Below, piece after piece: positions 1-64,000 of a stretch of DNA of 64,000 nucleotides. The stretch lies in assembly GCF_042477335.2 (NCBI RefSeq), contig NC_091246.1:255487501-255551500 (forward strand). The letters run 5' to 3'. The notes under the pieces are model-generated. The model did not search any database, had not been told where the DNA came from, and saw only the letters and a list, made by a program, of their open reading frames with translations. The position numbers and the translations under genes were made by a program. Position 1 is the first letter of the stretch; every line of letters starts with the position of its first letter. The stretch is from Ovis canadensis. Lineage: Eukaryota; Chordata; Mammalia; Artiodactyla; Bovidae.

Positions 1-3000
1 CTGTATGATGTGATCCCTGACAGAAGGCTGTATGATGTGGTCCCTGACAGAAGGCTGTATGATGTGGTCCCTGACAGAAGGCTGTATGATGTGATCCCTG
101 ACAGAAGGCTGTATGATGTGATCCCTGACAGAAGGCTGTATGATGTGATCCCTGACAGAAGGCTGTATGATGTGATCCCTGACAGAATGCTGTATGATAT
201 GGTCCCTGACAAAAGGCTGTATGATATGGTCCCTGACAGAAGGCTGTATGATGTGATCCCTGACAGAAGGCTGTATGATATGGTCCCTGACAGAAGGCTG
301 TATGATGTGGTCCCTGACAGAAGGCTGTATGATGTGATCCCTGACAGAAGGCTGTATGATGTGGTCCCTGACAAAAGGCTGTATGATATGGTCCCTGACA
401 GAAGGCTGTATGATATGGTCCCTGACAAAAGGCTGTATGATGTGATCCCTGACAGAAGGCTGTATGATATGGTCCCTGACAGAAGGCTGTATGATGTGGT
501 CCCTGACAAAAGGCTGTATGATGTGATCCCTGACAGAAGGCTGTATGATATGGTCCCTGACAGAAGGCTGTATGATGTGGTCCCTGACAGAAGGCTGTAT
601 GATGTGGTCCCTGACAGAAGGCTGTATGATGTGATCCCTGACAGAAGGCTGTATGATGTGATCCCTGACAGAAGGCTGTATGATGTGGTCCCTGACAGAA
701 GGCTGTATGATGTGATCCCTGACAGAAGGCTGTATGATGTGATCCCTGACAGAAGGCTGTATGATATGGTCCCTGACAGAAGGCTGTATGATATGGTCCC
801 TGACAGAAGGCTGTATGATGTGGTCCCTGACAGAAGGCTGTATGATATGGTCCCTGACAGAAGGCTGTATGATGTGGTCCCTGACAGAAGGCTGTATGAT
901 ATGGTCCCTGACAGAAGGCTGTATGATGTGATCCCTGACAGAAGGCTGTATGATATGGTCCCTGACAGAAGGCTGTATGATGTGATCCCTGACAGAAGGC
1001 TGTATGATGTGATCCCTGACAGAAGGCTGTATGATGTGGTCCCTGACAGAAGGCTGTATGATGTGGTCCCTGACAGAAGGCTGTATGATGTGATCCCTGA
1101 CAGAAGGCTGTATGATGTGATCCCTGACAGAAGGCTGTATGATGTGATCCCTGACAGAAGGCTGTATGATGTGATCCCTGACAGAATGCTGTATGATATG
1201 GTCCCTGACAAAAGGCTGTATGATATGGTCCCTGACAGAAGGCTGTATGATGTGATCCCTGACAGAAGGCTGTATGATATGGTCCCTGACAGAAGGCTGT
1301 ATGATGTGGTCCCTGACAGAAGGCTGTATGATGTGATCCCTGACAGAAGGCTGTATGATGTGATCCCTGACAGAAGGCTGTATGATATGGTCCCTGACAG
1401 AAGGCTGTATGATATGGTCCCTGACAGAAGGCTGTATGATGTGGTCCCTGACAGAAGGCTGTATGATGTGATCCCTGACAGAAGGCTGTATGATGTGATC
1501 CCTGACAGAAGGCTGTATGATGTGATCCCTGACAGAAGGCTGTATGATATGGTCCCTGACAGAAGGCTGTATGATATGGTCCCTGACAGAAGGCTGTATG
1601 ATGTGGTCCCTGACAGAAGGCTGTATGATGTGATCCCTGACAGAAGGCTGTATGATGTGATCCCTGACAGAAGGCTGTATGATGTGATCCCTGACAGAAG
1701 GCTGTATGATATGGTCCCTGACAGAAGGCTGTATGATGTGGTCCCTGACAGAAGGCTGTATGATGTGATCCCTGACAGAAGGCTGTATGATGTGATCCCT
1801 GACAGAAGGCTGTATGATGTGATCCCTGACAGAAGGCTGTATGATGTGATCCCTGACAGAAGGCTGTATGATATGGTCCCTGACAGAAGGCTGTATGATG
1901 TGGTCCCTGACAGAAGGCTGTATGATGTGATCCCTGACAGAAGGCTGTATGATGTGATCCCTGACAGAAGGCTGTATGATATGGTCCCTGACAGAAGGCT
2001 GTATGATATGGTCCCTGACAGAAGGCTGTATGATGTGGTCCCTGACAGAAGGCTGTATGATGTGATCCCTGACAGAAGGCTGTATGATGTGATCCCTGAC
2101 AGAAGGCTGTATGATGTGATCCCTGACAGAAGGCTGTATGATATGGTCCCTGACAGAAGGCTGTATGATATGGTCCCTGACAGAAGGCTGTATGATATGG
2201 TCCCTGACAGAAGGCTGTATGATGTGGTCCCTGACAGAAGGCTGTATGATGTGATCCCTGACAGAAGGCTGTATGATGTGATCCCTGACAGAAGGCTGTA
2301 TGATATGGTCCCTGACAGAAGGCTGTATGATATGGTCCCTGACAGAAGGCTGTATGATATGGTCCCTGACAGAAGGCTGTATGATGTGGTCCCTGACAGA
2401 AGGCTGTATGATGTGATCCCTGACAGAAGGCTGTATGATGTGATCCCTGACAGAAGGCTGTATGATGTGATCCCTGACAGAAGGCTGTATGATATGGTCC
2501 CTGACAGAAGGCTGTATGATATGGTCCCTGACAGAAGGCTGTATGATATGGTCCCTGACAGAAGGCTGTATGATGTGGTCCCTGACAGAAGGCTGTATGA
2601 TGTGATCCCTGACAGAAGGCTGTATGATGTGATCCCTGACAGAAGGCTGTATGATATGGTCCCTGACAGAAGGCTGTATGATATGGTCCCTGACAGAAGG
2701 CTGTATGATGTGGTCCCTGACAGAAGGCTGTATGATGTGATCCCTGACAGAAGGCTGTATGATGTGATCCCTGACAGAAGGCTGTATGATGTGATCCCTG
2801 ACAGAAGGCTGTATGATGTGATCCCTGACAGAAGGCTGTATGATATGGTCCCTGACAGAAGGCTGTATGATATGATCCCTGACAGAAGGCTGTATGATGT
2901 GATCCCTGACAGAAGGCTGTATGATGTGATCCCTGACAGAAGGCTGTATGATGTGGTCCCTGACAGAAGGCTGTATGATGTGATCCCTGACAGAAGGCTG

Positions 3001-3332
3001 TATGATGTGATCCCTGACAGAAGGCTGTATGATGTGATCCCTGACAGAAGGCTGTATGATGTGATCCCTGACAGAAGGCTGTATGATGTGGTCCCTGACA
3101 GAAGGCTGTATGATGTGATCCCTGACAGAAGTCTGTATGATATGGTCCCTGACAGAAGGCTGTATGATATGATCCCTGACAGAAGGCTGTATGATGTGAT
3201 CCCTGACAGAAGGCTGTATGATGTGATCCCTGACAGAAGGCTGTATGATATGATCCCTGACAGAAGGCTGTATGATGTGATCCCTGACAGAAGGCTGTAT
3301 GATGTGATCCCTGACAGAAGGCTGTATGATGT
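1..3332 (+). repeat. 27-bp minisatellite (VNTR), about 123 units
   Basis: Uninterrupted tandem array whose unit begins CTGTATGATGTGATCCC and ends GACAGAAGG. It starts at or before the left edge and stops at about 3332, where the last unit runs into GTCTGGGGGGATGAAG. The length is a multiple of 3, so one frame stays open for 1,144 codons, repeating the nonapeptide VIPDRRLYD with V/M and I/V variants. Variant positions are few: GTG/ATG, ATC/GTC, AGA/AAA, and rare AGG to ATG or AGT. All of them change the amino acid and none is silent, which is not how a selected protein repeat evolves. The unit contains no CpG. I read it as a non-coding minisatellite. A repetitive coding exon cannot be fully excluded because the left end is missing. 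Confidence 0.95.
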
Positions 3333-3444
3333 CTGGGGGGATGAAGAACTTTACAAAGCCAAACAGACGGGGAAGCAAAAGATGGATAAATATGATCATG
3401 TTACAAGTAACAACTGCCGCTCGTCAAAAGACATCATAAAATGA
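3333..3444 (+). other. Non-repetitive tail of the minisatellite-spanning open frame
   Basis: The open frame through the 27-bp array continues for 36 residues of ordinary composition (lysine-rich, containing DEELYKAKQ) before a TGA at the end of this interval. No domain is recognised and no splice or polyadenylation signal is obvious. The open frame is probably fortuitous: the array itself cannot contain a stop in this phase, so the ORF simply ends at the first stop in flanking DNA. Confidence 0.3.
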
Positions 3445-3639
3445 GGAAAGCAGAAGCCGGGGAGTGCGAAGTGACATGTGCAACAAGTGTGAAGATCTTT
3501 CACCAATAATTATTTTTTTAAGTAGATGTCAAAAACACGTTAACAGGCATTGCATGGATGGTGAAACATGGAAGTCCAATGAACATTTAAAAGGTGATCA
3601 ATTTCATTTGTGATACATTAAATACTAGTTAAAATGGCA

Positions 3640-4165
3640 ACAAAACACCATCTCACAGCTCACAGTTGAGCAAACATTGGTGAGTGACTATGAAAAGGCT
3701 GGCCCAGATGTGGAACAGAAGAAGCTGTCATTCTTTGTTAATCGGAATGGCAACTGTTGTAACATAGCACAGCTGGACAAGTGCACACCTTAGGTTTCAT
3801 TAATTCCCATCCAGCTCATAAAGTAGATACATGTGAATGAGATTCTTAACAGCAAAGAGCTGCAAACAGCTCCAGCATCCAGCAACAATAGAATGGATGG
3901 ATTTGGTACGTTTAAAGTATGGACTACTATATAGCAGTAAAGTAATTCAATGGATGCATACAAATGAATGAACCTCAGAAACCAATACCACACACAAAAT
4001 AAATATTATGTCACAAAAGGATAATCACTGTGATTCTGCTTACATAAAGGGACAAAAGAGGGAAAGCCTGTGTACTCTTTAGGAACTCATATGCATGTGC
4101 AAATCTCAAATAAAAGGCAGGGAATGACATGGAATTGAGATACACAGAAAAATTAGAATCTTTTT
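3640..4165 (+). mobile_element. Ancient L1 (L1M-type) 3' end fragment
   Basis: The interval resembles the 3' end of old mammalian L1 elements. It has the features AGCAGCAAAGAGCTG-like, CCAGCAACAATAGAATGGATGG and ACTATATAGCAGTAAA, followed by a CTCAGAAACC...AAATAAATA stretch. It is heavily diverged and non-coding. The 5' boundary is uncertain; similar AT-rich sequence extends back to about 3480. Confidence 0.6.
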
Positions 4166-4394
4166 AAATGAGAGTGGGTGCTGAGAACATGAGAATTTGC
4201 TTCACTAATATTCTGCAAATTATGCACTTATATTACCTACAAGCTTTTCTTTGTTTAATCTACTTCTCAGTAAGATTTGTGTCACATATCAAAATAAATT
4301 CCAAGTGGCATTTAATATAAAATTTGATACCATAAACCTTAAGAATAAAGTGTAAATATGTATGCAATCTTGAGATGGGGAAGACCTTGATAAA

Positions 4395-4796
4395 CTCTGA
4401 TGGACTGGGTTGTGTCCCCCCAGGTAGATGTGTTGACTTTCTAACCTGCAGGGACTCAGAATGTGACTGTATCTGCAGACAGAGTTTCTAAAGAGATAAA
4501 TAAATGGAGGCCTTTGAGTTGTGCCCTAATCGAGTATGACTCTTGTCCATGTAGGAAAAGGAAACTGAACACAGAAAGAAACTCCAGGAATGGGTGCACA
4601 CAGAGGAGGGGCAAGTGAGACCCAGAGAAAGGCGTTGTCTGCAAGTGAGCAAGTCCTTGGGAGAATCCACCCCAAGCACACTGTGGCCTTGGATGTCCAG
4701 CCTCTGGAGCTGCAAGAAAACAAATGTCTGCCCTTCAGGCTTCTGGGGATGTGCTATTTTGTCATGGCAGCCCCAGCACACTAATAAATACGCGTT
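4395..4796 (+). mobile_element. MLT1/MST-type (ERVL-MaLR) LTR fragment
   Basis: Diagnostic order of motifs: a GGTTGTGTCCCCCCAGGTAGA start, then an internal purine-rich stretch with AGTGAGACCCAGAGAAAGGC, then TGGATGTCCAGCCTCTGGAGCTG, and a final TATTTTGTCATGGCAGCCCCAGCACACTAATAAAT-like end (shown in parts). Non-coding and old. Confidence 0.65.
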
Positions 4797-5577
4797 CCAT
4801 TGAAAGCCAGAGCACACAGGAAAGGCTTCGTGGGCTTTACTACAACATCGCCAAACACTTACATGTCAAAGAGGAAGCGGAAAGTTACAAACTCAAAATT
4901 ATAATACACTTGACACAAGTCTGACATTGCCAACACATAGCTCCTAGAAGTGTGTAATAAACCAAGCAATCTAGCAGAAAGTTTGGGAAGATCCATAAAC
5001 TGAAATGCTCATTAAAGAAATACAAATGCTTGTTAGAAGATTTAAAAAAAGTCAGCTTCCCTCAACAAATTAAGGCTGATATATTATTTTGTCTTCTATT
5101 GAGAGACAAGTGCCTCATAAAAGAACACCATGCACATTTAACAAAGATTGTAGGTATCATCCTTGGCAGATCTAAGCATTCAACACTCCTTCTGGTTTGG
5201 TCCTTTGACAGTACATACTGATCAAAGAGCGGTAAAAATGATTTATGCTTGGCATGGAAATTTTAAGTCTCACTCCTGGGAATTTATACCAAGTAATTAG
5301 GTAAATATTTTGACATTAGAATATGTACTCTAAGATGAGAAATAATCTTTACTCTCAGCATAAGGATTTGGTTAAACAAAGTATAGCAACTTTCACACCA
5401 TGGAAATGTTTAAATTGGAAAGGAAATAAACCAAAATATGAAGCGAGATCATCTCTGATAGGTAGATTTTCTGAATTGTATACAAGTAAATTTAAATGTC
5501 TTCTTTCCTAGTTATCAATATTTTTCAAAGTTTGCTAAGATAAAACACAGATGGCTTTGATAATACTGTGGTGGTGG
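4797..5577. other. Unique AT-rich sequence, no gene seen
   Basis: I see no coding region, structured RNA or recognisable repeat here. The short ORFs have no domain features. Confidence 0.5.
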
Positions 5578-5777
5578 TTTCATCACTAAGTTGTGTGTGA
5601 CTCTTTGTGAACCCATAGACTGTAGCGCACCAGGCTCCTCTGTCCATGGGTTTCCCAGGCAAGAATAGTGGAGTGGGTTGCCATTTCCTTCTCCAGGGGA
5701 TCTTCCCGACTCAGGGATGGAACCCATGTCTCCTGCGCTGCAGGCAGATTTATTACAGCTGAGCCTCCAGGGAAGCG
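5578..5777 (-). mobile_element. Bov-tA SINE (antisense)
   Basis: Contains the reverse complement of the BovA core (GACTGTAGC...CACCAGGCTCCTCTGTCC, GGCAAGAATAGTGGAGTGGG) and ends with the reverse of the tRNA-Glu-like head (TCAGGGATGGAACCC...TGAGCCTCCAGGGAAGC). Ruminant-specific. Confidence 0.9.
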
Positions 5778-5894
5778 CAGGAAATCTATAAAGTCACGTC
5801 AAAGAGACATGAAAGCAGCTGATGAGGGATCTGAGTAAAGTGGGAAGCAGATACCCTAGGCTACCTGAGCAGAGTGGGAAGCGGAACCCGTGGG

Positions 5895-6005
5895 CCTGAG
5901 ACCCAGGGACAGGACTCATCTGCATTTGAATCCTGGTCACTCTCACTTGCTCTGTAATCTTGGCTGGGTTTCTAAAAGTACCAAAGTCTGAGCTTTGTCA
6001 GCTGC
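5895..6005 (+). mobile_element. MIR-like SINE remnant
   Basis: Matches the MIR core pattern: TGCATTTGAATCCTGGTCAC, then ACTTGCTCTGTAATCTTGGC. Short and old, so moderate confidence. Confidence 0.5.
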
Positions 6006-6309
6006 CTCAGAACCTTGTTTCCTGAACTCAAAGGGCTCAGAGTGGGCACAGAGAAAGGCTGCTGCTCACCAAATCCTCCAACCTTGTACAGTGAAAAGTA
6101 GATTTTTAAAGTTGAGAGTAATGAGGTCTTTTTGAACCAAGGGGGATGCAAAGCAGAAACAGGCCAGACGGATGGAAAGAATTCAAAGCAGGACCAGAAT
6201 CCAGAGGACGCTAAGCATGGTCACCCTGCGCTCAGTATCACGAGTCATTCCCTGGGGTTTTTGGGGATTGCTAGCTACCCTCACTATGCTAGCTGCCCTC
6301 ACAGATGTG

Positions 6310-6522
6310 AAGAACTGACTCACTGGAAAAGACCCCGATGCTGGGAAAGATTGAAGGCAGAAGGAGAAGGGGACGACAGAGGATGCCATGGCTGGATGGC
6401 ATCACCGACTCTATGGACATGAGTTTAAATGAACTCTGGGAGTGGGTGATGGACAGGGAGGCCTGGTGCCCGTGGGGTCACAGAGAGTTGGACCTGACTG
6501 CATGACTGAACTGAACTGAGCT
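6310..6522 (+). mobile_element. BovB LINE 3' tail fragment
   Basis: Has the 3' terminal region of BovB (GGAAAAGACCCCGATGCTGG, GATGGACAGGGAGGCCTGG, AGAGTTGGACCTGACTG) and the characteristic CTGAACTGAACTGA terminal repeat. Only about the last 200 bp of the element is present. Confidence 0.9.
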
Positions 6523-6544
6523 CCCCTCATAGAAGTGCCAACGC

Positions 6545-6695
6545 GTGTCTTATCTCATGTGATTTTCCACGCAGCTCTATGGTGCAATAGGATTGTCATT
6601 TCTACTCTGGAAGTAAAGAAACAGGTGATTAAAGACATTAGGTGTCCTGTCCAAAATCACACAAGTAGACAGGGGCAGCGATAGGATGTGGATGT
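6545..6695 (+). mobile_element. MIR/MIR3-like remnant
   Basis: Pattern of TCTCATGTGATTTTCCACGC, then GGAAGTAAAGAAACAGGTGA, then CCTGTCCAAAATCACACAAG resembles the MIR3 core. Diverged. Confidence 0.5.
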
Positions 6696-7256
6696 TTGTG
6701 TGACTCAGAGCCAGCTCGTGTTCACCCTACTCACACAAGCACAGTTTGCTTCAGGCTTGTGCACTGAGAATGACTGGCTTCTTACCTCCTCATCTGATGA
6801 CACATTGCTGTCACACTCAGCTAGGCATCAGAAGAAAGAGAAAGATGCAGAGCCAAGTCTGCATGGGGCACGTTGTGATAGAAGGTCATTTTTTTTCCTG
6901 GTTACACTTTTCCTCCAGTGGTGACACCCCTGGTACTGGATGCTCATCTTTGAGGGCTGGCGCTCATCTGGTGGTGAAGATGCAGGCGCAAGGCCCCAGG
7001 ACCCCCCTTGTGCATCACCCTCTCTCAGCTCAGCTGTCTCCAAAGCATCTCCAGATCTAAGTAAGATCAGGAGCACACAGCCCTCCTAGCTGTTTCCCTG
7101 AGGCTGCTCTGCCTGCAGTCCCTTCCTGCCCCCAGGGAGGGCCTTTCTTATCTACTCACATCTTCCCTTCCCTCTTTCTCAGAGAGTGCCTTCTGAATTG
7201 CTTTTCAGAGGATACATATTATCGAATTACCTATCCGCATTCTAACTCCCTGATAC
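6696..7256. other. Unique sequence, no gene seen
   Basis: No recognisable gene or repeat. Several overlapping short ORFs on both strands lack start context or domain content. Confidence 0.45.
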
Positions 7257-7395
7257 AAAGAAATTCTTCCTACTAGTAGGGGGGCCATGTATCTTTTAAA
7301 AAGATACATTTTTTCAAGGAAACATTTTAAATTTTAAAGAAATTCTTCCTACCAGTAGGGACCCATGTATCTTTAAAAAAGATGCATTTCCCTAC
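7257..7395 (+). repeat. Imperfect tandem duplication, about 79-bp period
   Basis: AAAGAAATTCTTCCTAC at 7257 recurs at 7336. Both copies are followed by AGTAGGG, CCATGTATCTTT and AAAAGAT(A/G)CATTT. Two diverged copies. Confidence 0.75.
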
Positions 7396-7492
7396 CTGTT
7401 TTCATTTCTTACTGCTGGTATAACAAACGAGCACAAGTTCACTTTCTCATCCATCTGGAGAAGTCCGATGTGGATCTTGCTGTGTGGACATC

Positions 7493-8092
7493 GGGTGCTC
7501 TTCCTAGGGGTCGAGGTGTCGGCGGGCTGCGTTCCTTCTGGAGGACCTAGGGGTGCTCTTCCTAGGGGTCGAGGTGTCGGCGGGCTGCATTCCTTCTGGA
7601 GGACCTCGGGGTGCTCTTCCTAGGGGTCGAGGTGTCGGCAGGCTCTGCTCCTTCTGGAGGACCTGGGGGTGCTCTTCCTAGGGGTCGAGGTGTCGGCGGG
7701 CTGTTTTCCTTCTGGAGGACCTGGGGGTGCTCTTCCTAGGGGTCGAGGTGTTGGCGGGCTGCGTTCCTTCTGGAGGACCTGGGGGTGCTCTTCCTAGGGG
7801 TCGAGGTGTCGGCGGGCTGCATTCCTTCTGGAGGACCTCGGGGTGCTCTTCCTAGGGGTCGAGGTGTCGGCAGGCTCTGCTCCTTCTGGAGGACCTGGGG
7901 GTGCTCTTCCTAGGGGTCGAGGTGTCGGCGGGCTGCGTTCCTTCTGGAGGACCTAGGGGTGCTCTTCCTAGGGGTCGAGGTGTCGGCGGGCTGCGTTCCT
8001 TCTGGAGGACCTCGGGGTGCTCTTCCTAGGGGTCGAGGTGTCGGCAGGCTCTGCTCCTTCTGGAGGACCTGGGGGTGCTCTTCCTAGGGGTC
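7493..8092 (+). repeat. 58-bp GC-rich minisatellite, 10 units plus a partial
   Basis: GGGTGCTCTTCCTAGGGG recurs exactly every 58 bp, at 7493, 7551, 7609, 7667, 7725, 7783, 7841, 7899, 7957, 8015 and 8073. The last copy breaks off after GGGGTCG. Each unit has an AvrII-type CCTAGG and at least one CpG (GGTCGAGG). Variant units fall into types (GCGTT, GCATT, CTCTGCTCC, GTTTTCC), and the pair GCATT- or GCGTT-ending-CTCG followed by CTCTGCTCC recurs three times, a higher-order pattern. It lies 0.8 kb upstream of a CpG island. ORFs across it are by-products. Confidence 0.95.
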
Positions 8093-8910
8093 GCCGCACT
8101 GCTCGCCTGCGGGCGCAGCAGCCACTTCAGCCCCGCGGTGGCTCACGTCCTCAGGGCTCCTGCACCAGCTGTGACCCTCCTGACTCCCTCTCTGACTTCT
8201 GAGGACGCTTGGGACCACATTGCACCCTCACCAGTGACCCAAGGGCCTCCGGATGTAGAGCCTTTCTTTAACCACACCCACACAAGTCCCTTCTGCCCTG
8301 TGAGTTAACAGTCACAGGTTCTGGGGATTAGGACCCGGACATCTTTACGGGGAGGGAAACTGCTGATCACACTACTCTCTCTGCGCAACTTGAGAGAAAA
8401 TTACTTTAAACAATTGCAAGGTACCTTCACAACAGCTCAGAGTAGCATCACCTGCTAAAATATGACATACAGATAACACAACAGTTGGGTCATAATGTAG
8501 GTCTCAATAAACAGGCCTAGAAGAATGCTTTCCTAATTTTTCACCAGCGAGAAACGACGATCAGGTTGCATTTGGGTGACACCTGTCGCCGTGGTTTCCT
8601 GAAGCATGAGGTCGGGGAGGGTGGGTGTGGTCTGCACAGACAGGGCTGAGGCGGGAGAGGTCCGGGTGAACACAGGCATGGAATCCAAGGGACAGCGAGG
8701 CCTCTGCAGGCTCAGGCAGGAGGAGCCCCGGACGTCAGGGTGGGAGCTGGGTGGGCAGGATGTGGCTGCGGGTGTGGGGGTCCCTGAGACGCCGAGTCTT
8801 CTCACCACTTATTTGTGCAAGGGCCCCACCCTCTTTAACTCCTAGTCACCCCGTGATGTCCTGGTCTACAGCGTCCATTCAACACAAAAGGGCAGCGTAT
8901 TAACAGCAGC
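8093..8910. other. Spacer between minisatellite and CpG island
   Basis: Mixed-composition sequence. No exon or repeat that I can support. Confidence 0.45.
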
Positions 8911-9780
8911 GTGGCAGGACTGCAGAGGGCGGTTCGGCCCGCTGAGATCAAGAAGCACTTGGGAAGCAGCACCTATGCTGAGCCCGGAGCCCCGGGAGAC
9001 TCCTTCCGCCCCGGCCCGTCGGCGATCCCCAGCCCCGGAGCTTCCCGATCCGGTCTTCTGCTGGAGAGGGGCCCGGGCGCCCGCACGTCTGAGCCCTGGG
9101 CCTCGCGCCCGAGCTCGGGTGTGCCGCGCGCCCCTTCTCCCGGTCCTTCGCTCCCGGTTCCTTCAGCGGCGGAGGCCCGGGGTCGGGCACGGGGAGGCGA
9201 GCGGGCGGGGACGCGCGGCTCCGTCGGTGGCCGCGTGCGGGGAGTGGGTGCAGTTTCTCCCCGCGGGGCCGAGCCCGGTCGGTTGGAAGCCCTTAGCCCG
9301 GCGAAGGGGCCGCTGTGCCGCCCGCGGGATCCCCGGGTCCTCCGCATCTCCCGCCCGCGGGGGATCGGAACGGTCTCCGGAGCCCGGAGACCGCCCCGCT
9401 CTCTCCTCGCCGCCTCCCGGCTTCTCGGGCGCACCAGGCTCCCGGGTTCCAGCGGCGGCCAGGGGCCCGGAGCTCCTGCGGGGACGGGACCCCAGATCCC
9501 GCCCGGCCCCGGGCCGTCCGTGCGCGTCGCCTGCCCCGCGGGCGCGGCTTCCCGGAGCGGCCGGCCGAGCGGCAGCCCCGGCCAGGGAGATGCGGCCGCT
9601 GGAGGCCCCGTCGGACGCGGACACGGGGCCGCCTGGGCTTCTGGCTCCGCCGGCCGCCCCGGCTGCAGCCCGAGGGCCGGGGGACACCAAGCCAGGCAGC
9701 TTCGCCGTCTGCCCGCCGAGCGCAGGGGCGGCCCTAAACTACGACTCGGGGTCAACTGCACGCGCGCCGCTTCTTTGATC
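8911..9780. promoter_or_regulatory. CpG island 1
   Basis: Very GC- and CpG-rich block with many GCGCGC, CCCGCGG and GCCGCC stretches and sharp edges: an AT-richer flank before 8900 and loss of CpG after about 9780. ORFs of 140-328 codons are open in both directions, which is expected from stop-codon depletion in GC-rich DNA. None shows domain content. Such islands usually mark promoters of housekeeping or KRAB-ZNF genes. No transcript can be assigned here. Confidence 0.75.
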
Positions 9781-11460
9781 TATGTCTCTGGTGTGAAAGA
9801 ACCCAGAGTTCCCACCCTGGGCGGAAGAAAGGTTCTCTATAAAGGTTTTGTAGAAGGCGTTCTTTCCCCCGCCAAAATAAGAGGGTTGGTGATTTGAAAC
9901 GCCACCGTCACCCGCGCTGTTGGCGGTGCGCCTGAAGGGCAGGTCTGAGCCTAACCCGCTGTGGGTGCGCGGAGCACAGAGCAGTGCCCGCCTCGGCTGC
10001 TTCTCAGCCCTCAGAGAATCAGACTCTCAGGGCTGGACTCCAGCTCCAGGGCTGGGGCTGGAAAGGCGGCTTCTGTCCCGCTGGGAGCCTCAGTAGGTAC
10101 TGAAGGCTTGATGGGTGAGGAACTGTGCCCAGCAAGTAACTGCTGCTCAAAACTCGATGGGCGCCAGCGCGCAGCAGGAAAGGGGTACCGAACAGGACAG
10201 CTTCCCTCCTGCTGGAGGCTGGGGACGCACAGATGAGCTTGTTGCAGCAAAAAGAGAAATGCAGTGTTTCCTGTCCTGAGAACAAGGAAAGTAAACAGCG
10301 AAGACTAGACGAGAAACGTGGCCGGTCGCCAAAGAGTTAATCACTCCTAGTTTTACTTGAGGTGTTTCTAACCTGTGTGTCTGTAACCGGGAGTCCCCGA
10401 TCCTGCGTACTTTCCATCCTGCACCACGTTTTTGCTCTCCCTGCACCCTCTCATAGCAAGTCACCCCTTAGAGCCGTTTGCATTTCGGGAGGCAGGTGGC
10501 AGGCTGGCGGACCCAGGAGACCCAGGCTGTACACAGTCTCTCGGGTCCCCCAGGAGGGGACAGGGCCCTGTTCCTGGGGGGCTAGCCTGCTGTGTGCTCC
10601 CCTTGGCTGCTGAGGCGTAAAGCCGTCTAATTCCTCCCAAATTCCGTCTCCCATATTTTTTAATTGAGCATTGGTGGGCCGAGAAAGGAGAGATGTTGGC
10701 AGTAACACGGCGGCCACGCATGAGTGGGAGGCAGGGGTGGAGGCGGGGGGCGGAGTATCCTGGGGCGGGGGAGGACTCGAACCCCTCACACCTCAGGCAG
10801 CTTTTGGAAATTTGGATTTTGTTTTTTGAATAGGGTTTCATAGTTACAGCACATAGCTCAATCACTCTGTTTTGGAATGGTGGTCCCTATGGGTGGGAGC
10901 GTCCACTATAAATGGATAGAATAGGCCATTGCATCTTACGTCCCATGGACCAAATTCCACTCCCAGATTGTGCTGGTAGGGCCTGAACGCTAAAAATGGT
11001 TTTTATACCTTTAAATGGTTGAAAATAGTTCTTACAGATAATATTTGCAGCATGAAAATTCTATTCATTATACTCACATTCATCCAGATTTCATTGCCTA
11101 TAAGGAGTGTCTTCTTGAAATGGGCTCTTCATGTACTTTTTATCTGTGGTGCTTCTTGGATACAACGAGTGAACTGAGTGGATCCAACAGATGTCATGTG
11201 GAAAAGCTAAAATATTCACTCTCTGGATCTTTCTAGAAGTTTGCCCACCTCCACTGTAGAAATATGGTAGGGCTTTTTGTTTGATTGTTTGTTTTAACAC
11301 ATATGCTGAGAACTTTTTGTTCACATTACAAATTACTGTGAATTTAGTTCACATTACATTGTGCATTTTGTTCTTTGAAGCAAACCTCCTGTGGGTAGAC
11401 GTCCAGCTGGTCACATCGCTCTCAGAAATCTCACCAGCATGAACACTGCGCCTGTGTACT
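9781..11460. other. Unique sequence downstream of CpG island 1
   Basis: GC content falls progressively. No supported exon, RNA gene or repeat. Overlapping ORFs of about 60-134 codons on both strands lack domains. Confidence 0.45.
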
Positions 11461-11672
11461 CAGTTGCTACTCAGCTGCTAAGTTGTGTCTCTTTGTGACC
11501 CCATGGACTGCAGCCCTGCAGGCTCTTCTGTTCCTGGGGATTCTCCTGGCAAGAATAATACTGGAGTGTGTTGCCATGCCCTCCTCCAGGAGATCTTCCC
11601 AAGCCAGGGATCGAACCCGGGTCTCCCTCATTGCAGGTGGATTCTTTACCATCTGAGTCACCAGGGAAACCT
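11461..11672 (-). mobile_element. Bov-tA SINE (antisense)
   Basis: Reverse complement of the BovA core (GACCCCATGGACTGCAGCC) and of the tRNA-derived head (GGGATCGAACCCGGGTCTCC ... CTGAGTCACCAGGGAAACC). Confidence 0.9.
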
Positions 11673-11939
11673 CTCAGGAGAATGGTCAAGATGAATCGAG
11701 TTCTCAGAGTGATGTTTACTCTACTTTCTGTCTCAAATGTCACCCCTTAATTGAATCTCCCACCCTTTTCTGCCTTGATTTGTCAAATTTTCCATCTCTG
11801 CCTGCCCCCCTGCCCCCAAAGGGTCTCTCTGCATTCCTTCCAACCTATCCTTCCTACAGTAGAAAATGTAACTTAAAAAAACAAACAAAAAAAACACACC
11901 CAAATCCTCCTTAAAAATTTCAGTAATTTCTCACTACCA

Positions 11940-12355
11940 CCAGACCCACGATTCCAGGACCTTCCATGAATGACCCCTGTGTTTCTCCTCATGCTAATCT
12001 CCCTGCCATCCTGGGCTTCTTTGAGTGCCTGGCACCGTACGTTTCCCCCTGAGTCAAGGCTTTATATATGCCGCTCCTCCTGCCTGGGGAGCTCTTCTCT
12101 CTACCCCTTGTTCCACCAGCTCCCACCATCTCATCTTCATGTTCAGTACTCCTTGTTCAGGGGCGTCTTCCCTAACCCTTCCACCAGCTCCCCGAGCACC
12201 TGCATTCCCCCTCTGTCACATTCATCAGATTGCCAGTTCTTATGGAATCTCCTGCTGGATGGAAAACTCTGGGAGAGCAGGGCTGTGTCTTGCTCATGGT
12301 TCTTTCCTGGCTCCTGACACATTGATTCTCGGTCACTGTTGAATGGATGGTTGAA
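11940..12355 (+). mobile_element. LINE-2 (L2) fragment
   Basis: Follows the L2 3'-end layout: a pyrimidine-rich stretch with CTCTTCTCTCTACCCC and CTTCCCTAACCC, then TGGAAAACTCTGGGAGAGCA, GGGCTGTGTCTTGCTC, and a CACTGTTGAATGG end. Ancient and non-coding. Confidence 0.6.
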
Positions 12356-12722
12356 GGATGAGTGATGGGGGTGTGCTGGGAGGGGCCTGGCTCTGCGATG
12401 ATCTGGAGATGCCACACATCTTTGGAGGATTTGGAGACTGGACGAGTTAATCGCTAATGTTTATCAGCTTCGACATCTATTAATCTTTAGGCTTACCCCC
12501 AGCCTGTTCCATTTGCTCCTAGATATTTGGTTGAACATTCACTGTACTGAACTTGAGATTCAAGGTTAGGCTGTGGATAAAAGAGTTAAAAGTGACAGCT
12601 GCTTGATACACACATAAAATAATTTCTGAGATCTTTCTCCAGCTACAGAGCTCAGAGAATAGCCACCAAAACCACATAGTCATGCACTTGGCCACATAGT
12701 TTCCCGGGTCCTAAAGCACTGT

Positions 12723-13000
12723 TGGAGAAGGCAATGGCACCCCACGCCAGTGCTGTTGCCTGGAAAATCCCATGGATGAAAGAGCCTGGAAGGCTGAGTC
12801 TATGTGGTCACTTAGGGTCAGACACGACTGAGCGACTTCACTTTCACTTTTCACTTTCATGCATTGAAGAAGGAAATGGCAACCCACTCCAGTGTTCTTG
12901 CCTGGAGAATCCCAGGCACGGGGGAGCCTGGTGGGCTGCCGTCTATGGGGTCGCACAGAGTCGGACACGACTGAAGTGACTTAGTAGCAGCAGCAGCAGC
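12723..13000 (+). mobile_element. Bov-A2 dimeric SINE with perfect target duplication
   Basis: Two BovA monomers (each beginning GGAGAAGG(A/C)AATGGCA) joined by ACTTTCACTTTTCACTTTCA, ending in a (CAG)n-like tail. It is bounded by AAAGCACTGT at 12713-12722 and again at 13001-13010. The exact flanks and low divergence indicate a fairly recent insertion. Confidence 0.97.
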
Positions 13001-13010
13001 AAAGCACTGT

Positions 13011-13900
13011 AGCCAAAGAACCAAGTGATGTCTCTGAAGGTCTAGAACTAGCCATGCTTGCACAATGGAGAAGCTAACTTATGGCAGCCTCTATCTTCCG
13101 GTAAATGCTGACACTGGAAGGTGACTGATGATCACCTGGCTTTAATTCCCTCACCCCAGGGCCCTCTGGTGGGACTAATCAATCAGGTTGAAACGTGTAC
13201 TCTAGAAACACAAGGGGTCCTCCCCACGGGAATGTCACTTTATTCAAAGCTTTCAACAATCTCTGAAATGGGAAATATACAGGGCAAAAGTCTCCCAGCC
13301 ATACCTGCAATTAAACTTTGAGAAAGGGTTAAGATCTTTGCTTGTGGCTTTTCATATGAGTGAATTCTCATTCCTATCTGTCCATAGATTCCAAGAGCAC
13401 AATTAATGTTCCCTGAGTTACAGAAGTCAGTTCTGCATCACCTAGGATTAGGGCAGGTTCAAACCCACTCCTGTGGTTTAATTAATGTAAAAGCAACCTT
13501 CTGTAAAGGCCTACAGAACAGGTGAAGTTTTCAGGGTTTGCTGACTCTGTGACTACAATCTGGGGGAAAGTCTCGGAGGTGTTTTCCTGCCAGATGTTTA
13601 ACATTTCAAAGGGCGAGATTCAAGTCTGGACTTGTGTTTCCAAACAGTAGTTGCTCTAATTAATGAAGTGTTTATCAAAGGTGATGTCCATTATCATGAT
13701 TGTTGGAAAGAGAGTCATTACTGAATGACCACACACTTTACTGGTGTGGAGGGAAGTGCCCCAGAGCCACACACCAGGGCTGGGAGAATCTGCCCCATGA
13801 CAGGCGGTGGGAGGAGATCACATTCCCATCTCCACATGGAATGTTGAGAGGGTAACAGATCCAGGACCTACTAAGACCTGCACTAGTCCTACAGGTGCAC
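13011..13900. other. Unique sequence, no gene seen
   Basis: Ordinary intergenic composition. No supported gene or repeat. Confidence 0.45.
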
Positions 13901-14345
13901 AGGAAAAGGGTGAGCTCACTTACATGTGGCATCTTAAAAAAATTAATAAATGAAAAGCAAAGCACCAAGGTCCTCAATCCAGGGCACAGATCGGTGTCTG
14001 CAGAAGGCGGGCCGTGGGTGTGAGAAGTAGGTGAAGGTGCTCAAAAGGCACAGACTTCCAATTACAGGAAAGTGACTCCTGGGATCATCATGTGCAGCAT
14101 GGCACCTATAGCTAATAGTACTATTAAAAAATTATTTTGTATATTTGAAAGTTGCTGAAAGAGTGGATCTAAAAAGTCCTCATCACACACACACAGAAGA
14201 TGTCCCAGTGTGAGATGATGGACCTGAGATGGACTTACCATGGTGATAGTGTCACAATATATACAAATATTGAGTCATTATGCTGCACACCCAAAATGAA
14301 CATGAAGGGATATGTCAGCTATGCATCAATTAAGAAAAAAAAGAA
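13901..14345 (+). mobile_element. Old L1 3' end with A-rich tail
   Basis: The second half matches the common L1M 3' end: GTTGCTGAAAGAGTGGATCT, GTGATAGTGTCACAATATAT, GAGTCATTATGCTGCACACC, then CATCAATTAAG followed by an A-rich tail. The 5' limit is approximate. Confidence 0.6.
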
Positions 14346-14469
14346 AATGGTGGAAGGATGACATGCGCTCTCATAATTGCTGAGAAAGATAAAGCTTTGA
14401 GCTTTGCATCAGGGTCTGCAGTCTTCCCTTCCTCTCAGTAAAGTAAAGGGTACTTATGGCCTTGGAGGC

Positions 14470-14572
14470 AGCAGATGGGACAGGCCTGGGGCTCTGCATT
14501 TTTCACAAGCTCCCAGGAAATGCCAGTTCCTGCGGATCCCTGGCTGCACTTTGAGTAGCAACGTGTCAAAGC
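14470..14572 (+). mobile_element. MER5A-like hAT-Charlie remnant
   Basis: GGGGCTCTGCATTTTTCACA, AGCTCCCAGGAAATGCC and GCACTTTGAGTAGCAACG match the 3' half of MER5A. Ancient non-autonomous DNA transposon. Confidence 0.55.
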
Positions 14573-15548
14573 TCCTGAGGGTGGCGATTAGCTGGGCTGG
14601 TTTCTAAGGGATCCAGTGACACTTATGAGTACAGCACAGGGGCTTTTTTGGCCTCCATTCCTGACAGTGCAAAATAGCTGGGGGTGAGCCGAGGTGGTGT
14701 TTCCCTTGCAGAGAAGAGGAGAATGGCAACTTTCACCATTTCACCAACAGGAAATGATGCTGTTTCATGTTCATATACCGATCTCCTCAGACAGATGGGG
14801 CCCACCAGCAAAGACCTTCAGAAATAAGGGCAAAAAGACCACTATGACGTTTAAAGTATTATTTTGGAGTGCTATCCACAATGAATAAACTAGATTCAAG
14901 GACAAGATTTTATGTCACAGCTCAAGTGGTTCAATAGCCTAGGACATTTTTTTTTTTTTTAAGTTTTATCTTGAACCCTTCTTAGAAGCGTCTACAATCA
15001 CATGAGGGCTTGACGGAGTGAGTTACTGCTTGTTCAAATCTCTGATGGCAAATAAAATATACAAAGACAGGAAGGACCCTTTACTACTCTTGTTAAAATA
15101 TGGAAGGGTCCTCCCTGGGAAGCTATAGCTTCTTCGTCACTGCGAGGAGTAGAAAGTGAGCCCGCAGAATTCACAGCTGGGCCGCAGGAGAGGAGCCAGC
15201 TGAGCTCCTGACCCTCTCAGCCCCTCTGATACAGGCTCTGTCTGACCCCTGACCCTCAGATATGCCTCCCGAGGGTCACAGACCCTGAGAGGCTTGGTGT
15301 GGGTCCCAGTGTTCTCCTCTGACCTGGGGGAGGAAATGGTGGGCTCAGGAGAGACCCCGGGCGTGAGTGAGGCCCGCGGCCTGAGCAGCACCCCGCGTGG
15401 AGGGACACCATCTGCACGCTCCGCTGGTGTCGGCTTCCACGTGTGTAAGACGACCGGCCCGGCTGCTCTTGGGTGTTTCTTGATTCTTCAACGGTCCTTG
15501 GGCCTCAGCAAAATTGGCAGAAGTCAGAAATGTGATATCTCAGACATC
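14573..15548. other. Unique sequence, no gene seen
   Basis: Contains a T-run at about 14948-14960. No supported gene. GC rises after 15,140 without a true CpG island. Confidence 0.45.
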
Positions 15549-15692
15549 CCTGATGACTCAGTGGTAAAGAATCTGCCTGCCAACGCAAGAGACACAGGTT
15601 CGATCCAGAAAGATCCCGCACACTGTGGAGCAGCTAAGTCCGCGCGTCACGACTATTGCTCCTGTAGCGCCCGGAGCCACAGGCCCTGACAC
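15549..15692 (+). mobile_element. CHR-type tRNA-derived SINE, truncated
   Basis: tRNA-like head (TGATGACTCAGTGGTAAAGA ... GAGACACAGGTTCGATCC) followed by the CHR body (GATCCCGCACACTGTGGAGC, CTAAGTCCGCGCGTC). Cetartiodactyl repeat. Confidence 0.75.
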
Positions 15693-16780
15693 CCCTGACT
15701 CCCAGAGCCTGTCTCTGCAACAAGAGGGCGGGGGAGTTTCTTGGAGTGAAAGCTGCTCCCCCACAGTGCGGACAGCGCCTGAGATGAGACCCAGATCGCC
15801 CCGCAAGACTGGCGGGGGAGCCACAGCCTCCAGTCTCCGTGCGGGTGAGCAGGGAGCACCTCCGGGCCTGAGAGAGTCGTGGAGAGTCGTGGGGCCTGGA
15901 TTCCTGTCCTCAGGAAGCCCTGGGCCTAAGAGGGGCGTCAGACGAGACATAATGCACCCCCATGTGGCACATGCTCACCGAGAAAAGGCACACAGGACCA
16001 GAAGAGAGACAAGGAGTTACGACACAGCCCGAGGGAGTCAGAGGAAAATCAGCAGAGCAGATGGTTTCCAAGCCAAGGCCTCGGAGGAGTACAGTTCAGC
16101 AGCCTGGAATCCAGAGCCAGGGCCCAGTGGCAGGTGCAACAGAGAGCAGGCTCCCCCCAGAAAGGCAGATGCGAAGGCAGAGCGTTCATCTAAGCTCCCG
16201 GATGATGTCAAAGGCGGTGTGGACTGCGGGGTGGACGCAGGGGGTGAGGGCTGGCAGAGGAAGGGGCAGGGGAGAGAGAGTGAAAGGCATGTAGAGCCTG
16301 GCCTGGGATGCCACTATCCTTCCTGGGAAGTGGGCGCCACTCAGATGCTGTGAGTAGAGAACGGAGATGTTCACAACTGCAGTTAAAGCAGGTCAGTTAT
16401 CACAGAGAGAAAGCGAACAGGGGGGCAGAGAAGCTGCAGCCAGAGGGCGGCCAGGAGCCCAGCAAGAGCGCCAGGGAGAGGAGCCCAGACTGAACTCAGG
16501 AGGCAGAGCTGGAGGCAGGAAGCCCCTCAGAGCAGGGGGAGGAGAAGGAGAGGGGAAGATAGGAACCTGGAGAGCAGCTCCTGCAGAGGCCGAGGGTCCT
16601 CGTGGTTGGTGATGAAGGGCAGCTCAGAGAAGGCAGTCGCTGAAGAAGGAAAGGAGAATCCTCATCTCTGCCCAGATGTCTGTTTGTCTACAGATATTAG
16701 AAGGGTGAGAACCAAACAAAACTCAGGATAAGATGTGTTTCTTGGGTGAATTCTTTTAAAAAACCAGTCCTTTAGCAATC
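15693..16780. other. Unique GC-moderate sequence, no gene seen
   Basis: Includes an open frame of 242 codons (15625-16353, +) that begins inside the SINE and has no recognisable domain. I regard it as chance. No other support for a gene. Confidence 0.4.
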
Positions 16781-17260
16781 TCAATTTTTAAGTCAGAATC
16801 TAATTCACATATTATAAAATCTACTCTGTAAAATGTACAACTCAACGATTCATCATCTGTTTGCAAGGTTGTGCAGCCATCACCACTCTCTAAATCAGAG
16901 CACTTCACCTCCTCACAAAGAAAGCCACCACCCATTAAGCAGGCGCTTCCCCGCCCACCTCCCCCGGCTTTGGGCAACTGTCTGGGTGCTTTTTGACCCT
17001 GATGATTGGCCTGTTCTGCATTTTCACAGCACAGGGGTCTGCACCACTGTGGCCACGCACGCTGGTTTCCTACACTTGGTGCTGTGACTTTGAGACTCAT
17101 CTCTGGTTTAGCACACGATTCATTCCTCTGTTTGACTTGAGAATTTTCCTTTCTAGGCCATGATAATACACACACACACACCCACGTTCTTTTCTTTTTA
17201 ATTGTGAAAAACTCACAGAATATAAAATTACCATTGTCGCTCAGCCGTCACTAGGAACCG
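16781..17260. mobile_element. Ancient L1 3'-UTR-like fragment
   Basis: AAATGTACAACTCAACGATTC, GTTGTGCAGCCATCACCACT (shown as separate blocks) and CACCCATTAAGCAGGCGCTT follow the order of a sequence common in old L1 3' regions. A second related start, AAAACTCACAGAATATAAAA, lies at about 17206. A short (CA)n sits at 17170-17182. Confidence 0.4.
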
Positions 17261-17419
17261 TCTTTGTGCAGGGAGCCTCTTTGCCTCACCAACCCTCAGC
17301 CACTGATGAGCACAGAGCAACCAGGCCAGCCACAACACCCCTTCTCAGGACCCTCCGTGCCACCCGCACGACCAGGACTCCACGCAGGCCTCCCCACGGC
17401 GGCCTAAGAAGAGAACTGC

Positions 17420-17436
17420 ATGGGGGGGGGGGGGGG
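17420..17436 (+). repeat. Poly(G) run
   Basis: CATGG is followed by an uninterrupted run of about 17 G. Likely length-variable and prone to sequencing error. Confidence 0.85.
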
Positions 17437-18197
17437 CAGAGTTGGCTAAGGAGAGAGACCCAGGAGAGAGGAGAGGAGAGGCGGGTGGAGGAGTTGCCCC
17501 CCTGAGCTCCTGTCTCAGTCGCGTGCCCGCCAGACCAGCCCTGCTTAACTGCTGGGATCAGTAATGGTTAGAGGGGTGAGGGAGGTATGATCACCGGTGT
17601 CAGCAGCTTCAGCCAGACACCCAACAGTCTACACTGCAAACCTGCCAGGCCCAGCTTCACTCCCCGGGCCAGCTTCAGAGCCCCAGAGCCCCAGCTTCAT
17701 GTGGGGGGCTATCCCAGCCCCATCCTCCAGAGCTCCACATCCCAGCTCTCAGGAGAGTCTTCTGAGCTCCCAGGAGATCGTGTCCACTCAGGGTGTATGA
17801 CAAGCGGCATTAGGCTGGGACCAGCTGGAAGTGGCCAGAGTGACATCAAGTGTCTCTGTATCTCTTCTGCCCCTGAAGTGCCCACTCTCTCCGACCCGCT
17901 CATGCCTGCTGTGTCCAGGCGTCCCCTAACACAGCCAGGCTGCAGGGAGGGGTTTCAGGACAGAGCAGGAGCTGCAGCATCTCACGGTGAGCAGGCCTGG
18001 CCACCAACTCACGCCCGACTCTGGGAGAGCACCACTGTGGGTCAGAAAGTGACCCTCTGAAGGCACAGGTGAGTGCTCCTGGATCACACAGGGGCCCCAG
18101 AACTTAGGTTCATCTTGTGCCCTCTACAGCTGGCTCTAAAGGACAGACCAAGGAGATATCTGGACCCTGGTAATCACAGTCAGGTTGCTTACATACA
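17437..18197. other. Unique sequence, no gene seen
   Basis: A 157-codon ORF (17587-18060, +) is present but has no domain or convincing start context. Not called as a gene. Confidence 0.4.
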
Positions 18198-18432
18198 AAG
18201 GGGGTGGGGCAGGGCTGGGCGGTGAGAACGGGGGGGTGGGGGCCACTGCCTCTGCTGTTCCCCCCACCCCCAGCTACTCCCCTGACCCTCTCCTGCTCAG
18301 CATCCTACCCCTGGGGCGGGGCAGTGAGGACAGGGTGTTGGGGGGAGGGTGGTTAGGCCGCCTGCCTCTGCTCTCCCCACCCACCTCCCCGCCCCCGACC
18401 TTCTCCCCCTCAGCATCCTACCCCCGTACTGG
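18198..18432 (+). repeat. Imperfect GC-rich tandem duplication (about 115 bp) with G-runs
   Basis: A G-rich block, then CCTCTGCT, a C-rich block and CAGCATCCTACCCC occur twice (about 18,200-18,312 and 18,313-18,428). Several runs of three or more G make quadruplex formation possible on this strand. Confidence 0.6.
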
Positions 18433-19011
18433 GCTTTCTTGGCCCAGACACAACAGAAGTGATCATTCAGTTACTCAGTATTCAGTGGAATAGTCACAAA
18501 GTGACTTCAGGTGTAAAAAGAAATAAAATTGAAAATAAAATCCACCCAGACTGTTAATGTTTTGGATGAGGTTAGTGTCAGAGAAGATCCTGGGCTCCTG
18601 GTAAAGGTCCCCCTGAAACTCTGGCTCTGGAAGGAGGGAGGAGATGACCTTTGGTGAATGTGACCTGAGCCTGGTTTGTGTCTGACCAGCTCATTGATTT
18701 GATTACTGGTCATCATCACATTTTCTGAGCCCCGTTCTGCATCTGTTTGAGGTCCCCACATGGCTGCCAAGCTGGAGAGCTCATCACAGTGTGCTTAAAG
18801 ACTCGAGGGGTCCTGGGTGAGGCAGAAAATGGTGCGGGCAGAGCGTGGGATCAAGAAAGGCGTTGTGGACCCGCTGAGGTCTGCGCTGGGTCTCCAAGGG
18901 TGAGCTCAGCAGGGCCTGGCTCTGAGCAGGACTCACATACACGATGAATCACTAAATGAGTGAAAATGGAAATGTTCCCAAAAAGGGCAAGACTGTGAGC
19001 TCGTCTGTAAC
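18433..19011. other. Unique sequence, no gene seen
   Basis: No supported gene or repeat. Confidence 0.45.
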
Positions 19012-19610
19012 TGAGCCCAAGCTCGTACTGCTCACCTCATGACAGGCCAAGAAACTGAGAGATGAGTTCCTGGGGCAAGGAACAGCGGCTTTATTCAGAA
19101 GCCCAGGACTCTTGTCCCGGGACCCATCTTGCCTGAGTGAGAATTCAGGCTTCTTTTATCTTACTTCTCAAAGGTGGTGTGGGAGGAAAGTCAAATATTT
19201 CCTCATTCTGATCAGGCTCCGGAGGGGATGTGTTAATGTCTGCCTCCCTGCCATGATTCACAGGTGAGTCTGGTCAGGAAGTTTCCTGTGAGCTAAACAA
19301 GTTATTTTAGCTTGGTGCTCATTACCTGGGTTGCAGGGCTCCCAGAGACGGGACTTTCTGTACAAGCTTATAGGCATCATTTCTTTAGTGGTTAACTCGT
19401 AATAGGTAGAACACAAAGGGTCCTTCCTTATGACACATTCAGGCCAAAGCTTGGACCTGCAGGGCACCCGGGGACAGTGGCAGAGGCCCCGCGGGGCGCC
19501 CACTCCACTCCCTCACAGCTGTCTTGCTGACTAAGCAGCCTGTGTCTTGACTCCCTGGGGGCACCTGTTTGCCCTCTTCTCTGGGCCAGTGCTGGTTGTA
19601 AGGTATAGAT
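19012..19610 (-). mobile_element. ERV LTR-like element (antisense)
   Basis: On the minus strand an AATAAAGCCGCTG polyadenylation region lies about 75 bp from a ...CTCA end at 19012, with a long GC-moderate upstream region as in a U3. No internal retroviral genes accompany it. Family not named with confidence. Most likely a solo LTR. Confidence 0.55.
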
Positions 19611-19615
19611 TGGGC

Positions 19616-20010
19616 TGACGCAGAAAAGGAGAGATGACCTCAACGGAAGTAGGTTACCTTTATTCAGGCAAGGAGGGGCGGCAGTCGGCCTAATGACCAG
19701 GCTGAGCGTGAGAGGGATCAGGGAGGCTTCATATTTAAAGGGAGGTTTGTGGACATGATAAGGGCAACGTTAGTCAGGCGGGATCTTTTGGGTATTCTTT
19801 AGTTGAGATGGCATTTGCAGTTGGGCAGGGGGTGATAAATCCTCTGGACGAGGGGTGATAAGTCCCAGGTAGATGCAACAAGCCTGTAGCATCAGGGAGG
19901 GACCTAAAGTTTGGTTTTGTTTTCCTTGAAGTTAGATGATTCAGCAAGGGCCTTTGAGACTGCTGTTTCCTTTTCTAGGCCCAAAGACTCTTTCACTCAT
20001 CAGAAGCAAC
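19616..20010 (-). mobile_element. Second, different ERV LTR-like element (antisense)
   Basis: On the minus strand CCTGAATAAAGGTAACC is followed by a short U5-like stretch ending GCGTCA at 19616. The upstream part includes TATTTAAAG on the plus strand. The sequence after AATAAA differs from the neighbouring LTR, so it is a separate family inserted next door. Confidence 0.5.
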
Positions 20011-20069
20011 ACTCACCTGTGCCCCTCCCTGATCAGGCCCAAGCAAACCAGCTGCCCTCACCTGAAAGG

Positions 20070-20266
20070 GTGTTAGTCTCTTAATCATGTCCCTGCGACC
20101 CCATGGACTGTAGTCCACCAGGCTCCTTTGTCCGTGGGATTTTCCAGGTAAGAATACTGGAGTGGGTTATCTGTTCCTTCTCCAGGGGATCTTCTCAACT
20201 CAGAGATGGAACCCAGGTCTCCTACATTACAGGTGTATTCTTTACCATCTGAGCCACCAGGGGCAT
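20070..20266 (-). mobile_element. Bov-tA SINE (antisense)
   Basis: Reverse BovA core (GACCCCATGGACTGTAG, CACCAGGCTCCTTTGTCC) plus reversed tRNA head ending CTGAGCCACCAGGGGC. Confidence 0.9.
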
Positions 20267-20984
20267 GCATAAGAAACTGCTACCTCCCCAAACTGGGGTC
20301 AGAAGGCTGGGCGTGTGGTTCAGGCTCTACAAGGCAGTTCACATCCTCCTAGTATCTCCCCTTGTCTGCCTAAGAAGCTCTTACATCTCAGGACACCTCT
20401 AACCAATACCGTCTTTTGGTGGGAGCTAGAGCTCAGCAGTGAATATTTTCAGCCCAGAGAGACACAGCCTGTGCTTTAGACCATGGGAAACCCTCCCAGC
20501 TAGCCCCAGTCCATCCAAATCTCTCCTGTTCCTCAGATCCCATGGTCAACAGACAGTCCCCGAGTCTGTTCAGCAGCCCAGCTCCCACAGTGTCCAGAGC
20601 TGAGGCTCCTCCCTCCCCCGTGTCCCCTCGGCCCTGCACGATGAGCCCGCACTCCTGGGAATGGAGGGGCCCCTGTGCGCTTCTTCCGGGGCTGCTGCTG
20701 GGCCTTCCTTCTCCTCCAACCAGAGCAGGGAGCTGGGCTCTTCCGTGCCCATGAGTAGGGGGAGGAGGGGACGAGCGGTCAGTCCCTCCATCTCCTGCGG
20801 GCCGAGGCCCTGGGGGAGGAGGCGCTGGGGGCTGAGAGTGGGCTTGGCCTGCTCAGTGGTCAGGACTCAGGGCGCATTTGGGAAAGGCTGAACCTGCTGG
20901 GGAACGGTGACAATGTTGATGGTGACAAGCTGTGTCCATCTCTGTACGAGCTGGTCCAGTTCACCAATTCTCTCAAAACTAACC
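20267..20984. other. Unique sequence, no gene seen
   Basis: GC-moderate. Short ORFs only. Confidence 0.45.
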
Positions 20985-21112
20985 CCCGTATATAAACACC
21001 CTTCCTCTGGCAACAGAGGGTGGGCTCAGTGTTTTCCAGGAAACTCCTCACTAACCTCTGGGAAACATTCTGAGAGAGTCTCTGATGATGCAACGAGCAT
21101 CCGCTTTGGTTA
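20985..21112 (-). repeat. Dispersed repeat, inverted partner at 45,005-45,112
   Basis: The reverse complement reads ATCATCAGAGACTCTCTCAG, AATGTTTCCCAGAGGTTAG, GAGTTTCCTGG, TCTGTTGCCA, GGGTGTTT. The same ordered blocks occur on the plus strand at 45,010-45,110. Family not identified; probably part of an LTR. Confidence 0.55.
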
Positions 21113-21184
21113 GGAATCGACAAGGACTCACTGTTGGGCACATGGATGTCCATGCTATGTAGCAGCCTCGATGGGAGGGGAGTT

Positions 21185-21305
21185 TGGGGGAGAAAGGACA
21201 CACGTGTGTGTTTGGCTGAACAGTTCCCCTTGGTGTTCACTTGAAACTGTCACAACACTGTTTGTTAACGGGCTACACCCTAAATACAAAGTGAAAGTTA
21301 AGAAA
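21185..21305 (+). mobile_element. Ruminant L1-like 3' tail
   Basis: GTTTGGCTGAACAGTTCCCC, TTGGTGTTCACTTGAAACTG, TCACAACACTG and CTACACCCTAAATACAAAGT resemble the 3' terminal segment of ruminant L1 copies. Short and diverged. Confidence 0.45.
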
Positions 21306-21970
21306 CAAAACATGTGACCAAACACAAAAAGAAGACACTGGATGATTTGAACGTTGGCTTCACAAGTGCATTTTGGTAATACAGAAAACCACAGTATTTT
21401 AGAATCCTAGTTTATGATTTAGATTCTATGATATTTAGGTGACTGATCAATTGTTGAATACAGGCACTGGCAAAAATACAAGCTAAAGGCTAACCAGTTT
21501 TAGTATCATAAATGTCACCCTACAGTCTAAAGCTAGGCACATCTGTCTGTTCATCTGTCTCCCTCCCTCCAACTCCCTCTGTCTATGGTATTAAGATTTG
21601 TGCCACCAGTGAGCTGGCTCCCGCTCTCCTGCAGCACACACCCTTCATTCTGTGGGAGAAGTGGTGACACGCGTGTACACTAGTGTCGGTGAGGAGGTGA
21701 CGCTCGGTGACAGAAGGAAGGTGACTGGCGGGGGGCTCGGCCCGGCCTCGGCCTGGGGGCTCTGCCCGGACCCCCGCTCCCTGGTCCACTGCTGACCATA
21801 GCAGGGGCGGGAGAGGCCCGTGAGGGGCCCTGGCCAAGAACCTTCATGCACGGCTCGCCATTTACATCGAGAGCGTGGAGTTTTTGCAAAGATCTTCAAA
21901 TTTCTGTCTTTTTTCTGGCTTCTTTAGTTTTCATTAGTCTTCTCACCAGGGGTGTCGTTAACTAAATCAG
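21306..21970. other. Unique sequence, no gene seen
   Basis: No supported gene or repeat. Overlapping minus-strand ORFs in one GC-rich patch (21,640-21,840) lack domains. Confidence 0.45.
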
Positions 21971-22118
21971 CCTGTATATTATTAATATTAACATATATCA
22001 TTGATATATAAAATTATATTAAAATAATAACAGTACATAACATTTAATATTTATTTACATTATATATGCATATGTTTATGTAGCATTATTTTATATTAAC
22101 TTAAATCAATAAATATAA
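21971..22118. repeat. AT-rich low-complexity tract
   Basis: Nearly all A and T, with repeated TATTAATATTAAC and ATATATAAAATTAT-like stretches. Confidence 0.85.
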
Positions 22119-22359
22119 GTTGACTAGCATAGCAGTATGAGTATATGTTACTCCTCAGAGGCAGACCTTTGCCTTTTATGCAGTCAATACTGCCTGCTGA
22201 CCGTATTTTGTTTGCCAGAAAAAAAATGAACACTGAGGCCAGAGTGAAAAGTGAGGGGAAGACAGGCAGAGAAGACCCAACCTGAAATTACAGCGGAGGC
22301 GTAATTAAGTCACTCAAGTGAAACAAGAAGTGCGTTCCTGAGACCAGCCTGAAGCGCAC

Positions 22360-22660
22360 AGTCTTAGTGAGGGGAGCGGATGCGACTCAGCGCCGGCTCA
22401 TTGGCACCTTCAGGGGTGGGCGAGCGGGAGGGAGCGTCCTCCGGGGGTCTCTCTGCGGCTCCTCCGCGGACCCGCTCGCCTCCCCAGGCTCTGCTGCGAC
22501 CTTTCTGCTTTGCCGCCCGGAGGCCCGTTTCCTGCCCTCCGCTGTTCTCCTCCTACCCTCTCTCTGTCCTGGATTCTCTCGGCTGCTACCGGCCGGCTGG
22601 AGACACAGGCATCACAAGACCTTCCCTCCAGCCAGTGAGCTGTCCTCGCCCAGCCCTCCT
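22360..22660. promoter_or_regulatory. Small weak CpG-rich patch
   Basis: Clustered CpGs (GCGGATGCGACTCAGCGCCGG, CTCCGCGGACCCGCTCGCC) over about 300 bp between AT-rich flanks. No associated exon identified. Confidence 0.45.
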
Positions 22661-24276
22661 CCTTGAGAGCTGGGTTAACGGGGTGCCTGGGGTTCATTAC
22701 TGAGACTTTCCTTGCTTGCAGTTTCCTCCATTCGTGATGGTGGGATGCGCAGGGCAACTGAAGACATTTCTGGATTTCCCTGAATGTGGATGCTACATGA
22801 ACCTAGTTTGCTTATAGCAGAATCATGTGGTTCTAAAGAAAGATTTTTATATTCCTATTAAAACCACTGGAAAACCCCCAAACAGGAAACGGTGACACCT
22901 CAGAGTCATACTGTTACATGACAAAAGCAAGCTGTAAAACAACACACGTTATTTGTCTAAGGGAACTGAAAGTGAACCTATGTTATCTGCGTGTCAATAA
23001 ATACACATTTGAAAATGTTTTTAAAAAGCTGGAGGAATATACATAAATGAACCACAGACACTTTGTCAGGATGAAAGAGAAATTCTGCTTTTACTCTAAA
23101 TTATCCAGTTTCTTGGTGCACTTTTAACTCAGGAGGAACTTGAACATGAGTGTATATTGTTTGTATTTAGATAAACACTTTACATATGATTGTACAGAAC
23201 CAGCTTATCATAAAAACCGAACCAATGTATTTCAGAGTCAAACAAGTGATGAGCTGTGCAGAGGAGAGTGAGCCTCTGCTGAAGGGTCAGAGACAGAATG
23301 AGCACACGAGCAGCACGCGCAGTGAAACGCTGGCTGCACGCCGCCGGCCCCTCCAGCCACTAGAGCATTCCTTGAGCACTTGCTGGGTTTAAGGCAGCCT
23401 GGACATCAGTTCCCTGCCCAAGGCAAGTCTGAATTCATGCCAGGCCCATAGTAAAGACATGTTCTCATTAGCATCTCTCAGAGGTAGAAAATGTACGCTT
23501 TATTCTCTAAACGTATTCTGGCCTGCTCTATAATGGATCGTTCCACTAAAAACAAAACTCTCAAGCCAACATTAAAAACCACCTTTTCGGTGTACCTGAA
23601 AGCTTTTGCCATTTTAGAGCTTTCTCTTTTTCTGTCATCTCTTAAACACATGTAAAATAAATACAGTCAAGTCCCCAGCAGGAGGGGCTACTCAGGGAGC
23701 TCTGGGCCTCAATCGTTTCTAGGAATGAAAGTGGCAAAGAGCATTTTTGCTCCAGAACTCTAAAGGCATTTTGGTGTTGGACAATCAGGACCGGTGGAAA
23801 GCATATGATAGCCTGATGCTGTTTTTCCATCTGCCACAGTTCAGTGATTTTCAATATCTTACTTTCTGTAACCAAATATTGAGAGTGCTCAGGAGAGAGC
23901 ATACATATAACTACACAACTCGTTATAAATAGCATATAAGTAGAAAGTATAGTTAGATGTGAGTAGTTCCTGTGGCTCTCAGTCCATAAGGCTGACTCCC
24001 TTCCTCGGGCAGCTCTACAGATTGGACAGTAGGTGGCGCCTTCAGCCTGTTTGGAAAGCAGTTCCCGGGGCTTTGGCTCGTTCACTTGCTTTTTAACTGT
24101 TTCCGCACCATTGCACAGAAAACAAAGTAATGCGCTGCCTAAGCCTATGAAGTCCCGATCAACGTCACGGGAGCAACTCCAGAAGAACACAAAGCCACAT
24201 AACTGGATCTGTCGGAAGCACTGACAAATATCCGCAGGAAAGACTCCACCTCTCCGTGATTCCGAACTGAAAAAAG
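22661..24276. other. Unique AT-rich sequence, no gene seen
   Basis: A 182-codon minus-strand ORF (24190-23642) is present. It is Cys- and Ser-rich with no recognised domain, and I do not call it a gene. Confidence 0.4.
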
Positions 24277-24277
24277 A

Positions 24278-24402
24278 AAGTGAAAGTCACTCAGGCGTGT
24301 CCGACTCTGCGATCCCTTAGACTGGAGCCCACCAGGCTCCTCTGCCCATGGAATTCTCCAGGCAAGAATACTGGAGTGAGTTGCCATTCCCTTCTCTAGG
24401 GA
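24278..24402 (-). mobile_element. BovA-type SINE fragment (antisense)
   Basis: Reverse BovA core only (GTGTCCGACTCTGCGATCC, CACCAGGCTCCTCTGCCC, GGCAAGAATACTGGAGTG). The tRNA head is absent. Confidence 0.85.
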
Positions 24403-24616
24403 GCCGGCCCAACCCAAATTGTCCAGTGATGAAACGCTGTTAGGGTTTGTGTCACGGATGCCCTTTGCTGCTTTGATTCCTGGAATGACAGAATCCCAGG
24501 CCAGCCTGGGACCCACCCCAAAGTAGTTTGTGTCCTGTAACCCTGGTCAGACAGTTTAGTTCGGTTTTCTTGTTTGGAAACAATTTGACCTAGCTGCTCA
24601 CAAGCGAAAAGCAAAC

Positions 24617-25139
24617 TGTTGCAGGAAGACGAACCCCTTCCAGGGCCCGAAACTGGGCTCTTGTCTAACACTCGGAAATGAATTGTCCAAGGAGACACTT
24701 GTGCTGACAAAGCAAGAGATTTTATTGGGAAAGGGCACCGGGGTGGAGAGCAGTAGGGTGAGGGAACCCAGGAGAACTGCTCTCCCACGTGGCTTGCAGT
24801 CTCGGGTTTTATGCTAATGAGATTAGTTTCTGGGTGGTCTTTGGCCAATCATTCTAATTCAGGGCCTTTCCTGGTGGCCTTTGGCCAATCATTCTAATTC
24901 AGGGCCTTTCCTGGTGGCCCACGCATCCTCAGCCAAGATGGGTGGTAGCGAGAGGGATTCTGGGAAGTGGACGGACAGGCGGTGTCTCCTTTCGACCTTT
25001 CCCGAACTCTTCCGGTTGGTGGTGGCTGATTAGTTCTGCGTTCCTCATCAGGCCCTCCTGTCATAAAACAACTCATGCAAATGGTTACTATGGTGCCTGG
25101 CCTGGGTGGGCGGTCTCAATCAGTGGGCTTCCCCTAACA
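24617..25139 (-). mobile_element. Solo ERV LTR (523 bp) with 4-bp target duplication
   Basis: Bounded by TGTTGCAGG and CCCCTAACA, i.e. TG...CA in either orientation, and flanked on both sides by AAAC (24613-24616 and 25140-25143). On the minus strand it has CATAAAACCC, a polyadenylation region (CCCAATAAAATCTC) and a short U5. The 4-bp duplication fits a class I (gammaretrovirus-like) ERV. A 40-bp stretch of U3 is tandemly doubled (about 24,840-24,919), each copy containing GGCCAATCA, a CCAAT-type box. Related copies: 41,927-42,410 and 60,908-61,131. No internal viral sequence remains, so it arose by LTR-LTR recombination. Confidence 0.85.
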
Positions 25140-25144
25140 AAACT

Positions 25145-25554
25145 GCTAGACCTTAAAATGTCCCAGTAGAGTACAGTCAAATGCTCCTGATTCTAGATAC
25201 TTCACAGGGTGCTTTTAAGCCTTGTCAGCCAACAGCTTCTCTTGATTCTGAAAGCTGGGTTTTCTAGGGACCGGCAGCAGTGGAAGTGTGATGAAATCAC
25301 CGCAGCGGTGTTGTGCTTCAAAGCACAGGATCTGGACAGACTAGGAACAAGGATAAAATATTCTGAAGGGGTGAGTCCAGGGCATTTACTCTTATCTGAA
25401 CGAGTTTGTGCACAGATGCATTTTAGGCATCACTTCAGGGAGGCCACAGGCTCCCTGGGCTCTCCAAGTCCCTCAGGTGAAGAGCTCCTGGCCCGGGAGT
25501 GAAAGAAAGCAAAGGCAGCCCTTCCATCATCCCCATTCCGACCTCGGGTCCCAT
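25145..25554. other. Unique sequence, no gene seen
   Basis: No supported gene or repeat. Confidence 0.45.
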
Positions 25555-25690
25555 CACATTGCGACCCCTGGGCCCGTGAGGGGGCCGGTGGCCGCTCAGC
25601 GCGCTCTCCCAGCCGCTCGGCCCCAGAGGAGTGACCGGAGCAGGCCTGCCCCGTGGCGCCGCGGCTGCCTGCCTGCTGCTGTGAGAAGGC
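25555..25690. promoter_or_regulatory. Short CpG-rich patch
   Basis: Dense CpG over about 130 bp (GCTCAGCGCGCTCTC, CCGTGGCGCCGCGGC). Too short to call a full island. Confidence 0.4.
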
Positions 25691-26884
25691 CCATGGAGGT
25701 CTAGGAAAAGCAAAGGGGCGCCCCTCTCAGCAGAGCAGCCCCGAGCACAGGGAGTTAAAGGAACAGGAAGCAGGGTCAGGTCAGGGAAGGACCCCTTTGT
25801 GCCGCGCTGATAAGGGAGTGGCTGAGGCTTCCCTCCCCGCGCACGCGGCTCCACCTCTGCAGGCTCTTCTGGCTTGCCTCCGTGAGAGGCGGCCGCTTGT
25901 CAGAAGGCAGATCTTTCTATCACCAGTAAACTGTCTTCTCCCTGCTGTCAGCCCTGTAATCTGGCACTAGATGCTCCTGTTCCACTGGCTGCTAACACTT
26001 CTCTAAAAGGAGATCTAACTGTCAAAGTTCAAAATTCCAGGGGTCTGTGGAGCCTGCCACCAATCCACCCCTAGAGTTGTGTTTGAATCAGGTAAAAACG
26101 CTCATTACAGGCTTAGCATTGAGGATACTAAAGTGAGAACATGAGTGAATTTAGAACTTTTGGAAAGTCTGATTTTATAAGTATTTGTTTATCTTTAGTC
26201 CAGTAAGACAATTTTACTCTTGCTTATCTTGTCTGAGGAATAAACATGGAAAGATGCTGAACAAAAGCTACAAAATTTAAGGCTTTGAAGAAGGGAACTA
26301 AAAGAGAATGGGTCTCATGAAGAGTAACACCTTTCAGACGGAGAAGCTGAGAGGAGAAAGAAATTGATTTAAGAAGAGATCTTACCATTAGAGCTGAGGC
26401 CATCTGCCATTTCATCACATTTACTTTCCTGCATGCAAGGTCACCTTGTACAGACTCCTACAGATGCACAATACAGCTGCCATCTCCACTGACACGCAGA
26501 GGGGCCGCCGCTTCAGACCGCCTTGTGGGGCACTCAGGATGCTCAGGCCTCTGTCCTATGTGTCCCTGGGAAGTGACTCCCAGGAGGTCCAGCCACTGAG
26601 CCGAGTTCCACTCTGTTTTCAAACAGCCCTTTAAATCCCTGGGGCCAGCGCTCCTCTCTCTCACCACATAAAACGTCCCCCGTGAGTCACTGCTCCTCAT
26701 CAACATGGCTGCTGGTTTTATAATCAGTCTTAAGATATGGTCACCTGATTCTATTATTTTTTATTATGCTAAAGTCAGTCAAGTGTTTTATATCTTTTTG
26801 GCATATTAATATGTTAGATTCAGAGAAATGATTCAAGTATAAAGTCAAATGCTTATCCTCCTATGCACATGAAGTAGATAAATA
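25691..26884. other. Unique sequence, no gene seen
   Basis: No supported gene, RNA or repeat. Confidence 0.4.
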
Positions 26885-26978
26885 TAATCTCTGGGAGATG
26901 GTGAAGGACAGGGAGGCCTGGGGTGCTGCAGTCCATGGGGTCGCGAGAGTTGGACCTGACTCAGCGGCTGCACAATGA
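26885..26978 (+). mobile_element. BovB 3' tail fragment
   Basis: CTGGGAGATGGTGAAGGACA, GGGAGGCCTGGGGTGCTGCA and GAGTTGGACCTGACTCAGCG are the last about 90 bp of BovB. Confidence 0.85.
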
Positions 26979-27247
26979 TGAACTATTGTCTCAGCTGATA
27001 ATGAATGCCCAGTGCATAGGGGAAAGTGGGAGAAAAGGATTTTAAGAAATGGATCAAGCTTAGCTAATGAAATTAGCAGTTGCAAATGTTGTTTGAGGGA
27101 AGAACATAGTGAATTATGAATTAGGAATTTTCCTCTTATGTGAAAGGAAAAAAGCAAAAGTCACAGAACATTCTCATGAGGAGACATATTTATTTATTTA
27201 GAAACTGCTTATTTTCTGTCAACCAATTTCCATTTTATGAGTTTGTG

Positions 27248-27606
27248 GGGTTTCCATAATGGCTCAGGGTAAAGAATCCTGCCAATGCAGGAGACACGAG
27301 TTCAATCCCTGGTCCAGGAAGATCCCACGTGCCTCAGAGGAGCTAAGGCTGTAAACCACAACCACCGAGCCTGTGCTCCACAGCCTGGGGGCCACAGCCA
27401 CTGAGCCCACGCTCTGCCACCGCTGAAGCGTGGGGGCCCTGGGGCCCACGCTCCATAGCAAGGGAAGCTGCTGCAATGAGAAGGCCAGGCACCAGAACCA
27501 GAGAATGTGCCCTGCTCACCACAAGCAGAGCAAAGCCTGTGCAGCAGCAAGGACCCAGCAAGAACCCAGCACAGCCCCCACCCAAGAAAAGAGCCTGGGA
27601 AAGAAG
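27248..27606 (+). mobile_element. CHR-type SINE
   Basis: tRNA head (ATGGCTCAGGGTAAAGAATC, GAGACACGAGTTCAATCCC) followed by the long CHR body (GATCCCACGTGCCTCAGAGG, AGCCTGTGCTCCACAGCC, AGGACCCAGCAAGAACCCAG). Confidence 0.8.
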
Positions 27607-27639
27607 AGCTGAAGCCCACGCAGTGCTCTGCCTACCCGT

Positions 27640-28325
27640 CCAGTGGCCTGAGCAGTGGGCGCTGCAGGCCGGCCTTCAGGGGGAGCTGCGGAGCAGGCGG
27701 CGAGCTCGCGGCCCGCCTGTGGACTAGGCCGCCCCGCAGACCCAGCAGCCTTGCACTCAGGCGCTGAAGTGGCCCATTCACGGTGACGCCCTCCTTGCTC
27801 AGAGCGGCTCAGCTGCCCCCTGCTCTCCCCTTTTAATCTCTTCAGAATCTGCAGACGTGGAGATCAGGCACGACCTCCCAGGAGTGTTCACAGGAAACGG
27901 TGCCGCGCACGGGCAGAACTTCTCTGCGAGCATCCGCCAAGTCAGAGCCACCGACTGAGCTCCCTGGTTGCCGGGAATGGGTGGTCTCCAGAGCGCAGAG
28001 GAGAGTGCGTGTCACACAGACCGATGGTAAGAAGTTCACAGGCATGCCTCTGGGAGAGGCTGGCGGTCAGCCTTGGGATCGGAACCAGCAGGAGTCTTGG
28101 CTCCTGGAAGCTGCCTGGGTCTGGGTAGCGGAGGCTCCAGGAGCGAAGCGGCCGAGCAGAGGAGCGGCGGCAGCAAAGCAGCTCGGCTCGCTGGCGAGGG
28201 TTCCTGGAGGACGCAGCAGGGACAGCGGCTGGGGTTTCAGGGGCAACGGCGGCATGAGCTGCCCACAGAAGCTTCTCGCAGGTTCTCTTCGGATCCCTAA
28301 TGCAGGCGCCGCCACTGTTCCCTCC
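27640..28325. promoter_or_regulatory. CpG-rich region 2
   Basis: CpG-enriched stretches at 27,655-27,730 (GGCGAGCTCGCGGCCCGCC), 27,895-27,960 and 28,070-28,330 (GGAGCGAAGCGGCCGAGCAG). A 156-codon ORF on the plus strand (27,900-28,370) has low-complexity composition and no domain. It is the left border of the large duplicated segment, so it may be a degenerate promoter island. Confidence 0.45.
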
Positions 28326-28797
28326 GTAGATGTACTGCTCCCCTGGGAAGTAAAGGTCAGTGCCGCCTAAGTGGGCTCCTGCTGCAGGACCGTGATGACG
28401 CCGGCCTTCGTTTGCCGGACAGCAAGGACCCAGGAGAGCGTAGAAGATTCACTTCAAGTTATGACAAGAATCCAGACAGTGCCGAATGGACCGCTGTCTG
28501 GGTAGCGCGGGAAAAGCCTGAGCAGATGTTTTAGAGAAGCCAGATAGTAAAACAAACCTGACTTTCATTCAGTTTGTAGAAATAAAGCTGTGAGTTTTAT
28601 TCTTTAGAGGTTTAAAATTTTTGTAATGTCTTGGCATTTCTGAGAAACTTGTAACACATGTGCAAGGTTCAAGAACTAGAAATATAAAATAGCTCACATT
28701 GCATTGTTCTTCCTACCCCCTCCCTTCTTGTCAAGGCCCTGCTGCTTCCACAGTCAGCCACGTGTTTTGTTCTCAGGAATACCTTCCAGGGGTTTAT

Positions 28798-28963
28798 TTT
28801 ATTTTTTTCCCTAAGTATTTATTTGGCTGTGCCTGCGGGACCTTTTCCATGGGAACTCTTAGCTGTGACATGTGGGTCCTAGTTTCCTGACAAGGGGTTG
28901 AACTCAGGCCCCTACAATGAGAGTGTGGAGTCTTAGCCCCTGGATCAGGAGAGATGCCCCAGA
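28798..28963 (-). mobile_element. CHR-type SINE (antisense, old)
   Basis: TATTTATTTGGCTGTGCCTG, then GGGAACTCTTAGCTG, and a reversed tRNA-like head (GGTTGAACTCAGGCCC ... GAGTCTTAGCCCCTGGA). Confidence 0.7.
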
Positions 28964-29012
28964 GTGTCATTTTATGTAAGCACAAGCAACTGTGAATATC
29001 TGTTTCTTCACT

Positions 29013-29224
29013 CCCCGTGGTGGTGCTAGTGGTAAAGAACCCACCTCCCTGTGCAGGAGACATAAGAGACTCAGGTTCAATCCCTGGGTCTGGAAGATCC
29101 TCTGGAACAGGACTTGGCAAACCACCGTAGCATCCCTGCCTGGAGAATCGAGTGGGCAGAGGAGCCCGGTGGGCCACAGTCCACGGTGTCACACAGTGTC
29201 GGGCAGGACTGAGTGACTGAGGAC
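29013..29224 (+). mobile_element. Bov-tA SINE
   Basis: Head CAGGTTCAATCCCTGGGTCTGG, then BovA core (GAGGAGCCCGGTGGGCCACAGTCC, in parts) ending GGACTGAGTGACTGA. Moderately diverged. Confidence 0.88.
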
Positions 29225-29559
29225 ACCGCATTTAAAGCCATGAACGGTAGCATACTGAGCACAGTGCTTTATGGTGTCTTGCTTATACTCAGCTGACAAT
29301 ATCATGGGGAATAGTCTCTCTTGGGACACTGTTTTGCACAAACCAGTCCACTGAATAGATGATGTACTATAATACACTTTACTGGTCCACACTGGAATAA
29401 ATACTAATATAAAATGACATCTTGATATCACAATAAGCAATGTAATGCAAAACCTTAGCCTAATTTATTCCATTGCAGGAAAATGTATAAATTTCTAAGG
29501 CGTTAGGAATTTCTACAAATCTAATGGATTTGTAGCCTGAAGTATTTCTAACTGAAATA

Positions 29560-30330
29560 TAGCATGTGATAGGATGTCGCTGGTAAACTAGCACGTTGCT
29601 GGATTCCCCCCGCCCCCCGCCCCCCGAGGAGCTATGCAATGATCACTTCTCTTTCCCTGAGACTCGACCTCTCCTCCCCCAGGTTTCTCCCTGATCTGTT
29701 TTTAGAAACACTCTCCACCCTCTTCTCCGCTTGGGACTTCCCTATCGTCTGCTCTTCTCAGCACTGTCCTTCATTTGCCGCCCGCATCGCCTGGCCTGGT
29801 CTCTCCCTGCGGTCTCAGCATTGCCCAGCATCGCTGCCCCCACTGCCCTGGAGACTGTATCCATGCGGCCAGATAGGTGGTTGAGTGTAGAAAAATGGTT
29901 CATGGATGATATTGAATCACTGAGCCTGGATGAGAAGGAGACATCCACAGGGGAGTTCAAGGTAGCGGGGGAAGAAGGAGAATTTAGGTTTTATCTGTGG
30001 TCTTCATTCAGGGGAAGATGCTACAGGGCCCACACCAGGGAAGAAGGAGTCAGAGTCAGAGGTAAATACTTGGGAGGTGGTGCCCAGAAATTCCAGCAGG
30101 AACTCTGAAGAGAAGAGTGAGGGGGAGAGCCTGCTGTGAAGCTGCTGTATGTTGGGCAGGGCACACACGGGGCAGCAGAGAAAGAAGCAGGAAAGTAATG
30201 ACAGGCTTCCCAAGGGAAGGGGAGGGCGTCACGGTGACCGTGATGTGCATATAATTATACATGTCACAGAGAGACGAGGGAGAGTGGAAAGAGCCAGCGA
30301 GAGGGGAGCGTGGGCGCAATCAATACATCC
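29560..30330. other. Unique sequence within copy A, no gene seen
   Basis: A C-rich run at about 29,605-29,626. The 125-codon ORF 29,731-30,108 (+) has an acidic stretch but no domain. Not called. Confidence 0.4.
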
Positions 30331-30340
30331 TGTACGTTGT

Positions 30341-30604
30341 TGGAGAAGGCAATGGCACCCCACTCCCATACTCTTGCCTGGAGAATCCCATGGATGGAGG
30401 AGCCTGGTAGGCTGCAGTCCATGGGGTCGCTAAGAGTCAGACGCGACTGAGCAACTTCAGTTTCCCTTTTCACTTTCATGCATTGGAGAAGGAAATGGCA
30501 ACCCACTCCAGTGTTCTTGCCTGGAGAATCCCAGGGACGGGGGAGCCTGGTGGGCTGCCGTCTCTGGGGTCGCACAGAGTCAGACATGACTGAAGCGACT
30601 TAAA
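30341..30604 (+). mobile_element. Bov-A2 SINE
   Basis: Two BovA monomers joined by the TTTTCACTTTCATGCATTGG linker. Flanked by TGTACGTTGT (30331-30340) and TGTACATTGT (30605-30614), a target duplication with one mismatch. Confidence 0.95.
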
Positions 30605-31067
30605 TGTACATTGTTTCATGAGAGGCCAAGAGCAGAGGCCAAGAGAGAGGCTGAGCCAGAGCGCAGGACACAACCAAGGAGACATAAAACTTGATAAATA
30701 AAAACATAGGTGTTCAAATCAAGATTGTGTTAAAACGCTCTTGTAAGGAATACAATTGGGATTTTAAGGAACTCCTTTTAGGGAATATGGAAATAGAGTG
30801 CAGGTGAGATGATATGAATTTTTAGATGAGGATTCACAAGGATGACTGCCCTGCCTAGAGAGTGGCACCACCAGAAGCAGCTCTGCGCCGAGGTGAGCCG
30901 GGAGATGGCTCAGCACAGTGGGGGAGACACTGGTCGATGGAGACTCTGGGCCTTCACCGGAGGAGGGGTTCCTGCAGACCCCATACGCCGGGGTGCTGAG
31001 AACATCGGGCAGGAGTTACCTGCGCCACTGGGAGTCACTGTACTTGGAGGATGTTTGCTTAAATATA
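30605..31067. other. Unique sequence, no gene seen
   Basis: No supported gene or repeat. Confidence 0.4.
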
Positions 31068-31340
31068 GTTCCATTTCTTTCTGGCCGCACGGGGCCTTCC
31101 TTGCTGCTTGCAGGCTCTCCCTACTGCAGAGAGCAGGGCCTGCGCTCTAGTTGCGGTGGTTGGGCTTCCCACTTTGGTGGCTCTCTTGCTGTGGAGCGCT
31201 GGGCTCTAGAATGCCTGGGCTCAGTATTTACAGCTTCATTTCTCTGTGGCACGTGGGATCTTCTGGGGACCAGAGATCGAACCAGTGTCCCCTGCACTGC
31301 AAGGTAGATGCTTAACCGCTGGACCGCCAGGGCAGCCCCT
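31068..31340 (-). mobile_element. CHR-type SINE (antisense)
   Basis: Reversed CHR body (CTGGCCGCACGGGGCCTTCC, CTAGTTGCGGTGGTTGGGCT) and reversed tRNA head (GAGATCGAACCAGTGTCCCC ... CTTAACCGCTGGACCGCCAGGG, in parts). Confidence 0.85.
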
Positions 31341-31805
31341 GTACTTGAAGTTTTCACTGGAGCTACCTAAGTCCTGATAAACGTGACCCCAGCAAAAGGG
31401 GGAAGGAGAGTGAGCGCACGGCCTGCCTTCCACCGCAGGGAGCCTGCTGGGTCCGCACAGACCCCTTTCCGTTTCTGAACTGCACTTGCCATTTACTCAC
31501 TTCCTTTTCTCCACCTAAAAAACACACTCTCTTAAATTCTCCAAGCAATCTTCCTGGTGGCTTTCTTCCATGGAAGCAGAATTTCTAGGCAAAAGAGTCT
31601 ATGCAATCTTTCTATGTGAGTATCAGAAGAAGGTGAACATTTTCTTTGGGGTAACGGTTCTGGAAATTCAGAATTAAATATGTTTCAGCTCGCATTGGCC
31701 TAACGACTGTACCTGGCCCAGCTTCCTGCATCTTAGCCGGCTCACTGGTGTCATTAAGGCCCCGGGGTCTCTCTGGCCCCTCAGCCACGGCATCCACCTC
31801 CTACA

Positions 31806-31827
31806 GCAAGGCGAAAAAAAAAAAAAA
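31806..31827 (+). repeat. Poly(A) run
   Basis: GGCG is followed by a run of A, then GGCTCTCTGG. Low complexity. Confidence 0.7.
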
Positions 31828-32083
31828 AGGCTCTCTGGCACCATTAAGACCCCTGCTGACTGCAGATCCTGTGACCTTGCTGGTGCCTTGACTTACTGCA
31901 GCTTCCTAAGTCCTTACCTAGGATTTGTTGGCATAAAGTTCAACCAGGAAAAACAAAACAAAACCTGTTTTAGTGTGTCTCTTGATATTTGGTTTTGCTT
32001 TTACATTTGCAAGAGCAAAACAGAGAAAATGAAGCAGAAGATACTTTCAAACATATGGTTAACGGATTTAGAATTACTGATTC

Positions 32084-32216
32084 AAAGTGAAAGTGAAAGT
32101 GAAGTCGCTCAGTCATGTCTGACTCTGCGACCCGTGGACTGTAGCCCACCAAGCTCCTCTGTCCATGGGATCCTCCAGGCAAGAATACTGGAGTGGGTTG
32201 CCATTCCCTTCTCCAA
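32084..32216 (-). mobile_element. BovA-type SINE fragment (antisense)
   Basis: GTGAAAGTGAAAGTGAAGTCGC, in parts, then GACTGTAGCCCACCAAGCTCC and GGCAAGAATACTGGAGTGGG. No tRNA head. Confidence 0.88.
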
Positions 32217-32639
32217 AACACACACTTAACACACAAGAAGACATTAAATTGATTGAAGACATTGCAAGAAGTGTCATAATTCATTCTCCCTTTGTCCACA
32301 GCTAATTGAGTGTGCTCAGTTAAGATGCTCTGTGTCTACAGAGCGCGCTGTCATTCTTGGCTAATTTAAAATACAGTGTATTAATGGGAAATTGAAATAC
32401 AGTGTATTAATGGGAAACTGGAGGCACAATGAGGCAAACAGATCAGGAGACAACTGTCATCGAAGAGAGTTGATGACATAGAGTTCCCAAGAGGAGGGAC
32501 AGGCCACGCCATTGGGCCACACGGGAAGGGACTGGACTTGTCCGGAGAGGGAGGGAGGGGAATTCAGTACAGGGGCCTTTCCTGTGACTCCTCAGGAGGG
32601 AACAGCGAGCTGGGTGTGCAGGTTCAGGACCAGCCAGTG

Positions 32640-33000
32640 CGCGTGATGTTAGCGGCCATCCTCGGCGTCTGGCTCTGGGTGACGAGGGAAGGGGATGGTG
32701 GCCCAGGGCGCAGCATAAATGTCACCTCCTCGGAGACGCGTCCCCACGTGCATCTGCAGTGACGGCTCCCCCGCGTCTCCTGCCCTCCGCGCCTCGGCCC
32801 TTCGCGGTCCAGGGCCGGCCCTGTCAGCGCCGCTGGGGCTCGTCAGCCATCCGTCCTCGGCCGGGACGCCTCTCCTCTCCTCCCCGCCGCCCCCCGCCCC
32901 AGCCCCTTCCCGCTGCGCCGCGTCCGCCCTTCGCTCCCTGGAGCTGCCTCTTCTACAGGCGGTTCTGTTCATTCCTTGTCTCCCTCCACAGCGCCAGCTC
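32640..33000. promoter_or_regulatory. CpG island 3 (small)
   Basis: CpG-dense block (GCCTCGGCCCTTCGCGGTCC, GCCGCTGGGGCTCGTCAGCC, CGCTGCGCCGCGTCCGCCC) about 350 bp long, ending abruptly at an L1 fragment. ORFs across it on both strands are GC-driven. Confidence 0.6.
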
Positions 33001-33049
33001 TGCGGGAGCAGCAGGATCGCTTCTTTTTAAAGTGTGGGGGTTTTCTGTC

Positions 33050-33236
33050 TTACTCTCCTCTTTTTGTTTATTTATTTATTATTTTTTCTTTTACTTTATT
33101 TCACTTTACAATGCTGTATCGGTTTTGCCACACATCGACAGGAGTCCGCCACGGGTGTACACGAGCTCCCAACCCTGAACGCCCCTCGCACCTCCCTCCC
33201 TATGCCATCTCTCTGGGTCATCCCAGGGCACCAGCC
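33050..33236 (-). mobile_element. Ruminant L1 3' end (antisense)
   Basis: ACTTTACAATGCTGTATCGG, TTTTGCCACACATCGACAGG, CCGCCACGGGTGTACACGAG, CCCTCCCTATGCCATCTCTC and TGGGTCATCCCAGGGCACC are the reversed 3' UTR of ruminant L1. A T-rich tract at 33,058-33,100 marks its reversed poly(A) end. Confidence 0.85.
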
Positions 33237-33780
33237 CCGTGTCAAGGGCTGTGAGGTGTGGTGGCTGGGCCCCTGCCCCCAGCCCCGGCCTGGCACAGAG
33301 CACATGCGCTCTCAGCATTTGGGGACGGACACACCCGCCACCGTGCTTAGCAGGGAACCAGCAGCGGTAAGCCTTGTTGCTGCCCCCAGGGGGCTGTTAG
33401 AAACCAGATGACAGCCCCAGAGGAGTTGCTTGGTTAGGAGCCATGCCAGCAGAATAGCCGGAAATGCAGTTTTGGCTCTTCCAGAAACGAACTCTTGAAC
33501 CAGTCAGCCAGGAATCTTCTGACTATCACTAGTTAAGCCATCTGCCTGAGAAAGCTTTCCAGCCTCTAATGGAAAGTAACCTTGCAGTAGCCACTTGGAA
33601 TCTTTGCCCAGCACAAGGTCCTTGTTCCTGATCCCTCAGCCTATACACGTCTTTTATTGTGTGCAACTCCTCAGTTTCTAACTGCTGAATTGGATGCTGC
33701 CTGATTCATAAATCTGTAAATAGAGGCACTAAGATTTTAAAATTTTACTCAGTTGAATTTTATTTTATTTTAATAGGGCT
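33237..33780. other. Unique sequence, no gene seen
   Basis: No supported gene or repeat. Confidence 0.4.
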
Positions 33781-33793
33781 TATAGCTTCTTTT

Positions 33794-34055
33794 GGAGAAA
33801 GCACCCGACTCCAGTACTCTTGCCTGGAAAATCCCATGGACAGAGGAGCCTGGAGGGTGTGGTCCATGGGGTCGATCAGAGTCGCACATGACTGAGTAAC
33901 TTCACTTTCACTTTTCACTTTCCTGCATTGGAGAAGGAAATGGCAACCCACTCCAGTGTTCTTGCCTGGAGAATCCCAGGGATGGGGGAGCCTGGTGGGC
34001 TGATGTCTATGGGGTCACACAGAGTCGGACAAGACTGAAGTGACTTAGTAGCAGC
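33794..34055 (+). mobile_element. Bov-A2 SINE
   Basis: Two BovA monomers with the CACTTTTCACTTTCCTGCAT linker. Flanks ATAGCTTCTTTT (33782-33793) and ATAGCTTATTTT (34056-34067) are the target duplication with one mismatch. Confidence 0.95.
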
Positions 34056-34320
34056 ATAGCTTATTTTAAGATTATACTTGGCTTTTAAGAGATTGTTATA
34101 GATTCAGTCGAGCTCACTGTGAACGATGTCAGATTCATGATCTCTGAAGAAGATTTAGCTTCAGGACCAAGGGCCAGGATTGATCACTCAAGAGCGTTTG
34201 TGTAGCAGAGTTTTATTACAGTGGAAAAAGGTCAGAGAAAGCTTCTGACATAGATATCAGAAGGGGTGCCCCCCTTGCTAGTGTTAGCAAGGGACGTATA
34301 TACTTTTTACATTAGTTACT

Positions 34321-34532
34321 GGACTTCCCTGGTGGCTCAGAGGTTAAAGCATCTCCCTGGAATGCAGGAGACCAGGGTTCAATCCCTGGGTCGGGAAGAT
34401 CCCCTGGAGAAGGAAATGGCAACCCACTCCAGTACTCTTGCCTGGAGAATCCCATGGAGGGAGGAGCCTGGTAGTCTACAGTCCATGGGGTCGCAAAGAG
34501 TCGGACACGACTGAGCGACTTCACTTTAAATC
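34321..34532 (+). mobile_element. Bov-tA SINE nested in LTR
   Basis: Complete tRNA-like head (GGTGGCTCAGAGGTTAAAGC ... GGTTCAATCCC) and BovA core ending GGACACGACTGAGCGACTTC. Low divergence. Confidence 0.95.
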
Positions 34533-34749
34533 AAAAGAAGGTCTCAGGGTTGTGAAAGTTTTACCAGAGCCACTCTCACAAGTAACACTTTAGGACGAAC
34601 AGGATCAGAGTTTAACAGAAGGATCCTGCCAGACCCATTCCCATAATATACATTCTGAGATATCAGGACTAATCAGAAGGTTTTCAGGAAGGAGAAACTG
34701 TCCCCAAGCAGATACACTGTTGGTATACAATCCCTAGTACGGAGTTTAA

Positions 34750-34951
34750 GTGGCTCAGATGGTAAAGCATCTGCCTACAATGTGGGAAGCCCAGGCTGGA
34801 TCCCTGGGTTGGGAAGATCCCCTGGAGAAGGCAATGGCACCCACTCCAGTGCTCTTGCCTGGAGAATCCCATGGACAGAGGAGCCTGTTGGGCTACAGTC
34901 CGTGGGGTCGCAAAGAGTCGGACACGACTGAGCAAGTTCACTTTCTTTCAC
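34750..34951 (+). mobile_element. Bov-tA SINE nested in LTR
   Basis: GTGGCTCAGATGGTAAAGCA head and full BovA core. Flanked by GGAGTTTAA (34741-34749) and AGAGTTTAA (34952-34960). Confidence 0.95.
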
Positions 34952-35157
34952 AGAGTTTAAACTGAGTTGTGTAATCATCAGTTCCGGGCCCAAAGAAAGA
35001 AAAACAAACAAACAAACAAACGTTTTAAGTGACTAAGACTAAGAAAAAAGAGGAAAAAAGGTGCTTGTCCTTTTCTCCTCCTTGAGAACCCCAGACCCCT
35101 CTCTCCTCGGGTACCCCTGGACTTCTTATCAACCTGCCTAGGAACTGACTCGCTCAC

Positions 35158-36690
35158 TTTGAGTATCTCTTCAGCCTGTGAGCTCCATGAGAACATCAGG
35201 CCCTAAAGAGAAAAGACCTTGAGTAAATGTTATGATGACTGAATAACTGTAGAGATAAAATGACTAAACAGAGTCCAGGTGAAGGTTACATTCACTGAAG
35301 ATTAGCTTTTTCTTCCTCCTCCCTCCCTCTTTCCAGAACAGAAGTTCCAGGGACCTTATATCACCCTCACCTCATATGGAACTCCAGTGGTCGGGGTGAT
35401 TTTTAGCTTTTCATTTATTTTTACACTGGAAGACATTTCATGAGTGTACCCCTCAAAACTGAGAAAATTACTACTTGAGGGGCAGGGACCCTCCATGTTG
35501 TCTGAGTCGAAAGAGAACAACATGTTGACACAGGATATTGAGGAGACGGCCTGGGGCCCTGGGCAGCTGGGAGCAGGGAGACAAAGGCAGAGGGTGTTGT
35601 TCCCACCCCCCTCCTCCCAACATGACGCATGTGTCCCTCTTTGCACTTAATCACTCTGATTCTGATTATCTGGAGATTGACGTGTCTGCTGGCAGATGGC
35701 GTGGTCTCAGGTGACAGCATTAAAGGCCCCCAGACCTCAGTTCGGAGCTGTTTGCAAGACCTAGGACAAGTCTTCAGCGTCTGAGATCTGCTGCTTTTAA
35801 CCCGAAGCATTGATAGCGGTACTACCTATGTGAGGGTCCAGAGGTTGAGGCATAGGTACTTGGGATTGGTCACTGGGAAAGGCTGCAACCCTGGGAAGGC
35901 TGCCGCTAGAATCCCAGCCTGGAACACGAGTGGTAAGTGCAATATCTGGATGAAGCAGTGAGGGTGTCAGCGAGAGACACGCAGCTGGTGCCAGGACCAC
36001 ACTGAAGGAGAGCACTGGGCTTTTCTCCACTCGCTTCCAGAGGGTCAGGCCCTATTGCCATTGGCCACATAACCTGAGTGATAACCACCTCCTGGGAACT
36101 CCAAGTCACAGCCTGATGGCTAGGCCTCCAGAGGGCTGAAGGATGTGTCAGGAACGGTTTGCCCACAGATGCTGGGCACCCCAGGGCTCTGACAGGGGCT
36201 GGTAAGGCTGGCATGGCAGGGTCCCACAGCACAGGGTATTGGGGTGCCTGGTCGGGGCTGCCACCATCTAGGGCCATACCACCGTGAAGGCACTTGCTAA
36301 TTTCTGAGCTCAGAAGCTGAAGCAAAGTTGAGCGTGATTAATAGTTGGTTGCAAGACCGCCTGGGGAGACCAGGAGCTGCAGACCCTCCTGTCCGTCCCT
36401 CCTTTCGTCTCTCTCACCCTCGGCCACCGCCCTCCACTGGCACAGATGGGCCCTTCTTTGGCCATTGGGAAGTGGCCTATTGTTGAGTCTTGGCCTGGGA
36501 GGGCGCTCTGGGGGCTCTGACAGTGGGTAGCACAGCTGGGCTGGTGCCCCCTGTGCACGCTGGCCGCTCTGGGTTGGGGGGCAGGTTGAGTGCCTACAGG
36601 AAGGCGGTACTTTATGCCATGGAACTGTGCGCATAAAATGGTTCTAATGGCGACGCTGGACCTCAGTGTATTTTCCACATTAAAAGAACT
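35158..36690. other. Copy A left part: non-coding, matches 47,640-49,900
   Basis: No gene found. It aligns by eye with copy B, for example TCAGCCTGTGAG, CCTCACCTCAT, ATTTCATGA.TGTACCC, CCCTGGGCAGC and CCCAGACCTCAGTTC. At 35,731-35,740 it retains the uninterrupted target sequence into which a Bov-A2 inserted in copy B. Confidence 0.55.
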
Positions 36691-36692
36691 GT

Positions 36693-36695
<3 letters not shown>

Positions 36696-36728
<33 letters not shown>
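36696..36728 (+). repeat. (TG)n microsatellite
   Basis: About 16 uninterrupted TG dinucleotides following GTAGCG. Confidence 0.95.
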
Positions 36729-36729
<1 letters not shown>

Positions 36730-36769
36730 AAGACTTAGGAAAGTTCTGAAGCCAAACAAAAAATTGGAC

Positions 36770-37085
36770 CACGTGATAAAATAAGAATAAGCCTCAGAAA
36801 CACGGCACCGTGTAAGGAGCCGGACCCAAATGGCCGCAGTTGCACAAACCCATGTGCTTGGAATACACAGAATAGGCAGTTCCATAAGGACGAAGGAGTG
36901 AGGAATGCGGAACTTAAAGTGGCTGATGAAGGAACACTAGGTGTCTTTGTAGGGAGATAAAATGTAAAATATTCTGGATCAGATAGTGATGATGGCTACA
37001 CAACTATATGCATAGGCAATCACTACAATACAGTGCTCAAGGGAGAAGTTTTTGGTATATGAGATATATCTAAACTTAAAATGAG
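36770..37085 (+). mobile_element. Old L1 3' end, shared with copy B
   Basis: AGTTGCACAAACCCATGTG, ACACAGAATAGGCAGTTCCA and GATAGTGATGATGGCTACAC resemble the L1M 3' region. The same element lies at the matching place in copy B (49,920-50,285), so it predates the duplication. Confidence 0.6.
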
Positions 37086-37192
37086 TAATTTGAATTTTTT
37101 TTTCAAAAGTAACAACAACCACATATTATCCTCCGTGCTTTATTTGGTTCTTTCTAAGCGCTGTAGACATAAACAAAGATGCCCGTGTCTCT

Positions 37193-37332
37193 GTGTGCAT
37201 GCTCAGTCGTGTTTGACTCTTCGTGACCCCATGACCTGTAGATGGCTAGGCTCCTCGGTTCATGGAATTTTCCAGGCAAGAGTACTAGAGTGGGTGGCCA
37301 TTTCCTCCTCCAGGATATTTTCCCGATCCTTT
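37193..37332 (-). mobile_element. BovA-type SINE (antisense), shared with copy B
   Basis: CATGCTCAGTCGTGTTTGAC, GGCAAGAGTACTAGAGTGGG. The matching SINE is at 50,378-50,591 in copy B, so it predates the duplication. Confidence 0.85.
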
Positions 37333-37955
37333 ACTGTTTCTTCAGAATTTGTCTCCAGAGCAGGGAGTCAGCCACCACCACGCGCCTAGGCTGAGACTCA
37401 GGGCACACACTGGAGTGGGGACACGTTCTGGTGGGAAAAGGGAAAGCGTGTCCTGCTCAGAGCGTGTAATATGGGGTAGCCAGAGGCAGGCTGACAGGAA
37501 GAGGGCCGTCCCAGGTGACTGCTTAGATAACAGATTTGGTTTCCCCCATTTGGTACTAAATTGAAAGGAAGAAAAATAAGGAAGGTGGCAGTCACTGACC
37601 ATGCACTGAATCCTGGAGCCCACTGCTGCGGAGGCTGGGGTCTGGTTTTCCAGGTCGGTTGCTGCTGGGCAGGGCCTCGTGGCTGGAAGGAGAGATTCCC
37701 CGACTTCCCAGTGTGTGAAGAAAGTTCTTCATCTCAACATCCTTCTCTAGTTGTCTGCAATTGGATACTCTGTGGATAAGCTTGAAACGATGTTTCTTAA
37801 ATTAACTGCAAACAAAGGTAATAATTACGTTATTGTTGAGTAACAATGATAATGGTGATTTTCATTATAATTAATTTTAAGATTTCTCATTGGATACCTA
37901 CATTACAGCAGGTTACCACATTAGTAGCAAGGAGCTTCAACAACTGTCGGGCCAT

Positions 37956-39010
37956 CTGGTCGACCTCGCCAGAGCAGCCGCCCATCTGTAGGCTTTGTGA
38001 TCCTCACACAGACGTATCCGTGTCTCACACCCGCGAAACAGCGCCTCCACGCGGACACCATTCTTCCCACCTCTGAGCCCGAGGAGAATAGAAGGGTCGC
38101 AGGGCGCCCCTCGCATAGATGCAGCCCGACCCGCAGGAAACCCGCCGGCTGAGTCCTGGGCCCGTCACCGGGAACCGTGGCCGCCTGGGAGCAGCCGCAG
38201 CGCCGCGACGGCAGCGGGACGCCCGTTCCCCCAGGCTGACAAGGAAGCGCTTCCGGGCGCCCTTTGGGGAGGAGGACGGGCGGCCCGTGGTCCCTCTGCG
38301 GGGAGAGGACGCACGTTCGTGAGTCAGGACTGTCGGGGTCCATGGGGGAGGCTGGGGAGACTGGACATGTCCGCGTGCGTCCGTGTGGTCCGCACCTCCG
38401 GGCGAGAGGGAAACATCGAGGAGGTGTGACCCGGCGGACGCCGGCGCCGGGACCTTTCCGGCTCGCGCTCAGCTGCCCCGGCGGCGCCCGCGGGCAGAAG
38501 GGGCCCCGCGGCGCGCCGGTCCCGGGCCGGGCAGCGACACCGGCCGGCGCCGCCCGCCCAGGCCGCGGACCTGCAGCCCGACTCTCCGGCGACAGCAGGC
38601 TCCTCCCGGGTCTCATGGCGCTGGCACCCCCGGCCCCTGGAGCTCTGCCCCGGGCTCGGCGGCCGAGCCGCAGCCTTCGCGGGAGTCGCCAGCGTTCCCC
38701 GGGAAGGGACCGGCTGGCGGCGGCCGCTGGGTGGCTCCCGACGAGCGGCGCACACGGCCCCGGGCGCACCCCGACCGCCGGGCCGCCCTGACGCCCCGCT
38801 TGTCCCGGGCGTCCGCCTGGGAGCCGGCTCCCGGCCCCGCAGGGCGCGGAGACCCAGACAACAGACGGGAGGGCGGCAGCTGGGGAGACCTCCCCGGGCA
38901 GCTGCGGGAGAAGGCGCGCTCCTCCGCGATCCCCGAGGGTCGGACCCAGGCGGCCCAAGGGCAGGTCCCTGCTCCCGGGCGGACTTGGGAATTTAGTGAG
39001 ACTTAGACTG
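37956..39010. promoter_or_regulatory. CpG island of copy A
   Basis: Begins at the motif CTGGTCGACC (37956-37965) and stays CpG-dense to about 38,985. It ends in the segment GTGGACTGTAAA shared with copy B (52,818). Large overlapping ORFs exist on both strands (up to 394 codons on the minus strand, 39105-37921), but their composition is Arg/Pro/Gly/Ala-rich and they reflect GC bias. This is probably a promoter island. The degenerate KRAB-A-like exon 3.4 kb downstream in the same orientation makes a KRAB-ZNF 5' end a possible origin, which is inference only. Confidence 0.75.
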
Positions 39011-39767
39011 TGTGGACTGTAAAGCTGAAACCGTGAAAGGATTCGGTAAAAACATGCATGAATGACTTTTATTCTGTGGAATAAAAGAATGGACTCATGA
39101 TACATTTTTTAAAGTCCAGAAGCCATCAAAGAATGAATGATAAACAGCCATAAACCCACCTTTTCATATTCCACAAGGAAGGTCCAATGATAACACATCA
39201 GCGTGGGAGGAACATTTGTGCAAATACTTGTGTAATAAGATTATTGATATTAGTATCAGTATAAAAACAGAACATTCAGGAAACAGCCATTAAGAGGGAT
39301 CTGATAAGGGCATTTTTATCGGTACTGACTTGAAAGATCTGTGTGATGAACTGTTGGATAAAAATAGCCAAATTAGGGTTTCCACTGGTGTTAAGAGAAA
39401 AAATATACACATTTGTACATTTATCTTTTAAATGAACTAAGATGGAAAGGCAAATGAATTAGAACAGCTAAAGCAGTTTTATAAAAAGAATACAGTCTTT
39501 GCCATAGCTTGGCACCTGGTGCCAGAAAGAAGTGTCTTCAGAAACCAAGATGAGCCACACCGCCTGCTTTTCGGCCCCCTCCTCCTGTGGCCTCCAGGCA
39601 GGCAGCTGGCATCCTAGCCCCTTAAAGTCACTGCTCCACTCAGACTGACGCAGATCCAAGGAGCTGTTGGTATGACCTTGGCTCTGCAGACTTGGGCTCC
39701 TCAGCCTCTTGCCTCATCCTGGGAGCCCCCAGCCAGTCAGTCATCACCGCAGTCTTCCCCACCAGAG
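39011..39767. other. Copy A right part, interrupted by the retroviral fragment
   Basis: Non-coding. Collinear with 52,830-53,700 in copy B (AGCCATTAAGAGG, TCCAGGC, CTGCTTTTC.GCC, TGGCATCC.AGCCCC). Homology stops where the betaretrovirus fragment begins and is not seen to resume on its far side, suggesting a target deletion or a later rearrangement. Confidence 0.55.
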
Positions 39768-39892
39768 GCTGATCCTCTCAACCCCATCTTTTGTCTCTCT
39801 CTTATTTTCTTAGCGGGGACGCTCCGTTCTTTCCCTGTGCAGGTGCGACTCTTGTTTGTGCTGGCCGCGGCAGGTGGCGCCCAACGTGGGGC
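39768..39892 (+). promoter_or_regulatory. Retroviral R-U5 and tRNA-Lys primer-binding site
   Basis: A short R-like segment (CTGATCCTCTCAA) and a 91-bp U5 (39,782-39,872) end at the canonical CA, followed by GG and the PBS. The U5 is repeated nearly identically at 41,148-41,238; I see one difference (CCGTTC here, CCATTC there). The PBS stops after exactly 18 nt, the length normally copied from the tRNA primer before the modified base. Confidence 0.85.
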
Positions 39893-40710
39893 TGTAAATA
39901 TAGACTATTGCCATGACCAAAAGCAGCCAAAAGTTTCCACAGTTCTGTCTGATATATAGGAGCAGTGTTTACAGAAAGAATGGGTGGACGCTGTCCTCGA
40001 TATTCGGGGAAATCAGGTGTTCCCCCAGGTGCCCAGTCCCATAAAAAGGTGGCATTGGCATTGTTGATGTTGTACACTGATGCGACCCGTGCTCGACATA
40101 AAGTCCAAGGAGTGTCTATTCCTATGCCGATGCTTAAATGTTTGTCACAAAACGGAATGTCGAGAGGTCCGGTTCCGTCACGGTACCATCTCTTTCCGGT
40201 TTTTTCATCAATGCCTGAAATAGTCACTCGAGGGTAGGATATATCAGCTGACACCTGTATACAGTGAGGATGCTGTGATTGATAAGAAAAGCACATAGGA
40301 TATTGCGTAGTAAGACCATAAAAGGAGATATTGGCTTGCTGAGGAGAAATGTGAATATCTGATTTTCCTCCTAAAAGACTTGTATCATTGACATATACAG
40401 GTACTATTTCTTTATCCCATCCTAAGGATTGAATCATGGGCGGATCAGGAATGTATGCCCAAAAAACCGCAGCCGCCCCGTTTTGTATCCGCTGTAACAA
40501 TAATAATAACATGATCAGTATATTAGTAGGTGTCACTGGAGGTTGTACATGAGCCTCATTCCAAGCATATCGCATCAACGCCTCAATCTGCCTCTGGGTA
40601 GGCAGCTCACTCGTGGGCTCGCTCAGTGTCATGCGATGCATCTGATATGTCAGGGAGTTCCTCCGCCGCGCGTACCAGCCTTTCCGGTATCCAACGCGGC
40701 GCTTCGGCAT
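39893..40710 (-). pseudogene. env: Truncated betaretroviral env (signal peptide and start of SU)
   Basis: Minus-strand frame from an ATG at 40,710 to the junction at about 39,893, roughly 272 codons. It starts with a long basic, Arg-rich leader, followed by a hydrophobic membrane segment (ILIMLLLLLQ) typical of betaretroviral env signal peptides. Then comes SU sequence with several Cys and potential N-glycosylation sites. The frame is open throughout, but the rest of SU and all of TM (fusion peptide, membrane anchor) are missing. Past 39,893 it reads through inverted PBS and U5, adding foreign residues until a stop at 39,802. It cannot make a functional envelope. The closest family is JSRV/enJSRV, recognised from the overall pattern without a database search. 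Confidence 0.85.
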
Positions 40711-41104
40711 CCTGTGGAAAAACACAAACATGCCCCCGTCCCCATATCAATACAGGGTCTGGCCCATACCACAGATTGGTAAGTGGATCCTTCCATTGTA
40801 CAAGTGGTTTTTTGCATGAGGATCATTCTCCCCCAAAACGCTGGGCTGCTGAATTGCCTTCTGTGTCTAAAGTTAAAAAATTTAAAACATAGAGAGCATG
40901 ATTTAAGGCGTTATGCGGTGAGGGGCTATACAGTTCATTCCCCTTTTTTTGTTTTAATAATTGATGTTTAAGGCGTTGATGGGCTCGTTCCACAATGCCT
41001 TGTCCTTGTGGATTATATGGAATTCCTGTTTTATGATGAATTTGGAAAGAAAGACAAAAACGTTGAAAAGAACGGCTAGTATAACCAGGTCCATTATCTG
41101 TTTT
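40640..41104 (-). pseudogene. pol: Betaretroviral pol, integrase C-terminal half (broken)
   Basis: Minus-strand sequence begins inside the integrase core at TDNGPGY, which carries the second catalytic Asp, and continues to PYNPQGQGIVERAH, which carries the catalytic Glu. The first catalytic Asp and the zinc-binding domain are absent. An in-frame TGA at 40,823-40,825 cuts the frame shortly after AAQRF. Downstream sequence still encodes the integrase C-terminal region in the same frame and overlaps the start of env, the usual betaretroviral arrangement. The 5' side joins directly to U5 at about 41,104. Non-functional. The 3' limit is approximate. Confidence 0.8.
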
Positions 41105-41177
41105 AAGAAAATAAGAGAGAGACAAAAGATGGGGTTGAGAGGATCAGCCCCATCTTTTGTCTCTCTCTTATTTTCTT
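41105..41177. repeat. Perfect 30-bp inverted repeat (U5 hairpin) with R loop
   Basis: Left arm 41,105-41,134, loop TTGAGAGGATCAG 41,135-41,147, right arm 41,148-41,177. The arms are reverse complements over 30 bp with no mismatch. The right arm is the first 30 nt of U5, the left arm is the same inverted, and the loop is inverted R. Confidence 0.95.
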
Positions 41178-41238
41178 AGCGGGGACGCTCCATTCTTTCC
41201 CTGTGCAGGTGCGACTCTTGTTTGTGCTGGCCGCGGCA

Positions 41239-41926
41239 GTTGGCCATTGCTTTCATGAAACACCCAGGGTCTCTAAGCAATGCCAGGGTGGCAAGAATAA
41301 AGAAGCAGCATGCAACCATTCAGGCCAGACACACACACACACACACACACACAGGAGAGGCTATAGAATCCACCTGATCCTAAGGGAAAATGTAACTCTG
41401 GAATCAACCATGTCAATGTGTCATGCAGAAGTAAGATCACCTAAATGACCTGATTCTTTAACAAATTTTCAATTATTAATAAATATTTGCTGTCCTTGTG
41501 TTTATTCTGAGATTACTGAGTAAGGTGGCCAGTTTTACATTACTAAAAAAGATTTATTTCATGGGGCAAAATTTACTAAAACTTTACCTTTCTTCAACCA
41601 AAACTCCAGCATACCGTGTTTAAAATACCACTTTACTGAGCCAGAGCTGGCAAGTCTTCCTAAGCGGCAGATAGTGAGTATCTTAGACGGTCCTACGATC
41701 TCTGCGGCATCTGCACAGTTCCGTTATTGCAGCAGGAAAGCAGCCCCAGGTATCTTTACAGACGCTGAGATTTGGCAGCCATAGAATTCATATGTCTCAC
41801 AACTTTATAACATTTAAGATAATAAAGATCATTCTTAGCTTGTGGGTCCAACCAGCACAGGTTGTGGTAGAATCTGACCCGGGGATGCAGGATGCTGTGG
41901 CCTGATCTATGAAACCGCAGTGGGAC
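41239..41926. other. Unique sequence with a (CA)n tract
   Basis: A (CA)n run lies at about 41,330-41,353. No gene. No homology to copy B that I can see. Confidence 0.5.
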
Positions 41927-42410
41927 CGTTAGGGGAAGCATGCTGACAGAAACCGCCCAGCCTGGCCAGGCACCACGGTAACCATTTGCATGAGCTGTTT
42001 TATGACAGGAGGTCCTGGTAAGGAACACGGAACTAATAAGCCACCACCAACCGGAAGAGGTTGGGAAAGCTCAAAAGGAGACACCACATGTCTGACCACC
42101 TCCCAGAATCCTCCTCTCTGGCATCCATCTTGGCTGAACCAAGTGTGCACCACCAGGAAGGACTCTGAGTCAGAATGATTGGCTAAAGACAACCCGGAAA
42201 CCAATCCCATCACCATAAAACCCGAGACTGCGAGCCGTGTGGCAGAGCTGTTCTCTTGGGTTCCCTTACCCTCCTGCTCTCCATGCTGGTGCCCTTTCCC
42301 AATAAACTCTCTTGCTTTGTCAGCACATGTGTCTCCTCGGACAATTCACTTCCGAGTGTTGGACAGGAGCCCAGTTTCGGGCCCTGGAAGGGGTCCCCCT
42401 TCCTGCAACA
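41927..42410 (+). mobile_element. Class I ERV LTR (same family as 24,617-25,139)
   Basis: Starts (C/T)GTTAGGGGAAGC and ends CCTTCCTGCAACA. Contains CCATTTGCATGAGCTG, TTTTATGACAGGAGG, CATAAAACCC and the polyadenylation site CCCAATAAACTCTCTTGC. The first base pair TG has become CG. Flanking GGAC/GTAC could be a decayed 4-bp duplication. Only one copy of the CCAAT-containing U3 block is present, unlike the doubled block at 24.8 kb. Confidence 0.8.
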
Positions 42411-42446
42411 GTACCCCCTGATGTGGAACACCCGCTGTGTTTTCAG

Positions 42447-42536
42447 GAGTCAGTGACCTGTGAGGATGTGGTTGTGAGCTTCCTCCAGAAAGACCAGCCC
42501 TGTCTTGTGATGCTGGAGACATCAGTCGTCTGTGGG
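42447..42536 (+). pseudogene. Degenerate KRAB-A-like exon
   Basis: After a plausible 3' splice site (CTGTGTTTTCAG, ending at 42,446) the frame reads ESVTCEDVVVSF and then VMLETS, followed by GGGTGAG as a possible donor. These two blocks match the two ends of a KRAB-A box (ESVTFEDVAV-type start and VMLE-type end). About 14 codons of the middle, including the conserved Trp region, are missing or replaced. KRAB-A recruits TRIM28 in zinc-finger repressors; this copy lacks the core and has no zinc-finger array or KRAB-B exon in the window. It lies 37 bp beyond the LTR and 3.4 kb downstream of the copy-A CpG island, in the same orientation. Could be a coincidental match; the splice context and codon-level agreement favour a true remnant. 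Confidence 0.55.
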
Positions 42537-42540
42537 TGAG

Positions 42541-44180
42541 ACTGTCACTATTTAATGGAGAATCATCCAGAGCAGCTTGGCGTGAGTCAACTCTCATCTC
42601 CCCATGCCTCTTCTAAGGCTCACATGGACCTGAAGGACAGTTACTATTAATAAATTATATTTTAAACTACCCCTGAAAGAGAAGACACTTTTCAGACAAG
42701 CACAAATGAATAAATGAATTATCAAACTTACTACCATGTTCTCAAGCAGTTTAATATTTCAGTATATGCGTTTTTTTTTTCTCTATAAACTAGCAGGTTC
42801 CATAAGGGTGAAGGATATCTAAGAAATTACATAAACAAGATCAGACCCCTGGGAAATCCTGAATATCTGTCTCCTTGACCTGAGAACTTAGGGCAAAACT
42901 TAGCAACTTCCCACATTTTAGCTTAATACTGAAAATGGGTTTTAGTGATATTTCCACTGAAAGTTTTCAATGCATCAGTTTAGCAGGGGACCTACCAGAG
43001 TGAAACTCATCTTCCTTGTGATAATCCAGTTACACCACACACGAGATGCCTGTGCCTCGAGGCTGTGCAGTTAGAAACTGCCCTTATTATCAGGAAAAGA
43101 GCACACATCTCAAAGCCAGTTATGTGTTTAGGGGAGAGTGGGGGGTGCGCGGTGCGGGGGAAGGAACAAGTCCATCTCCCTGGAAGGTAGAGGGATCACC
43201 TCCTGATTCACTGAGTCGGGAGCATCTATTTTCCACGTAGGTTTTCAGAGACGCAGCTGGAGAGGACAGCAGATAGAGCTGAGCTTGGCTGTCCTCCCAC
43301 AGAAAGGAGAGCTGAAAACACCAGACTTCTGCATGTTGGAGCAGCCTGACAAGGCTGCTGCACAGAAACCCCCTCAGAGCCTGATGTGCCAGTCAAGGTT
43401 GTGGACAAAAAAAAAAAGTCCCCACCAAATTACAGCCAGGAGAAGTGTGCGTCTGTTCCCCATTTAGATGTGGAGTGAGGCAGCCCGGGGTTGGTCTGGC
43501 AGGGCTGTTCCAGAAAGCTCCACTCTCGTCCTAGGAATACTGTTCTGTCATCCCAGGGGCGTTTGCCCCCTCCAGGGTGGACCTGGAGCAGAATGGAGCT
43601 TCCCCTTCTCGGCTGACGTTCCCACAGCAAGACAGCAGGAGAAGGGAGAGCACACGTGGTTTTCCTCCATCCTGGAGGGAGAGAGAGCTGGTCTCACCAG
43701 CATCCCCGCTTCAGAGGATGCTGGGAATGTCTGTAGTCTCGGGCAGCCATGTGCTCAGTTCAAAGCTGAGTGTGCAGTCCCCCCAGGAGAGAAGGGGCCG
43801 GCCTCCTAGGAGCCCAGTGGGTGTCTCTGCCATGTTCCCCCTACCCACACCCTTCCCAGAGTTCTTGCTGTATGAGAGTTTGTCCTTCAAGTTGCATCAA
43901 TTCACATTTCAGGAATGGGCTGAAAACCATGAGTTCATGGGCGGTTTTCATTAGATTTGCTGGTAGGTCATTGACTGAACTCCATTGCTAGCTCACAGAG
44001 TTTCTGTGGCCAGGGGTGGCACTGGGGCAGGCCATGTGGGTGAACAATAATAAGGTACCCAGTGGGAGCACCAGGGTGTCAGCAGCAGCTTCAAATCACA
44101 GGGGAAAGGAAAACACGGGGATACTCTTGAGGTCAACCCCCAAATAGTGTTGCTGGAAAATAACTACAATTAAGTAATTA
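42541..44180. other. Unique sequence, no gene seen
   Basis: No KRAB-B, zinc-finger or other exon found. An A-run lies at 43,408-43,418. The ORFs at 43,468-43,991 lack domains. Confidence 0.45.
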
Positions 44181-44181
44181 C

Positions 44182-44377
44182 TTCCCTGATGGTTCAGACG
44201 GTAAAGAGCCTACCTGCAGTGCAGGAGACCCAGGCTCGAGCCCCGGGTGGAGATGTCTGGAGAGGGGAGCGGCTCCCCACTGTAGTATTCTTGCCTGGAG
44301 AACCCCGAGGACAGAGGAGCATGGTGGACCTATAGTACAGAGCGGTGCAGTCAGACCTGACTGCAGCTACAGCATGC
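44182..44377 (+). mobile_element. Bov-tA SINE (diverged)
   Basis: GATGGTTCAGACGGTAAAGA head, GTAGTATTCTTGCCTGGAGA core, ending CAGACCTGACTGCAGC. More diverged than other copies. Confidence 0.85.
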
Positions 44378-45004
44378 GTGCGCACATACACACCTGAGCA
44401 AGAAGACTAGTGAAGACCAAAGACATCCAAAGAACCGAGGCCTCTGAAGAGCTTCGGGAGTGCTCGATGCCCAAGAGGTAAATGGAGGGTATATGGAAGG
44501 TGCTGACTGCAGCTCCCCCTACGGCTCTTCTTGTCTGTCTCCTCCCCCATTAGTAGGTCAAGAGTGAACCAGGGGCCCCTGAGTGCCTGGGCAAAGCAGA
44601 AGCCCGAGGGCAGGACCCCCCTCTCCCTGGCCAACCCCCTTCCCTCTGTCCCCACAGCCCAGGGGCCCCAGCCCCCTGTGCCCCACGCCTCACACCGGTG
44701 TAAACAGGTGTGATCACTTCCAAAGAGTGAAGCGCACGGGCGCAGAACTAGCACCTCCCCGCGGCGCCCAGCCTTAGACCAACGCGGAAGTCAGGAAAGT
44801 GCAAGTGGGAGTTACTACAGCCTGCAACACAGCTTTTGCTTTCACCAGCGCCTGCAGTATACAGTTAGTCATTAAGTAAGCTTGTTCTAAACACAGGCTT
44901 TTAATTTAGAAATAGTGCTGTTTTCTACTTCTTCAAAAATGTAGCTTTGCAGCCAATGTTCAATTCCTCCCATGTCTTCTTAACCAAGGCAGACTTTTTT
45001 TTTT
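44378..45004. other. Unique sequence, no gene seen
   Basis: No supported gene. A T-run at about 44,996-45,009 borders the next repeat. Confidence 0.45.
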
Positions 45005-45112
45005 TTTTTGCATCTTCAGAGACCCTGTCAGAGTGTTTCCTGAAGGTTAGGGGAGAGTTTCCTGGGTCACAGGCATCCCTTCCCCTGTTGCCAATCAGCA
45101 CAGGTGTTTTAC
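45005..45112 (+). repeat. Dispersed repeat, inverted partner at 20,985-21,112
   Basis: GCATCTTCAGAGACCCTGTC, AGAGTGTTTCCTGAAGGTTAG, GAGTTTCCTGG and CTGTTGCCAATC match the reverse complement of 20,985-21,112. A T-run precedes it. Confidence 0.55.
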
Positions 45113-45730
45113 CATAAGCGCTGGTTCTGAGAGCACTCGCTGCGTGACTGGCTCGCATAGACCCGGAGCACTTTGTCCCCATCAGCGTCTGTGGCTGGTG
45201 TGGCCACTTGGAAGCAGCCCGGCGTCCCGGCCCCCACCCCGGGCGAGCCACCCTGCAGGCCCCTTCCCTCACCGCTCCCACCCCCAGGATCCCAGGGCGC
45301 TGGGCCCTCGGGGCCGCAGTGCGCTCCTACCTGCCCCCTCACGGGTATGGACAAGTCATCTTTGTGCCGGTCCAGTAGGAAGGAGGTTCTGTCACAGCCC
45401 CAGGGAGACCCACGGAGGGGGCCCCATCCCCTCAGAGGCTCAGGACTCCTCACAGAGGTGCGGGGGATCGTCGTGGTGGCTGCAGGAGCCTCAGCGCCTG
45501 CCCTGTGGGTTCTCACCCACTGAACAAAGACTGCAAATACCTCTGGAAGTGGGGTGACTGCAGGATAGGTGAGACGCAAGTGGGTCCATTGTGGCGGAGA
45601 GGGGCTTCTAAGTTGCAAAGCACAGGCCAAGTCTTTTCTGAGCTGGAAATATGGACCGCTCAGAACCTGCCCCACCAACTGGAGGGATTGGTTGGCATGC
45701 TTGTTGAGGCAGTCTGAGTGTGGGCTGGAA
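45113..45730. other. Unique GC-moderate sequence, no gene seen
   Basis: Overlapping ORFs of 110-190 codons occur on both strands (for example 45,678-45,109, minus) without domains. Confidence 0.4.
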
Positions 45731-46180
45731 AGGAATCTCCAGGCACAGCATTTCAGAAGGCAGTGGGTTGATTACCCACAAAGCAGAGATAATGTGGGCA
45801 CTGCCATCACAGTGGGCTGAACTCCGGGCAGACCAGGGAGATTTGGCAGTTTTTGTGGGTTTAATAACCAATTTTTATAGCCTCAAGACAAAGAAAATTC
45901 CTGCTGTAGGGCTGGCATCAGGTGATTGATTAGGGAGCTACGAGTGTTTACTGGAGTGGGCATCTTTGCCTAATTGGGAGTCAGGAAGCTTGTTAGTGAT
46001 GACTGGGTGTTTTGGCAATGGTTACAAAGGGCGGAGTTACCTCCAGAAGTGTCATTGGTTCTGGGCTCGGCTTCTGTGGCCAAGGGCAGGACTCACCAGT
46101 CCTGGGCGTAGGTTTCTCAGAGAGAAACGAGGAGGTGGTGGAGGAGGAGAGCTCCCGGTGAGAGCCTGGACCTGACATCC
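45731..46180 (-). mobile_element. Possible antisense LTR
   Basis: GGGTTTAATAACCAATTTTTATAG and GGTGATTGATTAGGGAGC-like stretches resemble the reversed promoter part of ruminant LTRs. Ends not defined and no target duplication found. Tentative. Confidence 0.3.
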
Positions 46181-47639
46181 ATCCTTCTTGATCTCAGCAC
46201 AGGAGCTGCGGGTTACTCTGCGTACAGCTGTCCCCAGGTCAGAGTGGCCGCCTCCTCCGGGCCTGATGTTCAATCTTGATTACGTAAGACAGATGCAAAA
46301 CAAAAGAGTTAAGACCTACGGCAGGCTGTCGTCCTCCGACCCCTTCATTCACAGCCCGGGACAGTGCTTCGTGACACCTCCTGTCCCCACTACACGCTCA
46401 GGGCTCCCTCCCCAGAGCACGTTCATGGAGGCCCCACTTTGTTCCTGGCCCATTCCAGACACCGGGGCTCAGCTGTAGGTCCAGCAGGAGGCTGGAGACC
46501 CCAATCCTTATACGAAACTGACAGGCTCAGAGACAGAAAAAGTAAAATGTATGCCAAGTCCAGTGGTAATATGCACCTGGGAGAAAAATAAACTCAGGAA
46601 GTTTAGGTAAGTTTCAGAGTGTGTTTCGAGAGTAATCAATGGGGAGAGTGTTCTGAGCTGGGAGAGCAGCAAGTGCCAAGACCCTGAGGCCACCGTGGAA
46701 AGCATGGTCAGAGTTTAATAGTGTGGATTCTTTCATTTTTCTTGAGTCTTTTTCTTTCTCGTTTCTAGCTCATTAATATAAACCTGGGCACCAGTCTCTT
46801 GAATTCAGCATATTATATCGTGGTGAATCAAAGTGAAAGCTTCAGTGGTTTTGGATCAAGTGAGCACCTGTTTATTGAGTGGTCTCTCTGGACCCGGCAC
46901 TCTGGGAGTAACCAGGAGGCTGTGGAATGGAAGTGACGGTCTCCACCTTGACGACCGTGGTCAATGAATTTCCACCATGTCCTGAGGCCCCTTCCACTCC
47001 ACTTTCTCCCCACCTCACCTGGGTCATGAATTCTGGTCCAAATGCTTTCATATCTTCATCCTCGGTATGTAATTCCTTCCAGATGTTTCTGATCCAAGAT
47101 CCACCAAACTTCTCAAAGGCAATGCGGCCCCAAATGAGTCCACCCTTTAAGGGCAGCCACTAATCGCCCCGCCCTCAAGTCTCAGGAGTGGCGTCTGCCT
47201 CATCGCACCCAACACCTCCCACCGTGATCCCACCACTGCAGGACTCCCCAGCGTCCTCTCCAGCCTCAGACTGCACACTGACTCACCTCTGCACCAAGCC
47301 ACTCCCCTCAAGCGGAGGGCAATCGCACACAGAACACCACGTGCGGATTGCCAGTAAAGAGGACCTATGCCCGAGCAGAGGGCAGAGAGGCCTCGCTGAG
47401 CGGGTGGAGCACAGGCCAGTGGGGCAGCAAAGTTCACACGGCAGGTGAGGCAGGCGGCACACTGCAGCCCCTGCCCGCAGGTCTCCCAGGGGGGCCTGTG
47501 ACCTCAGGCTCCCATCCTGGTGGGCTGCCTCCCTGTGTTAGAGGGACGCCCCGTTCATTCACTCACCTTGTGTTTTGTTTTGGCACCCATGCCAATCTTT
47601 GCCTAGATAACTAACTCACCCTTAGGCCCAGCTCAGAAG
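46181..47639. other. Unique sequence, no gene seen
   Basis: No supported gene, RNA or repeat. Confidence 0.4.
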
Positions 47640-48271
47640 TTGCCCACTCCATGAAGACCTGCTGATGGCCACCGCTGCTTCGTGGTGCCTCTGGGCTCAT
47701 CTGAAACTCCCCAGGGCTCTGACCGTGCTTGATTACCTCTCCAGCCTGTGAGATCTGTGAGGACACTGGACCAGACTGAGGAAGGAACTCAAACTGTGAT
47801 GACGCCTCAGTGAGCAGAGAAAGGAACACCGTGCGCGCGGGCTCATCACAGGTCTCTGTCTTCTCCTCTGCCCTCTTTCTGGGACCAGGAGCTGAGGGGC
47901 CTTGTCTCACCCTCACCTCATCTGCCACTTCAGTAGTTGGCAGGATTTTTATTTTCAGTTGAATAAAGAAATTTCATGACTGTACCCTCCTTGAGAAACC
48001 TCATTGAGAAACAAATGGCAGGACTCCTTCCAGATACCCGAGCCAAAAGAAGACATTCTGGGAACATAAGTTGTCTGGGCCCCTGGGCAGCAGGAAGTGG
48101 GGAAACAGATGGGGGCAGTCTTCACCCTCTGCCACCGGGACACACTTGCTCCCTCTTTGGACTTAACCAACATACCTCATTATAATTAGCTGATTACAGC
48201 TGTAATTCAAGGTCTCTCCTTGGATGGTCTGTCTTTTGGAGACAGATTTAGAGGCTGCCAGACCTCACCTG

Positions 48272-48547
48272 TCGGAGAAGGCAATGGCACCCCACTGCAG
48301 TACTCTTGCCTGGGAAATCACATAGGCGGAGGACCCTGGTAGGCTGCAGTCCATGGTGTCGCTAAGAGTCGGAAACAACTGAGCGACTTCACTTTCACTT
48401 TTCACTTTTAGGCATTGAAGGAAATGGCAGCCCACTCCAGTGTTCTTGCCTGAAGAATCCCGGGAACAGGGGAGCCTGGTGGGCTGCCATCTATGGGGTC
48501 TCACAGAGTTGGACACGACTGAAGCAACTTAGCAGCAGCAGCAGCAG
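48272..48547 (+). mobile_element. Bov-A2 SINE, absent from copy A
   Basis: Two BovA monomers and a (CAG)n-like tail. Host sequence CAGACCTCA flanks both sides (48,259-48,267 and 48,548-48,556). Copy A keeps the single uninterrupted CAGACCTCAG, so the insertion postdates the duplication. Confidence 0.95.
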
Positions 48548-49919
48548 CAGACCTCAGTTCTAAGCTCTCTCTATGACCTAGGACAAGTCACTCTTCCCCT
48601 TGGATTTTCTGTTCCTAACGCCAAGCAAATTTGCTTTCCTCTGCCAGACAGCCTTCCATAGGTCAGGCCTGGCTGGGTTCCTGCCGACTGTGAGATGCTA
48701 GCGCCCATGCTGTCCCTAAAGCCCCAGCCTGCAGCGTGGGGGCCGAAGTCTCCTGGAGGAATATGGGGGAATGCGGGAGCGAGCAGGGGCAGGGCGGACA
48801 CGGTCAGGATGGCACCAAAACAGAGGGGAGCGGCCTGTGGCCCCTGCCCGCTGGTCCCGCGGTAATGCCACGGGCCCCACTCCCCGAGCGCAGCACACCA
48901 ACCGGCGCTTGCCATCTGCCTCTGCAGCATTACAGAAAGAGCTGCTGCCCTGGCTGCCTTCCAGCCCCCCACAGGAGCTCAGGGTGGAGAGCAGAGAGGA
49001 GCCGCCTGCGCTGCGGGGAAGACTGCAGGACAAGTCTTCAGATCGACATTCTCAGAGGACGGTTTCATGAGCCCGGCCTTGTATCACCTTACATTTAGAA
49101 AAGCGCTAAAATCCTTCATGGTGACTTCTGCTCTTTGACTAAGCAGGAATCTTCACGAGACTAGCAAACTTTCTGGAAAAAGTTATGGGCTTGATTGCAT
49201 CTCCAGCAAAGGCACACATTCACAGACCTTCCCCCAACCTCTGCAGCAGTTTCTCAGTGTGGTCTGAGACACCGCCCCCCAGGCTGGCGTTTTGCCCCAA
49301 ATAAGACAACTCACAACATTATGCATTTTAAGTCAGCAACACAAGCTCCCATGTAAAACGTCTCAGCTTGAGGGGACGGCCCCAAGAGGGCTGAAGGGCA
49401 CGTCAGGAGCAGCCCACACACAGGAACCTGGGGAGCCCAGGGCTCAGAGCGTGCTTGGGACTGGAGCCTGGCTGGCACGGTGCCCAGCCTAGGGGCATCA
49501 GTGGCCACAGCTCCCTGAGGAGCCTGGTCAGTACTTGGTTGGGAGACTTCATATTCTGGAGGGTCAGGATTTTGCCCCCTTCCTCTTCTGCTCTCTCATT
49601 TGCCACCACTACCCTCAACGCCTGGCACAGGAGCCCTTTCCTTTAGCCGCCGTCCTGAAGCGTCCATTGGTGGAGTCCTGCTCAGGGGGTGGGGGGGGTG
49701 GTGTGTGGGGTTTTGAGAAAAGACAGCAGGGCTGGGCTTCTGTCCACTGAGCTTGATGGTGGCTCCGGGCTGGTGGGGCGAGCTGAGGATCTGCAGGATA
49801 GCAAGACGCGGAGGCCTGGACTGGAATGCACAAAATGATGGCAATTGTTATATTCTGAGCATCGTTCACAGTAAAAAAGATTGTGCCTCTAACCATCTTA
49901 ACTGACTTAGAATAGGCAA

Positions 49920-50285
49920 TTCTTCAGCAAAAGAGAGGAACCAACCCTTGGCTAACATGGATGAGCCTCAAAAGCATGACCCCAAGTGTGAGAAGCCAGC
50001 CGGAAATGTCCACAGTTGCACAACTCCAGTTATCTGAAACACACAGAACAGGCCAGCCCACAGGCAGACAGCGCCCAGGGGATGGCTGAGGGCTGGGAAA
50101 GGGGAAGGGAGAGTGGCTGTCTAATGAGTTTTAAATTTCTTTCTGAGGTAACGAAGTGTTCTGAAGTCACGGTGGTGACAGTTGAGCAAATTTCTGTGTG
50201 AACTGAATCACTACATTGTAATCTCCTGGAAGGGTGGATTTTATGATGTGTATTTCACTTTAAACATCAGCATGCAACTTTTCAG
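49920..50285 (+). mobile_element. Old L1 3' end, shared with copy A
   Basis: GATGAGCCTCAAAAGCATGA, GTCCACAGTTGCACAAC and GGTGGTGACAGTTGAGC follow the L1M 3' end order. Counterpart at 36,770-37,085. Confidence 0.6.
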
Positions 50286-50377
50286 AACATGAAAGCGTGA
50301 CATCCTAAACTTGGTTCTCACGCTAATCATTTCTGTAGACGTGAGCAAAGACCGCCTCCTCAAAGGAGAATGTGCGT

Positions 50378-50591
50378 GCGCGCTCAGTCATGTTAGACTC
50401 TGCGATCGAGGGGGTCATGTTAGACTCTGCGACCTATGGACTGTAAACCTGCAGACTCCTCTGTCCACAGAATTCTCCAGGCAAGGATCCTGGATTCAGT
50501 TGCCGTTTTCTTCCCCTGGCACTCTTCCCAACCCTGGGATTGAACTCACATCCACACTGACAGGTGAATTCTTCGCCACTGAGGCCACCCC
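50378..50591 (-). mobile_element. Bov-tA SINE (antisense) with internal duplication
   Basis: Reversed BovA core and reversed tRNA head ending GCCACTGAGGCCACCCC. A short stretch (TCATGTTAGACTCTGCGA) is repeated in tandem at 50,388 and 50,414. Orthologous to the SINE at 37,193 in copy A. Confidence 0.85.
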
Positions 50592-51256
50592 CAGAGTTTC
50601 CAAATGAGAACAGGCAAGTTCATCCAGAACTCGTCTGCACAGCAGAGGAGTCAGTCGCCACTCACCTGAGGCTGAAACACCGGGCTCATGTGGGAGTGGG
50701 GACGATTTCTGGTGAAAAAACAGGCAGGCTTTCCAGCTCTGAAATTGTGATGAGGAGCTGGAGGCAGGCTGACACAAAGAGGGGTGTCCCATGTGATTGC
50801 CTGGGGGAACAGATTTGGCATCACATTCCCGCTGTAAATGGAAAGGCTGGAAAGGAGGAAGGTGTGAGTCACTGATCCAGCGCTGATGTTGGGGCGTGTT
50901 GCTGTAGAGGCTGGGGTCTGGCTTCCTGGGTTGGTTGCTCTAAGGCGTGGGCCTGTTTGGAGGGAAAGGATCATCAGCTCCCAAGGAGGATTTAGAAAAT
51001 TCTGCATCGTGGACCACGTCTTTCCTCTTCAAATAGTGTGGACAAAGAAACTGTATTCAATGTTTTAAAAATTAACTGCAAAAAAATAAATACATAAATA
51101 AAATAAAAATTAACTGCAAAGTGATCAGAGTGGGAACAATGGCGATTTTCGCTATAAAGTTTAGAATTCGATTATATCATAGTGAATCTCGCTCTCAATA
51201 GAAAAAAACAAACTCTTCACTCAATTTTGTTACCCGAAACACCATCCTGCGGTCTT

Positions 51257-52815
51257 CTGGTCGACCTCGCCGCAAAACCCACCAAGTGAGGTGCCAATGT
51301 TTACACTCTTCACCGGGGGCACCTGGGTCGCACACGGGCGAAAGTGCGGGGGAGCACCCAGCTTCAAACCCGGCCTCTAGGCATCGCGTGGCCCGGCCCA
51401 GAGCACTCAGTGTCCGCGCGCACGGAGGCCAGACTGTGAGAAGCCGCTGGCGATCGGCCCCGCAGCAGCTCGGTCGGGCTCCGGGTTCTCTGCACCGTCA
51501 GTGTGTGGCGGAGGCAGCTTAGGCGCCTCCGACCCCCGAGCGGGATCGGCGGACGGGACGTGAGCGCCCCCCGCCAGCCTGCGGGGTCCCCGCGGCCACC
51601 GCAGGGAGGGGACTGCGGGCTGTGACTGACGTGCCCGCGGAGCCCCCCGGACAAGGGGCGCGGGCGCTTCCCGAGTCAGGGCCCACACGACCTGCGTAGG
51701 GGCCCCCGGCGGCAGGGTCCGGAGCCCGGTTCCCGCCGGACCTGAGAAGCGAACGTGGGCGCCAGTGAGCAGCCGCGCCCCAGGGCGGGAGGCCCCAAGG
51801 CGGGAGGCCGCACCCTGGGCGGCCGCGGGCAGGGCTGTCGCGGTCCCACGGGATGGAGAACAGGGAGGTCCGGGCTCCATTTCCGAGTCCTAGTTGCGCA
51901 TTCGTGCCCGTCCCTATGCCGGGAGAGATGTCAGCGACTGGGATTAGGGTGAACGGGATCCACGGGTCAGCGATGCGGACACCCAGCGCGGTTGTTTCAT
52001 CTCCAGGCCACTGGTAAACGACACACTGGAGACAGTATCAGGTGCCAATAGCCACAGGCAGGTCTGTAGAAGAGCACCCAGGAGTGCTGGTCGACCCAGC
52101 CGAGCACCTAGCCACGACTCAGGGCGCCGCAACTGGCCCTCTCTAAAAACTCTGGAAGCCCAATGTTCCGCGATAGCAGGAGACGCCTAGGCCTCAGGGA
52201 TGCTGGCACTTTCGCCGCCAGTGTTGCCGGCTCCTGGGACGCTTCCTCGTGCCTGCCTGCCACGTCACAGCCCTTGCAGAGGTCGCAGACGCTCCAAAGG
52301 GAAGTGTGAGACGCTTGAGTGCTCAGACGCGTCAGACTGTTTGCGACCGCACGGACTGTAGCCCACCAGGCTCCTCTGTCCGTGGGATTCTCCAGGCAAG
52401 AATCCTGGAGCGGGTTGCCATGCCCTCCTCCAGGGGATCTGCCCAACCCAGGGATCGAACTCGCGTCTCTTCCATCTCCTGCACTGGCAGGCAGACTGCT
52501 TCCCACGAGCGCCACCAGAGGGAACGGACGATCTCAGAGCGGCAGTCGGGTGGCTCCGGACAGCCTGCTGGAAGGCCCCAGGGTGGATCCCTGTCACCGG
52601 CAGGACGCGGAGGACGCAGCCGCGCCGGCAAACGCCCTAGCTCTTCCCGGGCCGTCTGCTCTGGAGCGGCTCCCGGCTCCGCACAAGGCGCCTCGGGGAC
52701 GCCCCGGAACCCTGGAGCGGGAGGGGACGCCGGGGAGTGGGAAAGAGCTCCCTGGGCGGAGACGGGCCCCCCCTCGAGACTCCCCGCGCGGCGGGTGCAA
52801 CAAGGCGGACTTGAA
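51257..52815. promoter_or_regulatory. CpG island of copy B
   Basis: Begins at CTGGTCGACC (51,257-51,266). CpG is dense at 51,290-51,860 and again at 52,540-52,810, with a second CTGGTCGACC at 52,087-52,096 and a Bov-tA inserted between. It ends at GTGGACTGTAAAACTGC as in copy A. ORFs of 157-193 codons on both strands are GC-driven. No exon can be fixed. Confidence 0.72.
52316..52523 (-). mobile_element. Bov-tA SINE (antisense) inside the CpG island
   Basis: Reversed BovA core (GACTGTAGCCCACCAGGC) and reversed tRNA head (GGGATCGAACTCGCGTCTC). Not present in copy A's island. It is unusually CpG-rich for a SINE, possibly because it lies in an unmethylated island. Confidence 0.9.
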
Positions 52816-54073
52816 CTGCGTGGACTGTAAAACTGCAACCATGAAAGTAATCGGAGAAATCTATGAGTCATTCATACTCTGACTTCAGAACGGAGTCCTT
52901 GTAAAGCACTTCTTAAGTCTAGAAATCATCAAAGAAATGAACCATAAAGTTGACTACAAACTGATTTTTACATATTTCACAAAGACCCATGATAACAAAC
53001 GGGTATCTGGGGAACACGTGTGCAAATTCATGTGTAATAAAAAAAAATTGAGATCAGTATTACTTAATATAAAAGCAGGGCATTTGGAATTATAGCCATT
53101 AAGAGGAAGTAGGTAGGTAAATTCTAGTACAATCACACAAGGCAATCGGCAACTTGTGTTTTGGTTATTGATGTTTTTGAAATGAGATAAATCTGCAGGT
53201 ACTTGGAAGGAAGTTGGAGACGAACTATTCAACGCAAATAAGCTGTAGAACTCCCCGTGGTGTTATCGCTCAAAAAATAGAACATCCATCATTTAAGGAA
53301 ATCTGGATGGAAAGGCCAAGGAATTAGAATTGCTTAACCAATTTTAAAAAACCACAGAAATCAAGTCTTCCTTGTAACCTAGTCTCTGGAGTCAGAAAGG
53401 TGAACGTCTCTAGAAATAAAGATGGGGCACACCTCCTGCTTTTCTGCCACCTCCAACTACAGCCTCCAGGCTGGCAACTGGCATCCCAGCCCCTCAGTGT
53501 CTGTGCTCCACACCCAGAGCCAAGTGGGGTGGGAGGCAACCCGGACCCTACAGACCTCGGCTCAGGCCTCGTTCCTCGTCCCGGGTGCTCCCCCTGCAAC
53601 CATTCACTTAGTCCCCACCCCACCCCCCATCATTCCCCCCAGGGCCTGCTTCCTCGTCCTGGGTGTCCCCACCCCAGCCATTCAATCAGTCCCCCCGCCC
53701 CCCGCCACAGATAGTTCCCCCCAGGGGCTGCCGGCCCCACCCCACGTGGGTGCAGCCTTCTCTCCGTGAGCCTTGAGCAGTTTTCCCAGTGGAAGGACAT
53801 TCTTTCCCACAGCAGGTGCCAACCAAGGGGACAACAGAACTTGGCTCCTGGACACAGGGTATGCACTCTCTCCTCACATCTGATGAAGACACCTGATCAC
53901 AGTGGAGATGATGCAGGCACCGCCTCCTGACCCCAAGTTTAGTATAAACCTTCAGTAGTAAAGGGTTGTGGATATTGCATCAAGACCCCACTTTTTAATG
54001 ACAACATTCCTGGATAACTAGTGACATATAATATGTAGTTTTTATTTGAGTTTTGTTCTGTACTAAGCACTTA

Positions 54074-54310
54074 CCTTTGCTTTTCATTTCTTTTCTTTTC
54101 ACAGCTATTTGTAAGGCCTCCCCAGACAGCCATTTTGCTTTTTTGCATTTCTTTTCCCATGGGGATGGTCTTGATCCCAGTCTCCTGTACAGTGTCATGA
54201 ACCTCCGTCCATAGTTCATCAGGCACTCTATCTATCAGATCTAGGCCCTTAAATCTATTTGTCACTTCCACTGTATAATCATAAGGGATTTGATTTAGGT
54301 CATACCTGAA
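54074..54310 (-). mobile_element. Inverted internal BovB fragment
   Basis: About 235 bp on the minus strand corresponds to the region between endonuclease and RT of BovB (FRYDLNQIPYDYTVE ... TSCEKK-type coding). It matches 55,272-55,505 of the forward BovB with several differences, so it is a separate copy. It abuts the 5' part of the forward element at about 54,310. Confidence 0.85.
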
Positions 54311-57300
54311 CCCCATGAACAGTATGAAAAGGCAAAATGATAGCATACTGAAAGAGGAACTCCCCAGGTCAGTAGGTGCCCAACACATTACTGGATACCA
54401 GTGGAGAAATAACTCCAGAAAGAATGAAGGGATGGAGCCAAAGCAAAAACAATACCCAGTTGTGGATGTGACTGGTGATAGAAGCAAGGTGTGATGCTGT
54501 AAAAAGCAATATTGCACAGGAACCTGGAATGTCAGGTCCATGAATCAAGGCAAATTGGAAGTGGTCAAACAGGAGATGGCAAGAGTGAATGTTGACATTC
54601 TAGGAATCAGCAAATTAAAATGGACTGGAATGGGTGACTTTAACTCAGATGACCATTATATCTACTACTGCGGGCAGGAATCCCTTAGAAGAAATGGAGT
54701 AGCCATCATGGTCAACAAAAGAGTCCGAAATGCAGTACTTGGATGCAATCTCAAAAACGACAGAATGATCTGTTTGTTTCCAAGGCAAACCATTCAATAT
54801 CACCGTAATCCAAGTCTATGCCCCAACCAGTAATGCTGAAGAAGCTGAAGTTGAATGTTTCTATGAAGACCTACAAGACCTTTTAGAACTAACACCCAAG
54901 AAAGATGTCCTTTTCATTATAGGGGATTGGAATGCAAAAGTAGGAAGTCATGAAACACCTGGAGTAACAGGCAAATTTGGCCTTGGAATGTGGACTGAAG
55001 CAGGGCAAAGAGTAATAGAGTTTTGCCAAGAGAATGCAGTGGTCATAGCAAACATCCTCTTCCAACAACACAAGAGAAGACTCTACACATGGACATCACC
55101 AGATGGTCAACACTGAAATCAGATTGATTATATTCTTTGCAGCCAAAGATGGAGAAGCTCTATACAGGCAACAAAAACAAGACCAGGAGCTGACTGTGGC
55201 TCAGATCAGGAACTCTTTATTACCAAATTCAGACTTAAGTTGAAGAAAGTAGGGAAAACCGCTAGACCATTCAGGTATGACCTAAATCAAATCCCTTATG
55301 ATTATACAGTGGAAGCGAGAAATAGATTTAAGGGCCTAGATCTGATAGATAGAGTGTCTGATGAACTATGGAATGAGGTTCGTGACATTGTACACGAGAC
55401 AGGGATCAAGACCATCCCCATGGGAAAAGAAATGCAAAACAGCAAAATGGCTGTCTGGGGAGGCCTTACAAGTAGCTGTGAAAAGAAGAGAGGCGAAAAG
55501 CACAGGAGAAAAAGAAACATATTTCCATTTGAATGCAGGATTCCAAAGAAGAGCAAGAAGAGATAAGAAAGACTTCTTCAGTGATCAATGCAAAGAAATA
55601 GAGAAAAAGAACAGAATGGGGAAGACTAGAGATCTCTTCAAGAAAATTAGAGATACCAAGGGAACATTTCATGCAAAGATGGGCTCGATCAAGGACAGAA
55701 ATGGTACGGACCTAACAGAAGCAGAAGATATTAAGAAGAGGTGGCAAGAATACACAGAAGAACTGTACAAAAAAGATCTTCACGACCCGGATAATCACGA
55801 TGGTGTGATCACTCATCTAGAGCCAGACATCCTGGACTGGGAAGTCAAGTGGGCCTTAGAAAGCATGGCTATGAACAAAGCTAGTGGAGGTGATGGAATT
55901 CCAGTTGAGCTATTTCAAATCCTGAAAGATGATGCTATGAAAGTGCTGCACTCAATATGCCAGCAAATGTGGAAAACTCAGCAGTGGCCACAGGACTGGA
56001 AAAGGTCAGTCTTCACTCCAATCCCAAAGAAAGGCAATGCCAAAGAATGCTCAAACTACCACACAGCTGCACTCATCTCACATGCTAGTAATGCTCAAAA
56101 TTCTCCAAGCCAGGCTTCAGCAATACGTGAACCATGAACTTCCTGATGTTCAAGCTGGTTTTAGAAAAGGCAGAGGAACCAGAGATCAAATTGCCAACAT
56201 CCGATGGATCATCGAAAAAGCAAGAGAGCTTCAGAAAAACATCTATTTCTGCTTTATTGACTATGCCAAAGCCTTTGACTGTGTGGATCACAAGAAACTG
56301 TGGAAAATTCTGCGAGAGATGGGAATCCCAGACCACCTAACCTGCCTCTTGAGCAATCTGTATGCAGGTCAGGAAGCAACAGTTAGAACTGGACATGGAA
56401 CAACAGACTGGTTTCAAATAGGAAAGGAGTACATCAAGGGTGTATATTGTCACCCTGCTTATTTAACTTCTATGCAGAGTACATCATGAGAAACGCTGGA
56501 CTGGAAGAAACAAGCTGGAATCAAGATTGCTGGGAGAAATATGAATAACCTCAGATATGCAGATGACACCACCCTTATGGCAGAAAGTGAAGAGGAACTA
56601 AAAAGCCTTTTGATGAAAGTGAAAGTGGAGAGTGAAAAAGTTGGCTTAAAGCTCAACATTCAGAATACTAAGATCATGGCATCCAGTCCCATCACTTCAT
56701 GGGAAATAGATGGGGAAACAGTGGAAACTGTTAGCCTTTATTTTTTGGGCTCCAAAATCACTGCAGATGGTGACTGTAGTTAAGAAATTAAAAGATGCTT
56801 ACTCCTTGGAAGAAAAGTTATGACCAACCTAGATAGCATACTCAAAAGCAGAGACATTAATTTGCCGACTAAGGTCCATCTAGTCAAGGCTATGGTTTTT
56901 CCAGTGGTCATGTATGGATGTGAGAGTTGGACTGTGAAGAAGGCTGAGCGCAGAAGAATTGATGCTTTTGAACTGTGGTGTTGGAGAAGACTCCTGAGAG
57001 TCCCTTGGACTGCAAGGAGATCCAACCAGTTCATTCTAAAGGAGATCAGTCCTGCGTGTTCATTGGAAGGACTGATGTTGAAACTGAAATTCCAATATTT
57101 TGGGCACCTGATGCGAAGAGCTGACTTATTGGAAAAGACGCTGATGCTGGGAGAGATTGAGAGCAGGAGGAGAAGGGGATGACAGAGGATGAGATGGTTG
57201 GATGGCATCACCAACTGGATGGACATGAGTTTGAGTGAGCTCCGGAGTTGGTAATGGACAGGGAGGCTTGGCGTGCTGCAGTCCATGGGGTCACAGAGAG

Positions 57301-57335
57301 TTGGAGACGACTGAACGACTGAACTGAACTGAGTT
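54311..57335 (+). mobile_element. Near full-length BovB (RTE) LINE, decayed
   Basis: About 3.0 kb with the BovB 5' region, an APE-type endonuclease followed by a reverse transcriptase, and a CTGAACTGAACTGA end at 57,321-57,332. BovB mobilises itself and ruminant SINEs such as Bov-tA by target-primed reverse transcription. The copy is dead: a 2-nt loss near 54,776 shifts the endonuclease frame, a CGA-to-TGA-type stop occurs near 55,115, and further shifts occur near 56,090, 56,430, 56,505 and 56,780. RT signatures remain in separate frames: FIDYAKAFD at about 56,252-56,280 and the catalytic YADD at 56,556-56,567. In the endonuclease the expected ISE is ISK (about 54,606-54,614), so the likely catalytic Glu is also lost. 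Confidence 0.95.
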
Positions 57336-57339
57336 TGTA

Positions 57340-57627
57340 TCTGGGCCAGACCTTTTGCAGGGCTAAATTTTCCAGTTTCTGAGAATGTAGCCAAGGAGTG
57401 AGTCTGAGAGAGGCTCCCGGGACGTACCAGAGCACACTGTCGGCCTATCTGCCATAGAATGGGGTACTCAGAGTCACCGGCTGACAGAAAGGCGTCCCTT
57501 TTGTCCCAGTGACCTCCCCCTGTGAGTAATGCATGAAAATGGCCGCCCGACCCAACAGCCACGCCCTACAGTGAGAGGTGACCCCTGAGAACCGTGCAGC
57601 TAGGGCACCGTGTGACCCGGGCAGAGA
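57340..57627. other. Unidentified sequence between BovB and L1
   Basis: No gene or repeat recognised. Confidence 0.4.
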
Positions 57628-57634
57628 CATATTC

Positions 57635-57872
57635 CATACTTTTCACAAGTGCACGGGGAACATCCTCCAAAATTGACCATATGTTAGGCCAGAAAATAAG
57701 TCTACTATAAATAGACTCAAATCCTGCAAAGGAACTGTTTCCTGTCACAATGCCATACTTTTCACAAGTGCACGGGGAACATTCTCCAAAATTGACCATA
57801 TGTTAGGTCAGAAAATAAGTCCACTATAAATAGACTCAAATCCTGCAAAGGCACTGTTTCCTGTCACAATGC
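57635..57872 (+). repeat. 119-bp tandem duplication within L1
   Basis: CATACTTTTCACAAGTGCAC starts at 57,635 and again at 57,754. Each copy runs to CTGTTTCCTGTCACAATGC. The two copies differ at only a handful of positions, so the duplication is much younger than the L1 itself. Confidence 0.92.
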
Positions 57873-58036
57873 AACGAAGCGGAAAGTTAATAGCAGAAGG
57901 AAAGGTGGGAAGATCCACAACATGTGAAATTAAACACACTCTTGCGTAACCAGCAGGCTAAAAGCAAGAGCAATAAGAAAGGAGCTTAGAGAATACCTGG
58001 AGACAAACCGAAATATAAACATACCAAAATGTATAG

Positions 58037-59337
58037 TGCCGGGAGCCACCGCGGGAGATCCCACCCACGACAAGGTCATGTGGAAGAGAACTGTTACGCA
58101 AGGCTTCAGAACTCAACGGGCTCCCTAGGCTTTCTCGAGCATCTACCCCCAAACAGAATCTATTTTACTACTTCATGACTTTCACCAACTCCTGTGACAT
58201 TAACAGGGGGCTAACCCTGATCACCTTTCACTGGAGAAAATCAACTCAGGGCTATAGCTAATCAGTCTCCTGGACATGAGAGAAATATTTCAAATCAAAC
58301 CCCCTCTGTTAGCATTTTAGCTTGCTTGGCAGATATATCCAGACTCTTGCAGCTATGCATATGATTATTTACATCTTCCAAACTGTGAGAGGCATGGAAA
58401 GCCTAAAACATAGAGCCTTTCTAAGAGTTAAAAGTTATTAGAGTAGTGCTGGTGTAGGATTTCATTATTGGGCCAATGTGTGTTGCTGAGTTCCCGTATC
58501 TCTTACCCACTGTGCACCTGGGAGTGCATTAGTTAACAGAGTTGGAAAGTAAGAAAAACAGGTGTAGCCTGAAATTAACCACATTGGACTTTTGAGCTAA
58601 TTGGTTCTTTCTTGTAACTCACTGCACCTTTGCTTTGTGAGAATGTAACTCTGTTTGATACTTTCTGAGGCCGATATAGATTAGAAATATAAGAAAAAAA
58701 CATTTCAAGGGAAAGTAAGTTTTCTGGTTGAACAGCCTTTATCAAAAGAGGGTCATAAAATGTTCACAGGCCTTCAAGGCCAGAAGATAATGTACACAAT
58801 ATTGTTTATGGGAAAGGTTTGCAGAAAAAATCCTGGTTTTGATAAAGACAAAACAGATGTAATGTTTGGGCTGACTCTGTATGACTTTGCATCTTTCATT
58901 TCCCTCTATGTACAAGTAAAGGTATAAAAGGCTCTTTTAAAAATAAAAACAATGGGCCTTGCTTGAAGAAGCTTGGTCACCCCGTGTTTTTCTTTTTTCT
59001 CTTTTTTTCTCTCTTACACTCTTTTTCAGGCTGATCCCTGGAGCATAGAGGCTCCCTGCGTTCACTTATCTGCCCGGGTTTCTAAGACCTGAACGGGAAG
59101 ACGTTCTGCATCTTCATTCCCTTGGGAGACCAGGAAGGCACCTGTGGCCTCCGTGAACGGGGCAAACTTCTTGTCTCGAAGTTTTATTGGCTTTCTATGT
59201 AAACCAAAAAATATCAGCCTCTTTCTCTCCTCTATTTTCTCATCTATAATATTCTTTCCTTATCTCTCTCTAAATCAATCACCGACACCATTTTTCCTTC
59301 AGGTTCCCCTGGATCCTACGGGGGCTGGACCCCAGCA
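58037..59337 (+). mobile_element. ERV2 (betaretrovirus-class) solo LTR
   Basis: A 1.3-kb LTR from TGCCGGGAGCCACCGC to GACCCCAGCA, with a TATA box (GGTATAAAAGG at 58,921), a polyadenylation signal (AAATAAAAAC at about 58,941) and a pyrimidine-rich U5. It splits an L1. GTATAG (58,031-58,036) and GTATGA (59,338-59,343) flank it, a 6-bp duplication with 4 matches. No internal genes. Confidence 0.75.
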
Positions 59338-60907
59338 GTATGAGATTCTGCAAAAACATCACCAACAATGAAATGTAAAGCTGGTAATGCATACGTTTAA
59401 AAGAAAGCTCAAATAAGCAACCTATCTTTACACCTAGGCAGAAAAGGGAGACCAAACCAAACTCAAAGCTAAAAGGAGGAAGGAAAATAGTAAAGATTAG
59501 CTCTCAGATACATACACAGAAGAGGAAAACCAAAGAAATCAATTGTAGACAAAAGTTACTTCAACCAGGTTGACATAAGTAACAAATCTTTAGCTATATT
59601 GACTAAGAAAAAGACAAGTAAAATCAGTAACAAAGGGGAAACATAACTGCTGATTTGACAAAGCAGAGCACTGCGGGAGAACTCTGCACAGCCGGATGCT
59701 ATGAGGCTGGATAACCTGGATGCAGCGCTGTTATTTAAGCCTCAGGCTGCGGTGTTTTATTCTGGCAACCCTAGCAAACTAGCGAAGCTTTATCCTCTTT
59801 CTTGCAAACAAAAGTTATGAAAACAGTGCCCAAACCCACAAAGTATACAAAGTATCCGAAAGGAGGAAAAAAGAAAAGGATGAACTACCTAGGGTGTTGA
59901 GAAAAATCTTTGTTTCTTATCAAAGTTAAAATAAAAACATCAAAACCACCAGAAAAATCTCATGAATAGACATTTTAGAGAAGCCCAACAAGAGCCATGG
60001 TAAAACAAACCAGAAATTCATTCAGTTGGTAAAAACAGTAAAATAATATCGTAAAATAAAAACAGTAAAATGCATTGTATTCTTTGGAGGTTTAAAAAAA
60101 TTCAACTTACTGAAAATTCCAAAGAGGTTATAATAGAGAGATATATACTTGCCTTAATTTGTGCCTCCTATCGTTTAGCCTGTGTGTCCAGGGCCATCTG
60201 CCCTCCACAGGCAGTATTTTGTTTTTACGGATCCTTCTAGAGTTCCTTGTAAGAAAACATGGAAGTATATTTCTCCTCCATGCCCTAATTAAAAACACAA
60301 ATAGTGGTCTATTAAGCATGCTGTTTTGTTACATGTTGATTTTATTTGACAATGCCGGGGGAACTGTCTTCCCTCAGGACATACTTTCCTACACAGCAGG
60401 CCACTGGGTGGATGATGTAGTATTATAATGCTTTTTGCCCATCCACATGGGGATGAACACTGATATGCAAGAAGACGGACACTGGGATTCAGGAAAAAAA
60501 AATTCTCCACAGTATAAGCTGTGGGAAAATTTAGTGTGACTTATTACACCAACAGATCTTATGAAAACAGGAGCAAAAACTACCTTAGTGACTTGATAGT
60601 ACCTGAAGGACTCAAATTCAGAGACTCCTAAGACCTTACCCCCAATTTATTGGCATAATGTTCTTCTAGGGGGTAAGGAAAGCCATCTAAGTGTGTCTCC
60701 TGATATTTCGTTTTAACACGTTCATGAGCAAAACAAAGAATATGAAACAAAAGACATCTTCAAGCACGTGTGGTTAGGTGATTTTAAATTATTGATCAAA
60801 AGTATAATTTTCTCCTAAAATAAAATGGGATTTCTGCTTCCAAATAAATACAAAGAGTGTCTGGACTTCCTCACCAGTAGTAACTGGTAATTAGAAAGCT
60901 GAACAAA

Positions 60908-61131
60908 ATGCATGAAACGAACCCTGAGTCAGAATGCTTGGCCCGAGACAACCTGGAAACCCACCCCATCACCATAAAACCTGAGACCGCAGGTCACGTG
61001 GTGGAGAGGGACCCTGGCGCTTCCTCACCCTGCTGCTGTCCTCCTGGGCGCCCCTCCAGCCAAGTCTCTTGCTTTGTCAGCACGTGTGAGCCCACTCTAG
61101 GGCCCTGCAGAGGGTTCCCCTTCCTGCAACG
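60908..61131 (+). mobile_element. 5'-truncated class I ERV LTR with duplicated flanks
   Basis: The last about 220 bp of the LTR family at 41,927-42,410 (CTGAGTCAGAATGCTTGGCC ... CTTCCTGCAAC). The sequence AATTAGAAAGCTGAACAAAA lies just before it (about 60,889) and again about 36 bp beyond it (about 61,171). The polyadenylation region is altered: the AATAAA present in the other copies is missing. Confidence 0.7.
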
Positions 61132-61189
61132 ATAAGAGGAACAGTGTCTACTTGCCCACCTACCATTGGGAATTAGAAAGCTGAACAAA

Positions 61190-62060
61190 ACAGGAAACTA
61201 TTCTCAGACCCTGAACCGCAGGCAGTGTGGGGGTTCCGGGGCTAGGTTCCTCGCGTGAAGGTGAGCACACACACCAACCTGATGACTCCGCACCTCTCTG
61301 CCTTCAGGCGTTTTTCACGCTGCAACTGCAGGCAGAGGAGCCCATGAACATTCTGGCAGAATCAGAACAGAGAACACGGCTGAGCTGGGAGGCCACCGAG
61401 GCTCTGATCTGTGTGGCAGGGCTTCACAAATGAGGGAGCTACTCAGAGAAAGTTCCACAGCTGCTGAATGGTCCCTTTGAGTCTTTATCGAATATCAATC
61501 GGCGGACACAGAGGTCAGATTCCGTAATGAATAAAAAACAAAAACATAAAATATTGGTCTCAAAGCAAAAAAAACAATTCCTTCCACATTAAATTTTTTT
61601 CTAAGTATGACGAAGACTAGTGAGCAGCACACACATAAGTAAATGGATATGTTTCTAGAAAGCAGTTTTTAAAAGATGTCAAAACCTCTTGTCATGCCAG
61701 CCTTCGAATTCTGCTGAAAAAGTGAAAAGAGTAATGCGGAACTAGGTCTTTGCATACAAAAAGGCATTCGAATAGCTTTAGTATTTCTTTCAAAAATTTT
61801 TTCATCGGTGAAAAATTGTTTTCCCATTTTCTGTTGGTTTCTGCCATACAACAATCCCCATTAGCCATAATTACTTACATATGTATTTTATATTTGTGTA
61901 TCACTTGCTTCTTGAGCCTCTCTCCCCTCCTTGAATAGCTTTAGTTTTAGGATGGAAAAGTTATAAAGAGCCCTATAAACAGGAAATCAACAATGTTACA
62001 CGTGTTCCTCACTCAATATTACGCTTCCATTATCATGTTTATAAAAGACCTTAAAATGCA
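61190..62060. other. Unique AT-rich sequence, no gene seen
   Basis: No supported gene or repeat. Confidence 0.4.
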
Positions 62061-62583
62061 CATCAGTAAGTGCACTTCCCAGCTACTATTTGGGTTGCAA
62101 GGGGTCAGCCGGCACCACTTGCATTAGGCTGAGACTAGGGGTACGCAGAGGAGTGATAGCAAACCAGGAAGGCACGTCCTGCTCAGAGCTAGTGACTAGG
62201 GAAGCTGGAGGGCGGCTGCGGGGAAGAGAGGCGCCCATGGGATTGCTTAGAGGAGCATGTTCCCCCCGATGTTTCTAATTGGAAAGGATACAGAAGCAAA
62301 GTCACTAACCGAAACTGGACCATAAGGCCTATTGCAGCAGTTTGGGGGGGGAGGGTCTGGATTTCCCGAATGGCTGCTGCGGGGAATGGGGCCAGGCCTC
62401 CCGGGTTGTAGTTTTCTGTGGGTTTAAAGTACTTAGACATACTGAAACTCCTCTTCGGTCATCTTTAACTGAGCAGCTGTTCTGTAGATAAACTTTATAA
62501 TTACAAACAGTACAGTATCGTCAAGTAACAACGATAATAGTAATTTTCATTATTCTAGATTTCTTTCATCTACTAAAACCTGC

Positions 62584-62835
62584 TACTGCTGCTCCTAAGT
62601 CGCTTCAGTCGTGTCCGACTCTGTGTGACCCGATAGACGGCAGCCCACCAGGCTTCCCCGTCCCTGGGATTCTCCAGGCAAGGACAGTGGAATGGGTTGC
62701 CATTTCCTTCTTCAATGCATGAAAGTGAAAGTGAAGTCAGTCCTGTCCGACCGTATGGACTGCAGCCTACCAGGCTCCTCCGCCCCTGGGATTTTCCAGG
62801 AAAGAGTATTGGAGTGGGTTGCCCTTACCTTCTCC
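62584..62835 (-). mobile_element. Bov-A2 SINE (antisense)
   Basis: Reversed dimer (CCTAAGTCGCTTCAGTCGTG, linker TGCATGAAAGTGAAAGTGAAG). CTACTAAAACCTGC and CTACTAACCTGC flank it (62,570 and 62,836), a target duplication with a 2-bp indel. Confidence 0.93.
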
Positions 62836-62886
62836 CTACTAACCTGCATTGTAGCAAATTTCAAAGCACCAAAGCTGCCTGGCTAG

Positions 62887-64000
62887 CTAGTCGACCTGTC
62901 GGCGATGATCACCTAGCTACAACTACCCGGCATGAACGCCACCGGAACAAATCCGGACCGTAGGGAGCAGAAGGCACAGCGTCACCACTCCGCACGCGTT
63001 TCCTCCGAGTGCGCCGGAGGTTGCATTTCTCTCTCCCGCATCCTCCCGTTCACCCGTGTGTAGGCTCTTATGAGACTAAAGGGGCGCCAGGCTCGCGTTT
63101 CCTTAGGACCCTCCACGGGACGGCCGCGGACGCTTTCTGTCTCAAATATTTGTTTCGCGCTTCTGACCGCCGAACCCAGGCAGGACTGGAGCCGCGCATG
63201 GGGCTCTTTTCTTACTCGCTCCGTTCCCTGTTAACACCCGCGGTGAGGGGATTCGTGAGTGTGGGGTCCAGGGCCGCAAGGGGAAAAGGTGGGACAACAG
63301 GCAGTCCCCGTGTAGACACAGCCCTGCCTCGTACGACCGCAGAGCCTGGAGAAACGACAGTGGGCGTCGGGGAGCAGCTTCCCCGCCTCCCATCTCTGCT
63401 GCGGACCTGAGCCCCAGGCGGCGAGAACCCGCGGTGCTGCGGGGAGAGCCGTACGCGCAGCACAGCGCAGCCTTGTTCCGCGCGCTCTACCTGTCCCATT
63501 CCGGGGGTTCTGTGATCCATGGACGGCCGACGGAGACACGGCAACTCTCAGCTGAGACGGAAAAACTGACTAACGTGGCCCAGAACACCGCGTGGGGCAC
63601 GCTCAGTCTCACCCGCTAACTATAACCCAGGCCGTACCCGAGGACCGAAGAAACGTCTCGACCGCTCCCCAGCTCCTAGAGACACGAGTCGGCCTCGTCA
63701 CGCAAGCCTGCCCGTTCCAGTCAAGCGGGAGCAGGACGCGTCCAGGCCCGCTAAACGAACTCTACGAGCAGGATTCGCGCGGGCTGACCAAACCTCGGAG
63801 TGTGGAGCGGGGGTACCGAGGAAGGGAAACAAACGCCCTAAAAGGTGACCCACGAGTCTGGACGCCGAGCCACCAGCGCTCCGGCGGGGAAGATCCTCTC
63901 TCTCCCCGTTCCGAGGCCCCGCGGATGGCTGGGCGCGGGGAAATGCTGGTCGACCCGAGCGAGCAGCCAAACCTACCTACCCCAGCTCCAGGGAGCCTCC
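62887..64000. promoter_or_regulatory. CpG island of copy C
   Basis: Begins at CTAGTCGACC (62,887-62,896), is CpG-dense throughout, and contains a second CTGGTCGACC at 63,946-63,955 just before the right edge. ORFs of 60-133 codons on both strands lack domains. Continues beyond the window. Confidence 0.7.

Follow-up and report, generated by a model that had tools for sequence, protein, structure and literature searches.

Among the systems described so far, those closest to the locus reported here are JSRV, enJSRV and ENTV of sheep and goats, with which it shares U5, the primer binding site (PBS) and fragments of env and integrase, and whose ordinary LTRs in the genome examined carry 6-bp duplications. 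However, the element differs from these viruses in having U5 at both ends, with neither U3 nor R at the ends and without gag, protease or reverse transcriptase. In the cited parts of two reports on HIV-1 strong-stop synthesis in vitro, strong-stop cDNA was found to prime itself (PMC4668388), and cDNA that had stopped in R or U5 was found to move elsewhere in a homology-independent manner (PMC10986323). A strong-stop cDNA that stops early, in R or U5, and then folds back or moves elsewhere is what these reactions have in common with our locus; in contrast, they yielded reaction products from a virus of another genus, whereas the DNA described here was inserted and inherited, by a mechanism that we infer. 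HERV-K124 and non-classical HERV-K insertions, as described in the section of PMC3625200 that deals with them, likewise contain inverted partial LTRs, which were ascribed to inversion plus template switching, but the non-classical cases lack duplications, whereas our element has two termini of U5 and is flanked by a 6-bp duplication that is perfect. Furthermore, according to part of PMC3790719, purified integrases carry out concerted integration with mimics of the U5 end, and the duplication made by MMTV, a betaretrovirus, is 6 bp. Two U5 ends paired by integrase are common to those experiments and to our locus, although the former used purified enzyme and oligonucleotides and the latter is a genomic example.

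The locus is located in a window of 64,000 nucleotides from Ovis canadensis (contig NC_091246.1), which is the whole stretch of DNA that was analysed. An initial annotation had noticed in it an inverted stretch of U5 and R joined to a forward U5, and had interpreted this as minus strong-stop cDNA that reached the 5' end of the viral RNA, folded back and copied its own U5, with a loop that was precisely R. The inverted repeat at 41104-41178 is real, but its loop is not R. An inverted U5 is indeed joined to a forward U5, through arms at 41104-41138 and 41144-41178 that are complementary at 34 of 35 positions and are separated by 5 nt, and the forward U5 does run to its CA terminus, at 41237-41238. 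When folded as DNA, the hairpin had an energy of -36.2 kcal/mol (z -14.7), which none of 200 shuffles equalled. A 31-nt U5 motif occurs three times in the window (two exact, one with one mismatch) against an expectation of 0.

The hairpin proved to be only part of a larger element, from which a second copy of U5 with its PBS (39769-39892) and an inverted block of env and integrase had been missed. At the left of the element, GGCT (39767-39770) marks both edges of a 415-bp deletion, a secondary event recognized by comparison with the sister copy L013. A forward U5 (39769-39872, plus strand) covers RNA positions +23 to +126, where it ends in CA, with numbering taken from the ordinary LTR L014; the U5 end is present twice in the window. 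The PBS that follows (39875-39892, plus strand) is 18 nt long, has the same sequence as that found after U5 in the ordinary LTR L017, and is presumably of the tRNA-Lys-1,2 type. The junction from PBS and leader to antisense env lies at 39889-39893, where about GGGC(T) is common to both and where the env homologues part from the element in sequence comparison; at this point the leader of L017 reads GTGGGGCTCGAG, as against GTGGGGCTGTAAAT in the element. The env fragment, an inverted N-terminal part (39889-40710, minus strand), was delimited by homologue matches: there were eight homologues, with 93-97% identity in six and one named as Capra hircus, and the homology is to JSRV-like env. An annotated protein of Capra hircus, P0007, has an env-like N-terminus fused to an unrelated tail, and its fusion point is located shortly past the place where env breaks in the element.

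The integrase fragment, inverted and extending to its first stop (40826-41107, minus strand), matched both homologues and solved retroviral integrases, best 5cz1 with an E value of 1.2e-27. The protein search returned 79 integrase fragments, the best of them 67% identical, and no sheep or goat was named among these 79, because the short query matches short proteins only. An inverted U5 from +23 to +66 (41104-41147, minus strand), with about TTA probably common to it and integrase, leads into the hairpin (41104-41178, apex GATGGGGTTGAGAGGATCAGCCCCATC) and is followed by a forward U5 from +36 to +126 (41148-41238, plus strand), which ends in CA and forms the right end of the element. Directly beside it, GTTGGC (41239-41244, plus strand) is the right copy of a 6-bp target-site duplication.

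The location of R was read from ordinary LTRs of the same genome. In L014, L015 and L016 the order is AATAAA-GCAAGGTATCAGC-CATTTTGGTCTGATCCTCTCAACCCC, in which R is GCAAGGTATCAGC, and R plus U5 amounts to 126 nt in L014. This reading agrees with the published 5' ends of JSRV and ENTV-2: in the relevant part of PMC12400676, R is given as the 13 nt immediately 3' of AATAAA and the primers place the RNA start at GCAGAGTATCAGC-CATTTTGGTCTGATCC, and nucleotides 1-40 of ENTV-2, as printed in the cited portions of PMC5530571 and PMC6832284, agree with the R of the LTRs. R lies upstream of the sequence that had been taken for it, and the supposed loop, CTGATCCTCTCAA, is therefore positions +23 to +35, inside U5. 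The comparison with LTRs, set beforehand as a refutation test, went against a loop equal to R, and the proposed mechanism survives on other evidence. Likewise, the stem in the window begins only at +36, although the first U5 base (+14) had been stated as its start, and the window apex is a shorter form without +1 to +22, which lends no support to a cDNA that reached the RNA 5' end. R was not found in the window when two published R-U5 starts were searched with up to three mismatches. Small R/U5 variants occur in L017 and in the inverted LTR of L018, where position 22 is G, as against T in L014-L016, and a hairpin formed by ATCAG and CTGAT in R and the start of U5 is conserved in L014-L018. Three other readings were rejected. 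A start of R at 39767, suggested by the +2 and +7 variants of R in part of PMC12400676, is wrong; in that part, the +7 variant fits the R of the paper's own primers, whereas the statement of a G-to-A change at +2 does not. At 35766, 27 of 40 positions match the 5' stretch of ENTV-2, but the sequence there is unrelated, and L018 (C5:40459360-40460050), considered as a further fold-back, is an inverted ordinary LTR within the U5 of an LTR of the same family.

The genome from which the window comes was searched for the hairpin, which gave 47 matches, and 40 of 159 candidates were scored. Among these 40, U5 matches in opposite orientation within 300 bp were found only in four copies of the element, and the hairpin is present at these four places: the window (C2), L011 (C4), L012 (C3) and L013 (C1). 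The element is complete in L011 and L012 (1576 bp each) and in L013 (1561 bp), with the order TG-anti-U5, fold-back, U5-PBS, inverted env-integrase, anti-U5, fold-back, U5-CA. All three complete copies have the TG...CA viral ends, of which the window keeps the right end only, and all three have GTTGGC on both sides. The duplications of ordinary LTRs are also 6 bp in the three that were testable (L014, AGTTTG; L015, AGTGGT; L016, ACCTAA), while that of L017 could not be assessed because a PBS follows the LTR. U3, which an ordinary provirus or solo LTR has at one end, is absent from the three complete copies, as U5 occupies both ends.

The flanks of L011 are 99.8% identical to those of L012 over 3001 bp, 99.2% identical to those of L013 over 2947 bp and 99.2% identical to those of the window over 2248 bp, and none of the four copies is more than about 0.72 Mb away from a contig end. 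The matching flanks and these positions therefore indicate one insertion, later multiplied by duplication of chromosome-end DNA. The right flank was found six times, four times with the element and twice on C25, where both sites are uninterrupted, read TTAGCATG-GTTGGC-CATTGC with a single GTTGGC, and agree with L011, once its two flanks are joined, at 405 of 420 positions in one case and 398 of 416 in the other. Both insertion-free paralogues thus provide a clean empty site, and the GTTGGC duplication is therefore host DNA. The duplication together with the empty sites shows that DNA with U5 at both ends, free of U3, was inserted by integrase in the canonical manner. The initial annotation had considered a random inversion implausible; the empty sites, together with the 6-bp duplication and the presence of U5 at each end, rule it out.

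The copies have changed since insertion. Compared with L013, the window lacks 415 bp that ran from a GGCT of the host to a GGCT in the left fold-back; the inverted U5 and the GTTGGC of the left side were deleted along with host DNA, all of which L011 and L012 keep. It is for this reason that no duplication surrounds the window copy, and the left border in the window cannot be read as the original border of the insertion. The left fold-back of L013, unlike those of L011 and L012, matches the reverse complement of its right fold-back at all of 136 positions, perhaps because the two inverted ends of the element underwent conversion with each other, and a left fold-back of this type explains why two U5 borders in the window are at +23. 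A non-classical insertion without duplication, in which the two +23 borders came from stalls at the RNA hairpin, was rejected because the complete copies have the duplication. The three U5 arms show no differences in 91 nt within each of L011, L012 and L013, and because of this identity the one change in the window at 41148-41238 (at +80) is private to that copy.

The fold-backs were read at seven apices, two in each complete copy and one in the window. The left fold-back of L011 and L012, GGGGTTGAGAGGATCAGCCATTTTGGTCTCAACCCC, is the complement of the predicted self-primed product minus 8 nt, GATCCTCT, which are missing between two TCT repeats. The right fold-back is the same as the left type in all four copies except for 15 nt lost between two CC, and the same 27-nt apex is found in all four copies of the element in this genome. 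An anti-U5/U5 fold-back with its border in the R/U5 hairpin is seen in two of the seven apices, those at the left of L011 and L012, and the others are shortened forms; the fold-back at the R/U5 border that had been described for the window is thus kept in these sister copies and not in the window copy itself. In folding analysis, the 3' CTGAT of a native cDNA that ends at +8 was base-paired (-4.8 kcal/mol, z -3.07; 2 of 200 shuffles did equally well), and full-length cDNA folds similarly with its last bases unpaired (z -2.40, 4 of 200 shuffles). The same hairpin was obtained for the published RNA end of ENTV-2 (z -3.05, 1 of 200 shuffles) and, with a less striking score, for a shorter stretch of JSRV (z -1.65, 12 of 200 shuffles).

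In our reading, a JSRV-like betaretrovirus produced an aberrant reverse transcript that had U5 at either end and was inserted by integrase, and we give a probability of about 65% to the course of self-priming and jumps set out here. Strong-stop cDNA primed by tRNA would stop in R at +8, 7 nt short of the RNA end, which is an assumption of this account, and its 3' end CTGAT would fold on its own ATCAG (+27 to +23) and copy its own U5. The left module would be a copy of this hairpin, continued into 18 nt of the still-attached tRNA to give U5-GG-PBS, after which its 3' end would jump at GGGC(T) to env RNA and copy env and integrase backwards. The growing DNA would jump at about TTA to a second hairpin copy and run to the U5 end; integrase would trim two bases from each U5 end and insert the DNA, and subtelomeric duplication would multiply the inserted locus. 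The PBS segment of 18 nt speaks for this course. Self-primed minus strong-stop DNA, as originally proposed, explains the element best, but without a loop of exactly R, as a cDNA priming itself on the R hairpin would do so from +8 and not from the RNA 5' end. The orientation of the loop indicates that the element carries a copy of the hairpin and not the hairpin strand, and therefore one more priming step is needed. It is tentatively suggested that self-primed hairpins were re-primed (for instance by tRNA on a PBS copied at the 3' end), captured viral sequence between two hairpins and entered the germ line in an integration-competent form. Because the apices differ among the copies (losses of 8 and 15 nt, and the reversed left fold-back of L013), later loop changes or conversion are also needed.

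We infer that one cDNA molecule primed itself. A virion contains two genomes, and transfer between two strong-stop cDNAs at ATCAG/CTGAT, followed by the same insertion of U5/U5 DNA by integrase, would give identical letters; the sense loop CCATTTTGGT in L011 and L012 follows directly from a cDNA stalled at +23 that moves onto another. However, such a transfer requires a stall at +23 plus a 5-nt match, and copying a self-primed hairpin gives the same letters with a stronger stem; we regard the transfer as possible but unlikely. It is considerably less probable that an ordinary U3/U5 provirus was later rearranged by chromosomal repair and conversion until its left LTR became an inverted U5. Palindromes are unstable, and the locus did change later, as the 415-bp deletion in the window and the apex differences show, but in all three complete copies the U5 TG lies directly at the duplication with neither U3 nor R at either end, and each element has three copies of U5. 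The short stretches shared at the junctions, GGGC(T) and about TTA, could suit separate cDNA fragments that were end-joined by the host before the product was inserted by integrase; this origin is highly improbable, as U5 termini form the two outer ends and the PBS piece stops at 18 nt, as copying of an attached tRNA predicts. The evidence comes from assembled sequence, but an assembly or library artefact is scarcely credible with four copies at four places that have private differences and with two clean empty sites.

Some other origins were considered and dismissed. Autointegration does not apply, as no U5 CA end is joined to an internal viral site, and LINE-1 copying is contradicted by the lack of both poly(A) and a long variable duplication. 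Matches to the JSRV U3-start primer in the window, one of which (39752) lies beside the left border, are at chance level (five with up to three mismatches, 4.12 expected). Scans of viral contigs gave no match, a scan of genome contigs gave two matches, both bacterial and unrelated, and Pfam gave none for eight ORFs of the window. The literature searched contained no U5/U5-ended provirus and no account of this locus, although this does not prove that none exists. Elsewhere in the window, an array of a 27-bp unit near the contig end (1-3332, 123 copies, 96% matches) is probably satellite-like, and a GC-rich 58-bp unit is repeated 10.4 times at 7493-8093. The sole Rfam match in the window was one tRNA, a tRNA-Cys-like stretch at 11595-11668 (minus strand, 32.7 bits), which other stretches of the window resemble and which is perhaps part of a SINE.

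The locus provides direct genomic evidence that, in an animal, the insertion of a DNA bearing U5 at both ends was accompanied by a normal duplication. It also appears to record self-priming of strong-stop DNA, a failure known mainly from test-tube work with HIV, and surveying such loci could show where reverse transcription failed in past infections. If the hairpins were indeed re-primed, this would represent a side route for the insertion, by integrase, of short proviruses that lack U3 altogether.
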